A DNA stretch of 51,598 nucleotides, taken from Clostridia bacterium. Its GTDB lineage: Bacteria > Bacillota > Clostridia > Christensenellales > Aristaeellaceae. Below, one piece after another: positions 1 through 51,598 of the stretch (its first letter is position 1; the number at the start of each line of letters is the position of its first letter). The stretch is from positions 1 through 51,598 of the forward strand of contig JAFPWU010000005.1 in NCBI GenBank assembly GCA_017412715.1. The letters are read 5' to 3'. Position numbers and translations under genes: made by a program. The notes beneath the pieces were generated by a model. The model saw nothing but the letters and a program-made list of their open reading frames with translations. It searched no databases and was not told the DNA's origin.

Positions 1-138
1 ACCGACCGGGATTGGTCGATCCTCTTGCATATTACCTGAGAAATACTTGAAACCATGTTACGATGTAGCGCCGTATACCTGGCCGGTACGTACGGTGCAA
101 CGGGAGGGGCGAGGGCTACCGCCCTCCCTCTACCCTAT
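1..138 (+). mobile_element. 3' end of a group II intron (domains 5 and 6), cut by the window edge
   Basis: Positions 68-98 fold as a group II intron domain 5. Eight bases GCGCCGTA pair with TACGGTGC, TACC pairs with GGTA, a two-base CG bulge lies on the 3' strand, and a CGC triad sits near the 5' end, as in bacterial class C introns. A GC-rich domain-6-like hairpin follows at about 102-129, and the sequence ends CTACCCTAT near 138, like known intron 3' ends. The reverse transcriptase gene, if present, lies mostly left of the window; I could not place its last codons with confidence. The identification rests on remembered consensus and fold. Confidence 0.7.
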
Positions 139-139
139 T

Positions 140-165
140 CCCTTATCAGTAAGGGTATGTTTTTT
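140..165 (+). terminator. Small hairpin with T-run directly after the intron end
   Basis: CCCTTA (140-145) pairs with TAAGGG (150-155) and is followed by TATG and a run of seven T. It could end transcription from the intron side before the rpsB promoter. Class C introns typically sit beside terminators. Confidence 0.45.
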
Positions 166-176
166 TACAAAAAAGA

Positions 177-205
177 TTGATTTTGGCGGGAGACTGTGAT
201 AAAAT
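177..205 (+). promoter_or_regulatory. rpsB-tsf promoter
   Basis: TTGATT (177-182) and TAAAAT (200-205) are separated by exactly 17 bases, giving an expected start near 212 and a leader of about 95 nt before rpsB. Confidence 0.6.
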
Positions 206-221
206 TCCACCCGATTACGCA

Positions 222-276
222 CCTTTCCCCCGTGATGGCTTGTGCCGGACTTCCGGTGGCGGATCACAAAGGGGGA
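222..276 (+). promoter_or_regulatory. Structured rpsB leader, candidate S2 autoregulatory element
   Basis: CCCCCGTGAT (227-236) pairs with ATCAC-AAA-GGGGG (263-275), enclosing a GCCGG / CCGGTGGC inner hairpin. The structure ends about 15 nt before the rpsB ribosome-binding site. Ribosomal-protein leaders often bind their own product; that role here is inferred from position and fold only. Confidence 0.4.
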
Positions 277-306
277 GAGGGTGGAAAAAACAAGGAGGGT
301 AACCCT

Positions 307-1056
307 ATGGCAGTCATTTCCATGAAACAGCTTCTGGAAGCCGGTGTGCACTTTGGTCATCAGACCCGCCGGTGGAACCCGAAGATGGCGCAGTACATCT
401 TCACTGAACGGAACGGCATCTACATCATCGACCTGCAGAAGACCGTTCGCAAGGTGGATGAAGCCTACTCCTTCATCCGCGACGTGGCGATGGAGGGCAA
501 GAGCATCCTGTTCGTCGGCACCAAGAAGCAGGCCCAGGAGTCCATCGAGTCCGAGGCCAAGCGCTGCAACATGTACTATGTGAACAACCGCTGGCTGGGC
601 GGCATGCTGACCAACTTCCGGACCATCCGGACCCGGGTCGAGCGGCTGAACCAGATCGACAAGATGGAGCAGTCCGGTCAGTTCGAAGTGCTTCCCAAGA
701 AGGAAGTCGCCAAGCTGCAGCACGAGCGTGAAAAGCTGGAAGCCAACCTGGGCGGCATCCGGGAGATGAAGAAGCTCCCCGGCGCGCTGTTCGTGGTGGA
801 TCCCCGGAAAGAGCACATCGCCGTGACCGAAGCCCGCATTCTGGGTATTCCGATCGTGGGTATCGTGGATACCAACTGCGATCCGGACGAGATCGATTAC
901 GTGATCCCCGGCAATGACGATGCCATCCGCGCGGTGAAGCTGATCGCCGGCAAGATGGCGGATGCTGTGCTGGAAGGCAAGCAGGGCGAGCAGATGGATG
1001 CTGAGCCCGAAGCAGCTGAGGCCGCTCCCGCGGAAGAAGCTCCCGCTGAAGCCTGA
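307..1056 (+). CDS. rpsB: 30S ribosomal protein S2
   Basis: The 249-residue product matches S2, which joins the small ribosomal subunit late and is needed for S1 and mRNA binding. The start [19 protein letters not shown] and the internal segment [10 protein letters not shown] are S2 signatures. The start at 307 is chosen because AAGGAGG lies just upstream; the reading frame stays open back to 196, but that extension is not S2-like. The last 20 or so residues are an acidic Ala/Glu-rich tail beyond the usual S2 core. tsf follows 30 nt downstream in the classic rpsB-tsf operon order, so S2 and EF-Ts are likely cotranscribed from the promoter at 177-205. Confidence 0.97.
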
Positions 1057-1086
1057 TTGAAGAGATACAGAAAGGAATGAAGGAAG

Positions 1087-2013
1087 ATGGCAGCTGTTAC
1101 TGCTTCTATGGTGAAGGAACTGCGCGAGCGCACCAGCGCCGGCATGATGGATTGCAAAAAGGCTCTCGTTGAGAGCGACGGCGACATGGAGAAGGCCATT
1201 GAGTGGCTGCGCGAAAAGGGACTGAGCCAGGCGGCCAAGAAGGCCAGCCGCATTGCCGCGGAAGGCGCTGTTGCCCAGTACGTGAACGAGGATGCCACCG
1301 TGGGCGTCATCGTGGAAGTCAACTGTGAGACGGACTTCGTGGCCAATACCGATAACTTTAAGAATTTCGCCAACAGCGTGGCCCGGCATATCGCCCTGGC
1401 CAATCCTGCGGATGTGGACGCCCTGCTGACCCAGAAGTTCGTGGATGACGAAAGCAAGACCATCTCCGACATGATCAGCGACGCCACCGTGGCCATCGGC
1501 GAAAAGATCTCCATCCGCCGGTTCGAGCGGTATGAGACCTCCGGCGTGATCTCCACCTATATCCACCTGGGCGGCAAGGTTGGCGTCATGGTGGAAGTGT
1601 GCGCGGACGAAAACGGCAAGGCCAGCGACGAGGTGAAGGTATTCGCCCATGACCTGGCGCTGCAGATCGCTGCGGCCCGCCCCGAGGCAGTGCGCCGCGA
1701 GGAAGTGGACGTGGAGAAGCTGAACAAGGAGAAGGAAATCCTTCGTGCTCAGGCGCTGAACGAGGGCAAGCCCGAGAAGATCGTGGAGCGCATGGTGGAA
1801 GGCCGCATCGAGAAGTACTACAAGGAAGTCTGCCTGCTGGAGCAGGTCTTCGTGAAGGACAACGAGCAGACCATCAAGAGCGTGATGGCCAACGTCGCGA
1901 AGAACGCGAACGCGAAGCTGGACGTGGTGAAGTTCGCCCGCTTCGAGCGGGGCGAGGGCATCGAGAAGCGCAAAGATGACCTGGCCGGTGAAATCGCCGC
2001 GATGATGAAGTAA
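1087..2013 (+). CDS. tsf: Elongation factor Ts
   Basis: This 308-residue protein is EF-Ts, the guanine nucleotide exchange factor that recycles EF-Tu-GDP in the cytoplasm. It opens with the UBA-like EF-Tu binding domain, including the family signature [16 protein letters not shown] at residues 12-27, followed by the two core subdomains, with VNCETDFVA near residue 80. Length is close to the usual 280-310. The gene is preceded by GGAATGAAGGAAG and sits 30 nt after rpsB. A strong hairpin terminator follows at 2029-2063, so the two-gene operon ends here. Confidence 0.97.
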
Positions 2014-2028
2014 TTTAATTATCCGCAT

Positions 2029-2063
2029 AAAAAACAGAGTGCCGAACGGCACCCTGTTTTTTT
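2029..2063 (+). terminator. rpsB-tsf rho-independent terminator
   Basis: ACAG-A-GTGCC, loop GAAC, GGCAC-C-CTGT, followed by seven T and preceded by an A-run. The A-run would let it also act on minus-strand transcripts coming from the tRNA-Leu gene. Confidence 0.85.
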
Positions 2064-2064
2064 G

Positions 2065-2147
2065 TGCGGATGGCGGGACTCGAACCCGCACGACGGTGAA
2101 GTCAGGGGATTTTAAGTCCCCGGTGTCTGCCATTCCACCACATCCGC
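2065..2147 (-). tRNA. tRNA-Leu (UAA)
   Basis: Read on the minus strand this folds as a class II tRNA: acceptor GCGGATG/CATCCGC with discriminator A, anticodon stem GGGGA/TCCCC with loop CTTAAAA (anticodon TAA at 2112-2114), a long variable arm, and T-arm GCGGGTTCGAGTCCCGC. The long variable arm and UAA anticodon indicate leucine. CCA is not encoded. Confidence 0.93.
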
Positions 2148-2159
2148 TCAGCGAGAAAA

Positions 2160-2188
2160 AGTATACCTTTTTTGCGAAAAACCGTCAA
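2160..2188 (-). promoter_or_regulatory. tRNA-Leu promoter
   Basis: On the minus strand TTGACG (2188-2183) and TATACT (2165-2160) are 17 bases apart, placing the start a few bases before the tRNA 5' end. Confidence 0.75.
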
Positions 2189-2219
2189 GGGGCCCGTACC
2201 AGGGTTTGCGGAAAGCCCT

Positions 2220-2247
2220 TTGTTTTTCAATGAAAAGATGATACAAT
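2220..2247 (+). promoter_or_regulatory. Candidate promoter of the MutS-family gene
   Basis: TTGTTT (2220-2225) and TACAAT (2242-2247), spacing 16, lie about 60 nt ahead of the start codon at 2307. Confidence 0.45.
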
Positions 2248-2306
2248 ACCTCCACCGAACAACGTGCGAAAAAGGGCGTGCTCACAGCGGAAAGGAGCGT
2301 CAGCGG

Positions 2307-4016
2307 ATGAATCGGGAGTCTCTCAGCATTCTCTTTCCCTGGCAGGACCGGATCCAGTATCAGGTGATTCCGGAAGAGACCTGGCATGATCTGGGACTGG
2401 ACACCCTGGTGGAAAAGGTGGCCCGGCAGCCTCAGGAGGTACAGGTGCTGAAACGGGTGATGACCAGCCTGACGGACGACGCCGAGGTGGCGGCCTATCG
2501 GGCGGACGTGTTTGAGGACATCCTGGCCCATCCCCAGATCCGGGATCAGCTGATGAAGCTGCTGGAACACGTGAAGATGTTCTACGATTATGGGGTGGTG
2601 AACAGGCACGCGGGGGATGAGGCAGGGCTTTGGGACCTGATGCACCGGCTGGAGGAATACCATGATTATATCCTGACGGTGGAGGCCATCCGGGAATGTC
2701 TGTCGGATGTAAGCCTCAGGTCCGAGGGACTGAATCACCTGAGGCAGGTGATGGACGCGGTCTATCAGGATCATGGCTTCGCGGCCCTGAAGCAGGATGT
2801 GGAGGAGATGAGGGTCTCCGCTTCGGCGGTCAAGAGCCTGACCATCGGAGTGAATGTGAACGACCGGTTCGATGCGGTGAGCATGGGGCTGATTTCGGTC
2901 AACGCAAAGCCGTTTACCCGCTCGGGCCTGCTGAAGCATTTTGTCAGCGCCGTGTCGCCCCGGGACAGCATTCAGCAGGAGGCGGACTGGAACGGAAGCC
3001 TGAGCTATCAGCCGGCGGACGCGCTGATCGACGGCATGGCAGGCGGTATGGAACACCTGATGCATACCGGGATGATGATGCGCAATCCCCTGCTGGGAAT
3101 CACCATGGCGTCCATCCCCCGGGAGGACGGTTCCGCCGGAATGACCCGGCAGATGGATTCCGCCGCCTCCCTTCTTGTTTCCCGGCTGGTAAGGAGGCTG
3201 AAGGATACCCTGGCCCGGTACCTGAATGTCAGCGTAAGAGATGTATCCGACCTGATTCCGGAACTGCTGTTCTATGTCCGCTGGGCGGAATATCTGGAAA
3301 GGCTGCAGGGAGAAGGATGGAGGTTCTGCAAGCCGGAAGCGGTGAAGGATGAATCCGGCGTCCCCGGTATGGAAGCGAAGGGATTCTACAACCTGAAGCT
3401 GATCGGAGCGGAGAAGCCGGACAGCGTGGTGCCCAATGATCTTACCTTTGACGCGGAAAAACGGGTCTTTGTGCTGACTGGCGCCAACCGGGGCGGAAAA
3501 ACCACGGTGACCCAGGCGGTAGGCCAGCTGTTCCTGATGGCCCAGAGCGGCCTGAGGGTGCCGGGGGAGAGCTTCCGATATTCCCCGGCGGATCAGGTGC
3601 TGTGTCACTTTCCGGCGGATGAGGACAAGACCATGGATCTGGGCCGACTGGGAGAGGAGTGCAGACGATTCCGGGAGCTGTATGCCCTGTCCACCCGCAA
3701 CAGCCTGCTGCTGCTGAACGAGACCTTTTCCACAACCTCCTTCGAGGAAGGATACTTTATCGCGGTGGATGCGGTGCGGGCAATCCTGCACCGGAACACC
3801 CGGACCATTTATAACACCCATATGCATAAGCTGGCGGCGGACCTGGACGAGGTGATCAACAGCCCGGATACGACCGGGAAAGCGGTCTCCCTGGTGGCGG
3901 AGACGAAGGAGGGAAAGCACTCCTTCCGGGTCCGGATCGCCCCGCCGGAAGGAAAATCCTTTGCAAGGGACATCGCGGAGAAATACGGAGTGACCTATGA
4001 GATGCTGACCGAATAG
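2307..4016 (+). CDS. MutS-family DNA repair ATPase-like protein
   Basis: The 569-residue product ends in a MutS-type ABC ATPase domain. The Walker A is GANRGGKTT near residue 392 (MutS usually GPNMGGKS), Walker B is LLLLNETFSTT near residue 470, and a conserved THMHKLA segment follows. The upstream region resembles the MutS core/lever. The protein is far shorter than MutS (about 850) and lacks the N-terminal mismatch-recognition domain, and I see no C-terminal Smr nuclease as in MutS2. It therefore belongs to the short, poorly characterised MutS-like ATPases; the true substrate is unknown. The start at 2307 is preceded by GGAAAGGAG. It is a single-gene unit with its own promoter and terminator. 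Confidence 0.8.
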   Translation: MNRESLSILFPWQDRIQYQVIPEETWHDLGLDTLVEKVARQPQEVQVLKRVMTSLTDDAEVAAYRADVFEDILAHPQIRDQLMKLLEHVKMFYDYGVVNRHAGDEAGLWDLMHRLEEYHDYILTVEAIRECLSDVSLRSEGLNHLRQVMDAVYQDHGFAALKQDVEEMRVSASAVKSLTIGVNVNDRFDAVSMGLISVNAKPFTRSGLLKHFVSAVSPRDSIQQEADWNGSLSYQPADALIDGMAGGMEHLMHTGMMMRNPLLGITMASIPREDGSAGMTRQMDSAASLLVSRLVRRLKDTLARYLNVSVRDVSDLIPELLFYVRWAEYLERLQGEGWRFCKPEAVKDESGVPGMEAKGFYNLKLIGAEKPDSVVPNDLTFDAEKRVFVLTGANRGGKTTVTQAVGQLFLMAQSGLRVPGESFRYSPADQVLCHFPADEDKTMDLGRLGEECRRFRELYALSTRNSLLLLNETFSTTSFEEGYFIAVDAVRAILHRNTRTIYNTHMHKLAADLDEVINSPDTTGKAVSLVAETKEGKHSFRVRIAPPEGKSFARDIAEKYGVTYEMLTE

Positions 4017-4022
4017 GAGCAT

Positions 4023-4052
4023 CAAAAAACGCCCGGGCGGGGCGTTTTTTTG
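4023..4052 (+). terminator. Terminator of the MutS-family gene
   Basis: ACGCCC, loop GGGC, GGGGCGT followed by seven T and preceded by an A-run. Confidence 0.8.
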
Positions 4053-4130
4053 ATGGGGAAACTGCTGATCCGGCAAGCCTTTCGCGGAGCCGGAAGATCG
4101 AAGCATGATCGGATCAATCGCATAGACGGC

Positions 4131-5057
4131 TCAGTACCAGAGGGGAGAGGGATAGACGCCTTCATCCGTCAAATCCTGCAGGGCCTTACGCACCTGAGGC
4201 CGGTCCTCCTGATAGGTGACGCCCCACCAGCGGTCCTCACTCTTTAATACCTTCACGGAGGCTTTTCCCTCCTGCAGCAGTTCGTTGACCGCGAAGGGGA
4301 GGAAAAACTCCGCTTTCAGAGGATTCGCGGGCAGCTGGGTGTCCAGGAAGACCTGGAAACGCTGCTCCAGCTCCGGGAGCAGGGAGGGGGTGAAACCCCA
4401 CATATTCATGGAGACGGGGCTGTCGGCGGGCAGCAGGGTATAGGTGTTGCCATCCTCCGTATACAGGGGCCCGTCGCAGCTGGAAATAATATGGACGCGC
4501 TCGCGAATCCCCTTCAGGGTGCCGTCTTCGTTCAGATTGCAGACGCCGCGGGAAACGTAGCCGTTTTCGGTCAGGGTATTCCGCAGCAGATAGGCCACCA
4601 TCAGATAGCGCATCTTCTGATCGTCCCTGGCGCCTTTCAGCGCCTGATAGGCCTGGCGGAAGGCGTGGGGCCCGTAGTAGTCATCCGCGTTGATGACGGC
4701 AAAGGGAGCGTCGATCAGATGCCTGCAGCACAGCACCGCGTGGCCTGTGCCGAAGGGCTTGGTTCTTCCCTCAGGAACGGCATAGCCTTCCGGCAGGGCT
4801 TCAAGGTCCTGAAAGGCATAGGACACCTCCATATGCCGGCTGATCCGGCTGCCGATCAGATGGCGGAAGTCGTCCTCGATGGCGTGATTGATAAGAAAAA
4901 TAATCCGGCGAAAGCCGGCCTCGCGGGCATCGAAGGCGCTGAAATCCAGAATCGCCTCGCCGGCAGGTCCAATGGGATCCATCTGTTTCAGTCCGCCGTA
5001 GCGGCTGCCCATGCCGGCCGCCATGACCAGCAGAATAGGTTCCTGATTTTTCATCAT
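4131..5057 (-). CDS. Sugar-phosphate nucleotidyltransferase-like protein
   Basis: The 308-residue protein begins with the nucleotidyltransferase signature MAAGMGSRYGGLKQ at residues 12-25, the nucleotide-binding loop of enzymes that join an NTP to a sugar phosphate. It continues with VINADDYYG near residue 120, where the aspartates bind metal. Length fits this superfamily. The sugar cannot be told from the sequence. The start at 5057 has GGAAAGGA upstream; an adjacent ATG at 5054 is equally possible. The DUF1846 gene lies 167 nt upstream on the same strand, with a palindromic repeat (5143-5225) between them. Confidence 0.8.
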   Translation of the reverse strand: MMKNQEPILLVMAAGMGSRYGGLKQMDPIGPAGEAILDFSAFDAREAGFRRIIFLINHAIEDDFRHLIGSRISRHMEVSYAFQDLEALPEGYAVPEGRTKPFGTGHAVLCCRHLIDAPFAVINADDYYGPHAFRQAYQALKGARDDQKMRYLMVAYLLRNTLTENGYVSRGVCNLNEDGTLKGIRERVHIISSCDGPLYTEDGNTYTLLPADSPVSMNMWGFTPSLLPELEQRFQVFLDTQLPANPLKAEFFLPFAVNELLQEGKASVKVLKSEDRWWGVTYQEDRPQVRKALQDLTDEGVYPSPLWY

Positions 5058-5142
5058 TTTTCATCCTTTCCGGAAAGCTCAGGGAACAGGGGAGGACATC
5101 CAACGGGTCAACCAGCGTCATTCGCGCCTTCCCGGCTTTATG

Positions 5143-5225
5143 AAACCGCTGAATCAATGCCCGGGGGCTGAAATCCGCCTGAGTGAAGGCGGCTTCAGTC
5201 AGAATGGAATAAATCAGCGTTTCCC
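5143..5225. repeat. Palindromic interspersed repeat, copy A
   Basis: An 83-nt element with inverted ends AAACCGCTGAATCAAT / AAATCAGCGTTTCCC and a central hairpin at 5166-5200 (GGCTGAAATCCGCC / GGCGGCTTCAGTC). It starts exactly at the stop codon of the DUF1846 gene. The central 35 nt is nearly identical to copy B at 21153-21187 (3 differences). Confidence 0.8.
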
Positions 5226-6706
5226 TATCTGTGATAAAGCTTATGGGACTGATAGGCGGGGTCGCAGGTCAGATTGAGCCCCAGGCGGCGGAAGGTGTTG
5301 TCATCCACCGCGGGGAGAATGACCGTGGAGTGGGCCTCGCAGCCCTTCAGAAGGGGCAGCATGGACAGCGCCCGGCTGGCCGTGGGATTCATGGCGGCAG
5401 ACACGGAAAGAGCGACCAGCACCTCATCGGAATGGAGCCGGGGATTCTTGTTGCCCAGATACTGGCACTTCAGCTCCTGTACGGGCTCGATGACGTTGCG
5501 GGAGAGAAGCAGGGTTTCCTTATGGATGCCCCCCAGCTTCTTGACCGCGTTCAGCACCACTGCGGCGGAGGGACCCAGCAGGTCAGTGGTCTTGCCGGTA
5601 ACGATCTGTCCGTCCGGCAGCTCAATGGCCAGGGCCGGCAGGCCTGTAAGCTCCGCTTTGGCCCGGGCGGCAGCGATCACCGGCCGGAGTTCGTCGCTGA
5701 TTTCCTGATTCTTCATCAGAAGCTTGATTTTTTCCGCTTCTTCCTTCGCGGCATGGCCCTGCATGAAGGAACAGCGGGAGGCATAATACCGGCGGAGGAT
5801 TTCCTTTCTGGCAGCCTCCCGGCAGACCTCATCGTCCGAGATGCAGAAGCCCACCATATTTACGCCCATGTCCGTTGGGCTTTTGTAGGGGGAATACCCC
5901 CACATCTTTTCGAAGAGGGCGTTCAGGACAGGAAAGATCTCAATGTCCCGGTTATAGTTAACGGTCGTTTTTCCATAGGCGTCCAGGTGATAGGGATCGA
6001 TCATGTTTACATCGCTCAGATCAGCGGTGGCGGCTTCATAGGCCACGTTGACAGGATGCTTCAGGGGCAGATTCCAGATGGGAAAGGTCTCGAATTTGGC
6101 GTACCCCGCCCGGATTCCCCGGAGGTTTTCCTGATACACCTGGGAAAGACAGGTGGCCATTTTTCCGGAGCCGGGGCCCGGAGCGGTCACCAGGATCAGC
6201 GGACGGGAGGTCTCCACATAATCATTTCGGCCGAACCCGTCCTCGGAAACGATATGATCCACATCGGAGGGATATCCTTCGATGGTATAATGCCGGAAGG
6301 TCCGAATGCCCAGGGAGTTAAGCCGCTGCTCGAAGGCGACGGCGGCCGGCTGGGACGCGTAACGGGTCAGCACGACGGAACCCACATAGAGCCCGATCCC
6401 ACGGAAGGAATCGATCAGCCGCAGGGTATCCGCGTCGTAGGTGATGCCAAGATCTCCCCGGACCTTGCTCTTTTCGATATCATCCGAGTTCAGGACGATC
6501 ACGATTTCCTCCTGATCCTTCAGACGGAGGAGCATCTGGATCTTGCTGTCCGGGCGGAACCCGGGGAGCACCCGGCTGGCATGAAAGTCGTCAAACAGCT
6601 TTCCGCCCAGCTCCAGATACAGCTTGCCTCCAAACTTTTCGATCCGCTCCAGAATATGCTCCGATTGCATCCGGGTATACTTCTCGTGGTCAAACCCGAC
6701 TCTCAT
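5225..6706 (-). CDS. DUF1846 family protein
   Basis: The 493-residue product matches the DUF1846 family in length and sequence, with the start MRVGFDHEKYTRMQSEHI and the segment VTAPGPGSGKMATCLSQ near residue 180. The latter resembles a nucleotide-binding loop, so a P-loop-like function is plausible, but no biochemical role is established to my knowledge. The start at 6706 has GGGAGG about 8 nt upstream. It has a strong promoter (6793-6821) placed back-to-back with the SRP RNA promoter. The stop codon abuts repeat copy A. Confidence 0.85.
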   Translation of the reverse strand: MRVGFDHEKYTRMQSEHILERIEKFGGKLYLELGGKLFDDFHASRVLPGFRPDSKIQMLLRLKDQEEIVIVLNSDDIEKSKVRGDLGITYDADTLRLIDSFRGIGLYVGSVVLTRYASQPAAVAFEQRLNSLGIRTFRHYTIEGYPSDVDHIVSEDGFGRNDYVETSRPLILVTAPGPGSGKMATCLSQVYQENLRGIRAGYAKFETFPIWNLPLKHPVNVAYEAATADLSDVNMIDPYHLDAYGKTTVNYNRDIEIFPVLNALFEKMWGYSPYKSPTDMGVNMVGFCISDDEVCREAARKEILRRYYASRCSFMQGHAAKEEAEKIKLLMKNQEISDELRPVIAAARAKAELTGLPALAIELPDGQIVTGKTTDLLGPSAAVVLNAVKKLGGIHKETLLLSRNVIEPVQELKCQYLGNKNPRLHSDEVLVALSVSAAMNPTASRALSMLPLLKGCEAHSTVILPAVDDNTFRRLGLNLTCDPAYQSHKLYHR

Positions 6707-6792
6707 GCGTGCCTCCCTTTTTTCTCAAAACATGAGGGGAACCAGGCCGCTTTTTCCCGGGCCCCGGGAAAATGGCAGCAACAACGCACTCT

Positions 6793-6821
6793 ATTTTATG
6801 CGACGAAGACGGCCGGGTCAA
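6793..6821 (-). promoter_or_regulatory. Promoter of the DUF1846 gene
   Basis: On the minus strand TTGACC (6821-6816) and TAAAAT (6798-6793) are 17 bases apart. The -35 box lies only 9 bases from the -35 box of the divergent SRP RNA promoter. Confidence 0.7.
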
Positions 6822-6830
6822 GATTTTCTC

Positions 6831-6859
6831 TTGCATTTTGGAGAAAAACACAGTATACT
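6831..6859 (+). promoter_or_regulatory. SRP RNA promoter
   Basis: TTGCAT (6831-6836) and TATACT (6854-6859), spacing 17, about 7 nt before the RNA. Confidence 0.8.
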
Positions 6860-6863
6860 TTCT

Positions 6864-6998
6864 CCGCCGCGAGTGCGATGACGATTGGGTCCTGTGCGAT
6901 CCATCGATGTGAACCCTGTCAGGTCCTGACGGAAGCAGCAGTAAGCGTTGGATGGGTGTGCTGCGGGGTTACCCGGTCTGAGTGCTGGCGGTTTTTTT
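6864..6998 (+). ncRNA. ffs: Signal recognition particle RNA, small type
   Basis: The apical SRP motif is at about 6915-6945: TGTCAGGTCC, then GGAAGCAGCAGTAAG, the Ffh-binding asymmetric and symmetric loops of domain IV. The ends pair as CCGCC (6864-6868) with GGCGG (6987-6991), followed by eight T. At about 130 nt it is the short bacterial form without the Bacillus-type Alu domain. It guides Ffh and FtsY to ribosomes making membrane proteins. Confidence 0.93.
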
Positions 6999-7011
6999 TA
7001 TGTACTCACCC

Positions 7012-7040
7012 TTGCGGGACTGACTCGGATACTGTATTCT
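7012..7040 (+). promoter_or_regulatory. glyA promoter
   Basis: TTGCGG (7012-7017) and TATTCT (7035-7040) with a 17-base spacer, about 50 nt before the start codon. Confidence 0.6.
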
Positions 7041-7088
7041 TTTGCAGGTATCCGTACCCACAGAAAGCAGAGTGCAGGAGGAAAAGAA

Positions 7089-8324
7089 ATGGAACTGGAC
7101 ATCATCCGCGCGGCGGACCCGGAGCTGACGGAAGCGATTGAGCTTGAGCTGAACCGGCAGAGAACCCATATTGAGCTGATCGCCAGCGAGAACTTTGTTT
7201 CTCCTGCCGTGATGGCCGCCATGGGAACCTGCCTGACAAACAAGTATGCCGAGGGATATCCGGGAAAGCGGTATTACGGCGGCTGCCAGTATGTAGACAT
7301 CGCGGAGAATCTGGCCAGGGACCGGGCCTGCAGGCTTTTCGGCGCGGAGCACGCCAACGTGCAGCCCCACAGCGGCGCCCAGGCCAATATGGCGGTGTAT
7401 TTCGCCATGCTGAAACCGGGAGATACGGTCATGGGTCTGAGCCTGTCCAACGGAGGCCACCTGACCCACGGAAGCCCCGTGAACATGAGCGGCGCGTACT
7501 TCAACTTCGTGCCCTACGGGGTCAGCGGGGAGACGGAGACCATTGACTATGAAGAGGTTCGCCGGATTGCCCTGGAATGCAGGCCCAGGATGATCGTCTC
7601 CGGCGCCAGCGCTTATCCCCGGACGATCGATTTTGAGAAGCTGCGGGAGATCTGCGATGAGGTGGGCGCCCTGATGATGGTGGACATGGCCCACATTGCC
7701 GGACTCGTCGCGGCAGGGGAGCATCCCAGCCCCATTCCCTACGCGGATTTTGTGACCACCACCACCCACAAGACCCTGCGGGGCCCCCGGGGCGGCATGA
7801 TTCTTTGCCGGGAGGAATACGCCAAGGCAGTGGATAAGGCCATCTTCCCCGGCACCCAGGGCGGACCGCTGGAGCATGTCATCGCCGCGAAAGCGGTATG
7901 CTTCGGAGAGGCGCTGAAGCCTGAATTCAAAGCCTATCAGCATCAGATCATCCTCAACGCCAAGGCGATGGAAGAGCAGTTCAGGGCGGAAGGCGTCCGG
8001 ATGGTTTCCGGCGGGACGGACAACCATCTGCTGCTGCTGGACTTTACCGGAAGCGAAATGACCGGCAAGCAGATGGAGACCCTGCTGGAGGAAGCGAATA
8101 TCACCACCAATAAGAACACCGTGCCCAATGAGACCCGCAGCCCCTTCGTGACCAGCGGCCTGAGAGTGGGAACACCCGCGGCCACCACCAGGGGGCTGAA
8201 GGAAGCGGAAATGAAGCAGGTGGCCGCCTGGATTGCGCGGATCTTCCGGGAGGGAGAGGCTGCGGTGCCGGAAGTCAGAGCCAGGGTGGAAGCCATGATG
8301 AAGAATTATCCCCTTTACGCGTAA
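7089..8324 (+). CDS. glyA: Serine hydroxymethyltransferase
   Basis: This 411-residue PLP enzyme interconverts serine and glycine with tetrahydrofolate and supplies one-carbon units. Family hallmarks include [11 protein letters not shown] near residue 20, the GxRYYGGC segment, [12 protein letters not shown], and the PLP-lysine motif [14 protein letters not shown] with Lys about residue 228. Length is standard. The start at 7089 is set by GCAGGAGG eight bases upstream; an open extension back to 6948 runs through the SRP RNA and is not coding. It is transcribed from its own promoter behind the SRP RNA gene. Confidence 0.97.
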
Positions 8325-8329
8325 GCGAA

Positions 8330-8439
8330 GGAAATGCTGATTTATTCAGATCTGCATGAAAACTTACATCTTTATCCGCTGAATTAATTAGTTTTTCTCG
8401 CCCTCCCGCTTCACGGGAGGGCTTTGATCAGCGTTTCCC
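8330..8439. repeat. Palindromic interspersed repeat, copy D (diverged)
   Basis: The element begins 5 nt after the glyA stop with GGAAATGCTGATTTATT and ends with TTTGATCAGCGTTTCC, inverted termini matching those of copies A and B. The interior differs and holds a GCCCTCCCG-CTTCA-CGGGAGGGC hairpin (8400-8421) that may act as the glyA terminator. Confidence 0.6.
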
Positions 8440-8757
8440 TGAGGGAAAAGAGACCTGCGGCGAGGGCTGCAGGCTTTTGTTTTTGCCCCTCCTTCCCTGA
8501 TAAAACAGGATTTTCGATTGAAACTGACGCAAAAATGGCCAGATGTGATATGGATAAAATATTAACGTTGTGATAGAATAACATATGCCATCTGAATGCG
8601 TTGCTTTTACATAGGGTTTGGAAGGTTACTAAGAACGAGAGGAAAGGCTGAAGGGTTTTAAGGGATCAGTCTTTAGAATTTTATACTATTTTGGCAGTCA
8701 GGAAGGTCAATAGAACAGGACGCCGTTTCCGGGTTTGGAAAAGACAGGAGGTAGAGA
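8440..8757. other. Long intergenic stretch ahead of rnj
   Basis: No gene is seen. 8454-8484 holds a CCTGC / GCAGG hairpin followed by TTTTGTTTTT, a possible glyA terminator. A TATACT with a weak TTAAGG 18 bases upstream lies near 8685 and could be the rnj promoter. The stretch around 8510-8700 is clearly AT-richer than its flanks. Confidence 0.4.
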
Positions 8758-10431
8758 ATGCCGGCAATAAAGAAGGAGGAAGCAGGGAAATTGCGGATCA
8801 TCTCCCTGGGAGGGGTGGATGAAATCGGCAAGAACATGACGGTTTTTGAATATGAGGACGACATTATCATCGTGGACTGCGGCAGCGTCTTCCCCAAGGA
8901 GGATATGCTGGGCGTGGACCTGGTGATTCCGGATGTTGCTTATCTGATCGGAAAAAAAGACCATATTCGCGGATACCTGTTTACCCACGGACATGAAGAT
9001 CATATTGGGGGAACCCCCTACATTCTGAAACAGATTCCATCTCACGTATACGGCACAAAGCTGACCATGGCACTGGTTGATCTGAAACTGAAGGAATACC
9101 GGGTAGATCATATCCCGATACATGTGGTGCAGCCTCGGGATGTGGTGCAGCTGGGCTGCTTTACCTGTCAGTTCATTCATGTGAGTCATTCCATTGCCGG
9201 CGCCTGCGCCATCGCCATTACCTGCCCGGCGGGGACGGTGATCGTCAGCGGAGATTTTAAGATTGACTATACGCCTATTAATGGGCAGGTGACCGATCTG
9301 CAGACCCTGGCCCGGTACGGGGAGGAAGGGGTCATGGCCCTGCTGTGCGAATCCACCAACGTGGAGCGGCCGGGATACACCATGAGCGAAATGAAGATCG
9401 GAGACACCTTTGACAAGCTGTTCGCTCAGGCGGACGGCCGGGTGATTGTGGCCATGTTCGCCAGCAATATTCACCGGATGCAGATGGTGATCGACAACGC
9501 CATTCGATACGGACGGCGGGTCTGCTTTATCGGACGCAGCATGGTGAACGTAAGCCGGGTAGCCATGAGCATCGGGGAGCTGAAGATTCCCGAGGGCTGG
9601 GTGATTGATATGGACATGCTGGATCAGTTCCCGGATAACGAGCTGCTGGTGCTGACCACGGGAAGCCAGGGCGAGCCCATGGCGGGACTGACCCGGATGG
9701 CCTACGCGGAGCACCGGAAGCTGCAGATCCGGCAGAGCGATATGGTGATCATTTCCGCCACGCCTATCCCCGGAAACGAGAAGTTCATTTCCCGGGTGAT
9801 CAATCAGCTGTACCGGCTGGGGGCCCAGGTGGTCTACAGCACGCTGGCTGAGGTGCACGTTTCCGGGCACGCCTGCCAGGAGGAGCTGAAGCTGATGCAT
9901 GCGCTGGTTCGGCCGAAGTACTTTATCCCCGTCCATGGGGAATACCGGATGCTCTGGCAGCACGCGGTGCTTGCGGAAAGCATGGGCGTGGAGAGCCAGA
10001 ATATTGTGATTCCCGAGATGGGCCAGGTGATCGAAATGAACATGAACTACCTGGCGCTGGGAGAGCAGGTGCCTACCGGAGGCATCCTGGTGGACGGCCT
10101 GGGCGTGGGCGACGTAGGAAACGTGGTCCTGCGGGATCGGAAGCACCTGAGCCAGGAAGGTCTGCTGGCGGTGGTCCTGGTGATCGACCGGGATCAGGAA
10201 AAGCTGGTCAGCGGTCCGGATATTGTCAGCCGCGGGTTTATCTATGTCCGTGAAAATGAGGATATCATTGACAACACCCAGGCGCTGGTGAGGGATATCC
10301 TGAGCCGGAACAGCCTGGCGGGGGACAACTGGCCCAACCTGAAGAACCTGATTAAGGATGAGGTTCACAACTATATCTTTGAGAAGATCAAGCGGAATCC
10401 CATGATTCTGCCCATCATCCTTGATGTTTAA
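8758..10431 (+). CDS. rnj: Ribonuclease J
   Basis: The 557-residue protein is a metallo-beta-lactamase / beta-CASP nuclease. The zinc motif FTHGHEDHIGG is near residue 75, SHSIAGACAI provides further ligands, GDFKID is motif 4, and the C-terminal PVHGEYR belongs to the beta-CASP part. RNase J acts as 5' exonuclease and endonuclease in mRNA turnover and rRNA maturation in the cytoplasm. Length matches RNase J1/J2 (about 555). AGGAGG lies six bases before the ATG. A hairpin terminator follows at 10450-10482. A YlbF-family gene comes next; in Bacillus, YlbF is part of a complex that guides another mRNA nuclease, RNase Y. Confidence 0.95.
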   Translation: MPAIKKEEAGKLRIISLGGVDEIGKNMTVFEYEDDIIIVDCGSVFPKEDMLGVDLVIPDVAYLIGKKDHIRGYLFTHGHEDHIGGTPYILKQIPSHVYGTKLTMALVDLKLKEYRVDHIPIHVVQPRDVVQLGCFTCQFIHVSHSIAGACAIAITCPAGTVIVSGDFKIDYTPINGQVTDLQTLARYGEEGVMALLCESTNVERPGYTMSEMKIGDTFDKLFAQADGRVIVAMFASNIHRMQMVIDNAIRYGRRVCFIGRSMVNVSRVAMSIGELKIPEGWVIDMDMLDQFPDNELLVLTTGSQGEPMAGLTRMAYAEHRKLQIRQSDMVIISATPIPGNEKFISRVINQLYRLGAQVVYSTLAEVHVSGHACQEELKLMHALVRPKYFIPVHGEYRMLWQHAVLAESMGVESQNIVIPEMGQVIEMNMNYLALGEQVPTGGILVDGLGVGDVGNVVLRDRKHLSQEGLLAVVLVIDRDQEKLVSGPDIVSRGFIYVRENEDIIDNTQALVRDILSRNSLAGDNWPNLKNLIKDEVHNYIFEKIKRNPMILPIILDV

Positions 10432-10449
10432 GCCAAAAAATGGTATGAT

Positions 10450-10482
10450 CCGGAGGAGGGGAGAGGCCCCTTCTCCGGTTTT
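10450..10482 (+). terminator. Terminator after rnj
   Basis: CCGGAGGAGGGG, loop AGAGG, CCCCTTCTCCGG followed by TTTTG. The T-run is short, so read-through into the YlbF-family gene is possible. Confidence 0.6.
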
Positions 10483-10520
10483 GAATTTTATTGTTTTTTG
10501 GCCATCAGGAGGAAAGACAG

Positions 10521-10865
10521 ATGGAATACTCAGCAGCCTATCGCCTGGGAGACGAGATCCGCCGGAGCGAGGAGTACATGACCTACCACTCGCTGAAGGA
10601 ACAGGTGATGGGGGATGAAACCCTGGCCGCCCTGATTCGGGAGTACCGAAGAATGCAGGTGAGCATTCAGATGAACATGATGACCGGCCGGCAGACGGAT
10701 CCGGAGGAGACGCAGCGTTTTTCCACCCTCAGCTCCCTGCTGTTCGCCAAACCGGAGGTAAGCCAGTTCCTGATGGCGGAGATGCGGCTGCAGCAGGCGC
10801 TGGCGGACATCATGAAGATTGTGACGGAGGCCACGGGGCTGGAAGTTCAGCTGCCGGGGCAATGA
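10521..10865 (+). CDS. YlbF/YmcA family protein
   Basis: This 114-residue, largely helical protein fits the YlbF/YmcA (Com_YlbF) family: an N-terminal helix ending in a short-chain regular pattern, then LAALIREYRRMQVSIQMN and a C-terminal helical part. Bacillus YlbF and YmcA form a complex with YaaT that affects RNase Y-dependent mRNA maturation, competence and sporulation. The start at 10521 is preceded by AGGAGG. Placement between rnj and mltG suggests an RNA-processing role, but that is inference from neighbours. Confidence 0.75.
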   Translation: MEYSAAYRLGDEIRRSEEYMTYHSLKEQVMGDETLAALIREYRRMQVSIQMNMMTGRQTDPEETQRFSTLSSLLFAKPEVSQFLMAEMRLQQALADIMKIVTEATGLEVQLPGQ

Positions 10866-10875
10866 GGAAGCGGAG

Positions 10876-12066
10876 TTGAAAGCAAAAAAAACGGAAGAGC
10901 GGAATGTGACCTACCGCAGCATTTATCGGGAACGGCAGTACGGTGGATACTGGTACAGCGGCCTCTGGCAGGTGATCCGGCCCATCCTGATCGGGCTGAC
11001 GGTGGCGGTGATCGTGCTGGGGCTGCTCACCAGCCTGTGGAACAGGCTGTATGAGGAGTATGCAGGGCCTGTGGAAGCCGGGAACGGGGAAACCGTTTAT
11101 TTCGCCATCGAAAGCGGACAGAGCCTGACCCGGGTGGCCAACAATCTGGAGGCGGCGGGCCTGATTCGCAGCAAAACGGTTTTCAAGTATTACTGCGACT
11201 TCGCCGGCATGGGCCAGAAGCTGCAGATCGGGCAGTACGGCCTGTCCAGGGCCATGTCCATGACGGAAATTGCCAACCAGCTGACCACCGGAGACGGAAA
11301 TCCCCTGGTGCGGAATATTACGCTAATCCCCGGGGAAACCGTGGAGGAATTCGCCGCCAAGATGGTGAAAAACGGGGTGCTGGACTCCGCGGATGCCTTC
11401 CTGGCGAAATGCCGTACGGGACAGGATTTCCGGGATTATTATTATATCGCGGATGTGCTGAGCGGGGGCAATGCCTCCCAGCGGAAGTACGTGCTGGAGG
11501 GATATCTGGCTCCGGATACCTATGAGGTGTATATTACCGCCACGGAGGACGACATCCTCCGGAAACTGCTGAGCCAGACGGAGGCAGTATTTCCCGCGGA
11601 AATGCAGGAGCGGGCGAAGGAAATAGGACTTACCATGGATCAGACCCTGACGCTGGCCAGCATGATTGAGAAGGAAGCGGGGGCAAATGATTTCGCCAGG
11701 GTCAGCGCCGTATTCCACAACCGACTGAAGGCAAAGATGAAGCTGCAAAGCGACGTGACCATCCATTATATTACAGGGATCCGGAAAATGGCGCTGGAAG
11801 AGGGGGATCTGACGGCGAACAGCCCTTACAACACCTATGAGGTTTCCGGACTGCCTGTCGGGCCCATCTGCAATCCGTCCGCAGCAGCGATTCAGGCGGC
11901 CCTTTATCCGGATGAACTGTATGTAGCAGAGAACTATCTTTATTTTTGCGCCAAGGATCCAGAGAGCGGAGAGCTGTATTTCTCACGGACCCTCGCGGAG
12001 CATGAACAGGCCGTAGCCATTTATGCGCCCCTGTGGAAGAAGTACGATCAGAGCCGGGGGCTCTGA
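10876..12066 (+). CDS. mltG: Endolytic murein transglycosylase MltG
   Basis: The 396-residue protein has a cytoplasmic N-terminus, one membrane helix at about residues 35-57, a LysM-like region (ESGQSLTRVANNLEAAGLI) and the YceG/MltG catalytic domain. The domain contains ASMIEKEAG around residue 260, whose glutamate is the catalytic residue, and the SPYNTY / GLPVGPI motif near the end. MltG cuts nascent glycan strands and is thought to set their length. The start is TTG at 10876 behind GAGGAAG, nine bases after the previous stop codon, so translation is probably coupled with the YlbF-family gene. Confidence 0.93.
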   Translation: MKAKKTEERNVTYRSIYRERQYGGYWYSGLWQVIRPILIGLTVAVIVLGLLTSLWNRLYEEYAGPVEAGNGETVYFAIESGQSLTRVANNLEAAGLIRSKTVFKYYCDFAGMGQKLQIGQYGLSRAMSMTEIANQLTTGDGNPLVRNITLIPGETVEEFAAKMVKNGVLDSADAFLAKCRTGQDFRDYYYIADVLSGGNASQRKYVLEGYLAPDTYEVYITATEDDILRKLLSQTEAVFPAEMQERAKEIGLTMDQTLTLASMIEKEAGANDFARVSAVFHNRLKAKMKLQSDVTIHYITGIRKMALEEGDLTANSPYNTYEVSGLPVGPICNPSAAAIQAALYPDELYVAENYLYFCAKDPESGELYFSRTLAEHEQAVAIYAPLWKKYDQSRGL

Positions 12067-12184
12067 GGCCGAGCGCAGGCATGAAACGATGGAGACACGA
12101 CGATCGTTTTTATCAGCGCTTTCTCCTGCTTTTCCCCGACAGGACTGACTTTTTCAAGAGAGGAACAGAAAGGAGCGCAGGCAG

Positions 12185-12814
12185 ATGTCAGGTTATATTT
12201 CAGACGCGGTTATCCGCCGGATGCCGGCATACAACCGGAACCTGCGGGAGCTGGAAAGCGAAGGCGTTCAGCAGATTTCCTCCCAGGAGCTTGGGGAGCG
12301 CATGGGACTGACCCCCTCCCAGATCCGGCAGGACATAAACAGCATTGGAGGAGTCGGCCGGCAGGGGCGGGGATATAATGTACGGGAACTCCGGGAATAT
12401 ATCAGGCATACGATGGGACTGGACCAGCCCCACCGTATGGTGATCCTGGGAGCGGGACGGATCGGCATGGCGGTTTCCCATTATCCCAACTTCCTGCGGG
12501 AGGGGTTCGTCACCGCGGGTCTGTTTGATTCGGACCCGGAGGTGGTAGCCCGGGGGAGCGAAACCCTGCCCGTTTTTGCGGTGGAGGAGATTCGGGAACG
12601 GATCCCGGATATGGGGGCTGATATCGCCGTGATTGCGGTGCCCGCGGAGGCAGCCCAGGAGACCCTGGATCTCGTCTATGAACTGGGAATACGTTCGGCA
12701 TGGAATTTTGCGCCGGTGGACCTGCGGGTTCCCGCGGACATGGTGGTGGTGAATGTGCATATGAGCGATTCGCTGCATATCCTTACCTATAAAATGAATC
12801 ACAGGGAAGAATAA
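12185..12814 (+). CDS. rex: Redox-sensing transcriptional repressor Rex
   Basis: The 209-residue product has an N-terminal winged helix (ELGERMGLTPSQIRQDINSIG, residues about 35-55) and a Rossmann domain starting VILGAGRIGMA near residue 88. This is the Rex architecture: a dimer that leaves DNA when the NADH/NAD+ ratio rises, controlling fermentation and respiration genes. The C-terminal domain-swap helix region (SDSLHILTYKMNH) is present. The start is preceded by GGAACAGAAAGGAGCG. No clear Rex operator was found in the window, so its targets lie elsewhere. Confidence 0.95.
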   Translation: MSGYISDAVIRRMPAYNRNLRELESEGVQQISSQELGERMGLTPSQIRQDINSIGGVGRQGRGYNVRELREYIRHTMGLDQPHRMVILGAGRIGMAVSHYPNFLREGFVTAGLFDSDPEVVARGSETLPVFAVEEIRERIPDMGADIAVIAVPAEAAQETLDLVYELGIRSAWNFAPVDLRVPADMVVVNVHMSDSLHILTYKMNHREE

Positions 12815-12820
12815 GCACTC

Positions 12821-14614
12821 ATGGCCAGAATCAAAAGGTATGATCTTTATGAGGGGGATGGGGAGGAAATCGGCGGGAAGGAATGGTCCTCCCGGAGCTC
12901 CCTTCCCGGGAAAGCTCCCCTGGGACGGGATGAGGAACTTCGGGAGCGGGATCAGGCAGCCAGGCAGGCGGAGAACGCCCTGCGGGACCGCAGAAGATAT
13001 TTTCCGGAAAACGAGGAGGATGATGATCCGGAGACACCGGCCTCCCTGTTCGACGATTTTGACCGCTTCCAGGAACCCTGGCCGCAGCAGACCCGCGGGG
13101 CGGGAAAACGGAAGAAGCGGATCTGGCATAAGGGAGCCTGGGTATGCGTCATGGCGCTGTCCGTGACAGTGATCCTGATATGCGGCTGGATGGTGATCCC
13201 CCAGGTGACGGGGAGCAGATTCCGCTTTCTGCCCAATATGGCCTTCGCCAATGGAAACCTGCTGCTCTGGCAGGAGAAAACACACAGGGAATTTGAAGCC
13301 TGCGTGGAGGAAATCTACACGGATAAAATCTATCCAGGCGTCTATGTGGACGATCTGCACGTGGGCGGCATGACCAGGGAAGAAGCCGCAGCCGCGCTGA
13401 CGGCCAGGGCGGACATGACGGGTATGGATTTCGACATCGTCATCACGGTAGGGAACCAGAGCTGGCATGTGACCCCGGAGCGGGTTCCCGTCACCCGGAA
13501 CGTGGCGGAGACCGTGGAGAAAGCCTGGGCTCAGGGACGGGGGAATACGGCGGGACTCCGGGGAAGCGGAAGGACTCCCTTCCAGGAGCGGATTGAAAAG
13601 GCGATGAACCTGAGAAGCTTTCCGGTGAGCCTGAAAACGGAAAAGACCTGGGACCATGAAGCCCTGAAGGAACTGTGCCAGGGGATTGCAAATTACGTGA
13701 ACCGGGATCCGGTAAACAGCACAGTGGCTACCTTCGATTTCGGCACGAAAACCTTTACCTTCACGGAGGACCGGGCAGGGGCTTATCTGAATCCGGATCT
13801 CCTGTATTCCCGTGCCGCCGCCATGCTGGATGAAGGGAATTATTATAATACCCTGTTCATGACTCCGGAGAAGATTATCGCGGATGTGACCCGGACGGAG
13901 CTGATGAACAGCTTTGGTCTGATTTCCTCCTATACCACAAAAACGACAAATAACAGGAATCGGAACACAAACATCCAGCTGAGCGCGCAGGCCATTAACG
14001 GGCTTACCGTGCTGCCGGGGGAGACCTTCAGCTTTAACGCGGCTACCGGGGAAAGGACCGCGGAAAAAGGATACCTGCCCGCGGCGGCCATTTCCGGCGG
14101 ACAAAGCCGGGATGAGATCGGCGGAGGCGTCTGTCAGACCAGCTCCACCCTGTTTAACGCGGCAGCCAGGGCGAATCTGGAAATCGTGGAGCGGAGCCCC
14201 CACGCTTGGCCCTCCAGCTATGTGGAGAAAGGGTTTGACGCTACGGTCAACTGGCCCGACCTGGATTTCAAGTTTAAAAACAATACGGACTGGCCCATCT
14301 TTATCATCGCCTCCTACGCGGACAGGAAGGTTTCTGTCAGCGTATACGGCATGAGCCTCGGGGTGGACACAAGGATCGATCTGGAGAGCGTGACCACAAA
14401 GACCATTCCCCAGCCGGAGGGAACCAAGTACGAGCTGAATGCGAACCTGAAGGTTGGGGAGAGCAAGAAAACCGTTACCGGACGGAAAGGCTACGTGGTG
14501 GAGACCTGGAAGATCTGGTATCAGGGAGAAAGGGAAATCCGTCGGGAACTTCTCTTTACATCCACTTATAAGGCTTATCAGGAGACGATAGAGTACAATC
14601 CGTATCCCAATTAG
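12821..14614 (+). CDS. VanW-family membrane-anchored cell-wall protein
   Basis: The 597-residue protein has a charged, disordered cytoplasmic stretch (1-100), a membrane helix around 107-128, an extracellular region with the peptidoglycan-binding-like segment LHVGGMTREEA, and a C-terminal VanW domain with GETFSFN, GGGVCQTSSTLFNAA and PHAWPSSYVEKGFDATV. VanW proteins accompany glycopeptide-resistance and cell-wall loci but have no proven reaction. It starts 6 nt after rex with only a weak ribosome site, suggesting translational coupling. The neighbour mltG supports a cell-wall role. Confidence 0.88.
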   Translation: MARIKRYDLYEGDGEEIGGKEWSSRSSLPGKAPLGRDEELRERDQAARQAENALRDRRRYFPENEEDDDPETPASLFDDFDRFQEPWPQQTRGAGKRKKRIWHKGAWVCVMALSVTVILICGWMVIPQVTGSRFRFLPNMAFANGNLLLWQEKTHREFEACVEEIYTDKIYPGVYVDDLHVGGMTREEAAAALTARADMTGMDFDIVITVGNQSWHVTPERVPVTRNVAETVEKAWAQGRGNTAGLRGSGRTPFQERIEKAMNLRSFPVSLKTEKTWDHEALKELCQGIANYVNRDPVNSTVATFDFGTKTFTFTEDRAGAYLNPDLLYSRAAAMLDEGNYYNTLFMTPEKIIADVTRTELMNSFGLISSYTTKTTNNRNRNTNIQLSAQAINGLTVLPGETFSFNAATGERTAEKGYLPAAAISGGQSRDEIGGGVCQTSSTLFNAAARANLEIVERSPHAWPSSYVEKGFDATVNWPDLDFKFKNNTDWPIFIIASYADRKVSVSVYGMSLGVDTRIDLESVTTKTIPQPEGTKYELNANLKVGESKKTVTGRKGYVVETWKIWYQGEREIRRELLFTSTYKAYQETIEYNPYPN

Positions 14615-14634
14615 CGCGCAAAGGAGACCAAAGC

Positions 14635-15708
14635 ATGAGCAGCAGAATTGAGCGGGTTCTGGAACACATGAAAGGCAGGGGACTGAGCCAGATGCTGGTG
14701 TCAGACCCGAAAAGCATCTGGTATCTGACGGGGGTGGACGTGGAACCCCACGAGCGCCTCTTCTGCCTGCTGATCAGGGAGAACGGAAAGCATGTATTCT
14801 TCCTGAACAGGCTCTATAACGTGAAGGATACGGGCTTTGAAGAAGTCTGGTTTTCGGATACGGACGATTCCATCGGCATGATGGCGGACAGGGTGGATGG
14901 GAAGGTTCCCCTGGGCATCGATAAGGAGTGGAAGGCAGGCTTCCTGATTCCACTCATGGAACGCTGCCCGGGCTTGAGAACCGTGCTGGCCTCCGATTGC
15001 GTGGATGACTGCCGGGCCGTGAAGGACGAAACGGAAATCCTCCTGATGAAGGAGGCATCTCGGATTAATGACGAGGTGAACACCCTGGCCGCGGAATACA
15101 TCCGGGAGGGCATGACCGAGAAGGAGGTAGCAGCCTTTATCGATCAGGCCTTTCTGGACCGGGGCTGCTCCGGAAACAGCTTTTCCACCATTGTCTCCTT
15201 TGGCGCCAACGCGGCGGATCCTCATCATGAGCCGGACGATACCCGGGTCCGGGAAGGGGATTGCGTGCTGATTGATATGGGCTGCGTCTGGAACCGCTAT
15301 TGTTCCGACATGACCCGGACCTTCTTTTTCCGGAAGGCGGATTCCTTCCAGACAAAGATTCATGATCTGGTGCGGGAAGCCAATGAAAAAGCGGAATCCA
15401 TCATCCGGCCGGGGGTACGCTTCTGCGAGATCGACGCCGCGGCCAGAGATCTGATCACGGAAGCGGGTTACGGAGAATACTTTAACCACAGGCTGGGGCA
15501 TTTTATCGGACAGACGGATCATGAGAAGGGCGATGTTTCCAGCGCCAACGAGCGCACTGCGGAGCCCGGAATGATCTTTTCCATCGAGCCCGGAATCTAC
15601 CTGCCGGGGCAGTTCGGCGTCCGGGTGGAGGATCTGGTGATCGTCACGGAGGACGGCTGCGAGCTGCTGAACAGGGCGGACAAGCACTGGCGGATTATCG
15701 GGCAGTGA
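14635..15708 (+). CDS. M24-family Xaa-Pro peptidase
   Basis: The 357-residue protein combines a creatinase-type N-terminal domain with the pita-bread M24 metallopeptidase fold. Metal ligands are visible: [19 protein letters not shown] (two Asp), HRLGHFIG (His), IEPGIY (Glu) and RVEDLV (Glu). Enzymes of this family cut dipeptides or peptides next to proline in the cytoplasm (PepQ/PepP). Length is typical. AAGGAGA lies upstream of the ATG. The araD gene follows about 100 nt later. Confidence 0.93.
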
Positions 15709-15812
15709 AAGCACTGGAAAACCGGCTTTTGTGTGAACGGATGACAGAACTGTCCGCCGACGAACTTGGGGATCTATCATACTATTTTTATTCAGAAGAA
15801 GGGGGTATCCAC

Positions 15813-16517
15813 ATGTTGAAAGAACTGAAGCGGAAAGTATACGAGGCGAATATGCTGCTGCCGGCTTATCACCTGGTAACCTTTACCTGGGGGAACGTGT
15901 CAGGCGTTGACCGGGAGAAGGGACTGTTTGTCATTAAGCCCAGCGGTGTGCCATATGAGGAGATGAAGCCGGAGGATATGGTGGTGATGGACCTGGAAGG
16001 GAATAAGGTGGAAGGAGACATGAATCCCTCCACGGACGCCCCGACCCACGCGGAGCTCTACCGGAGGTTCCCGGAAATCGGCGGCGTAGTGCATACCCAT
16101 TCCCGCTGGGCCACGATCTGGGCCCAGGCGGGCCGGGATATCCCTGCCTATGGAACAACTCAGGCGGATTATATCTACGGGCCGGTGCCCTGCTGCAGGG
16201 ATCTGACGGCGGAGGAGGTTGAAAGGGCCTACGAGCTGGAAACCGGCAAGGTGATTGCCGCCTGTTTTGAGGAACGGGGCCTGAATCCCATGTATGTTCC
16301 CTGCGTGCTGGCCAGGCATCACGGTCCCTTTGCCTGGGGGAAAGACCCTTTGAACGCGGTGCATAACGCGGTAGTGCTGGAGGAAGTGGCCATGATGGCA
16401 TGGCATACGGAAGCGCTTCCCGCGGCTCAGCCCAGGGAAAGTCTGCCGGAGCATGTAAAAGAAAAACACTTCCTGCGGAAGCACGGCCCGAACGCCTATT
16501 ATGGGCAGGGAAAATAA
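15813..16517 (+). CDS. araD: L-ribulose-5-phosphate 4-epimerase
   Basis: The 234-residue enzyme belongs to the class II aldolase/epimerase family and converts L-ribulose 5-phosphate to D-xylulose 5-phosphate. Zinc ligands appear as HTHS near residue 95 and ARHHGPF near residue 170; TFTWGNVSG and [11 protein letters not shown] are substrate-loop signatures typical of AraD. Length is close to E. coli AraD (231). The start at 15813 is chosen for the GAAGAAGGGGG ribosome site; the frame is open back to 15705 but that stretch overlaps the peptidase stop. No other arabinose genes are in the window. Confidence 0.9.
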
Positions 16518-16611
16518 CAGATCTATGGTTCCGGCGGGGACGCAATCCTTTTTCTAATGGGAAGAATCTATGGTTTTTTCTCTGTATTCCTTGTTTTTGC
16601 ACAAAAAAAAC

Positions 16612-16640
16612 TTGCGTTTTCGATTCTTGCAGGATATAAT
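16612..16640 (+). promoter_or_regulatory. Promoter of the structured RNA
   Basis: TTGCGT (16612-16617) and a perfect TATAAT (16635-16640) are 17 bases apart. The start is expected near 16646, the first base of the closing helix of the RNA. Confidence 0.8.
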
Positions 16641-16645
16641 GCTCG

Positions 16646-16872
16646 TGGTTGAAAACTTCGGGTCTGTGGTTGCAAGCCGATGCCAGTCGCAGGCGAAGCG
16701 GTCCACGTAATCCGCCAAAAGCGGCGGGGAGCATGGTGCGGTCTAGATGTAAGTCCATCCGGGCTCCGGCCCGAGAGGAGTGAGTGAGGGCGCGATTGCG
16801 CAGAGCAACCTCCCAGATGGCGTGTGTGGGGGCAAAGACCAGGTCAGCCGAAGATTCACCGATTATCAATTT
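16646..16872 (+). ncRNA. Structured RNA leader or ncRNA, possibly raiA-like
   Basis: From the predicted start the RNA is closed by a long-range helix: GGTTGAA (from about 16647) with TTCACC, and CTTCGG (from about 16656) with CCGAAG (16850-16865 region). Inside lie clear hairpins: CGGGC-TCCG-GCCCG, GCGC-GATT-GCGC, CCGC-CAAAA-GCGG and GCC-n7-GGC. It ends in ATCAATTTTTT just before the zinc-ribbon gene. About 225 nt with a strong promoter and no reading frame indicates a folded RNA. Length and phylum fit the raiA motif, but I could not verify the consensus; it is not RNase P, tmRNA or 6S by any signature I can see. Confidence 0.6.
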
Positions 16873-16890
16873 TTTGGGGGTTACCTTATC

Positions 16891-17175
16891 ATGTACGAAG
16901 ACAAAACGCTGGTATGCAAAGACTGTGGCCAGGAATTCGTGTTCACCGCAGGGGAACAGGAATTCTACGCCGAAAAAGGCTTCCAGAATGAGCCCACCCG
17001 CTGCAAGGCCTGCCGTCAGGCCCGCAAGGCAAATCGGCCTGCTGCCGGCGCCCCGCGAGTCATGTATGACGCGATCTGTGCCGAGTGCGGCAAGCCCACA
17101 CAGATTCCCTTCGAGCCGAAGGAAGATCGTCCCGTCTACTGCAGCGAATGCTTTGCTGCCCGCCGCGGAATGTAA
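16891..17175 (+). CDS. Small two-zinc-ribbon protein
   Basis: The 94-residue protein has two Cys4 zinc ribbons. The first is CKDC...CKAC, in the sequence start MYEDKTLVCKDCGQEF typical of the 'probable zinc-ribbon' (zf-trcl) family. The second is CAEC...CSEC with 17 residues between the pairs. Function is unknown; similar proteins are thought to bind nucleic acid or other proteins. The ATG at 16891 follows GGGGGTTACC. The gene sits 18 nt after the structured RNA and is closed by a strong terminator, so RNA and gene form one transcription unit and the RNA may control it. Confidence 0.8.
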   Translation: MYEDKTLVCKDCGQEFVFTAGEQEFYAEKGFQNEPTRCKACRQARKANRPAAGAPRVMYDAICAECGKPTQIPFEPKEDRPVYCSECFAARRGM

Positions 17176-17190
17176 TCTTTTAGCGAGCCA

Positions 17191-17220
17191 CCCGTCCTGC
17201 TGGTCAGGACGGGTTTTTTT
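17191..17220 (+). terminator. Terminator of the zinc-ribbon gene
   Basis: CCCGTCCTG, loop CTGGT, CAGGACGGG, then seven T. Confidence 0.92.
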
Positions 17221-17230
17221 ATGGGTCCGT

Positions 17231-17259
17231 TTGCAAAGGGAGAACAACTGTGATATAAT
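17231..17259 (+). promoter_or_regulatory. tRNA-Ser promoter
   Basis: TTGCAA (17231-17236) and TATAAT (17254-17259), spacing 17, about 13 bases before the tRNA. Confidence 0.8.
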
Positions 17260-17272
17260 CCGACCCGTGCCT

Positions 17273-17361
17273 GGAGCGGTATCGAAGCGGTCATAACGGG
17301 GCTGACTCGAAATCAGTTTGGCGGCAACGCCACGTGGGTTCGAATCCCACCCGCTCCGCCA
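17273..17361 (+). tRNA. tRNA-Ser (CGA)
   Basis: Acceptor GGAGCGG pairs with CCGCTCC, followed by G and an encoded CCA. The anticodon loop CTCGAAA carries CGA at 17308-17310. A long variable arm (TTTGGCGGCAACGCCACG) and T-arm GTGGGTTCGAATCCCAC complete a class II serine tRNA. Confidence 0.95.
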
Positions 17362-17398
17362 GAAAAATGTGAGATAACCGTCCGTTATTTCGCCCCGG

Positions 17399-17425
17399 AA
17401 AATCCCCCGCAAATCGGGGGTTTTC
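17399..17425 (+). terminator. tRNA-Ser terminator
   Basis: AAAATCCCCCG, loop CAAAT, CGGGGGTTTT; a compact intrinsic terminator. Confidence 0.8.
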
Positions 17426-17458
17426 TGGTTTTTGGAGGAAACAGGAGGGAAACCAAAG

Positions 17459-17902
17459 ATGAAAACCTATCGTTTTTACGGCTGGGAAACAGCCAGTGTC
17501 CGGGATGGCCTGGGGCTGACCCCTTGCGATTACTATGATCTGCTATCCGAAATTTGGTGCGCAGAAACCTGCGCACCCCGGATGCGGAAGGATTGGACGC
17601 CGGAAAACCGGACCCTGGGTCAATGCTCCATCACCGCCTTTCTGATCCAGGATATCTATGGCGGAAAGGTACTTGGCGTGCCGCTGGGAGATGGAAATTA
17701 CCATTGCTTCAACGACGTGAACGGCTGCGTGTTCGATCTCACCAGCGAGCAATTAGGCGATATCCGGCTGGACTACGCAAACTGCCCAGAACAGGACCGT
17801 GCTGTTCATTTTGCAAAGGCAGAAAAAAGGGAACGGTACGAGCTGTTGAAAGAAAGACTGTCCGCCCGGCGGTCGGCCCCTGTTCTGCACACGATGGATT
17901 AA
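17459..17902 (+). CDS. YunG-like protein
   Basis: The 147-residue product resembles the Bacillus YunG family: a central GQCSITAFLIQDIYGG segment with a Cys, followed by HCFNDVNG and VFDLTSEQ. The arrangement Cys...His...Asp recalls papain-like folds, but no activity is known to me. The start at 17459 has ACAGGAGGG upstream. It is a lone gene after the tRNA-Ser terminator. Function is unassigned. Confidence 0.6.
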   Translation: MKTYRFYGWETASVRDGLGLTPCDYYDLLSEIWCAETCAPRMRKDWTPENRTLGQCSITAFLIQDIYGGKVLGVPLGDGNYHCFNDVNGCVFDLTSEQLGDIRLDYANCPEQDRAVHFAKAEKRERYELLKERLSARRSAPVLHTMD

Positions 17903-18063
17903 CAGCCCGGTCGGCTCAGCAGCAGGCCGTCAATGCGGACCGAAGAAGAAATCCCGGGCAGGGTACTGACTGGTACGCACCGGGAAACCATGCGGGCTGC
18001 AGCAGTTGCGCTTCCATGGAGGATGGCGTGGGCTATTATCATGAAACGGGGAAAGAAATCCGC

Positions 18064-19242
18064 ATGAAACAGCATTATTTATTCCGGAGGGCTCTCGCTG
18101 CGCTCATTCTCTGCGCTTGCGTGTTTCTGCTGCCTGCTTTTGCGGAGGATGCCGATCCGTCCGGATACATGGTGGACGACTTCCCGGAGGAACAGAGCCT
18201 CGCGGAGCGGACGATGGGCCGGATGACGCTGCACGAAAAAGTGTGCCAGCTGTTCTTCGTCCGGCCGGAACACTTCTCACGGCTGAAATCGGTCACCGCA
18301 TACAGCGACAGGCTGGGGAAAGCCTTTCAGCGCTTTCCGGTGGGCGGAGTCATTCTGTTTGATACGAACATCACCCAAAGGAATCTTGCCGCCCTGAACG
18401 CCGGGATGCTGCAGGCGGCGCAGGATGTGAACGGAATCGGGATTTTTATCGGCGTGGATGAGGAAGGCGGCGGCGTTTCCCGGGTGGCGAAAAAAATGAA
18501 GCTGGCGGAGAAACAGCCCAATCCGGAGAGTATCGGTTCCCCGGAGGAAGCGTACGCGTCCGGCCGGACCATCGGCGGGTATCTTTCGCGATACGGATTC
18601 AATCTGGATTTCGCGCCGGTGGCGGATGTGCGGACGGATGTACCGAACGCGGAGATCTCAAAACGGTCCTTCGGCAGTGATCCGGAAGCCGTGGCCCGAA
18701 TGACGGCCCGGTTCACGGAGGGCCTGCGGGAAAGCGGCATTATTCCCGTGCTGAAGCATTTTCCCGGACACGGGGCCGTATCCGGCAATACCCACACAGG
18801 GGCCGGGACCTCGCTGCGGACCCGGGAGGAATGGGAGCGGATTGATTTTCCGCCCTTTGAGGCGGGAATCCAGGCGGGATCGGGGATGGTCATGATCTCC
18901 CATCAGCTGACCGCCGCGGCGGATCCGGATACCCCCGCATCCCTGTCCCCGGAGGTAATTGGACTCCTGCGGAACAAGCTGGGATTTGACGGCGTCATTA
19001 TTACGGACGCGCTGCGGATGAAAGCGATTCACGGAACCTATACCTCCGGGGAGTCCTGCGTCCTGGCGTTGAAAGCAGGGGCGGATATGCTCCTGCTGCC
19101 CTATAATTTCACCAATGCCTACAAGGGCGTCATGAAGGCGGTGGCTGACGGGCGCCTGACGGAAGAGCGGATCAACGAAAGCGTTCTGCGCATCCTTGCC
19201 CTTAAGGAAGAATACGGCCTGCTCCAGCCGGAACGGAAATAA
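18064..19242 (+). CDS. Secreted GH3 family beta-N-acetylhexosaminidase-like enzyme
   Basis: The 392-residue protein has a signal peptide (about 1-26, hydrophobic core LAALILCACVFLLPAFA, cleavage expected after AFA) and a single GH3 TIM-barrel domain of NagZ type. The loop KHFPGHG is near residues 231-237, with catalytic His and phosphate-loop features. The nucleophile aspartate lies in GVIITDALRMKAI near residue 315. Such enzymes release N-acetylglucosamine from muropeptides or glycans. Being exported, it likely acts on wall or external glycans. The start at 18064 is placed by the signal peptide; the frame remains open upstream without a better start, and the ribosome site is weak. Confidence 0.88.
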   Translation: MKQHYLFRRALAALILCACVFLLPAFAEDADPSGYMVDDFPEEQSLAERTMGRMTLHEKVCQLFFVRPEHFSRLKSVTAYSDRLGKAFQRFPVGGVILFDTNITQRNLAALNAGMLQAAQDVNGIGIFIGVDEEGGGVSRVAKKMKLAEKQPNPESIGSPEEAYASGRTIGGYLSRYGFNLDFAPVADVRTDVPNAEISKRSFGSDPEAVARMTARFTEGLRESGIIPVLKHFPGHGAVSGNTHTGAGTSLRTREEWERIDFPPFEAGIQAGSGMVMISHQLTAAADPDTPASLSPEVIGLLRNKLGFDGVIITDALRMKAIHGTYTSGESCVLALKAGADMLLLPYNFTNAYKGVMKAVADGRLTEERINESVLRILALKEEYGLLQPERK

Positions 19243-19367
19243 ACCGCCGGTCAGGAGGGCGTCCGGCCAGCCGGGCATTGACACAGATGAAGGCATCACA
19301 TAAAATGAGGCAGAGCACGCCATTTCTCATGCACAGACATTTCAGGCCCCACGAAGGAGGAATCTTT

Positions 19368-21128
19368 ATGGGCAATTATCGCAATTTTACGCTGGCTACT
19401 TATTTCGTCGCCCACGCGGCCGCCCGGGTGAAGAGGGAGGAGCTGGAGGAGCAGCTGGCCTTTATGGAACGATATCTCCGGCTGGACAAGGTCTATCTGG
19501 AGCCCTGGCGGGGCGAGCTGGCCTCCCATGATCAGATTGAAATGATCCGCGAGGTTTTCCATGCTCACGGCATACGGGTCGCGGGCGGGCTGACCACTGT
19601 GATCCCCACGCCGGAGAGAGCGCGGCCCAAGCAGCGCTTGTTTGAGACCTTCTGCTACAATGACGCGGCCATGCGGAAGAAGCTGCGGGAGGTCAGCGCC
19701 TTCATTGGCGCGCACTTTGATGAGTTCATTATTGATGATTTCTTTTTCACCAACTGCGCATGCGAAGATTGTCTGAAGGCGCGGGACGAATACAACCGCA
19801 GCCGCGGCATCCGGGCGGGATGGCAGGCCTACCGGCTCGACCTTCTGTGCCGGGTCAGCCAGGAGGACATCATCGGACCGGCCAAAGCGGCTAATCTGGA
19901 CTGCAAAATTATCATCAAGTATCCTAACTGGGCGGAAAGCTATCAGGAGACCGGATACAATCCTGAAGCTCAGCGGGAGCTCTTTGACGGACTGTATACC
20001 GGCACGGAGACCCGGGATCCCCTGACCACGGATCAGCATCTGCCCCGGTATCTGAGCTTCTCCCTGATGACCTATTTTGAGTCCATGTGGCCCGGACATA
20101 ACGGGGGCGGGTGGTTTGACCCCTTCGATATGCAGGTGACGGAGCATTATCTGGAGCAGGCCTATCTGACGGCATTCTCCAGGCCGAAAGAACTGATGAT
20201 GTTCTGTTTTCAGGCCATGCTGAACAATTCCTTTACCCCCTCTCTGGGCTTCCAGCTGGATCGGCTGGACGCTCTGCTCGACTGCGCGGGACAGCCTCAG
20301 GGCATTCCCTGCTACCTGCCCGATCACTGCCAGGGAGAGGATAATGTGCAGGACTATCTGGGCATGGTGGGGCTGCCGGTGGTCTGCACCCCGTATTTCC
20401 CGGTGGGCGGCAGTCAGCTGCTTCTGACCCGGTCCTCCGCCTGCGATCCTGAAGTGCTGGAAAAGCTTGACGGATGGCTCCGGAAGACCGGCGGCGACGC
20501 GCTGGTGACATCGGGATTCTGGGACGCGGTGCGCGATCGGGGAATGGAGAACTTTACCTCCATCCGCCTGACCGGACGGAGCGCCGCAGGACAGGATTAC
20601 CGCGTGGAGGAGCGGGAGAATGTCTGCACATTCCCGAAAGGGGATCAGCCCGTGAGGCTTCCCCTGATGGAATTCCGCAATAACGCTACCTGGGCCCTGG
20701 TGAAGCTGTCCTGCCGCGAGGAGAGCGAGGGCATCCTGCTGCGGGATCCGTATGCCGGCGGGCGAATTTACAGCCTGGCGGTTCCGGATGGCCTTCCTGA
20801 TTTCTACCGGCTGCCCGAGCCCGTGCTGAGCCGCATCCGGCAGGAACTGGCCGTGAACGGGATCTGGATGGAGGGGCCGGCGCGAATCAGCCTCTTCCTG
20901 TACAATAACGATACCTTTATCCTTTACCCCTATGTGATGGAAGGCGCGAAGCGGGAGCGGATCCGCCTCCACATCAGCGGAGCGAAGGCGATCCGGCCCC
21001 AGACCGGGCTTCCGGGACAGAAACACGCGAAGCCCATCGAGCCGCTGTATGTCACCCGGAAAAACGAGGCGGTTTTCGATCTGGCCGCAGTGCCGGGAAA
21101 CTATGCGCTGTATCAGATCCTTCGCTGA
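19368..21128 (+). CDS. Unrecognised 586-aa protein, possibly a TIM-barrel glycosidase
   Basis: I do not recognise the family with certainty. The first 350 residues have the alternating pattern of a beta/alpha barrel: VYLEPWRGE (near 40), GIRVAGGLTTVIP (near 68), FDEFIIDDFFFTNC (near 118), LDCKIIIKYPNW and LMTYFESMWPGH. IIDDFFFTNCACEDC is a conserved-looking active-site-like segment with acidic residues and three cysteines. The C-terminal 200 residues look like beta domains. There is no signal peptide, so it would be cytosolic. The start follows GAAGGAGG. The preceding secreted GH3 gene makes a glycan role plausible. A palindromic repeat begins 3 nt after the stop. Confidence 0.6.
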   Translation: MGNYRNFTLATYFVAHAAARVKREELEEQLAFMERYLRLDKVYLEPWRGELASHDQIEMIREVFHAHGIRVAGGLTTVIPTPERARPKQRLFETFCYNDAAMRKKLREVSAFIGAHFDEFIIDDFFFTNCACEDCLKARDEYNRSRGIRAGWQAYRLDLLCRVSQEDIIGPAKAANLDCKIIIKYPNWAESYQETGYNPEAQRELFDGLYTGTETRDPLTTDQHLPRYLSFSLMTYFESMWPGHNGGGWFDPFDMQVTEHYLEQAYLTAFSRPKELMMFCFQAMLNNSFTPSLGFQLDRLDALLDCAGQPQGIPCYLPDHCQGEDNVQDYLGMVGLPVVCTPYFPVGGSQLLLTRSSACDPEVLEKLDGWLRKTGGDALVTSGFWDAVRDRGMENFTSIRLTGRSAAGQDYRVEERENVCTFPKGDQPVRLPLMEFRNNATWALVKLSCREESEGILLRDPYAGGRIYSLAVPDGLPDFYRLPEPVLSRIRQELAVNGIWMEGPARISLFLYNNDTFILYPYVMEGAKRERIRLHISGAKAIRPQTGLPGQKHAKPIEPLYVTRKNEAVFDLAAVPGNYALYQILR

Positions 21129-21130
21129 GA

Positions 21131-21211
21131 AAAGGCTGAATATATGCCCAAAGGCTGAAATCCGCCTGAGCGAAGGCGGTTTCAGCCAAAGCAGACGAAA
21201 TCAGCATTTCC
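21131..21211. repeat. Palindromic interspersed repeat, copy B
   Basis: An 81-nt element starting 2 nt after a stop codon. Central hairpin 21153-21187 (GGCTGAAATCCGCC / GGCGGTTTCAGCC) differs from copy A by three bases; the right end reads AAATCAGCATTTCC. Confidence 0.8.
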
Positions 21212-21242
21212 TGAAGGCTGCCCCCACACAGGCTGAAAATTC

Positions 21243-21270
21243 TTTACATTCCGCAGAATCCATGTATAAT
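21243..21270 (+). promoter_or_regulatory. Promoter of the ECF S-component gene
   Basis: TTTACA (21243-21248) and TATAAT (21265-21270), spacing 16. It predicts a leader of about 105 nt. Confidence 0.7.
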
Positions 21271-21285
21271 AAAGCCTGATTCCAC

Positions 21286-21326
21286 GCTCTGCGCCGGGAG
21301 TTTCGGCCCCGGACGCGATTCAGAGC
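21286..21326 (+). promoter_or_regulatory. Structured leader of the ECF S-component gene, possible riboswitch
   Basis: GCTCTG (21286-21291) pairs with CAGAGC (21321-21326), enclosing CGC/GCG and CCGGG/CCCCGG helices. An AT-rich stretch ending in TTTTTT follows at about 21330-21343. Vitamin transporter genes often carry riboswitches, but this does not match the THF, TPP or preQ1 consensus as I know them. Confidence 0.4.
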
Positions 21327-21382
21327 AGGAAAATATATTTTTTCGACGGGCATCCGCGATCGGAGCTCGAACGGAGGGAAAC

Positions 21383-22003
21383 ATGAGCACATCCAAAAAC
21401 CGCACAAAGGTAACCCGAATGACGCTGCTGGCCATGCTGGCGGCGGTCCTGGTCGTTCTGGCCTACGTCAACATTCCCATGCCAATGGGCCTGAGCATTA
21501 CTTTTAACATGATCCCGGTGGCCATAGCCGCGATAACCATGGGCGTTCCCGGCGGCGCTATCCTGGGCGGAGCCTTCGGACTGATCAGCTTTCTGCAGTG
21601 CTACGGCATCTGCGGAGTCAGCGGCATGGGCGTTGCCCTGGTGACGGCGAACCCCGGCTTCGGCTTTGCCTGCCTGATGTTCGTACAGAGGTTTGTGTCC
21701 CGGGTGATGGTGGGGGTGCTGGCGGCCCTGGTGTTCCGGGGAATGGAAAAGACCCGGGCGCCCATGTACGTCAAAGGGCTGGTTACGGGCTTTTCCGCGG
21801 CATTTTTTAATACGCTGCTGTTCATGTCCCTGCTGGTGATCCTGTTTGGGCAGACGGAATTTATTCAGAATCAGATGGCGGGACGCAGCGTGGCGGCCTA
21901 TCTTCTGGCATCCATTGGCGTAAATGCGGTGGTGGAGATGATCGTGGCCGCGGTGGTGACCGGCGCCGCAGGCGTGGCGCTGAAGAAGGCCCGGATGATC
22001 TGA
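21383..22003 (+). CDS. ECF transporter S-component
   Basis: The 206-residue, very hydrophobic protein has about six membrane helices, starting LLAMLAAVLVVLAYV, and the ECF S-component pattern near the N-terminus (MTLLAMLAA, the groove that binds the shared EcfT). S-components bind a vitamin or other micronutrient and share an energising module encoded elsewhere. No EcfA/EcfT genes are in the window. The substrate cannot be read from sequence; pantothenate-type is one possibility. The start has ACGGAGGG upstream. The structured leader may regulate it. Confidence 0.8.
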   Translation: MSTSKNRTKVTRMTLLAMLAAVLVVLAYVNIPMPMGLSITFNMIPVAIAAITMGVPGGAILGGAFGLISFLQCYGICGVSGMGVALVTANPGFGFACLMFVQRFVSRVMVGVLAALVFRGMEKTRAPMYVKGLVTGFSAAFFNTLLFMSLLVILFGQTEFIQNQMAGRSVAAYLLASIGVNAVVEMIVAAVVTGAAGVALKKARMI

Positions 22004-22032
22004 TACTCAGCTGGCGGATATCCACCGCATGG

Positions 22033-22080
22033 AAACAGGCCCGCGCTCCGGATGAAACCGGATTGCAGGCCTGTTTTTTT
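22033..22080 (+). terminator. Terminator of the ECF S-component gene
   Basis: AAACAGGCC...GCTCCGG, loop ATGAAA, CCGGATT...GGCCTGTTT, followed by T-run. Confidence 0.8.
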
Positions 22081-22084
22081 ATTC

Positions 22085-22117
22085 GATACGCAAACAGGTT
22101 TAACCTGTTTGCGTATC
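22085..22117. repeat. 33-nt perfect palindrome between convergent genes
   Basis: GATACGCAAACAGGTT, a single central T, then the exact inverse complement, 16 paired bases without a mismatch. It lies between the ECF terminator and the end of the beta-helix gene. It has no T-run on either strand. Confidence 0.9.
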
Positions 22118-22141
22118 TGCGCGCGTTGCTTTTCCTTCGCG

Positions 22142-23578
22142 TCAGTTTGCCGCGGTGCCGTTCACATACAGCGTATAGCCGTTTGAGATGACATTTTCGA
22201 TATTTCCCTCGAAGCTGGTAATCCAGGTGTCCGCAGTCAGGGTCCAGGTGCTGGTTTCATCCAGCACCACGTTCACCGTGCCGACCTCGGCGGAAACCGT
22301 CTGCCCGCTGGCGTTCGCGATCTCTCCGCTTACGGTGCCCTCAAAGGTGGAACCGTTGGAGAGGGTCAGGGTCAGGGCGGAATTATCACCGACCAGGATC
22401 GTGCCGGCCAGATCCTGAGCATCCGCGGCCAGTTCGGCGATGTTGGAGGCGCCGCTCCAGCCGTCATCGCAAACGGAGAGGAGAATTTCGCTTCCCTCAT
22501 TGATCAGCTCAACGCCGGAGAGGGTGATGACCGCGTGGGTATTGGTTACATGGAACATATGCCCGCTTTTGCTGGTCAGGCTGCCTCCGGTCATGGTGAA
22601 GGAGGAGGTGCCGCTGTCCGCGTCCCCGCTCATGGACTGGTAGATCATAATGCTGTCCAGGAAGGTCGCGTTGCCGTTGCACCGGGTGTTATTCGCCGTT
22701 AAATCGCAGTTTTCCAGGGTAATGGAGTTCTTTCCCTCGATGCAGACGCCCTCGGACAGGCTGGACACCAGGGTGGCATTCTTTACGGTAATATCCGCTG
22801 TAGAGTAGATGGCCGGGGATCCCAGACCGCTGGAGGTGTAGGTGCCCCCGTCTACCACGACGATGCCGCCGCCCCGATCCGTCCGGATGGCGGCAGAGGA
22901 ACGCCCGGAGGTGGTCACCGTCAGGTTGCTGGCATAGGTGATGCCGCCGCCGGTGGTCATGATGCCGCCGGAACCGTCCCCGGTGGTGGTGATGACGGTG
23001 TCCGAAATGATCACCGTGGTGCCGTCCCCGGAGGCGCCGTTCTGTCCGCCGTTGCCGCCGTAGGAGAACACGCCGTTGGCGCCGGAGGCGGAGGTTTCCA
23101 CTGTGCCGCCGGAGATGGTGGCGGTGGAACCGCCCATGACCAGCAGGCCGGCGTTCAGGCCGTAAAAGTTGCAGTTATCGCCGCCGTCCGAATCGCCCGT
23201 CTTGGTAACGGTGGGATCAGAGATTGTGACCGCGTCGGCGGTATTGATGATCAGCGCACTCTCATCCGCGGACTCGGAGGCGTATATCTGATCAGTCTCT
23301 TCAGCAGCTTCCGTAATCTCCGCGGCTGCGGAATACTCAAAGGAAGAGGTGCTGCCTCCGGGAGGGGTGCCGCCGCCGAAACCGCCGCTCTGGCCGCCTT
23401 CTCCGCCGGGGCCGCCGGAGGGCGGATTTCCATCGGGGGGCGTACCGCCGCCGAAATCTCCGGAGGGCGGATCTCCGGGAGGAGTGCCGCCGGGGCCGCC
23501 GTCAGCAAAGGCCGAGACGGAGAAGAACATAGTGAGGGCCAGCAGAAGGGCCAGAAGAACCGAGAAGAGCTTTTTCAT
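22142..23578 (-). CDS. Secreted beta-helix surface protein
   Basis: The 478-residue protein has a signal peptide (1-25, cleavage after VSAFA), a Gly/Pro-rich linker (about 27-75) and a long run of short repeats with Gly-Gly turns and Thr/Ser/Val strands (for example TISGGTVETSASGANGVF). This is the pattern of a right-handed parallel beta-helix. The architecture resembles carbohydrate-binding beta-helix proteins of Clostridia (Cthe_2159 type), which bind plant polysaccharides; that link is inference. No sortase signal or membrane anchor is visible. The start at 23578 is preferred over 23599 because AAGGAAAGG lies 8 bases before it. It stands alone on the minus strand. Confidence 0.75.
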   Translation of the reverse strand: MKKLFSVLLALLLALTMFFSVSAFADGGPGGTPPGDPPSGDFGGGTPPDGNPPSGGPGGEGGQSGGFGGGTPPGGSTSSFEYSAAAEITEAAEETDQIYASESADESALIINTADAVTISDPTVTKTGDSDGGDNCNFYGLNAGLLVMGGSTATISGGTVETSASGANGVFSYGGNGGQNGASGDGTTVIISDTVITTTGDGSGGIMTTGGGITYASNLTVTTSGRSSAAIRTDRGGGIVVVDGGTYTSSGLGSPAIYSTADITVKNATLVSSLSEGVCIEGKNSITLENCDLTANNTRCNGNATFLDSIMIYQSMSGDADSGTSSFTMTGGSLTSKSGHMFHVTNTHAVITLSGVELINEGSEILLSVCDDGWSGASNIAELAADAQDLAGTILVGDNSALTLTLSNGSTFEGTVSGEIANASGQTVSAEVGTVNVVLDETSTWTLTADTWITSFEGNIENVISNGYTLYVNGTAAN

Positions 23579-23605
23579 GCATTTCACCTTTCCTTTCATT
23601 CAGTA

Positions 23606-23688
23606 AAAACGCTGATTCCTTTCCCAAAGGCTGAATCCGCCGCCACTCAGGCGGGATTACAGCCGAAAAGCATTTATGCAGCGCTTCC
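23606..23688. repeat. Palindromic interspersed repeat, copy C (diverged)
   Basis: Begins AAAACGCTGATTCC, holds a central GGCTGAATCCGCC / GGCGGGATTACAGCC hairpin and ends GCAGCGCTTCC. This copy is 5' of the beta-helix gene rather than behind a stop codon, so it may lie in its leader. Confidence 0.65.
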
Positions 23689-23751
23689 TTCGTCCGGACG
23701 GCCTGCGCCTTCCGGCGTCAGTTCCTGTTTCGGGGGTTTAGGCCACTGAAA

Positions 23752-23788
23752 AACCTCCCTTACATCTGACAGGGCCATTGTAAGGGAG
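23752..23788 (-). terminator. Terminator of the membrane zinc-ribbon gene
   Basis: CTCCCTTAC (23755-23763) pairs perfectly with GTAAGGGAG (23780-23788). Read on the minus strand it is followed by GTTTTTC. Confidence 0.7.
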
Positions 23789-23820
23789 TTTCCTTAAAGA
23801 AAGATTGAAAAAAAATAAAT

Positions 23821-24237
23821 TTATGCCTTCTGTTTAAACTGATGCCCGCACTTTGCGCAGGTGATTTCCTTCTCTCCGCAGCCCCGCTTCAGCCGGAGCA
23901 GCTGATGACAGCCGGGGCATCTGAAATATTTATATTCCCTGCGGTTTTTCATCCGGCGGAAGAACTGCCGGATTTTGGTGCTCCAGGTGCCGGTCAGACT
24001 CAGGTACTTCTGGTTTTCCCTGATCCGGGCTTCCCGGTTCCGGCTGAACATCCGGAAGATGGTGATGACATACAGCGCCAGCCCCAGGAAACTCAGAAGC
24101 GGAGAGACGGTGAAGCTGCTGATGAGGGAGAGGATCAGGCCGGCCAGCAGCGTGAAGATGCCCAGATCATCCGTACCGTAACGGCCAGCCATCCACCGGG
24201 CAAAGGAAGACTTGAGATTCTGCCAGAAATTATTCAT
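23821..24237 (-). CDS. Small membrane protein with C-terminal zinc ribbon
   Basis: The 138-residue product has two membrane helices (about 27-45 and 48-62), a basic cytoplasmic stretch, and a C-terminal Cys4 zinc ribbon FRCPGCHQLLRL...ITCAKCGHQF (about 105-133). The family is known from Clostridia but has no assigned function that I can name. It is the last gene of a minus-strand run behind the J-protein gene, with a 115-nt gap, and may belong to the Hsp70 operon. Confidence 0.65.
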   Translation of the reverse strand: MNNFWQNLKSSFARWMAGRYGTDDLGIFTLLAGLILSLISSFTVSPLLSFLGLALYVITIFRMFSRNREARIRENQKYLSLTGTWSTKIRQFFRRMKNRREYKYFRCPGCHQLLRLKRGCGEKEITCAKCGHQFKQKA

Positions 24238-24352
24238 GAAGTTCAGATCCTTTCATACATATCCTGACGGGCGGGGCTCTTCGCCCAGGCCTCCGAAGGA
24301 TGATTGATTCCATTCGCGCAGGTGCCGCTCTGATGAGGTGAGGGCCGCCAGG

Positions 24353-25153
24353 TCAGCAGCAGCACATAAATCGGCCGCCGAGGCAGCAGTTCAGGGCGAT
24401 ATTCATGGCGCAGCAGGTGAGAAACGGGTTGCCGCAAAGGGCGGAACGGAAATCATATCCTGTTTGCCGGGTCTGGCGGTATTCCTGCCGGCCGGCCTCC
24501 ATTTCCCGAAGCAGGGACTGATAATCCGGATCCCCCGGGGCCATGCCGGCGGCCTGCCTGGCATGGTTCAGACCGGAGATCCGGTTGCCCAGGGCATAAT
24601 CTGCCCGGGCATACAGGGCGTGCCAGTCCGCGTCATGCGTAGGAACCCGGTTCAGAACATTCAGAGCGTCATGATACCGCTGGGCCAGCACATGGTTTTC
24701 CGCGGTCTTCAGCTCCGGATTTGCATAGTTCCGGGTGCGGAAACGGGTGGACTGCTGACGGGTCCCGAAGCCAAAGGGATCAAAGCCGAAGCCGAAGGGA
24801 TCCCCCTGGGACTGCCGCGGTCCGGCACCCCAGAATCCCTGCCCGTTCCAGCCGGAGGAAGAGGAACCGTAGCCGTTCTGTCCTCCTGCGCTGCCATATC
24901 CTCCGTAGCTTCCGTATCCTCCGTAGCCTCCGTAGCCTCCTGCGCCCTCAGGCTGCCAGGTGCCGCCGGTTTTTTTCAGCCGGAGGGCTTCAGCGTAGGC
25001 CTCATTGACCTCTTTCATCTTCTGTTCGGCAGCCTTGTCCCCCGGATTCAGGTCCGGATGGTATTTCTTCGCCAGCTTTCGATAGGCGGATTTGATTTCA
25101 TCCTCTGTGGCGGAGGAGGACACCCCCAGCACAGAAAATGGATTTTGGGTCAT
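24353..25153 (-). CDS. J-domain protein with Gly/Tyr-rich linker
   Basis: The 266-residue protein opens with a J-domain (about 4-60) whose HPD motif is at residues 32-34, the residues that stimulate Hsp70 ATPase. A low-complexity Gly/Tyr/Ser stretch (about 68-105, [13 protein letters not shown]) follows, then a FG-rich stretch, a TPR-like helical region (about 135-230) and a cysteine-rich end ([12 protein letters not shown]). It lacks the zinc-finger and client domains of DnaJ. Its start overlaps the DUF5685 stop codon by four bases (ATGA), and the Hsp70 gene is just upstream, so it is very likely the dedicated partner of that Hsp70. Confidence 0.88.
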
Positions 25154-25995
25154 TTTAGTTGCTCCTTCTTCCTGGCGCGGCTGATTTTCGCCTCATACCG
25201 CTGCCATACGCCACTATATAGTACATTCCGCAGAAGATCAAGATCCTTTTCCAGGGGAAGGTTCTCGAATACGGCTGCGGCCTCGGCGATCAGCATCTCC
25301 AGCATCTCGTGAACAAAGGCTTCCAGATCGGAATCCACCTCCAGGCGGTCCAGAGGATTGAAGACACGTTTCCGGTGATCCCTGTCCCGGTCCTCCCAGG
25401 CGTCCATCCAGTAGACGAAACGCCCCAGCCCCTGTCCCAGGGAACGGAGGGCGGGCTGCCAGAAGGGGGAGACCCAATCCGGAACGAAAACGGCGCCGAG
25501 CATTTCCCCGGAAAGATTTCCCAACCGGTCCGGCGAAGGCGCCGGGGCTGATTCCTCCTGCCAGAGAGCCTCCAGGGCCTGACGGGCTTCCCCGGCCTGC
25601 CGGGGATATTCCCCGCAAAGCCGGATCAGGGCGGGCTGAAGGCGCTTTTTTTCTGCGGAGGCCGCCCGGGAGTGGTCATCCCGGATCTGATCCTCGCATT
25701 TCAGATCCATCAGGATCAGGTTCATGGCCGCGGCATAGCCGGTGGCACGGTTTCGTATAATCGAGCGCTTTTGCAGGGGGTGCAGCTCGCATCGGATTTC
25801 ATCCTTCCGATCCTCCGGCTCCTCCAGGGAGGAGAGCAGGATCGCGAGAAAGGTCAGATCGTGGCTGAGCAGGACCCGTCCGCTGCGGCCGGAGAGGGAC
25901 CCAAGCTCCTGACACAGGCCGCAGTAGAAAGCCCGGTATCGGAGCTGCTGCTCCTCCGTAAGCACATCCAGCCGGGGGGCAATATAACCAAACAA
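25150..25995 (-). CDS. DUF5685 family protein
   Basis: The 281-residue product starts [20 protein letters not shown] and contains [13 protein letters not shown], the pattern of the DUF5685 family from Firmicutes. It is helical, with a few conserved Cys/His (CGLC near residue 26; a later C at about 69) that could bind metal. No signal peptide or membrane helix is seen. Function is unknown. It lies between an Hsp70 gene (3 nt upstream) and a J-protein gene (4-base overlap), so it probably works with them, for example as client-recognition or scaffold subunit; that is inference from the gene order. Confidence 0.75.
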
Positions 25996-25998
25996 GCT

Positions 25999-27579
25999 TT
26001 ATACCTCCATGGCCCCGTCATCCTGGGGATTGTTGTCCCGGCGGGAGGACCGGGAAGAATGGTGCGCTTCCGCCTCCCGCTTCAGCCGGTCCTGCTCCGC
26101 GTACATTTCCGCGTCCCGCATGGCCCGCTGGATTTCCTCCCGGCTCATGTTGCCGGAGCCGGTGATGGTGATATCCTGGCTGCGGTTTGTGCCCAGGTCC
26201 CGGGCTGTAACCTGCACGATGCCGTTGGTATCGATGGTGAAGGTGACCTCGATCTGCGGAATGCCCCGCAGGGCCCGGTGAATGCCGTCCAGCCGGAACT
26301 TTCCGAGGGATCTGTTGCCGGAGGCGGTTCCCCGCTCCCCCTGCAGCACGTTGATCTCCACGCTGGTCTGGAAATTGGCGGCGGTGGTGAACACCTGGGA
26401 ATGATGGCAGGGAAGGGGCGTGTTCCGGGGAATGATCTGGGCGAAATTGTCCCCCAGGGTTTCAATGCCCAGGGACAGGGGCGTTACATCAATGAGCAGC
26501 AGGCTGTTTACAGCCCCGGTCAGGACGCCCCCCTGCAGACAGGCCCCCATGGCGACGCATTCATCGGGATTGATATCCCGGGAGGGCTCCCGGCCCATCA
26601 TTTTCCTTACAGCCTCCTGTACGGCGGGAATCCGGGTGCTTCCGCCTACCAGCAGAACCCGGTCTATCTCGCCGGGGGAAAGCCCCGCATCCTGCAGGGA
26701 CTGCTGTACCGGCCCCCGGGTGGCCTCCACCAGGTGGGCAGTCAGCTCCTCGAAACGGGCCCTGGTCAGGCTGGTTTCCAGATGCAGGGGGCCTTTGGCC
26801 GTCTGGGCCAGGAAAGGTAGATTGATCGTGGTTTCTTTCGCGGAGGACAGCTCAATCTTGGCTTTTTCCGCCGCTTCGTTCAGGCGCTGCATGGCCATAG
26901 GATCCTTTGAAAGATCCATGCCGTGCTCTTTTCGGAAGGCATCCAGCAGAAAACCCACCACGCACTGATCAAAATCATCCCCGCCCAGGTGATTGTTTCC
27001 GGCGGTGGCAATGACCTCGATCATATCATGTCCGATTTCCAGAATAGAGACATCAAAGGTTCCGCCTCCCAGATCATAGACCATGACCTTGCGGGGATCC
27101 ATCCTGTCAAACCCGTAAGCCAGGGCGGCGGAGGTGGGCTCATTGATGATCCGCTGGACATTCAGCCCGGCGATGGTGCCCGCGTCCTTGGTGGCCTGGC
27201 GCTGAGCATCGGTGAAGTAGGCGGGAACCGTGATCACAGCGTCGGTCACGCTTTCCCCGATATATTTTTCAGCATCCTCCTTCAGCTTCCGCAGAATCAT
27301 GGCGGAAAGCTCCTGGGGACGGTAGTCCTTCCCATCCACCCGGTATGATTTGTCGGAACCCATCTCCCGTTTCACAGAGCTGAAGGTCCGGGCCGCGTTG
27401 GTGACGGCCTGCCGCTTGGCGCTCTGTCCCACCAGGCGCTCGCCGGACCTGGTGAAGGCGACCACCGAGGGGGTGGTCCGGCCCCCTTCCACATTGGGGA
27501 TCACGGTAGCATGTCCGTTTTCCATAAAGGCAACACAGGAATTCGTGGTGCCCAGATCAATTCCTATCATCTTTGACAT
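25999..27579 (-). CDS. Short Hsp70 (DnaK paralogue)
   Basis: The 526-residue protein has a complete Hsp70 ATPase domain ([11 protein letters not shown] near the start, [27 protein letters not shown]) and a substrate-binding beta domain ([33 protein letters not shown]). It ends soon after the first lid helix. Canonical DnaK is about 610 residues, so most of the helical lid is missing. The start at 27579 has GGAGG eight bases upstream; the ORF is open to 27615. No grpE, hrcA or CIRCE repeat is nearby, so this is not the standard heat-shock dnaK operon. Confidence 0.93.
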
Positions 27580-27704
27580 TTTGAAGGCCTCCGGTCCTTT
27601 TCCCGCGAAATACACCGGCGGGAATAACCGTATGATAGCATTTTTCTATTAAAGAAGAAAGAAAATTATGTGAATGTCAGATGAAAAAGTCCGGGGGAAG
27701 GTGC

Positions 27705-27710
27705 TATAAT
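27705..27710 (+). promoter_or_regulatory. Candidate -10 box for the Nudix gene
   Basis: A perfect TATAAT about 59 nt before the start codon; the matching -35 (TGAAAA at 27682-27687 region) is weak. Confidence 0.4.
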
Positions 27711-27768
27711 CCGGTTTATCCCCCGCGAGACGGGAAATACAGATGGCCTGAGGGCTGGAGGAAGTCGG

Positions 27769-28164
27769 ATGAAACGCGTGGAGGTAGCGGCCGCGGTGAT
27801 CTGCCGGGATGGCATGATCCTTGCAACGCAGCGCGGATACGGGGAGTTCAAGGACGGCTGGGAATTTCCCGGCGGAAAAATCCGGGAGGGGGAGACGCCC
27901 CGGGAAGCGCTGATCCGGGAAATACGGGAGGAGCTGGATACGGTGGTGGAAGCCGGGGAGCTGATCGGAACCGTGGAAGATGATTATCCCTCCTTCCATC
28001 TGACCATGCACTGCTTCCGGTGCACGGCAGTATCCGGCAGCTTTACCCTTCTGGAGCACGAGGCGGCCAGATGGCTTTCCCCGGATGAACTGGATTCGGT
28101 GGAATGGCTGCCTGCGGATCTGAAGGTGATCCCTCTGATCAGATCTTTCCTGAACCGGAAATGA
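27769..28164 (+). CDS. MutT-like Nudix hydrolase
   Basis: The 131-residue product carries the full Nudix box GGKIREGETPREALIREIREEL (about residues 37-58), which binds Mg2+ and cleaves nucleoside diphosphate linkages. Sequence and length match MutT / (d)CTP-type pyrophosphohydrolases that remove oxidised nucleotides. GGAGGAAG precedes the ATG. It is a single gene divergent from the Hsp70 operon. Confidence 0.88.
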   Translation: MKRVEVAAAVICRDGMILATQRGYGEFKDGWEFPGGKIREGETPREALIREIREELDTVVEAGELIGTVEDDYPSFHLTMHCFRCTAVSGSFTLLEHEAARWLSPDELDSVEWLPADLKVIPLIRSFLNRK

Positions 28165-28191
28165 GCAAGGGCCGCTGAAACATGAGCCCTG

Positions 28192-28249
28192 CTGAAACAG
28201 CGGAATGCCGCAGCCGGGTGAAAGAACCGCTGAGGCAATCCTGTTTCAG
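28192..28249. repeat. Nested inverted repeat downstream of the Nudix gene
   Basis: CTGAAACAG (28192-28200) pairs with CTGTTTCAG (28241-28249), and CAGCGG with CCGCTG inside. It shares the GCTGAAA theme of the interspersed palindromes but cannot be aligned with them with confidence. Confidence 0.5.
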
Positions 28250-28329
28250 AGGCCTTGTCCGAGAAAAGACAGGGAACTCCGGAAGGCTGTTATTCCTCCC
28301 CGCTGCCCTAAACTTTTGAAGCGGCAGGA

Positions 28330-28358
28330 TTGCAAAGGAAGGTTGAAATGCATATAAT
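28330..28358 (+). promoter_or_regulatory. Promoter of the solute-binding protein gene
   Basis: TTGCAA (28330-28335) and TATAAT (28353-28358), spacing 17; leader about 40 nt. Confidence 0.75.
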
Positions 28359-28404
28359 ACAGACTGAATATTTATCTGTATCGGAGATCAAAGGAGGATC
28401 ATCC

Positions 28405-29907
28405 ATGCGCAAATTGACGGGTATCCTGCTGGCGGCGATCATGATCGTCTGCGGCCTGGGCGGGGCGACTGCCGAGGGGCTGCAGGCGCCGGACTATGTG
28501 ATGGAAGGGTATGACGGGGGAAGCAGCAATCACGACTGGGAAACGAATCTTTTTTTCCAGCGGATGCAGGAGAAGACAGGCATTTCCTTCGAATACCGTC
28601 AGTATACGGATGAGGAAGCCTGGGAGAGTCGGAAGACCGCTCTGACCGACGGGGAAAATCTTCCGGATGTGCTGTTCAAGGCCGGGCTGGATGATGCCGA
28701 AACGCTGGCCATGGCAGAGTCCGGCGTTCTGATCGACCTGAAGCCCTATCTGGCGGAATACGCGCCGGATCTGTGGGCCCTGCTGGAGGCAAACCCGGAT
28801 TATCTGGAGGCGATTACCCTGCCGGACGGAACGATTCGGGCCCTGCCGGGGATTACGGAGCTTCCCTCCAATAACCTGATCTGGATCAACCAGACCTGGC
28901 TGAATAACGTAAAGATGGAAATGCCAACTACGGCGGAGGAACTGACGGAAGTGCTGCGGGCTTTCCGGGCTCAGGATCCGAACCGGAACGGCAAAAAGGA
29001 CGAGACTCCCCTGAGCGTGCTGGGCGTATGGGACCTGCGGTTCCTGGGCCACGCTTTCGGCATCGTGGAGAACGACTACTACCTGCACACGGAGGACGGG
29101 AAGGCGGTGTCATCCCTGACCTCTGAGGAAAACAGGGCTTTTCTGACCTGGCTCCACCAGCTGTGGGAGGAAAACCTGCTGAGCCATCAGAGCTTTACGA
29201 TCGTGGACTCTCTGCGCCAGATTACGGACAGCAACGCGGCCATTACCTACGGCGCGTTTCTGAGCACGACGCCGCTGTCCGTTGTGCCGGCCTCCGCCAT
29301 GGATCAGTACACGGTGCTGACGCCCCTGACCTGTAACGGGAAGCAGATCTACCGGGATCTGCTGGGACCGGTGACGAAGGGAACCTTTGGCCTGACCCGG
29401 AACTGCAAGGATCCGGAGAAGCTGATCGCCTGGGTGAACTACCTGTACACGGAAGAGGGAAGCATCCTGGTTCAGGCGGGACAGGAAGGATCGGAGTATT
29501 TCTGGAACGAGGACGGCAAGTGGGAATGGATGGCGGATCTGCAGACGGTGGCCAGCGACGTGCTGCCCAACGTCACCCTGAGCGAGGGGGGAATCCTTCC
29601 GGGCATTGTGACGCTGGATTTCCAGGCGAAATACGCGGACAAAAGCACCGGGACGCTGATTGATCAGATGAGCCGGGTGAAGGATTATGCCGTGATGCCC
29701 TTCCCCCAGGGATATCTGGCGAAGGAGGATGCGGAGCAGATCGCGAAGCTGCAGGCGGAAATCGCCCCCTACGCGGAGCAGATGATGGCCGAGTTCATCA
29801 CCGGGGATCTTTCGCTGGACGACGAAACCTGGAATGATTTCCGCGAAGGGGTGGAACGCCGGGGCATGGCGGACATGCTGGCTCTCTGGCAGAAATATGT
29901 CCGCTGA
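28405..29907 (+). CDS. Extracellular solute-binding protein (LipO-like), orphan
   Basis: The 500-residue protein has an N-terminal signal (1-24, MRKLTGILLAAIMIVCGLGGATA) and the family 1 solute-binding fold. It carries the segment DPNRNGKKDETPLS (about 190), an EF-hand-like loop common in Firmicutes LipO-type binding proteins for oligosaccharides. A canonical lipobox is not clear (IVCG), so lipid attachment is uncertain. The start at 28405 has AAAGGAGG upstream. No ABC permease or ATPase genes are adjacent, so it is an orphan. galK follows 48 nt later and may share its transcript, hinting at a galactoside ligand (inference). Confidence 0.85.
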   Translation: MRKLTGILLAAIMIVCGLGGATAEGLQAPDYVMEGYDGGSSNHDWETNLFFQRMQEKTGISFEYRQYTDEEAWESRKTALTDGENLPDVLFKAGLDDAETLAMAESGVLIDLKPYLAEYAPDLWALLEANPDYLEAITLPDGTIRALPGITELPSNNLIWINQTWLNNVKMEMPTTAEELTEVLRAFRAQDPNRNGKKDETPLSVLGVWDLRFLGHAFGIVENDYYLHTEDGKAVSSLTSEENRAFLTWLHQLWEENLLSHQSFTIVDSLRQITDSNAAITYGAFLSTTPLSVVPASAMDQYTVLTPLTCNGKQIYRDLLGPVTKGTFGLTRNCKDPEKLIAWVNYLYTEEGSILVQAGQEGSEYFWNEDGKWEWMADLQTVASDVLPNVTLSEGGILPGIVTLDFQAKYADKSTGTLIDQMSRVKDYAVMPFPQGYLAKEDAEQIAKLQAEIAPYAEQMMAEFITGDLSLDDETWNDFREGVERRGMADMLALWQKYVR

Positions 29908-29955
29908 AGGAACAAACCGCAATCGAATGGCGATGAGGAAAGAAGAGGTATAAAA

Positions 29956-31242
29956 ATGAGCTGTGTCAATCTGTGGGCGGAAAAACTGAATTCCCAGGAA
30001 GCTGCCGATCATCTGACCATGCTGTACGGACCGGGGGCAGAGGTGCTCGCCCGGCAGCGGGAACGGTATCTGGACCTGATTCGGAAACATGAGGAGGACT
30101 TCGGAGAAGGACACCGGGTGACGGTCTTTTCCGCTCCCGGACGGACGGAAATCGGCGGAAACCATACGGACCATAACAGGGGCCGCGTGCTGGCCGCCAG
30201 CGTAAATCTGGATATTCTGTGCGCCGCCTCTCCCCGGGAGGATGGGATTGTCCATTTCAACAGCGAGGGATTTAAGCCCCTGACGCTGGACCTGTCGGAC
30301 ACCGAAAGACGGCAGGAGGAGGAAGGAAGCACCCTGGGACTGATCCGCGGGGTGGCTGACGGCATGAAAAAGGCCGGATACCGGATCGGCGGATTTGATG
30401 CGGTGGTGACATCCACCGTGGGCAGAGGCAGCGGACTGAGCAGCTCCGCTGCGCTGGAAGTGATGCTGAGCGGAGTGTTCGACGGGCTGTTCAATGCCTT
30501 TTCCATGCCCTTCCCGGAGAGGGCGCAGATCTGCCGAAGGGCGGAAAACCTGTATTTCGGGAAGCCCTCGGGGCTGCTGGATCAGATGGCCAGCGCCGCG
30601 GGCGGCCTGGTAACGGTGGATTTCCGGGATGAACAGGATCCGAAGGTGGAGGCGCTCCAGTATGACTTCGCGGCAAAGGGGTATGCCCTGGTAGTCGTAG
30701 GTACCGGCGGAAACCATGAGGATCTGACGGATCACTACGCGGCCATCCCCCGGGAAATGCGGCAGGTAGCGGCCTGCTTCGGGCAGGAGACCCTGCGGGG
30801 CATCAGCCGGGAAGCGCTGATGGAGCGGATGGGAGAGCTTCGGAAATCCGTCAGTGACAGGGCCCTGCTGCGGGCCATGCATTTTGTGGACGAGGACGCA
30901 AGGGTGCCGGAACAGGTGAAGGCGCTGAAGGAGGATCGGATCCAGGATTTCCTGGGCCTGATTATTGAAAGCGGAAGATCCTCCAGCATGTATCTGCAGA
31001 ATATTTATGCCACGAACGACGACCAGAGCCTGAGCCTGGCCCTGTGCATGGCGGAAGCGATGCTGAAGGGAAAGGGCGCCTGGAGAATTCACGGGGGCGG
31101 ATTTGCGGGAACCACGCTGAATTTCGTGCCGCTGGAGGATGTGGACACTTTCGTGGCGGAAATGAACGGGACTTTCGGAGAGGGAGCCTGCCATGTGCTG
31201 AACATTCGGCCTGTGGGCGCGGATCGGATGTGCCTGGCATGA
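29956..31242 (+). CDS. galK: Galactokinase
   Basis: The 428-residue GHMP-family kinase phosphorylates galactose at C1 with ATP, the first committed Leloir step. Visible motifs: the galactokinase signature GRTEIGGNHTDHNRG near residue 62, the GHMP ATP loop GRGSGLSSSAALEV near 156, and GAWRIHGGGFAGTTLN near 377. Length is somewhat above the usual 390. GAGGAAAGAAGAGG precedes the ATG. The stop codon overlaps the tsaE start by four bases (ATGA). No galT or galE is in the window. Confidence 0.93.
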   Translation: MSCVNLWAEKLNSQEAADHLTMLYGPGAEVLARQRERYLDLIRKHEEDFGEGHRVTVFSAPGRTEIGGNHTDHNRGRVLAASVNLDILCAASPREDGIVHFNSEGFKPLTLDLSDTERRQEEEGSTLGLIRGVADGMKKAGYRIGGFDAVVTSTVGRGSGLSSSAALEVMLSGVFDGLFNAFSMPFPERAQICRRAENLYFGKPSGLLDQMASAAGGLVTVDFRDEQDPKVEALQYDFAAKGYALVVVGTGGNHEDLTDHYAAIPREMRQVAACFGQETLRGISREALMERMGELRKSVSDRALLRAMHFVDEDARVPEQVKALKEDRIQDFLGLIIESGRSSSMYLQNIYATNDDQSLSLALCMAEAMLKGKGAWRIHGGGFAGTTLNFVPLEDVDTFVAEMNGTFGEGACHVLNIRPVGADRMCLA

Positions 31243-31682
31243 GAACGGAGAGCGCGGAAGAAACCCGGGCGCTGGGGGTGCGGCTGGCAGCGGAGCTCCG
31301 GGCGGGGGATGTGATCCTGCTGGAGGGGCCGCTGGGAGCCGGGAAAAGCGAACTGGCCCGGGGAATTGCCCAGGGAATGGGGGTACGGGAGACCGTAACC
31401 AGCCCCACCTTTACGATCCTGAACGTCTATTCCGGGGAGAGACTTCCCCTGTACCATTTCGACTGGTATCGGCTGGAAAGCGCGGAGGAGCTGTACGAGA
31501 TGGGGATGGATGAATACCTGGGCGGAGACGGGGTGGCACTGGTGGAATGGCCCGGAAGATGCCCGGAGGCACTGCCGGCGGATTTCCTGATGATTGAGAT
31601 TTCCCCGGAAGGGGAGGAAACCCGGCGGATCCGTGCGGTACGGCACGGGAATTTTCGGAAGCTGGAGAACATAGAGGAATGA
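31239..31682 (+). CDS. tsaE: tRNA t6A biosynthesis ATPase TsaE
   Basis: The 147-residue P-loop protein has Walker A GPLGAGKSE near residue 30, SPTFTILNVY and HFDWYRL, all TsaE signatures. TsaE is the ATPase that resets the TsaBD complex making threonylcarbamoyl-adenosine at position 37 of ANN-decoding tRNAs. The start at 31239 gives an ATGA overlap with galK, and its own stop overlaps tsaB the same way. The frame remains open upstream inside galK without a family match. Confidence 0.93.
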   Translation: MRTESAEETRALGVRLAAELRAGDVILLEGPLGAGKSELARGIAQGMGVRETVTSPTFTILNVYSGERLPLYHFDWYRLESAEELYEMGMDEYLGGDGVALVEWPGRCPEALPADFLMIEISPEGEETRRIRAVRHGNFRKLENIEE

Positions 31683-32380
31683 GACTGTTGGCGATAGATA
31701 CCTCCGGCCCGGTATGCGGAACGGCGGTGATGGAGGAGGAAAAGGTTCTGGCGGAGATGACCTGCCAGAACCATTATACCCACAGTGCGAGCCTGATGCC
31801 CATGGCGGAACGCAGCCTGGAGATGGCGGGAATGCGCCTTGCGGACCTGGATGCCCTGGCGGTTGTGACGGGACCCGGAAGCTTTACGGGGGTGCGCATT
31901 GGCGTAGCCACTGCCAAGGGTCTGGCCCACGGCAGCGGCCTGCCCTGCATCCCGGTGGACGCACTGGAAGCATTGGCGGAGAGCACGGGAATGAGGGCGG
32001 AGCCCCTTCTGATCTGTCCGCTGCAGGACGCCCGGGCGGGACAGGTTTACGGAGCCTGCTTTTATCAGGGGGAGCGCCGGACGGAGAACCGAGCCGTCAA
32101 ACTGGAAGAATTCCTGAAGGCTGCGGGGGAAATGTGGGACGGAATCTGCCTGTTTACCGGGGACGGGGCTGCGGTCCATGAAGCGCGAATCCGCGAGATC
32201 ATGGGGGAAAAGGCCCGGTTTCCGGAGTCCCCCTTCAACTATCTGCGCCCCTCCGCGGCAGGGCGGATTGCCGCCCGAAGCGGCGAGAGCGTGCCCTACA
32301 CGGAACTGAAGGAAACCTATCTGCGGCCGCCAAATGCCGAAAAGAACAAAAAGCTGCTGGAGGCCATGAGGCATGGGTGA
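31679..32380 (+). CDS. tsaB: tRNA t6A biosynthesis protein TsaB
   Basis: The 233-residue protein is TsaB, an ASKHA-fold paralogue of TsaD that forms the TsaBD dimer in t6A synthesis. The start MRLLAIDTSGPVCGTAV and the segment VVTGPGSFTGVRIGVATAKGLA are diagnostic. It overlaps tsaE by four bases and rimI by eight, the common tsaE-tsaB-rimI order of Firmicutes. tsaD is not in the window. Confidence 0.95.
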   Translation: MRLLAIDTSGPVCGTAVMEEEKVLAEMTCQNHYTHSASLMPMAERSLEMAGMRLADLDALAVVTGPGSFTGVRIGVATAKGLAHGSGLPCIPVDALEALAESTGMRAEPLLICPLQDARAGQVYGACFYQGERRTENRAVKLEEFLKAAGEMWDGICLFTGDGAAVHEARIREIMGEKARFPESPFNYLRPSAAGRIAARSGESVPYTELKETYLRPPNAEKNKKLLEAMRHG

Positions 32381-32885
32381 GGAAGGACAGATTCGGATCC
32401 GCCGGATGCAGTACCGGGACGTGAAGCAGGTGGTAGCCATCGAGGCCGCCACCTTTCCGAAACCCTGGAGCGAGAAAAGCTTTCGCCGGGAGGTGGAGGA
32501 AAACGCGGTGGCACGGTATCTGGTGGCGGACAGGGAGGGTGAAATCCTGGGCTACGCCGGTACCTGGGTGGTGCTGGACGAATGCCATATTACCAACATT
32601 GCGGTGCGGGAAGACTGCCGCGGCCAGGGGCTGGGAAGACGGCTGGTGGAGGAGCTCATGCAGTATGCCAGCAACCTGGGGGCTGCCTGGGCGGATCTGG
32701 AGGTCAGGGTCAGCAATGAGAGGGCTCAGGGACTCTACAGGGGGGCAGGGTTTGTGACCCTCGGCAAGCGGAAACGGTATTACGAGGACAACGGGGAGGA
32801 CGCTTACCTGATGGTGTGCGAAAAGATGCCCCCTGCGGATCCGGAGTTCGAAGAGGAAAAAGTTGAGCGGGAGGAAAACACGTGA
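32373..32885 (+). CDS. rimI: Ribosomal protein S18-alanine N-acetyltransferase
   Basis: The 170-residue GNAT protein has the acetyl-CoA loop REDCRGQGLGRRL near residue 85 and the RimI pattern IEAATFPKPWSEKSF near residue 25. RimI acetylates the N-terminus of S18. A C-terminal acidic extension of about 20 residues goes beyond the usual 150. The end overlaps the PIG-L gene start as GTGA, so a secreted hydrolase is translationally coupled to this housekeeping cluster. Confidence 0.9.
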   Translation: MGEEGQIRIRRMQYRDVKQVVAIEAATFPKPWSEKSFRREVEENAVARYLVADREGEILGYAGTWVVLDECHITNIAVREDCRGQGLGRRLVEELMQYASNLGAAWADLEVRVSNERAQGLYRGAGFVTLGKRKRYYEDNGEDAYLMVCEKMPPADPEFEEEKVEREENT

Positions 32886-34135
32886 ACCATCAGAAAGCAA
32901 GAAGAAGGATTCCCTGGGAACTGCTTCTGCTGGCGGCGGTCCTGCTCATGATCGGCAGGGCAGGCGCGGAGGAAGCCCCTGACCTGACGAAGGAATGCAC
33001 CTTCAGGATGTGCTCCACAAAGTGGAACGAATCCCTGATGATCGACGGGAAATACACCAGCTACTGGGAGAGCAACGAGATCAGAAATCCCTGGATCACC
33101 ATTTCCAGCGAGACGCCCATGTACGGCCTTTACATCTGCTTCCGTCAGATGCCGGCCACCTTTGAAATCCAGGTGCCGGAGACGGACGAGGAGGGAAAGG
33201 TGACCTGGGTCAGGCTCCTGGACGGAGACTCCCGGTTCTACCATACCTACTATCCCCTGGAGGGGGAGCAGTCCATCCGCATCTGTTCCACCGTGGAGAA
33301 GAAGCAGAAGATGGGCGTAAACGAGATATACGTTTTCGGAAAAGGAAATGTTCCGGACTGGGTCCAGCGATGGGAGGAGACGGAGGAGAAGGCGGATATC
33401 CTGTTCTTCTCCGCGCATCCGGACGATGAAATGATCTTTCTGGGTGGCGCCATCCCCACCTACGCGGGGGAAAGGGGCAAGCGGGTCATTGTGGCCTACC
33501 TGTCCTACAGCAATACAACCCGGAGGAGCGAGGCCCTGAACGGGCTTTGGACCATGGGCGTGCGGCACTATCCGGTATTCGGATCCTTCCGGGACGCATA
33601 CAGCAAGAAAGTGACACAGGCTTACAGCAACGCAGGGAAGAAGAAGGTGCTTTCCTGGGTCACGGAGCTGTACCGGAAATATCAGCCGGAGGTGGTGGTG
33701 ACCCACGATCTGAACGGGGAATACGGCCACGGCCAGCACAAGATGATTGCTGACGCGGCAGTTCAGGGGTACGAGCTGGCGGCGGATCCGGAGAAATACC
33801 CGGAGTCGGCAGCGAAATACGGCACCTGGCAGGTCAGAAAGCTGTATGTTCACCTGTACGGGGAGAACGACCAGCTGACGAAGTTTGACTGGACGGTGCC
33901 GCTGGAGAGCTTCGGCGGGAAAACCGGGCTGGAAGTAGCCAGCGAAGCCTATGCGCTGCATAAGACCCAGGAACGGGCCGAGGTCAAGATTGACGGACAG
34001 TGGCACAGGCTGAGCGTGGAAGTGACGGGAGCCGCCTACGACAATACGGCATTCGGGCTGTATGCTTCCCGGGTGGGCCCGGATGTGAAACATGACGATT
34101 TCCTGGAGAATATTCAGGAGAAGGAAGCGGACTGA
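32882..34135 (+). CDS. Secreted PIG-L family deacetylase with N-terminal beta-sandwich
   Basis: The 417-residue protein has a signal peptide (1-30, LLLLAAVLLMIGRAGA), a discoidin-like beta domain (about 35-160) and a PIG-L/LmbE deacetylase domain. The zinc-site motifs are intact: AHPDDE at about residues 178-183 and HDLNGEYGHGQH at about 274-285. PIG-L enzymes remove acetyl groups from N-acetylglucosamine-type sugars. The start is GTG at 32882, overlapping the rimI stop. Export and the beta domain suggest action on surface or external glycans. The next gene is a paralogue along the first 380 residues. Confidence 0.88.
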   Translation: MNHQKARRRIPWELLLLAAVLLMIGRAGAEEAPDLTKECTFRMCSTKWNESLMIDGKYTSYWESNEIRNPWITISSETPMYGLYICFRQMPATFEIQVPETDEEGKVTWVRLLDGDSRFYHTYYPLEGEQSIRICSTVEKKQKMGVNEIYVFGKGNVPDWVQRWEETEEKADILFFSAHPDDEMIFLGGAIPTYAGERGKRVIVAYLSYSNTTRRSEALNGLWTMGVRHYPVFGSFRDAYSKKVTQAYSNAGKKKVLSWVTELYRKYQPEVVVTHDLNGEYGHGQHKMIADAAVQGYELAADPEKYPESAAKYGTWQVRKLYVHLYGENDQLTKFDWTVPLESFGGKTGLEVASEAYALHKTQERAEVKIDGQWHRLSVEVTGAAYDNTAFGLYASRVGPDVKHDDFLENIQEKEAD

Positions 34136-34186
34136 CGCTCCGCTTTTCAGAACTGAACAGTTACGAAAAAAGGAGAATCAAGTCCC

Positions 34187-36301
34187 TTGAAGAAGAAAAG
34201 CCTGCTGATTCTGACGCTCTGCCTGGTTCTTTTGGCCGCGGCGGCCTGCAGCGCCGCATCCGCGGAAACTCTGGACGCGCTGGAGCTGAAAACAACGGAG
34301 GTGACTCTGAGCCTTTCAGGAGTGAAGAATCCGAAAAACCTGACAGATCGGAAATTTACCACCTATTCAGAGAGCAAGAGCGTGAAAAATCCCTCCCTGA
34401 CGCTGGAATCCTCCACCTCCATCCACGGACTCTACCTGTGCTTTCAAAAGAAGCCGGAGAGCTATGAGATCCAGGTGAAGAGGGGCGGAGACTGGGAGAC
34501 CCTGAGGGAGGGCAGCGAGTATATCCATGCCTTCTATGAGCTGGACGGGGTTACGGACGTGCGGGTCTATGCCCTGGGGGATAAAAAGCAGACCATGGGC
34601 TTTAACGAGGTTTACATCTTCGGAGAGGGCCGCATTCCCGAATGGGTACAGAGGTGGGAGCCTACGCCGGAGAAGAGCGATCTGCTGTTCGTGGTGGCCC
34701 ACCCGGAGGAGGAGCTGCTGTACCTGGGCGGGGCGATTCCCTACTATGCGCGGGAGATGGGCAGAACGGTGGCTGTGGCCTGCATGAGCTATGCCAATAC
34801 CACCCGGCGGAGCGAGCTGCTGAACGGGCTGTGGAGCATGGGGTACAGGAACTATCCCATCATCGGAAGCTTCAAGACCGCCAAGGTTAAGGGGGGCATC
34901 TCCGCGGCCTACAAAACCATTGACAGCAGGAACGGGCAGCAGGTGCTGGCCGGATGGCTGAACGAGGTGCTGACCCGGACAAAGCCAGAGGTCATGGTGG
35001 GCCCGGACGAGCAGGGAGAAGGCGGCAACGCCCAGAGAATGATGCTTGCGGACGCCTGCAGGAAGGCCTTCGACGGGGCAGAATGGCAGGTTCAGAAGCT
35101 GTATCTGCATCTGTACGGCGGGGAAGGGGATCAGGTGATCTTCGATTGGAACCGGCCCCTGGAGAAGCTGGGCGGCCGGACGGGGATGGGCCTGGCCTAT
35201 TACGCGTATCTGTTCCATAAGACGCAGGATGACCAGGAAAAGAGCGTGTATCAGGAGGGCATCACCTACGCCAATAACACCTTCGGACTTGCGGAAAGCC
35301 TGGTGGGACCGGATCTGATCCGGGAAGACCTGCTGGAGAATATTCCGCTGGAGAACCTGGCGGAGAGCCGGGAGCAGGAGCCGGTGAGCAGATGGACCCT
35401 GGAGGAGGTGCCGGGCCTGCCGGCGCTGAATGAGAAGGGGTTTCTGGACGAAGGGGAATTCATCTGGAGCGACGATGCCCGGGGCCATTATGTGTTCATC
35501 AATGCAGGTGTGAAACTGATCATTACCAGGAAATTTGACGGGAGCATGCCGCTCACCTGGTTTGAGACGGAAATCTGGTGCGACGTGGAAGCCGGGGAGA
35601 AAATGGTGAACGTGGAATACACCCCGGAAAAGCCCGTAGGGAAAAAAAGCCGGGTGGACGCGTCAAAAACCGCTGTCAAAAACCGGCTGGTTTTCGCCTG
35701 CAACAGCGACTACTATACCTACCGGGTCGGGAGCAAGAACGGCCATCCCGTGGGGATCGAGATCCGGAACGGTGAAATCTACTACGATGACGCCTACGAC
35801 TATCTGGAAACAAAATTCTTCCCCAACCTGGACACGCTGGCCTTCTATGAGGACGGACATGTGGATGTGCATGCCAGCATGGAGATGACGGCCCAGGATT
35901 ACCTGGATCAGGACGCCTACATGGTCTTCAGCTTCGGACCCTATCTGATCCGGGACGGAAAGCTGAGCGACTGGGTTCAGGATCCCAACAAGAGCCGGGC
36001 CAAGAATCCCAGGCATGCTTTCGGGATGATTGAGCCGGGGCATTATGTGGATATTATGTGCGAGGGAAGACTTGGAAGCCGCAGCGAAGGCGTGACCATG
36101 CCCCAGCTGGCCTTCCTGTGCCAGGCGGCTGGATGCACGCAGGCCTGCGACCTGGACGGGGGCCAGACGGCGGTGGTAGTGTTCATGGGGCAGCAGCTGA
36201 ACAAGATCGGGAAGTATGACGGGAAGACAGCTGCCCGGGAAACCTGCGAGGTGCTGGGCATCGGATTCAGCGACCAGGTAGGCAGCTGGAACATTCAGTA
36301 A
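34187..36301 (+). CDS. Degenerate PIG-L domain fused to phosphodiester glycosidase (NAGPA) domain
   Basis: The 704-residue protein starts at TTG (34187, AGGAG 11 bases upstream) with a signal peptide (to about residue 26). It then repeats the layout of its neighbour: discoidin-like domain and PIG-L domain. But AHPDDE has become AHPEEE (about 171-176), and the HDxxGEYGHxxH motif has become GPDEQGEGGNAQR (about 272-284). Two zinc-ligand histidines and the catalytic aspartate context are gone, so deacetylase activity is unlikely. From about 440 to 704 it has a NAGPA-type domain: HAFGMIEPGHYVDIMCEGR, GVTMPQLAFLCQAAGC, ACDLDGGQTAVVVFMGQ. Known NAGPA enzymes remove covering GlcNAc from phosphodiesters. 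Confidence 0.85.
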   Translation: MKKKSLLILTLCLVLLAAAACSAASAETLDALELKTTEVTLSLSGVKNPKNLTDRKFTTYSESKSVKNPSLTLESSTSIHGLYLCFQKKPESYEIQVKRGGDWETLREGSEYIHAFYELDGVTDVRVYALGDKKQTMGFNEVYIFGEGRIPEWVQRWEPTPEKSDLLFVVAHPEEELLYLGGAIPYYAREMGRTVAVACMSYANTTRRSELLNGLWSMGYRNYPIIGSFKTAKVKGGISAAYKTIDSRNGQQVLAGWLNEVLTRTKPEVMVGPDEQGEGGNAQRMMLADACRKAFDGAEWQVQKLYLHLYGGEGDQVIFDWNRPLEKLGGRTGMGLAYYAYLFHKTQDDQEKSVYQEGITYANNTFGLAESLVGPDLIREDLLENIPLENLAESREQEPVSRWTLEEVPGLPALNEKGFLDEGEFIWSDDARGHYVFINAGVKLIITRKFDGSMPLTWFETEIWCDVEAGEKMVNVEYTPEKPVGKKSRVDASKTAVKNRLVFACNSDYYTYRVGSKNGHPVGIEIRNGEIYYDDAYDYLETKFFPNLDTLAFYEDGHVDVHASMEMTAQDYLDQDAYMVFSFGPYLIRDGKLSDWVQDPNKSRAKNPRHAFGMIEPGHYVDIMCEGRLGSRSEGVTMPQLAFLCQAAGCTQACDLDGGQTAVVVFMGQQLNKIGKYDGKTAARETCEVLGIGFSDQVGSWNIQ

Positions 36302-36362
36302 TAAAGGAGAAACAGGCGGAGAGAAACGCTGAGAAAGCAGGAGAGAAAGGGAGGTTTGCAGC

Positions 36363-39332
36363 ATGGATGAACAAAGGAGACCCAGGGCGAGGCAAAAGAA
36401 GATCGTATCGGAAGGAAAGGGCGTAGAGAAGAAGGGCCAGGGGCTGGGCACCGGCCCGGTAGGCAATACGGGAGGATACGAGGAACGAAAGCAGCAGACG
36501 AATTCGGCCCGCCCTGCGCAGCAGTCCCCCTTCACGCAGCAGCGGCCTCAGCAGAATCCTTTTTCCCAGCAGACGGGAAGCGGCCGTCCTGCCCAGCAGT
36601 CCCCTTTCACCCAGCAGCGGCCCCAGCAGACGGGAAGCGGCCGTCCTGCCCAGCAGACCCCCTTTACCCAGCAGCGCCCCCAGCAGACGGGAAGCGGCCG
36701 CCCCACGCAGCAGTCTCCCTTCACGCAGCAGCGGCCAAGGCAGACAGGAAGAGGACAGGCTGCGAACTCCGCATCCGGGGAAAACGGATCTCAGCGGTCC
36801 ACCGCTCCCGTGAGGGGAAGCGGCGGGGGAAGCAAGCTGCTCCTGATCGTGATTGCCCTTGTGGTACTCCTGGGGGGAGGACGGTTTTCGGGCCTGCTGG
36901 GAGGAGATGATTCCTCCCAGACCGTGCTGCCGTCTTCCACCACGCAGACCGGCACTTCAACCGCGGGCACCTCAACCGGGTCCTCCGGGAGCATATCCTC
37001 CACGCAGGGAGACCTCACTTCCTCCGGGGGGACGAACCTCTCGGGTGCTCTTTCCGGCAAGGACAGCCTGGAGGATCTGCTGAGCGCGTTCCTGGGCTCC
37101 AGCGGATCCTCAGTCTATGATTATACGGGAAACCTTTTCGGCGGCTACACGGGCGGTTCATCGTCTTCCGGCACGACCGGTTCCGTTTCCTATCCCTCCG
37201 TGGGAAGCTCCTCCGGGAGCAATACCTCCTCCGTGGATACCACCGTATCCTCCAAGGCCAGGGATAAATATACGGTGATCCGGGGAAACAACAAAGATGA
37301 AGTCACCATCCTGGTCTATATGTGCGGCACCGACCTGGAGAGCCAGAACGGCATGGGCACCTCCGACCTGAAGGAGATGACCCAGGCCACGCTAGGCAGC
37401 AGGGTCAACCTGATCGTCTACACGGGCGGGTGCAGAAGATGGCGCAATAATGTGGTGTCCAGCTCCGTGAACCAGATCTATCAGATTCAGGACGGAAAAC
37501 TCTACTGCCTGGAAAAGGATATGGGCGCGGTGTCCATGACGAAACCTGAAACGCTGGCCAGCTTTATCCAATACGGAGCGGAGCGGTTCCCGGCCAACCG
37601 GATGTGCCTCATCTTCTGGGACCATGGCGGCGGTTCCGTCACAGGTTACGGATATGACGAGAAGTTCTCTTCCAGCGGTTCCATGTCCCTTGCGGGAATC
37701 AATAAAGCCCTGAAGCAGGCGGGTCAGAAGTTTGATTTCATCGGGTTTGATGCCTGCCTGATGGCTACGGTGGAAAACGGGCTCATGCTGGGCGAGTATG
37801 CGGATTATATGATCGCCAGCGAGGAGACCGAGCCCGGGGTAGGCTGGTATTATACCAACTGGCTGACCTCCCTTGGAAAGAACTCCAGCATGCCCACGGT
37901 GGAAATCGGCAAGAAGATCGTGGATGATTTCGTGGAGGTCTGCAACCGGCAGTGCCGCGGGCAGGGGACCACCCTGTCCGTCGTGGATCTGGCGGAGCTG
38001 CAGGCCACCGTGCCTGCTGAGCTGACTTCCTTCAGCAAAGCGGCCACGGAACTGATTCAGAATCAGGAATATAAAACCCTGGCTACGGCGCGCAGCAGGA
38101 CCCGGGAGTTTGCCCAGTCCACCAGAATTGATCAGATCGACCTGGTACATTTTGCCAATAATCTGGGGAATGCTCAGGGCAAAAGCCTTGCCAGGGCGCT
38201 GAAGGGGGCGGTGAAATATAACCGGACCGGAGGATCCATTTCCAATGCCTACGGCCTGAGCATTTATTTCCCCTATAAGGCGGCGGGCAAGCTGAGGCAG
38301 ATGGTTTCCACCTACCAGGCCATCGGCATGGACGAGGAATATACCAGGTGCATTCAGGAATTTGCCAGCCTGGAGCTGAGCGGGCAGGCCGTGGCGGGCA
38401 CGAGCCTGAACAACTACAGCAGCCAGAGCGTGGGCATGTCCAGCCTGCTGGAAAGCCTGATGGGAGGGTATGGATCCGGCAGCGGCGGATACGGAACTGG
38501 AAGTTACGGCTCCGGGTCCGGCAGCTATGGGTCTTCTCCCTACGGCAGCCTTTATTCATCCTCCGGGGATATGTCCGATCTTCTGGGAAGCCTGTTCGGC
38601 GGCACCTACGGGGGCAGCACCTCCGGCGGCAGTACCTCCGGCGGATACGGGGATCTGCTGAGCATCTTCTCCGGGCGCAGCATTACCGCGGATCAGGTGG
38701 GAGAGTACCTGATGGCCCACCATCTGGATCCTGCCGCACTGGTATGGTCCGGGGACAGGCTCACCCTTTCCGGGGACCAGTGGAGTGAAGTGGAGAGCCT
38801 GTGCGTGAACGTCTTTGTGGACGACGAAGAAGGGTATATCGATCTGGGAATGGACAACACCTTCACCCTGGAGGGAGACTCCCTGGTTGCCGACTTTGAC
38901 GGCACCTGGATTTCCATTGACGGGCAGCCCATCGCGTATTACTATCTGGGTACCGAGGAAGAGGGGGAAGCCTGGGCCATCACCGGATACACGCCGGCCC
39001 TGTTGAATGGAGAGCGGGTAAAGCTGATGCTCCTGTTCGACAATGAACATCCCTATGGCGTGATCAGCGGCGCCCAGACGGTCTATCACGGGGGAGAGAC
39101 GGAAGCTCAGGCGAAGAATCTGATTCAGATCGGCGCCGGGGATCAGCTTCAGTTCCTTTGCGATTATTATGACTATCAGGGGAATTATCAGGACAGCTTC
39201 CTGCTGGGGAATCCCATTGTGCTGGGTCAGGAAACGGAGATTGCCAATACGCCCATCGGAGACAGGAAGGTCAAGGTGACCTACTGCTTTACGGACTATT
39301 ATCAGCAAAGATACTGGACCCCGGCGCCCTGA
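36363..39332 (+). CDS. Membrane-anchored clostripain-related (C11) cysteine protease
   Basis: The 989-residue protein has four parts. A basic, Gln/Pro-rich N-terminal tail (1-155) holds imperfect tandem repeats. One membrane helix lies at about 158-173, and a Ser/Thr/Gly-rich linker runs to about 300. The C11 peptidase domain follows, with VTILVYMCGTDLES, catalytic His in WDHGGG (about 420) and catalytic Cys in GFDACLMA (about 464). A Gly/Tyr/Ser-rich stretch (about 700-770) and a C-terminal beta domain complete it. C11 enzymes cut after basic residues and usually self-activate. Topology puts the protease outside the cell. GGGAGG precedes the ATG. It follows the two PIG-L genes in the same direction. 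Confidence 0.88.
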   Translation: MDEQRRPRARQKKIVSEGKGVEKKGQGLGTGPVGNTGGYEERKQQTNSARPAQQSPFTQQRPQQNPFSQQTGSGRPAQQSPFTQQRPQQTGSGRPAQQTPFTQQRPQQTGSGRPTQQSPFTQQRPRQTGRGQAANSASGENGSQRSTAPVRGSGGGSKLLLIVIALVVLLGGGRFSGLLGGDDSSQTVLPSSTTQTGTSTAGTSTGSSGSISSTQGDLTSSGGTNLSGALSGKDSLEDLLSAFLGSSGSSVYDYTGNLFGGYTGGSSSSGTTGSVSYPSVGSSSGSNTSSVDTTVSSKARDKYTVIRGNNKDEVTILVYMCGTDLESQNGMGTSDLKEMTQATLGSRVNLIVYTGGCRRWRNNVVSSSVNQIYQIQDGKLYCLEKDMGAVSMTKPETLASFIQYGAERFPANRMCLIFWDHGGGSVTGYGYDEKFSSSGSMSLAGINKALKQAGQKFDFIGFDACLMATVENGLMLGEYADYMIASEETEPGVGWYYTNWLTSLGKNSSMPTVEIGKKIVDDFVEVCNRQCRGQGTTLSVVDLAELQATVPAELTSFSKAATELIQNQEYKTLATARSRTREFAQSTRIDQIDLVHFANNLGNAQGKSLARALKGAVKYNRTGGSISNAYGLSIYFPYKAAGKLRQMVSTYQAIGMDEEYTRCIQEFASLELSGQAVAGTSLNNYSSQSVGMSSLLESLMGGYGSGSGGYGTGSYGSGSGSYGSSPYGSLYSSSGDMSDLLGSLFGGTYGGSTSGGSTSGGYGDLLSIFSGRSITADQVGEYLMAHHLDPAALVWSGDRLTLSGDQWSEVESLCVNVFVDDEEGYIDLGMDNTFTLEGDSLVADFDGTWISIDGQPIAYYYLGTEEEGEAWAITGYTPALLNGERVKLMLLFDNEHPYGVISGAQTVYHGGETEAQAKNLIQIGAGDQLQFLCDYYDYQGNYQDSFLLGNPIVLGQETEIANTPIGDRKVKVTYCFTDYYQQRYWTPAP
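36501..36745 (+). repeat. Coding tandem repeats (about 57 nt unit)
   Basis: About four imperfect copies of a unit encoding TGSGRPAQQSPFTQQRPQQ, differing mainly by synonymous or A/T changes, inside the C11 protease gene. Confidence 0.85.
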
Positions 39333-39352
39333 CGGGGAAGGAGCGGCATGGA

Positions 39353-40954
39353 ATGAAGCAACTGTTAAAAAACGCGAAGATTTACGACGGAACGGGCTCG
39401 GAGCCTTATCTGTCGGATATTCTGCTGGAGGATGAAAGGATTGTCAGGATCGCGGAAGGCATCGAGGAACCTGCGGACCGGGTGATCGATCTGAAAGGGA
39501 AGTCCGTTTCCTCCGGGTTCATAGACGGCCATTCACACAATGACTGGTTCGCCATCAAGAAAGACCCGCTGCCCTATTTCCAGCCTTTTCTGATGCAGGG
39601 AATCACCACCTTTGTCACGGGCAACTGCGGCATATCCGAAATCGGTTTTGAAAAAGGAAATCCCTATACGGATAAGCTGGGCGGCGGGATTTTCGGGTTT
39701 GAAAACACGACGGGCCAATACGGAACGGCGGAGGAATACTTCCAAGCAACGGACCGAAATATGCCCTGCAATATGGCCGTGCTGGCGGGACACTGCTCCG
39801 CCCGGGCGGCTGCCGGCGGGATTGAGAACAGACCGCTGACCCCGGAAGAGGAAAAGAAGATGCTGGACATCCTGGAGAAGGCTCTGCAGCAGGGAGCGGC
39901 GGGGCTTTCCCTGGGACTCATGTATAAACCCGGACTTTACGCGGATACGGAGGAAATCCGGAAGGTTGCGCAGCTGTGCGTGAAATACAATAAGCCGCTG
40001 ACGGTTCATCCGAGGGCGGAATCAAAGGTTTCCATGGCTTACCCGCAGCTTTTCGGACGGTCCCACCTGCTCAGGGCTGTGGACGAACTGGTGGAAATTT
40101 CAAAGGGAACCGGGCTGAAGCTGCAGTATTCCCATGCGATTTTTGTGGGTCGGCGATCTATCGGGGACAAGGATGAGCTGCTGAAGATCTTCGAACAGCT
40201 TAGGGCGGACGGGGTGGACGTCATGTTTGATATCTACAATGAATGCCTGGGCGTATCCGTCATCACGGTCATTCTGCCGGCCTGGTATCAGGGCATGACG
40301 GAGGAGGAGCGGAAAAAGCCGTTTAACCGTTTGAAGCTGGCGGCGCTGGTGAAGGCGTCCAGCCGGCTGCTGGGATTTGGATTCAAGGATATTCAGATCG
40401 CGTACATCGGTCCGGGCTACGAAAAGTACGAAGGGAAAACGGTACACCAGATCGCGAAGGAGGAAGGGTGCTCGGATCTGAAGGCCTACCTGATGCTCTG
40501 CGAAAAAAGCAATTTCCTGGGCCGGGTGAACATGGGGCCCTATTCCACGCCGGAGATCATCAGTGAATTTGAGCATAATGAGCACTGCCTCTATATGACC
40601 GACGCATGGGTGGAAGAGCACGGAATTCAGAACCCGGCCATCTATGACTGCTATCCGAAATTCCTGCGGGATTCCCTCCGGGGAACGGGGGATACGATGC
40701 CCAATACCATCCGGAGGATGACGGGCGCTCTGGCAGACCGGTTCATGCTGCAGGACCGCGGTTACCTGAAGGAAGGTTACTATGCGGACCTGACCGTATT
40801 CGATGAGGAGGCGCTCAGGAACGGCATACCGGACCGGGAGCAGCCCTTCGGGATTGAAAAGGTATTTATCAACGGTTCACTGGTTTACAGCGACGGCCTC
40901 CTGGATCAGGACGCGCTGAGGACGACAGGGCATGCCATCCCGGTTTTCAGCTGA
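39353..40954 (+). CDS. D-aminoacylase-type amidohydrolase
   Basis: The 533-residue protein belongs to the amidohydrolase superfamily and resembles N-acyl-D-amino-acid deacylases. The start is LLKNAKIYDGTG, the metal motif FIDGHSHND is near residue 57, TFVTGNCGISEIGF gives the family cysteine ligand region, and a C-terminal composite beta domain contains DLTVFDEE. These enzymes hydrolyse N-acyl-D-amino acids or D-peptidic substrates such as cell-wall fragments. GGAAGGAG lies 10 bases before the ATG. It follows the C11 protease by 20 nt, so cotranscription is likely. Confidence 0.87.
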   Translation: MKQLLKNAKIYDGTGSEPYLSDILLEDERIVRIAEGIEEPADRVIDLKGKSVSSGFIDGHSHNDWFAIKKDPLPYFQPFLMQGITTFVTGNCGISEIGFEKGNPYTDKLGGGIFGFENTTGQYGTAEEYFQATDRNMPCNMAVLAGHCSARAAAGGIENRPLTPEEEKKMLDILEKALQQGAAGLSLGLMYKPGLYADTEEIRKVAQLCVKYNKPLTVHPRAESKVSMAYPQLFGRSHLLRAVDELVEISKGTGLKLQYSHAIFVGRRSIGDKDELLKIFEQLRADGVDVMFDIYNECLGVSVITVILPAWYQGMTEEERKKPFNRLKLAALVKASSRLLGFGFKDIQIAYIGPGYEKYEGKTVHQIAKEEGCSDLKAYLMLCEKSNFLGRVNMGPYSTPEIISEFEHNEHCLYMTDAWVEEHGIQNPAIYDCYPKFLRDSLRGTGDTMPNTIRRMTGALADRFMLQDRGYLKEGYYADLTVFDEEALRNGIPDREQPFGIEKVFINGSLVYSDGLLDQDALRTTGHAIPVFS

Positions 40955-41126
40955 ACCGAGGACGGGGCCTGGTCATGGCTGACGCGGCAGCTTCGGGCCG
41001 GGCCAGGCAGATGCTTATTCCCATGAATCCGCACAATGCAGGTACGGCCGGGGCGGCCATACCTCAGCCGATGCAACGGCAGATGCCATGCTGAATATTC
41101 AACAACTGACAGATAAGGAAAAAGGC

Positions 41127-41660
41127 ATGAGTTCCCTTCAGGTTCGCAAGCTTACCTATTCGGCGCTATTTCTGGCCCTGGCCATGGTTCTGCCTTTTCT
41201 GGTAGGCCAGATCCCCCAGATTGGCTCCATGCTTTGCCCCATGCATATCCCGGCGCTGCTTTGCGGCTTTATGTGCGGCTGGCCCTGGGGATTGGCGGTG
41301 GGCTTTATCGCGCCGCTGCTCCGTTCCGTGATATTCGGGATGCCTGCCATGTTTCCAGGCGCGGTGGCCATGGCGTTTGAGCTTGCGGTTTACGGCGGAA
41401 CGGCGGGGCTGCTGTACCGCCTTCTTCCCAAAAAGCCCGCGATTTTATATGCGGTGTTGCTGATTGCCATGATCGCGGGGCGGATCGTCTGGGGAACCGT
41501 CAGGCTGATTCTGGCGGGATTGGCCGGAAACAGCTTTTCCTGGGCCATGTTCCTGGCGGGAGCGATCACCAACGCGATTCCCGGCATTATCCTGCAGCTC
41601 ATTCTGATCCCGATTCTGGTTATCGCCATGAATCGGGCGGGTCTCTCCCTGAACAAATAA
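41127..41660 (+). CDS. ECF transporter S-component (second)
   Basis: The 177-residue, highly hydrophobic protein has about six membrane helices. The pattern LTYSALFLALAMVLPFL at the start and LCPMHIPALLCGFMCGWPWGLAVGFIAPLLRS around residues 38-70 fits an ECF S-component. It would bind a micronutrient and use the shared EcfAT module. The start at 41127 is preceded by AAGGAAAAAGG. It is unlike the S-component at 21383, so another substrate is likely. Confidence 0.78.
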   Translation: MSSLQVRKLTYSALFLALAMVLPFLVGQIPQIGSMLCPMHIPALLCGFMCGWPWGLAVGFIAPLLRSVIFGMPAMFPGAVAMAFELAVYGGTAGLLYRLLPKKPAILYAVLLIAMIAGRIVWGTVRLILAGLAGNSFSWAMFLAGAITNAIPGIILQLILIPILVIAMNRAGLSLNK

Positions 41661-41676
41661 CAAAGGGATCGATCCC

Positions 41677-41817
41677 ATGAACGAAACACTGCGCCGGGGC
41701 GCCTTCGGCCCTCTCTGTCAGATGATGGAGCAGGCGGTGCATCTGCCCGGAAAGTGCGGATGGGCCTTGATGATCTTCGGCTACAGAATCTTTCAGAAGA
41801 TATTCGGGTTTAACTGA
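41677..41817 (+). CDS. Possible small protein (46 aa)
   Basis: An ATG reading frame 17 nt after the ECF S-component stop codes for MNETLRRGAFGPLCQMMEQA... ending IFQKIFGFN, with AAAGGGATC upstream. It is amphipathic, with a basic start and a hydrophobic aromatic end. I recognise no family. It may be a real small membrane-associated protein or a chance frame. Confidence 0.3.
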   Translation: MNETLRRGAFGPLCQMMEQAVHLPGKCGWALMIFGYRIFQKIFGFN

Positions 41818-42370
41818 GGAACTGATCCTGCCGGATTTTTCTTTCTTCTCTGACACCATAGATTAAACCGCTGACCGACAGCACCACGATGATCAGCCAC
41901 ATCATCCAGCTGGTGACGGCGGCCAGCTGGAGGCCACTCAGTCTGTCCCCCTTCCCGGCAACCATGATCAATGTGTTCTGAAGGGTCATGATGGACAGCA
42001 GCGCGTCAATGAAATTGATGGAGCGAAGCAGCCTGACAAGGCAGTTTTCGCTCCTCTTTCTTTTTACCAGGTTGATGGAGGCCAGCGTGATCTTGTCAAA
42101 CGCATACGCGGCCATGGCGATGGCGGGAATCAGGGCCATATGCACGGGCCGCTGCTGCTTCACCAGCAGCATCAAAGGCCCTATCAGGCAAAGGTTCAGC
42201 AGCAGGAGAAGAGCGGAGCAAATCACAAACATCCGCCTTCTCAGGCTTTCCGCGCCTGTCTCCTCTTCTGCTCTGGCCTTCTTTTCCGTCAGGAGGATCA
42301 TGCCGCGCAGCAGGATCAGCAGAAGATAATATACACCAATACTCCTGAAACTGATGCTGACATTCAACAA
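41810..42370 (-). CDS. Hypothetical four-helix membrane protein
   Basis: The 186-residue product has about four membrane helices (near residues 12-24, 48-68, 77-92 and 155-175) and a basic stretch KRKRSENCLVR between them. I do not recognise the family. The start is uncertain: a TTG at 42370 lies only 17 nt after the predicted transcription start and lacks a ribosome site; the first ATG in frame is about residue 24. A perfect promoter lies upstream. It converges on the small frame at 41677, overlapping by 8 bases. Confidence 0.6.
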   Translation of the reverse strand: MLNVSISFRSIGVYYLLLILLRGMILLTEKKARAEEETGAESLRRRMFVICSALLLLLNLCLIGPLMLLVKQQRPVHMALIPAIAMAAYAFDKITLASINLVKRKRSENCLVRLLRSINFIDALLSIMTLQNTLIMVAGKGDRLSGLQLAAVTSWMMWLIIVVLSVSGLIYGVREERKIRQDQFLS

Positions 42371-42393
42371 ATGCAGGTGAAAAATCGAATGTG

Positions 42394-42422
42394 ATTATAT
42401 CCCTGCCGAAGCAACTTGGCAA
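42394..42422 (-). promoter_or_regulatory. Promoter of the membrane protein gene
   Basis: On the minus strand TTGCCA (42422-42417) and TATAAT (42399-42394), spacing 17. Confidence 0.75.
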
Positions 42423-42475
42423 GGCTGAAAGGAAGGCCGGGTTCCACGTGAACGCCATTACAGGAAGACGAGCAT

Positions 42476-42679
42476 ATGGAAGATGTGGTGCAGATCGAGA
42501 GCGACGTGGAGAAGGCGCATGCTGCCCAGTGCGATCTGGTCTGCCCGGGCCGGGAGGATCAGCACCAGGCGCTGCTGCAGGGGCTGCACGACGGCAGGGT
42601 CAGCCGGCATGATCTGGAAAGAAGCGGAACGCGCGTGCTGAGCATGATCCGCAGAAATACAGTTCTGGAGAGCAGATAA
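42476..42679 (+). pseudogene. C-terminal remnant of a GH3 beta-glucosidase-type gene
   Basis: The 67-residue frame resembles the extreme C-terminus of GH3 enzymes: a helix then GLHDGRVSRHDLERSGTRVLSMIRRN, like the 'GxLtreeLxrcaxxiLrfi' end of those proteins. Nothing upstream encodes the rest, so it is most likely a leftover of a deleted gene. A weak ribosome-like GGAAGACGAG precedes the ATG, so expression as a stub is not excluded. Confidence 0.4.
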
Positions 42680-42784
42680 ACACAGAGAAAGAAAATGCCG
42701 TCTTTGCTCCCGTGGGTGCTTCCGGACAGTTACCGGCGTTTTATTCTGAGCATGGGTATTTCATGGTGGGAAACCTCTTCCCGG

Positions 42785-43504
42785 TCAGGTACATGGGAGC
42801 AGCTTTTGCCGGATCAGCGCAAGGTCGGCAGGGGAGAGACCGCTCTGCTCAAAGTAACGATTGATTCCGCCAAAGTGAGAAGCAGCCAGAGCCAGAAAGC
42901 GATCCATGCTGGTTTCATTCGCCAGGACAATGCGACGGTCCGTCTCAGGATGTTCCGCCAGGTATCGTTCCAGTCGGTCCCGATTATAATACCGACTGAC
43001 TGCGTAATCTTCAATAATAAGCTGCGGATCCACGCCGCAGGCTGACAGCAGCAACGTCGCAATGACGCCGGTTCTGTCCTTGCCTGCCGTACAGCAGAAC
43101 AGGACGCCGGTGTCTGCATAAGCGATCGCATGGATTGCCTCCACGGCTTCGCGCTGCTGAGCAATCCGGAGGTAGGTGAACGGTACTTCTTCCAGTGTAT
43201 CAGGCGGCACACTGCCGGCTGTGATGGGAAAATGCTGATAGGCAAAGCCCGACCGTTCTGCATAGGCGCAGGGCCTGCGTTCTGCCTCCGAATCGGTTCG
43301 AAGATCAATGATGGTGGTGATGTTCAGTTCCTTCAGCCGCTGTTCATCCGTTTCACAAAACACAACGGGCGCGTCGCTGCGCCAGATTCTGTTCTGCTGC
43401 GTCCATCTTCCTGCTGAGATTGGAAAGCCGCCCAAATCCCGGGTGTTGGTTGTCGAAGACAGCAGGCTTTGATATCTGCGCCTGTCTGCAGTGCTGTCAC
43501 ACAT
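42785..43504 (-). CDS. Tyrosine/lipid phosphatase family protein
   Basis: The 239-residue protein matches the bacterial 'tyrosine phosphatase 3' family. It opens with TTNTRDLGGFPISAGRWTQ and has the P-loop CCTAGKDRTG at about residues 137-147, with the catalytic Cys and Arg. The usual HCxxGKDRTG has FC-C here, so the histidine before the cysteine is replaced. Such enzymes dephosphorylate proteins or phosphoinositide-like lipids. GGAAAACGGAG precedes the ATG. It is transcribed on the minus strand at the end of the accessory run. Confidence 0.85.
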   Translation of the reverse strand: MCDSTADRRRYQSLLSSTTNTRDLGGFPISAGRWTQQNRIWRSDAPVVFCETDEQRLKELNITTIIDLRTDSEAERRPCAYAERSGFAYQHFPITAGSVPPDTLEEVPFTYLRIAQQREAVEAIHAIAYADTGVLFCCTAGKDRTGVIATLLLSACGVDPQLIIEDYAVSRYYNRDRLERYLAEHPETDRRIVLANETSMDRFLALAASHFGGINRYFEQSGLSPADLALIRQKLLPCT

Positions 43505-43599
43505 GGCTCCGTTTTCCTTTCTGATCCGGATTCGGGCAAATGACGGCAGGCTATCGGCTCCCGAAAGCTGATCCGTTTTTCCGCGGCCGCTGCCCGTTC

Positions 43600-44022
43600 T
43601 TATTCAGGGGTTTGGTTATTCCCATCCGGCATTGCAAGATTTTGCTTCTTCTCAAAGAAGGCCCGCTTCAGCTGCGCGTATTCCGCTTCGGTGCAAGCTT
43701 CCCTGCACTTCGGCTCGAAGGACTGCGTGACTGCGAAGCATTCCTGCATCCGCTCGCAGGGATATACGCTGCATGATGAGCAGGTCGGGATGCCCTTTTC
43801 CGCGCAACATTTTACGACGCGGTAGCGGCACCAGTTCTCCGGTCTGCAACCGGTGCAGGCGATCTCCTCGTTGGAAACGATACGATCCCGGTAGCCGATT
43901 TTCATCCAGAGCTCCGCGGTATGACGAAGCTCCGTTTCCGTTTTCTCATAGGGGTGTGCGTTATACCGGGGACAGGCGGCGCAGTCATTTCCGCAGGCCG
44001 CGATGATTTTAATGGCTTTCAT
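43600..44022 (-). CDS. DUF3795 protein (copy 1)
   Basis: The 140-residue, cysteine-rich protein begins MKAIKIIAACGNDCAACPRYNAHPYEKTE, the DUF3795 pattern. It has later Cys pairs CTGC, CC, CSSC and a final C, probably binding zinc or an iron-sulphur centre. Function unknown. Its start overlaps the GNAT gene stop by four bases (ATGA). A decayed copy of its first 29 codons lies at 48935-49024. Confidence 0.85.
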   Translation of the reverse strand: MKAIKIIAACGNDCAACPRYNAHPYEKTETELRHTAELWMKIGYRDRIVSNEEIACTGCRPENWCRYRVVKCCAEKGIPTCSSCSVYPCERMQECFAVTQSFEPKCREACTEAEYAQLKRAFFEKKQNLAMPDGNNQTPE

Positions 44023-44621
44023 GGTGATACCGACTCACGTTTCATCTGTTTTTTGCCTCCTCGGTTATCGTCCTGCAAAAAGCTTCGATCTCTTTCCGCC
44101 GAGAACTCCACAGCCTCCCTGTATTCTACGCCGGTGGAGCCCAGAATGCTGCTGTAATCCCGATGTACGATTTCCATTCGGTAGATCCGGTAGTCGTCGC
44201 CCTGTGCGTTCCGCATGGTTTTCCAGAAGGTGCAGCCGTATTTTTCATACAGCCCGGTATGATCGGTGGAGATGTATACGCAGGGGAAGCCGTCTGCTTT
44301 GGCCAGCTGGTATACATGCTCCAGCAGCTTACCCATGCGGCGCTTTCCGCGATATTGCGGGAAGGTATACACAAAGCCGGCCCACGGCGTCAGCTCCTCC
44401 GTCGGAATCTCATCCCGCTGGGCATAGGTGCAGAAGGCGATCAGAGAATCTCCCTCGGTCAGAAGAAGCAGCCTGCTTTTCGCGCCCAGCAGCGCATGGA
44501 ACCGGTGCTCCCGCAGCAGCTGATGCAGATACTGTCCCGCGCTCCAGTCACACTGCCCGATCTCGCGCAGCCAGTGCTCCTGATGCTGGCAGCTGTAATA
44601 CTCGATAATCGTCATTTCCAT
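44019..44621 (-). CDS. GNAT N-acetyltransferase
   Basis: The 200-residue protein carries the GNAT fold: GFVYTFPQYRGKRRMGKLLEHVYQLAK (acetyl-CoA loop QYRGKRRMG near residue 95) and YISTDHTGLYEKYGCTFW. The substrate is unknown. ATG 44621 is chosen because it overlaps the upstream stop (TGATG); two GTG codons lie just before it. The last eight residues (MKRESVSP) are read from what looks like the start of a lost DUF3795 gene, so the C-terminus seems to be an acquired tail. Confidence 0.82.
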   Translation of the reverse strand: MEMTIIEYYSCQHQEHWLREIGQCDWSAGQYLHQLLREHRFHALLGAKSRLLLLTEGDSLIAFCTYAQRDEIPTEELTPWAGFVYTFPQYRGKRRMGKLLEHVYQLAKADGFPCVYISTDHTGLYEKYGCTFWKTMRNAQGDDYRIYRMEIVHRDYSSILGSTGVEYREAVEFSAERDRSFLQDDNRGGKKQMKRESVSP

Positions 44622-45292
44622 CACCACACAAACGGGATCACCTTGTATCTGACCCGCGCCTTATACTCCCTGTACCCCGGCAGTCCTTCCTCCAGCACCT
44701 GCTCCTCATTGCGGATGCGCCTGGAGATGATCGGGATATACGCCAGCATGATGACGAAAGAAAGAGGCGAGCCCAGAACCAGCGGCATGGCGAGGAACAG
44801 CAGCAGCGTGGTCATATACATGGGATGCCGGACGACGCCGTACAGTTCGGTATCGATGACCTGCTGGTGCTCCTGTACCTCCACCGTCCGGGACAGCCAT
44901 ACATTCTCCCGCAGCACCTCGGCATACAGGGCGTAGGCCAGCAGGAACACTGTTGCCGCGGCCCAGGACACCCAGGCGGGGAGTACGATCCATTGGAACC
45001 TGAAATTCAGCCCTGCTACGATGAACGCTGTCAGGAACATCAGCCCGCTGAGGGCGATGACGGCCTTCTGTTCGGACTCTTTCTCCCTTACGTCCAGCCG
45101 CTTTCGCAGCAGGTCAGGAGACTTTTGCATCATAACCAGCCCGACGATGAACATCGGGACAAAGAGAATCCCGATGAGCAGCCACCCCTGCCACCAGGCG
45201 AAAGTTCCCGCCGGCAGAAACAGCAGCAGCCCGACCGTCAGCAGACCGCCCAGAAATTTCACGATAGCCTGTTGGAACAGCTTTGCGTTCAT
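44621..45292 (-). CDS. Isoprenylcysteine carboxylmethyltransferase-family membrane protein
   Basis: The 223-residue membrane protein has five or so helices and the conserved C-terminal methyltransferase signature ELYGVVRHPMYMTTLLL...RRIRNEEQVLEEGLPGYREYKARVRYKVIP, as in ICMT/NnrU-type enzymes that use SAM at the membrane. The bacterial substrate is unknown. It starts 2 nt after the TIM-barrel gene and overlaps the GNAT gene by one base, forming a tight minus-strand operon. Confidence 0.88.
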   Translation of the reverse strand: MNAKLFQQAIVKFLGGLLTVGLLLFLPAGTFAWWQGWLLIGILFVPMFIVGLVMMQKSPDLLRKRLDVREKESEQKAVIALSGLMFLTAFIVAGLNFRFQWIVLPAWVSWAAATVFLLAYALYAEVLRENVWLSRTVEVQEHQQVIDTELYGVVRHPMYMTTLLLFLAMPLVLGSPLSFVIMLAYIPIISRRIRNEEQVLEEGLPGYREYKARVRYKVIPFVW

Positions 45293-45293
45293 C

Positions 45294-45824
45294 TTATGCC
45301 TCCCAGTTTTCTCGCAGCCACTGAACCGATTGCTTCAGTGCCTCAATGGTTTTGGTTTCCAGCACGCACCGGGCGTTGTGCTCCTCCGCCAGCTGCAGAC
45401 GGGCCCGCAGGTCAATCTCCCCGTCGCCCAGAGCCAGGTGATTCCGCGGCGGCATTTCCGTACCGTCGTGAATGTGAAAATGGATCAGCCTTTCCTGGTA
45501 TGCCATGAGAAAAGGAACGTCCTTCTCATGAATGGCTTTGGAATGCCCGATATCCCAGGTCAGGCCGAACTTCGGACTCCCCAGGAGATATGCGATCGCC
45601 TTTTTCTCATAGTCCCGGAAGCCGTCCGTGTTTTCCACGGCGATCATGAGATCGCTGCCGCCGATCCATTCCTCACAGCGGGTGCGGAAAACGGAGAAGA
45701 ACTGCATATACGTCTCAAAATCCCGCTCATACATCTGAACCTTCCGTTCCGGCAGGGTGATGTAGACGCCGTGGTGCATGTGCATGTTCAGCGTCAGCGG
45801 CTGACGGGGATCACCGTACTGCAT
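45294..45824 (-). CDS. Sugar-phosphate isomerase/epimerase-like TIM-barrel protein, N-terminally truncated
   Basis: The 176-residue product matches the C-terminal two thirds of xylose-isomerase-like TIM barrels. LMIAVENTDGF (metal Glu), FGLTWDIGHSKA (Asp/His), LIHFHIHDG (His, His, Asp) and CVLETKT (Glu) give most metal ligands. Family members are about 260-280 residues, so roughly 90 N-terminal residues are missing. Yet the ATG has a strong TAGGAGGACAGG site, so the short form is probably translated. Activity as a full barrel is doubtful unless it pairs with another chain. Confidence 0.75.
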   Translation of the reverse strand: MQYGDPRQPLTLNMHMHHGVYITLPERKVQMYERDFETYMQFFSVFRTRCEEWIGGSDLMIAVENTDGFRDYEKKAIAYLLGSPKFGLTWDIGHSKAIHEKDVPFLMAYQERLIHFHIHDGTEMPPRNHLALGDGEIDLRARLQLAEEHNARCVLETKTIEALKQSVQWLRENWEA

Positions 45825-45889
45825 GAACCTGTCCTCCTAAAGGCTGTAATTCTTTGATTGTATAACCGTGAGGATGGTCACAGGTCTGC

Positions 45890-46507
45890 TCAGTGTTTAG
45901 ATTCTCCGAAGCTCAGTGTCTCTCCATACACCTGGATAAAATGCCGGCTGAAGGCTTCGATCGTTCTGATGGCTTCTTCCGTTTTCTCCGGCTCCCGGTC
46001 GCACAGATGGATCAGCGCGGAGATGGGTGCCGTGTAGGCGAAGGCCAGCATGGCTGGATCATCACGGCGGATCAGGCCTTTGTCCATCATCCCCGTAAAG
46101 ACGAGGGTGAACATCTTCGTAAGACCGGTCAGGAAGTGCTTTGTTGCCAGATCCCGTGCCCGCTCGTCCCGGTACTGCTCCAGTGTGAGCACCTTCCTCG
46201 TCTTCACGATCTGATCGTCGTGAATCGTAAGATTCACCATCCGCATCGTCATGGAGACGAATTTCTCCAGAGAATCCGGCACGGGGGGCAGATGCTCGGC
46301 GGAGCCAAAGCGTTTCCCATAATACGCAATCATCCTGTCCAACAGGGCATTCCAGAGGGCTTCTTTGCTCTCATAGTGTTTGTAGATGCCGGACTTGACC
46401 AGCCCGAGAGATGCAGCTAATTCCCGTATGTTGGTACCCTCATATCCTTTTATTGAGAACATATCCAGCGCTGCCATCAGGATTCTTTCTTTTGTGTCTT
46501 TTGCCAT
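45890..46507 (-). CDS. TetR-family regulator of the downstream operon
   Basis: The 205-residue protein has a TetR DNA-binding head: KERILMAALDMFSIKGYEGTNIRELAASLGLVKSGIYKHYESKEALW (about residues 4-52), followed by a ligand domain. The start at 46507 has GGAGG five bases upstream; an open frame continues upstream to 46726 but reads through its own promoter and a DUF3793 remnant. It lies ahead of the TIM-barrel / ICMT / GNAT / DUF3795 genes and probably controls them and itself. The ligand is unknown. Confidence 0.9.
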   Translation of the reverse strand: MAKDTKERILMAALDMFSIKGYEGTNIRELAASLGLVKSGIYKHYESKEALWNALLDRMIAYYGKRFGSAEHLPPVPDSLEKFVSMTMRMVNLTIHDDQIVKTRKVLTLEQYRDERARDLATKHFLTGLTKMFTLVFTGMMDKGLIRRDDPAMLAFAYTAPISALIHLCDREPEKTEEAIRTIEAFSRHFIQVYGETLSFGESKH

Positions 46508-46524
46508 AAAAACCTCCGAACAAA

Positions 46525-46576
46525 GACAAGTGACCTTTCGATCACTCATTGTAGTGAACAAAAGGTCACTTGTCAA
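46525..46576 (-). promoter_or_regulatory. TetR gene promoter with 14-bp inverted-repeat operator
   Basis: On the minus strand TTGACA (46576-46571) and TACAAT (46553-46548) are 17 apart. GACAAGTGACCTTT (46525-46538) and AAAGGTCACTTGTC (46561-46574) are perfect inverse complements. One half covers the spacer and the other lies at about +3 to +16, ideal for autorepression. An inner CACT/AGTG pair adds symmetry. Confidence 0.85.
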
Positions 46577-46639
46577 GGCTGCTGGATCGGTTTCATTTTC
46601 CGGGCATTCCGAAGCCGTGGAAACACAAAAAAACGCGCC

Positions 46640-46775
46640 TGATCGCTGCGCTTCCGCCTCGTCACGTTCGAACACCTTACACAGGCCGGTGCATTTGCAG
46701 GCCTTTCCTTCCATAAAGCCCCGCACGTCCGCCGGGGGATAACCAAGGAAAATGCGAAGGAACGAGCGGCTTTGC
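46640..46775 (-). pseudogene. DUF3793 remnant
   Basis: In the minus frame a stretch reads SFLRIFLGYPPADVRGFMEG then KACKCTGLCKVFERDEAEAQ. This fits the conserved C-terminal part of DUF3793 proteins (HEIGxFLGYPxEDVxGFIEN...C..C..WKVY). No start codon or N-terminal part exists, and the rest is lost. DUF3793 genes are often near ferrous-iron uptake (Feo) genes in gut Clostridia, from memory. Confidence 0.55.
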
Positions 46776-46786
46776 GACGGCAGCGT

Positions 46787-47050
46787 TCAACCTCTCCCGA
46801 AGTGGAAGAAGCCCTTCTTCTCGGCCGCCTCCTCTGCGATGGAGAGCGGCGTGTAGCCGGCATCTGCTATGGTTCGTTTCACCGCCTCGTGATCGAGGCT
46901 CTCGTCCGAGAGGATGACGGTCTCCTTCTTTGTACGGGAGGAAGTGACCTTTTTGACAGGGAAGGCGGCGCGGATGGCGTCGTTGATGTGCGCTTCGCAC
47001 ATGCCGCAGGCCATGCCGTCCACAGATACGATGGTCTTGATCATGTTCAT
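46787..47050 (-). CDS. Heavy-metal-associated (HMA) domain protein
   Basis: The 87-residue protein has one HMA fold, MNMIKTIVSVDGMACGMCEAHINDAIR, with the metal-binding GMACGMC (Cys about residues 15 and 18) and DAGYTPL at the end, like copper chaperones of the CopZ type. The extra C-terminal stretch KKGFFHFGRG is common in Clostridial versions. Its start overlaps the methyltransferase stop (ATGA) and has AAGGGAG upstream. Together with the methyltransferase it is behind a promoter with DtxR-like boxes. Confidence 0.87.
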   Translation of the reverse strand: MNMIKTIVSVDGMACGMCEAHINDAIRAAFPVKKVTSSRTKKETVILSDESLDHEAVKRTIADAGYTPLSIAEEAAEKKGFFHFGRG

Positions 47051-47676
47051 TTCGCTCCCTTTCTGCCGGTGACGGTATAGATCATGCCCTGAATCTGCCG
47101 GGATTCCGTCACGGTGAAGCCTGCCCTCTCCATCATCCGGGCGACGCCGCGGCGATTGGTGGTATGGCAGTCGCCGCTGCGGGCCAGCCGGAACAGGATG
47201 TGATTGTCGATCCAGCCGCCGACGCCGCCGATGCCCGTGTCCGAGAGAATATACAGCCCACCCGGCTTCAGCACGCGCAGCGCCTCCGCCATGGCTTTGT
47301 CCGGGTAGGGATAGTGGTGAAAGCTCTGGGAGCAGGTCACGATGTCGAAGCTGGCATCCGGGAAGGGCAGGCAATCCGCCGAGCTGACGACGAACTCCGC
47401 CCCTTCGATTTTCTTGCCCTCCGCCATGCGGATCATACCGGGGGACAGGTCCAGCCCAGTATATTGAGCCGGGTGCTGCTTTGCCAGCAGGTCGATCAGG
47501 AAGCCCGTACCGCAGCCTACATCCAGCAGCGCCTCATAAGGGACAGCCTTCAGCTGCGCGGCGATGTCCCGGCAGCTGATCTTGCCTTCCCTGGAATAGT
47601 AAACCGTGTCCCTGGCGTCGTATTCCGCCGCCTGACGGTCAAAGTGCTTTCTGGAAAGCGCTTCGTAATCCTTCAT
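47047..47676 (-). CDS. Class I SAM-dependent methyltransferase
   Basis: The 209-residue protein has SAM motif I LLDVGCGTGF at residues 50-59, motif II YTGLDLSPGMI, and DIVTCSQSFHHYPYP plus VLKPGGLYILSD, the usual class I order. Substrate is unknown. The start at 47676 is preceded by GGAGGAAG; the frame is open 30 codons further up without a homologous start. It is cotranscribed with the HMA gene. Confidence 0.88.
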   Translation of the reverse strand: MKDYEALSRKHFDRQAAEYDARDTVYYSREGKISCRDIAAQLKAVPYEALLDVGCGTGFLIDLLAKQHPAQYTGLDLSPGMIRMAEGKKIEGAEFVVSSADCLPFPDASFDIVTCSQSFHHYPYPDKAMAEALRVLKPGGLYILSDTGIGGVGGWIDNHILFRLARSGDCHTTNRRGVARMMERAGFTVTESRQIQGMIYTVTGRKGAK

Positions 47677-47755
47677 CGTCTTTCTTCCTCCATACCGGAC
47701 ATATGATCCCAGAACATGTGCGGAATCCCTTTCCTTCATTTGAGGCTGACTTTGC

Positions 47756-47771
47756 GTTAGCTGCAACTAAC
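47756..47771. promoter_or_regulatory. DtxR-like box 1
   Basis: GTTAG-CTGCAA-CTAAC, a 5-6-5 inverted repeat about 46 nt downstream of the predicted transcription start of the methyltransferase-HMA unit. Confidence 0.6.
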
Positions 47772-47801
47772 AGCAATATAAAATAAAAGGCCTCAGCGTT
47801 A

Positions 47802-47817
47802 ATTAGACGCGGCTAAC
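47802..47817. promoter_or_regulatory. DtxR-like box 2
   Basis: ATTAG-ACGCGG-CTAAC, placed at +1 to +16 of the methyltransferase promoter. Confidence 0.65.
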
Positions 47818-47823
47818 AATGCT

Positions 47824-47852
47824 ATTATAGCCCAGCCTCTGCGAATTAGCAA
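47824..47852 (-). promoter_or_regulatory. Promoter of the methyltransferase-HMA operon
   Basis: On the minus strand TTGCTA (47852-47847) and TATAAT (47829-47824), spacing 17. The -35 box touches the end of the regulator gene. Confidence 0.75.
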
Positions 47853-48367
47853 GATGAAATATCACCCGCATGGTTTCGACAGGGCTGCTGCTCTGCTTTC
47901 ATGGCGCGAAACGCGTCAAAGGAAGCTTCGCTCATTTTCCAGCTGAAGGAGACGGCGTCACGCAGGGCCAGCTCAGGCTGGACGCCTGCATCGGTCAGCA
48001 GCCGGCGGAAGAATTCGATGCGGACGCCGAGCAGCTTCGCCCGCTGCTGTCCTGCGTCGGTCAGCAGAAGATTGCCGTCGGGCTCTGTTTCGATCAGACC
48101 CTGTTCACGCATCTGCCGGATGAAGGCGCTGACGGAAGCCTTGGTGATGCCCAGATAGTGCGCCAGATCCACAGATCGTACGCAAAGGTAGCGATCCTTC
48201 AGGATCTGAACGGCATAGAGATAGCGATCCGCAGCCCCGCACCGGGCCATGCGGTCCGTGGAGGAATCGCCCAGCATCAGGATCACGGCCTTCCGGCTGG
48301 TTGCAGGGCCGCCGTAATACGCACCGACAAAGCCGTCTTGTTCTGCCGTAAAGATTCGCTTGGTCAT
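47846..48367 (-). CDS. Chimeric DtxR-family regulator with hydrolase-like N-terminus
   Basis: The 173-residue product has two unlike parts. Residues 1-43 (MTKRIFTAEQDGFVGAYYGG, then VILMLGDSS) resemble the first strands of an alpha/beta hydrolase (acyl-CoA thioester hydrolase type). Residues 45-158 are a DtxR/MntR-type regulator with winged helix VRSVDLAHYLGITKASVSAFIRQMREQGLIE (about 63-92). The second half lines up with the family but has DAVSFSWKMS where DxCxxEH is expected, and lacks the HR..E ligand region. Metal sensing therefore looks lost while DNA binding is kept. The start at 48367 has GGAGGAGA upstream; a TTG frame to 48460 is less likely. Confidence 0.75.
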   Translation of the reverse strand: MTKRIFTAEQDGFVGAYYGGPATSRKAVILMLGDSSTDRMARCGAADRYLYAVQILKDRYLCVRSVDLAHYLGITKASVSAFIRQMREQGLIETEPDGNLLLTDAGQQRAKLLGVRIEFFRRLLTDAGVQPELALRDAVSFSWKMSEASFDAFRAMKAEQQPCRNHAGDISSC

Positions 48368-48451
48368 TCTGCCGGTCTCCTCCGTTTCGTATGTCTTCCA
48401 CGTGATGCCAGAATGAACCGGATGCCGGCCCTTCCATAGGAACAGCAGCTT

Positions 48452-48467
48452 GTTAGACAAAGCTAAC
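48452..48467. promoter_or_regulatory. DtxR-like box 3
   Basis: GTTAG-ACAAAG-CTAAC in the leader of the regulator gene, about +47. Confidence 0.65.
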
Positions 48468-48497
48468 CGCCTGTCAAAAAGAAAAGGTCTCCTGGCT

Positions 48498-48513
48498 GTT
48501 AGCTGTGACTAAC
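48498..48513. promoter_or_regulatory. DtxR-like box 4
   Basis: GTTAG-CTGTGA-CTAAC at +1 to +16 of the regulator promoter, the same layout as box 2. Confidence 0.7.
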
Positions 48514-48519
48514 AATAAC

Positions 48520-48548
48520 ATTATAACAAAAATCCGCTCAGCTGGCAA
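48520..48548 (-). promoter_or_regulatory. Promoter of the DtxR-family gene
   Basis: On the minus strand TTGCCA (48548-48543) and TATAAT (48525-48520), spacing 17. Confidence 0.8.
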
Positions 48549-48801
48549 GATGAAAATTATTGACGTAAATGTCGCCATTCCGCTTGCCAAAAGGAAATGC
48601 AGAGAAGAATGTGACCGCATGAAAATCTTTGCACGATCTTTACACACACAAAAGATATCCTTACACCGTTCTTATTTGATTTGTTTTATAATTGCAACAT
48701 ATCAGAAAAGGAGGGTAACTATTCTCAAACCCTTGAAATTACGGGACTTTTTGGACGTTTCGGTCTTTTTCTCTTGGGTGTATTACAAGACAAAAGGGTA
48801 T
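48549..48801. other. AT-rich intergenic stretch, no gene seen
   Basis: The sequence is clearly AT-richer than the core genes. A plus-strand frame at 48505-48822 has no ribosome site and no recognisable similarity. GGAGGGTAACTATT at 48710-48723 looks like a ribosome site but leads to no convincing ATG. Confidence 0.4.
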
Positions 48802-48845
48802 AAAAAAAGCCTCATGCTGTGACGTTTCGTCATAGCATAAGGCTT
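48802..48845 (-). terminator. Hairpin terminator for minus-strand transcripts
   Basis: AAGCCT-ATGCT-TGACG pairs with CGTCA-AGCAT-AGGCTT around a short loop (48807-48845). Read on the minus strand it is followed by a T-run, so it would end the DUF3795 copy 2 transcript. Confidence 0.75.
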
Positions 48846-48934
48846 CTGGTTTTACTATTTTTTTCAGGCTGTTACACGCTCGGCGGCGATGTAACTTTTG
48901 ATCACATTTTGAGTACCACGCGACAAAAGTTGCA

Positions 48935-49024
48935 TCATTCCCACTCTCTCAGCTCTGCTTCCGTTTTCTCATAGGGGTGCACGTTATACCGAGGACAGGC
49001 GGCGATGATTTTACTGGCTTTCAT
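48935..49024 (-). pseudogene. Truncated duplicate of DUF3795 copy 1
   Basis: The frame reads MKASKIIAACPRYNVHPYEK, TEAELREWE and stop. It matches residues 1-35 of the protein at 43600-44022 except that seven residues (CGNDCAA) are deleted in frame and everything after about residue 36 is gone. DNA identity is high over about 70 nt, showing a recent duplication. Confidence 0.8.
48937..48952. repeat. 16-bp direct repeat, left copy
   Basis: ATTCCCACTCTCTCAG, identical to 49523-49538; the two bracket the copy-2 block. Confidence 0.8.
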
Positions 49025-49035
49025 GAAGTCACCTT

Positions 49036-49440
49036 CTATTCTTTGCGGATACCTGTACGAATGAAACAGATCAGCTCTTCCAGATCGTCGAATTCATCGT
49101 AATCTCCCATGATGCCTTCGCGATGATAGACGATGCCCGCCTGTTCATTGCGTTCCAGACAATCCAGCAGCTCTTCCGCACCGTACCGGCGGGCGAATTC
49201 CGCGAAAGCCCGGGCTTTGATCTTGTCTGCATACAGCCCTTTGCGGCAGGCGGCGGGCTCGCATTCATAGCACCCGGCGAGCCCTTTGTCGATGCAGCAG
49301 CGGCGCACCTCGCACCACTCCGCATCCTTGCACCAGGAAAGCTCCAGAAAGCCATCCCGCCTGCAGCCCTTGCAGAGCTCGTTCTCCGAGCATAGACAGC
49401 AGGCCAGCCCGCAGCGGGCGATACCCAACTCACGTTTCAT
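49036..49440 (-). CDS. DUF3795 protein (copy 2, different subfamily)
   Basis: The 134-residue protein MKRELGIARCGLACCLCSEN... has cysteine clusters (CGLACCLC, CKGC, CC, CYEC, C) as in DUF3795. It differs strongly from copy 1. GGAGGCAAAAACGG precedes the ATG. The first bases of this gene are also found at the end of the GNAT gene at 44019, showing that the same gene once stood there too. Function unknown. Confidence 0.82.
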   Translation of the reverse strand: MKRELGIARCGLACCLCSENELCKGCRRDGFLELSWCKDAEWCEVRRCCIDKGLAGCYECEPAACRKGLYADKIKARAFAEFARRYGAEELLDCLERNEQAGIVYHREGIMGDYDEFDDLEELICFIRTGIRKE

Positions 49441-49505
49441 CCGTTTTTGCCTCCTTTGTTATCGTCCTGCAGAAAGCTTCGATCTCCTGCATGATTGCTT
49501 GGCTT
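49441..49505 (-). pseudogene. Duplicate fragment of the GNAT gene 3' end
   Basis: ATCGAAGCTTTCTGCAGGAC and following GATAACAAAGGAGGC match the GNAT gene near 44040-44100 with few changes. The rest of that gene is absent here. Confidence 0.75.
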
Positions 49506-49759
49506 CCGGGGATATGTTGTTTATTCCCACTCTCTCAGAATTAACACATTTTGTATAATTAATGTGTATCTGATTCCAGGTGGTGACTCTGAATCTCTGT
49601 GGTATTCCAATTCTCCTGCCTATACAGCCTTTGGTTATCCACATTCGTCATATTCCATCCTTTGAGATGGGCTATCTGACTTTGTGTTGCCAAAGTGTTG
49701 CCAAGCTTGACACCATTCGTATATCAGAGAATGACATGAAAATCAAGCATATTTGTTTA
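49506..49759. other. AT-rich stretch with no clear gene
   Basis: It holds the second ATTCCCACTCTCTCAG repeat (49523-49538), a tandem GTTGCCAA / GTGTTGCCAAG motif near 49686, and a minus-strand frame of 61 codons (49459-49644) with no recognisable product. It resembles the scarred ends of an old insertion. Confidence 0.4.
49523..49538. repeat. 16-bp direct repeat, right copy
   Basis: Identical to 48937-48952. Confidence 0.8.
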
Positions 49760-50344
49760 TCAAGAGAGGCTGCCTCTACGAATCATCGCATCGGCCATTT
49801 CCGCCATCTTTTCAGCTGGTTCCTGGCATTTGCTGTTCAGCCAGGCGCGGAAGACTCCAACGCAGCCATAAACGACAAAGCTATAGTGATACTCAAAAGT
49901 AGCGTCTTTCTTGTCTTCTTCATTCGGCCACATCTGAAGGCACTTTTCCCGCACGACTTGATTGAGCCTGTGCAAGAAATTCATATCCCCGTGGGGGCTG
50001 AGCAGCACCCGGCACATTTCCTGGTTCTCCTCGATGAAATGGAACAGATCCAGCAGAATCGGCGTGGTCTGGTGACTTACATCATCATGTTCGTGCAGGG
50101 ATACGATTTCGTCCAACGCTTCAAACAGGCCGTCCTCGATTTTTTCAAGCATATCAAAGATATCCTTATAATACAGATAAAAGGTGCCGCGGTTCATATC
50201 CGCCAGGTCGGTCAGCTCTTTGACGGTGATTTCGTTGATCTGTTTTTCCTGCAATAATTGGGTCAATGCTTGGGTCAGCAGCTTTTTTGTCCGCCGTACT
50301 CGGCGGTCTTCTTTTTTCTGAGGAGCCTCATTGGACTGATCCAT
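49760..50344 (-). CDS. TetR-family regulator divergent from an MMPL transporter
   Basis: The 194-residue protein has a TetR head, TKKLLTQALTQLLQEKQINEITVKELTDLADMNRGTFYLYYKDIFDMLEK (about residues 19-68), and a C-terminal domain of the TetR_C_8-like type. AAGAAGG lies upstream of the ATG. It is divergent from the MMPL transporter gene, and palindromes between them are likely operators, the usual layout of a repressor of an exporter. Confidence 0.9.
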   Translation of the reverse strand: MDQSNEAPQKKEDRRVRRTKKLLTQALTQLLQEKQINEITVKELTDLADMNRGTFYLYYKDIFDMLEKIEDGLFEALDEIVSLHEHDDVSHQTTPILLDLFHFIEENQEMCRVLLSPHGDMNFLHRLNQVVREKCLQMWPNEEDKKDATFEYHYSFVVYGCVGVFRAWLNSKCQEPAEKMAEMADAMIRRGSLS

Positions 50345-50429
50345 GGGTCAAAGCCTTCTTTCTCAACAATTCTCAGGTCCTGTGTCGGTTAAATCCACCT
50401 GTAGCGCCGGATTGTTTATTAACAAACGA

Positions 50430-50459
50430 TTGATTATCAAATTGATTATTGAAATCAAT
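50430..50459. promoter_or_regulatory. Operator-like palindromes between tetR and the transporter gene
   Basis: TTGATTATCAA (50430-50440) is a perfect palindrome. ATTGATT (50441-50447) and AATCAAT (50453-50459) form a second. The second overlaps the -35 box of the transporter promoter. Confidence 0.65.
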
Positions 50460-50477
50460 CATGAGAATGATTATAAT
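50449..50477 (+). promoter_or_regulatory. Promoter of the MMPL transporter gene
   Basis: TTGAAA (50449-50454) and TATAAT (50472-50477), spacing 17. Confidence 0.75.
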
Positions 50478-50540
50478 TCGCATCGTTGAGAAAGTCAACA
50501 CAATGTTTTAAAACATGAAGCGTGTTGGGAGGTTGAGAAT

Positions 50541-51598
50541 GTGAAAGGCTTCACCAAATGGCTGGTCAAGCATAGAATCGCGGTCATCATCCTGTGCATT
50601 GCGCTGATGATTCCCTCTGTGATTGGCATGGCAGCCACCAAGACAAAATATGATCTTCTGTATTACCTGCCCCAGGATCTGGAGACGGTGCAGGGCCAGG
50701 AAATCCTGCTTCAGGATTTTGGCAAAGGCGCTTTTTCTCTGCTGGTCACGGAGGGTATGAGCATTTCTGAACAAGCCGATATGGAAAACTCGCTGAAAGA
50801 AATCCCCCATGTAGACAGCGTGATCGGCTTTGCTTCCATCACCAAAGGGATGTTCCCCATTGAAATCATCCCATCAGATATTCGGGAAATGTTCCAGCGG
50901 GGCGACTGCATGCTTTCCGCTGTATTTTTCGATGAAGGTTCCTCATCAGAGGAAACGATGGAAGCCATTAACCAGGTGCGCAAGGTGGCTGGTGAAAAGT
51001 GCTTCGTCAGCGGCCTGTCCGCGGTTGTCACGGATACAAAGCAGCTGGTGGAAGAGCAGGAAGGGATTTACGTGGGTATTGCCGTGGCGCTTTGCGCTGT
51101 GGTGCTGATGATCACCATGGACAGCTTCCTGCTGCCGCTGATCTTCCTGGCCTGCATCGGTGTAAGCATCCTGTGGAATATGGGAAGTAATTACTTCCTG
51201 GGCGAGATCAGCTATATTACTAAGGCCGTGGCCGCCGTGCTGCAGCTGGGCGTGACGCTGGACTACTCCATCTTCCTGTGGCACAGCTACAAGGAACAAA
51301 AAGCGCTGATTGCAGACAAAGACGAAGCCATGGCGGAAGCAATTCACCTGACCTTTACTTCCATTCTGGGCTCCAGCCTGACCACCATCGCGGGCTTCGT
51401 TTCCATCTGCTTCATGAGCTTTACCCTGGGCAAGGACCTGGGCATCGTCATGAGTAAGGGCGTGATCATGGGTCTGCTGGGCACAGTGGTGTTGCTTCCC
51501 TGTGTGATCCGCCTGCTGGACGGCGCGATCGAAAAGACCTCTCACAAGCCGCTGCTTCCCAATGTGGGCGGCATCGGGCGCTTCGTGACCAAGCATTA
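50541..51598 (+). CDS. MMPL/RND-family transporter, 3' end cut by the window
   Basis: The open frame starts with GTG at 50541 behind GGGAGG and runs beyond the right edge (352 codons seen). It begins MKGFTKWLVKHRIAVIILCIALMIPSV, a first membrane helix, then an extracellular domain (about 30-165). A run of membrane helices follows, including VLQLGVTLDYSIFLWHSY (about 235), where the Asp-Tyr pair of MMPL proteins relays protons, and GSSLTTIAGFVSI. MMPL transporters export lipids or drugs using the proton gradient. The divergent TetR gene probably represses it. Confidence 0.92.
   Translation, partial: MKGFTKWLVKHRIAVIILCIALMIPSVIGMAATKTKYDLLYYLPQDLETVQGQEILLQDFGKGAFSLLVTEGMSISEQADMENSLKEIPHVDSVIGFASITKGMFPIEIIPSDIREMFQRGDCMLSAVFFDEGSSSEETMEAINQVRKVAGEKCFVSGLSAVVTDTKQLVEEQEGIYVGIAVALCAVVLMITMDSFLLPLIFLACIGVSILWNMGSNYFLGEISYITKAVAAVLQLGVTLDYSIFLWHSYKEQKALIADKDEAMAEAIHLTFTSILGSSLTTIAGFVSICFMSFTLGKDLGIVMSKGVIMGLLGTVVLLPCVIRLLDGAIEKTSHKPLLPNVGGIGRFVTKH

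What the first reader, a model, noticed from the sequence alone, without database searches (positions are those of the whole stretch)
32882..36301. Paired secreted PIG-L proteins: one intact, one dead deacetylase fused to a phosphodiester-glycosidase domain
The two neighbouring proteins share signal peptide, discoidin-like domain and PIG-L domain. The first keeps AHPDDE and HDxxGEYGHxxH; the second has AHPEEE and GPDEQGEGGNAQR, losing zinc ligands, and adds a NAGPA-type domain. A pseudo-deacetylase acting as binding module for an uncovering glycosidase, next to an active deacetylase, suggests an external system that edits phosphodiester-linked amino-sugar polymers such as teichoic-acid-like or exopolysaccharide chains. 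The zinc loss is seen in the sequence; the joint function is inferred.
Basis: partly seen in the sequence, partly recalled or inferred. Interest (0 to 1): 0.72.

Follow-up and report, generated by a model that had tools for sequence, protein, structure and literature searches.

The report
Dead deacetylase domain carried by glycosidase
Two neighbouring secreted-looking proteins of a gut Clostridia bacterium pair an intact-looking sugar deacetylase with a glycosidase that carries a dead copy of the same deacetylase, and the same arrangement arose again in another bacterial family, which suggests that the dead domain still has a job.

The parts
32882..34135 (+). P1: secreted-looking CBM32-like + PIG-L deacetylase, 417 aa, GTG start overlapping the end of rimI by 4 nt
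   Evidence: AlphaFold model pLDDT 93.7
32882..32968 (+). P1 signal peptide (residues 1-29), read by eye
   Evidence: sequence
32969..33346 (+). P1 CBM32/discoidin-like domain (residues 30-155)
33389..34120 (+). P1 PIG-L domain (residues 170-413)
33413..33430 (+). P1 AHPDDE: His179, Asp181, Asp182 = MshB His13, Asp15, Asp16
33704..33739 (+). P1 HDLNGEYGHGQH: Tyr281, His283, His286 = MshB Tyr142, His144, His147
34187..36301 (+). P2: secreted-looking CBM32-like + dead PIG-L + NAGPA fusion, 704 aa, TTG start, 51 nt after P1
   Evidence: AlphaFold model pLDDT 89.5, pTM 0.85
34187..34264 (+). P2 signal peptide (residues 1-26), read by eye
   Evidence: sequence
34268..34630 (+). P2 CBM32/discoidin-like domain (residues 28-148)
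34673..35353 (+). P2 pseudo-PIG-L domain (residues 163-389)
34697..34714 (+). P2 AHPEEE: general base and zinc Asp both changed to Glu
35000..35038 (+). P2 GPDEQGEGGNAQR: Tyr142, His144, His147 equivalents changed to Gly, Asn, Arg
35498..36271 (+). P2 NAGPA phosphodiester-glycosidase domain (residues 438-695)
29956..32885 (+). upstream neighbours: galactokinase-like, tsaE, tsaB, rimI
   Evidence: Pfam; all four found in 34 of 40 fetched genus loci, the last three in 35 of 40

Best explanation
The locus encodes an extracellular two-step glycan-processing unit. P1 is a zinc PIG-L deacetylase. P2 is a NAGPA-type phosphodiester glycosidase carried on a CBM32-like domain and a pseudo-PIG-L domain. 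The pseudo-domain arose from an active deacetylase, lost zinc chemistry once in this genus, and is kept because it still recognises the same amino-sugar glycan (or its deacetylated product) and holds the glycosidase on it, while P1 supplies deacetylation in trans. Shown: domain identity, residue loss, single clade of dead copies in the genus, conservation, purifying selection, linkage, a second independent case. Inferred: secretion (sequence only), enzymatic activities, glycan binding by the dead domain, substrate.
Against: No binding or enzyme data exist. Conservation would also fit a purely structural or assembly role. The Asp95 equivalent, a proposed substrate contact, is lost in 16 of 16, so the old pocket is altered. 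In 5 of 9 pairs the dead domain has the higher dN/dS, and dS is near saturation in most pairs. NAGPA catalytic residues could not be checked against a paper: Das 2013 is not held. 32 of 57 dead fusions have no standalone PIG-L in the stretch fetched. 7 genus genomes do with a NAGPA that has no PIG-L domain attached.
Confidence: 0.5

Rival explanations
1. The pseudo-PIG-L is a partner subunit: it assembles with the intact P1 (PIG-L family proteins can oligomerise, e.g. BshB hexamers) and activates or anchors it, joining deacetylase and glycosidase into one complex.
For: Genes adjacent, same strand, gap -4 to 108 nt, median 16, in 15 of 15 genus pairs (starts chosen by script); neighbours recur in 10 f10 loci; BshB hexamer (passage of PMC4101496).
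Against: Partner and dead gene have different histories: the standalone copies of G004 and G024 group with those of separate-gene genomes, and dead-fusion genomes are scattered on the housekeeping tree, so partners look exchangeable. G021 has no adjacent partner. 32 of 57 dead fusions have no standalone PIG-L in the fetched stretch.
Confidence: 0.22
2. The pseudo-PIG-L is only a structural spacer or folding support between the CBM32-like domain and NAGPA, with no ligand.
For: The fold is kept in P2 while catalytic residues are replaced in many different ways in f10; 7 genus genomes have NAGPA genes without a PIG-L domain.
Against: Arg68 equivalent invariant in the 16 dead copies and 52 of 72 conserved columns kept; dN/dS similar to the intact enzyme.
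Confidence: 0.18
3. The domain has not died but changed chemistry, working without the canonical zinc site.
For: The PIG-L fold also serves a hydratase, GalB, which is in the match lists; the G, N and R of the second motif are themselves fixed in 16 of 16.
Against: Base, zinc Asp, Tyr142, His144, His147 and Asp95 equivalents are all changed in the window copy; the first motif drifts among dead copies (AHPEEE, AQPDDE, GCPDEE, ARPSDD); f10 dead copies show many unrelated replacements.
Confidence: 0.06
4. Decay in progress: P2's PIG-L is a relic kept only because NAGPA is useful.
For: Catalytic residues gone; NAGPA changes more slowly than the dead domain (dN lower in 9 of 9 pairs, dN/dS lower in 7 of 9).
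Against: Full-length and stop-free in 16 of 16 copies down to about 51% identity, with dN/dS far below 1.
Confidence: 0.04

Closest known systems
PIG-L / LmbE-like zinc deacetylases (MshB, BshB, diacetylchitobiose deacetylase)
   Different: P1 looks secreted and carries a CBM32-like domain; P2 lacks the zinc Asp, zinc His147, base and oxyanion residues
NAGPA / DUF2233 phosphodiester glycosidases (UCE; BACOVA_00430, 3ohg)
   Different: Fused to CBM32-like and pseudo-PIG-L domains; EGR and GGQT where 3ohg and a paralogue of this genome have DGR and GGxS
Bacterial cell-surface proteins with NAGPA fused to other catalytic domains
   Same: NAGPA as a module in multi-domain surface proteins (passages of PMC12419801, and PMC11188070)
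   Different: The passages seen name prok-TelC, NlpC/p60, ZU5 and calcineurin-like partners, not PIG-L; no paper listed is, by title and abstract start, about a PIG-L-NAGPA fusion
Pseudoenzymes born by duplication beside an active paralogue (recalled as a general class)
   Same: Dead copy kept beside an intact copy
   Different: Here the dead copy is a module of another enzyme and arose at least twice

Membership tests
PIG-L / LmbE-like deacetylase (P1) | Zinc ligands His13, Asp16, His147 and base Asp15 (MshB numbering) | tested here: met
   residue roles from PMC4101496 passages
PIG-L / LmbE-like deacetylase (P1) | Rossmann-like PIG-L fold | tested here: met
PIG-L / LmbE-like deacetylase (P1) | N-deacetylase activity | not testable with these tools
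   no assay
PIG-L / LmbE-like deacetylase (P2) | PIG-L fold | tested here: met
PIG-L / LmbE-like deacetylase (P2) | Zinc ligands and general base | tested here: not met
   Only the His13 equivalent remains in the window copy; D, D, H became E, E, R. By residue criteria P2 is not an active member
PIG-L / LmbE-like deacetylase (P2) | Alternative zinc site | tested here: inconclusive
   No set of His, Asp, Glu or Cys residues newly fixed in the 16 copies resembles a site; no coordinates to inspect
NAGPA / DUF2233 | Profile match over cut-off | tested here: met
   71.6 bits against 25
NAGPA / DUF2233 | Fold of UCE and BACOVA_00430 | tested here: met
NAGPA / DUF2233 | Catalytic residues of UCE | tested here: inconclusive
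   D508, R513, R609, E626-G-R, D657-G-G invariant in the 24 fusions, but no source for catalytic roles was readable
NAGPA / DUF2233 | Cleavage of sugar-1-phosphodiesters | not testable with these tools
   no assay
CBM32 / F5_8 type C | Pfam profile match over cut-off | tested here: not met
   P1 14.3 bits against 28.2; no match listed for P2
CBM32 / F5_8 type C | Beta-sandwich fold of CBM32 | tested here: met

The most novel reading that the evidence does not exclude
A writer-reader-eraser system for an extracellular amino-sugar phosphodiester polymer: the intact PIG-L writes free amines, the pseudo-PIG-L is a reader that docks on that mark, perhaps with the new Arg where zinc sat, and NAGPA is the eraser that cuts sugar-1-phosphate bonds there. 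Pseudo-deacetylase readers would be a recurrent device, evolved at least twice by killing the deacetylase of a fused enzyme once a standalone copy could do the chemistry.
Probability: 0.22. Interest if true: 0.82.

Novelty: new variant of a known kind. Interest (0 to 1): 0.62.

Why it matters
PIG-L and NAGPA are each known, and NAGPA's substrate in bacteria is, as far as the passages read go, not pinned down. Recurrent fusion and pairing of the two is a direct clue: the glycan should carry an N-acetyl-amino sugar and a sugar-1-phosphodiester. If the dead domain binds that glycan, it is a ready-made probe for it, and a case in which the same enzyme-to-binder conversion happened more than once inside one protein architecture.

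Tried and rejected
Decay or assembly error: rejected, because the dead domain is full-length in 16 genomes and under purifying selection. One shared origin of all dead fusions: rejected (AU p 6.6e-8, 44 of 151 rows chosen by me after seeing the larger tree; dead rows have long branches, whose pull the test shares). Link to Stealth GlcNAc-1-phosphotransferases: a hit in only 7 of 45 genus genomes, so it does not track the locus. Paper searches: for a PIG-L pseudoenzyme one search found 0 papers; for PIG-L or LmbE with NAGPA, phosphodiester glycosidase or DUF2233 one search found 8 and listed 7, none about this by title and abstract start. NCBIfam gave P0002 only a weak match to the MshB model (20.1 bits, cut-off 224).

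Results against or outside the reading: one standalone PIG-L in f10 (L241, G347) has the base Asp changed to Glu, and one (L221, G297) has Asn for the His144 equivalent, so standalone copies are not all perfect there. In G177 the PIG-L beside NAGPA shows the first motif but not the second by pattern search; not examined. G012 has NAGPA but no PIG-L at the locus and no P0001 match. G011 has a related PIG-L without NAGPA or the usual neighbours in the stretch fetched. The loci of G013, G028, G030 and G042 were not fetched. f10 loci were found with a dead query, which may favour dead ones, although the one intact fusion (G173) ranked 13th. Of 45 f10 fused frames 3 were dropped before the count because the end of the stretch I fetched cut their PIG-L region to 242, 198 and 134 aa. 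Flank lengths differ between loci, so absence of a neighbour is weaker evidence than presence; the 25 of 57 against 0 of 35 contrast was not tested with the tree. The match list was only partly read: 60 loci fetched, not all. One of the 42 further relatives (L111) is the same locus as one of the 60 paralogues. PIG-L and NAGPA trees disagree on where the dead fusion joins, so the exact duplication history is open. Foldseek against PDB was not run; only the second-look aligner was.
Full report

The catalytic site. A profile of P1 relatives aligned to MshB puts P1 His179, Asp181, Asp182, Arg214, Asp238, Tyr281, His283 and His286 on MshB His13, Asp15, Asp16, Arg68, Asp95, Tyr142, His144 and His147 (correspondence counted by me from that alignment). 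These are named as ligands, base and substrate contacts in passages of a review (PMC4101496). P2 has His172, Glu174, Glu175, Arg207, Thr231, Gly279, Asn281 and Arg284 at the same places. It therefore keeps the first His and the substrate Arg and loses the base, the zinc Asp, the zinc His147, the oxyanion Tyr, His144 and Asp95. No newly fixed residues in the 16 dead copies look like another zinc site, but geometry could not be inspected.

Conservation in the genus. P0002 matches 68 of 100 genomes searched (own included), among them all 45 of the genus (many of these matches are to paralogues or to NAGPA alone). Reading 40 fetched loci from 40 genomes and the window: 16 of 45 genomes have the dead fusion (G000, 4, 7, 14, 18, 19, 21, 22, 24, 26, 27, 29, 32, 36, 39, 43). 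15 of these have a standalone PIG-L just upstream, gap -4 to 108 nt with starts chosen by script, and G021 has a residue-complete, 53%-identical PIG-L about 52 kb away on the same contig. 16 genomes have a single fusion with all residues present. 7 have separate PIG-L and NAGPA genes. The other 6 are exceptions: G012 NAGPA only, G011 a PIG-L only, and G013, G028, G030 and G042 not fetched. tsaE, tsaB and rimI lie in 35 of the 40 fetched loci, galK too in 34. All 16 dead copies read G, N, R where the 39 other genus copies and 42 further relatives read Y, H, H. In the first motif they drift (AHPEEE, AHPNEE, AQPDDE, GCPDEE, GQPEEE, ARPSDD), which suggests that the second-motif change came first (inference).

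Controls. With motif columns removed, the dead copies are one clade (100/100, 55 rows; 99 SH-aLRT, 97 rows), and so are their NAGPA domains (100/100, nothing removed). The ligand and base residues are kept in 60 of 60 other genus paralogues fetched and 42 of 42 further relatives (one locus is in both sets; 18 of the 42 are PIG-L-NAGPA fusions). Fusion as such does not kill the deacetylase. dN/dS in 9 pairs of genomes is 0.06-0.22 (dead PIG-L), 0.07-0.17 (intact PIG-L) and 0.06-0.13 (NAGPA); the dead domain is higher than the intact one in 5 of 9 pairs, and dS is near saturation in most. Of 72 PIG-L columns conserved (at least 93%) in 81 intact copies, 52 are kept in the dead clade.

How the locus moves. 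On a tree of four neighbouring housekeeping proteins (36 genomes, 12 of them with the dead fusion), dead-fusion genomes fall in several places, with G004 inside a starred separate-gene group, while the dead gene itself is one clade. G004's partner stays with G015 and G044 as its housekeeping genes do; G024's partner groups with G009 and G025. Dead fusion, intact fusion and separate NAGPA thus look like alternative occupants of one slot beside one intact PIG-L. Whether this came by exchange or by repeated loss is open.

A second, independent case. Following PIG-L-NAGPA neighbours in the order, G286 of another family (f10) showed a fusion with an unrecognisable zinc site beside an intact PIG-L. 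That protein matches 98 of 103 genomes of its family, counting matches to any part of it. In 43 loci read there are 45 fused frames; after dropping 3 that my fetched stretches cut short, 41 are dead (in 31 genomes) and 1 is intact (G173) by motif. The 12 standalone PIG-L copies in those loci keep H, D, D and the last H (one, G297, has Asn for the His144 equivalent), and 10 of the dead fusions lie beside such a copy. One search showed one further standalone copy (G347) with the base changed to Glu. Over 92 fusions, 25 of 57 dead and 0 of 35 intact ones lie beside a standalone PIG-L in the stretch fetched. With two origins this is a pattern, not a tested correlation, and flanks differ in length. 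A careful tree of 44 chosen rows keeps the two dead groups apart (100/99 and 97/98) and the AU test rejects one clade (p 6.6e-8). The f10 example read in full (G286) shows hydrophobic stretches between the domains and at the end of its neighbour, so both may be membrane-anchored (by eye).

Wider linkage. In the class-level search (207 of 391 genomes with a match to any part) no single-span fusion outside the order is in the listing, which was capped, but 6 genomes show PIG-L and NAGPA matches 752-1192 nt apart. In the order, G264 and G173 are fused, G073, G101, G104 and G177 have adjacent genes, and G297 has convergent neighbours.

Meaning. The constant in these arrangements is a deacetylase and a phosphodiester glycosidase acting outside the cell. 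The genome has two LytR-CpsA-Psr hits, so a wall-linked glycopolymer is plausible. Stealth phosphotransferases do not track the locus. I take the dead domain to be a retained binding or positioning module (0.5), with a partner-subunit role the main rival (0.22). Two searches of the paper library listed no paper about a PIG-L-NAGPA fusion or a PIG-L pseudoenzyme; that library omits most subscription journals.

Taxonomy. Named relatives are unnamed or uncultured Clostridia or Clostridiales genomes, many from ruminant and other animal guts by title. I suspect Aristaeella-like bacteria (recalled, not shown).

Noticed in passing
L220:3199-5826 (-) with L220:1555-3066 (+); L257, L259, L263, L266, L270, L272, L289, L291, L292: Second, independent set of dead PIG-L-NAGPA fusions in another family of the order, with very diverse replacements of the zinc motifs, ten beside an intact PIG-L.
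   Followed up: yes
whole genome G000 (L063-L072): Ten NAGPA-domain matches over cut-off in a genome only 55% complete: this lineage seems rich in phosphodiester glycosidases.
   Followed up: no
L241:3-1829 (-) and L221:1766-3238 (+): Standalone PIG-L copies with partial changes (base Asp to Glu; His144 equivalent to Asn), the second convergent with a separate NAGPA gene; possible early stages of loss.
   Followed up: no
window 36565-36751: Tandem repeat of 57 nt, 3.3 copies, in the Gln/Pro-rich N-terminal part of the clostripain-family protein downstream of P2.
   Followed up: no
L091:5902-7518 and 7522-8103: A PIG-L-NAGPA fusion gene interrupted by an in-frame stop inside the NAGPA part in one genome; sequencing error or pseudogene.
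   Followed up: no
G000:C36:10572-10880: A Stealth-type phosphotransferase match in this genome; 7 of 45 genus genomes have one.
   Followed up: partly
alignment A1, columns 440-595: The 8 intact genus fusions aligned have long acidic linkers between PIG-L and NAGPA, the 16 dead ones short linkers: possibly separate fusion events.
   Followed up: partly
window 22142-23599 (-): Secreted-looking protein with a Gly/Pro-rich N-terminus, function not examined.
   Followed up: no
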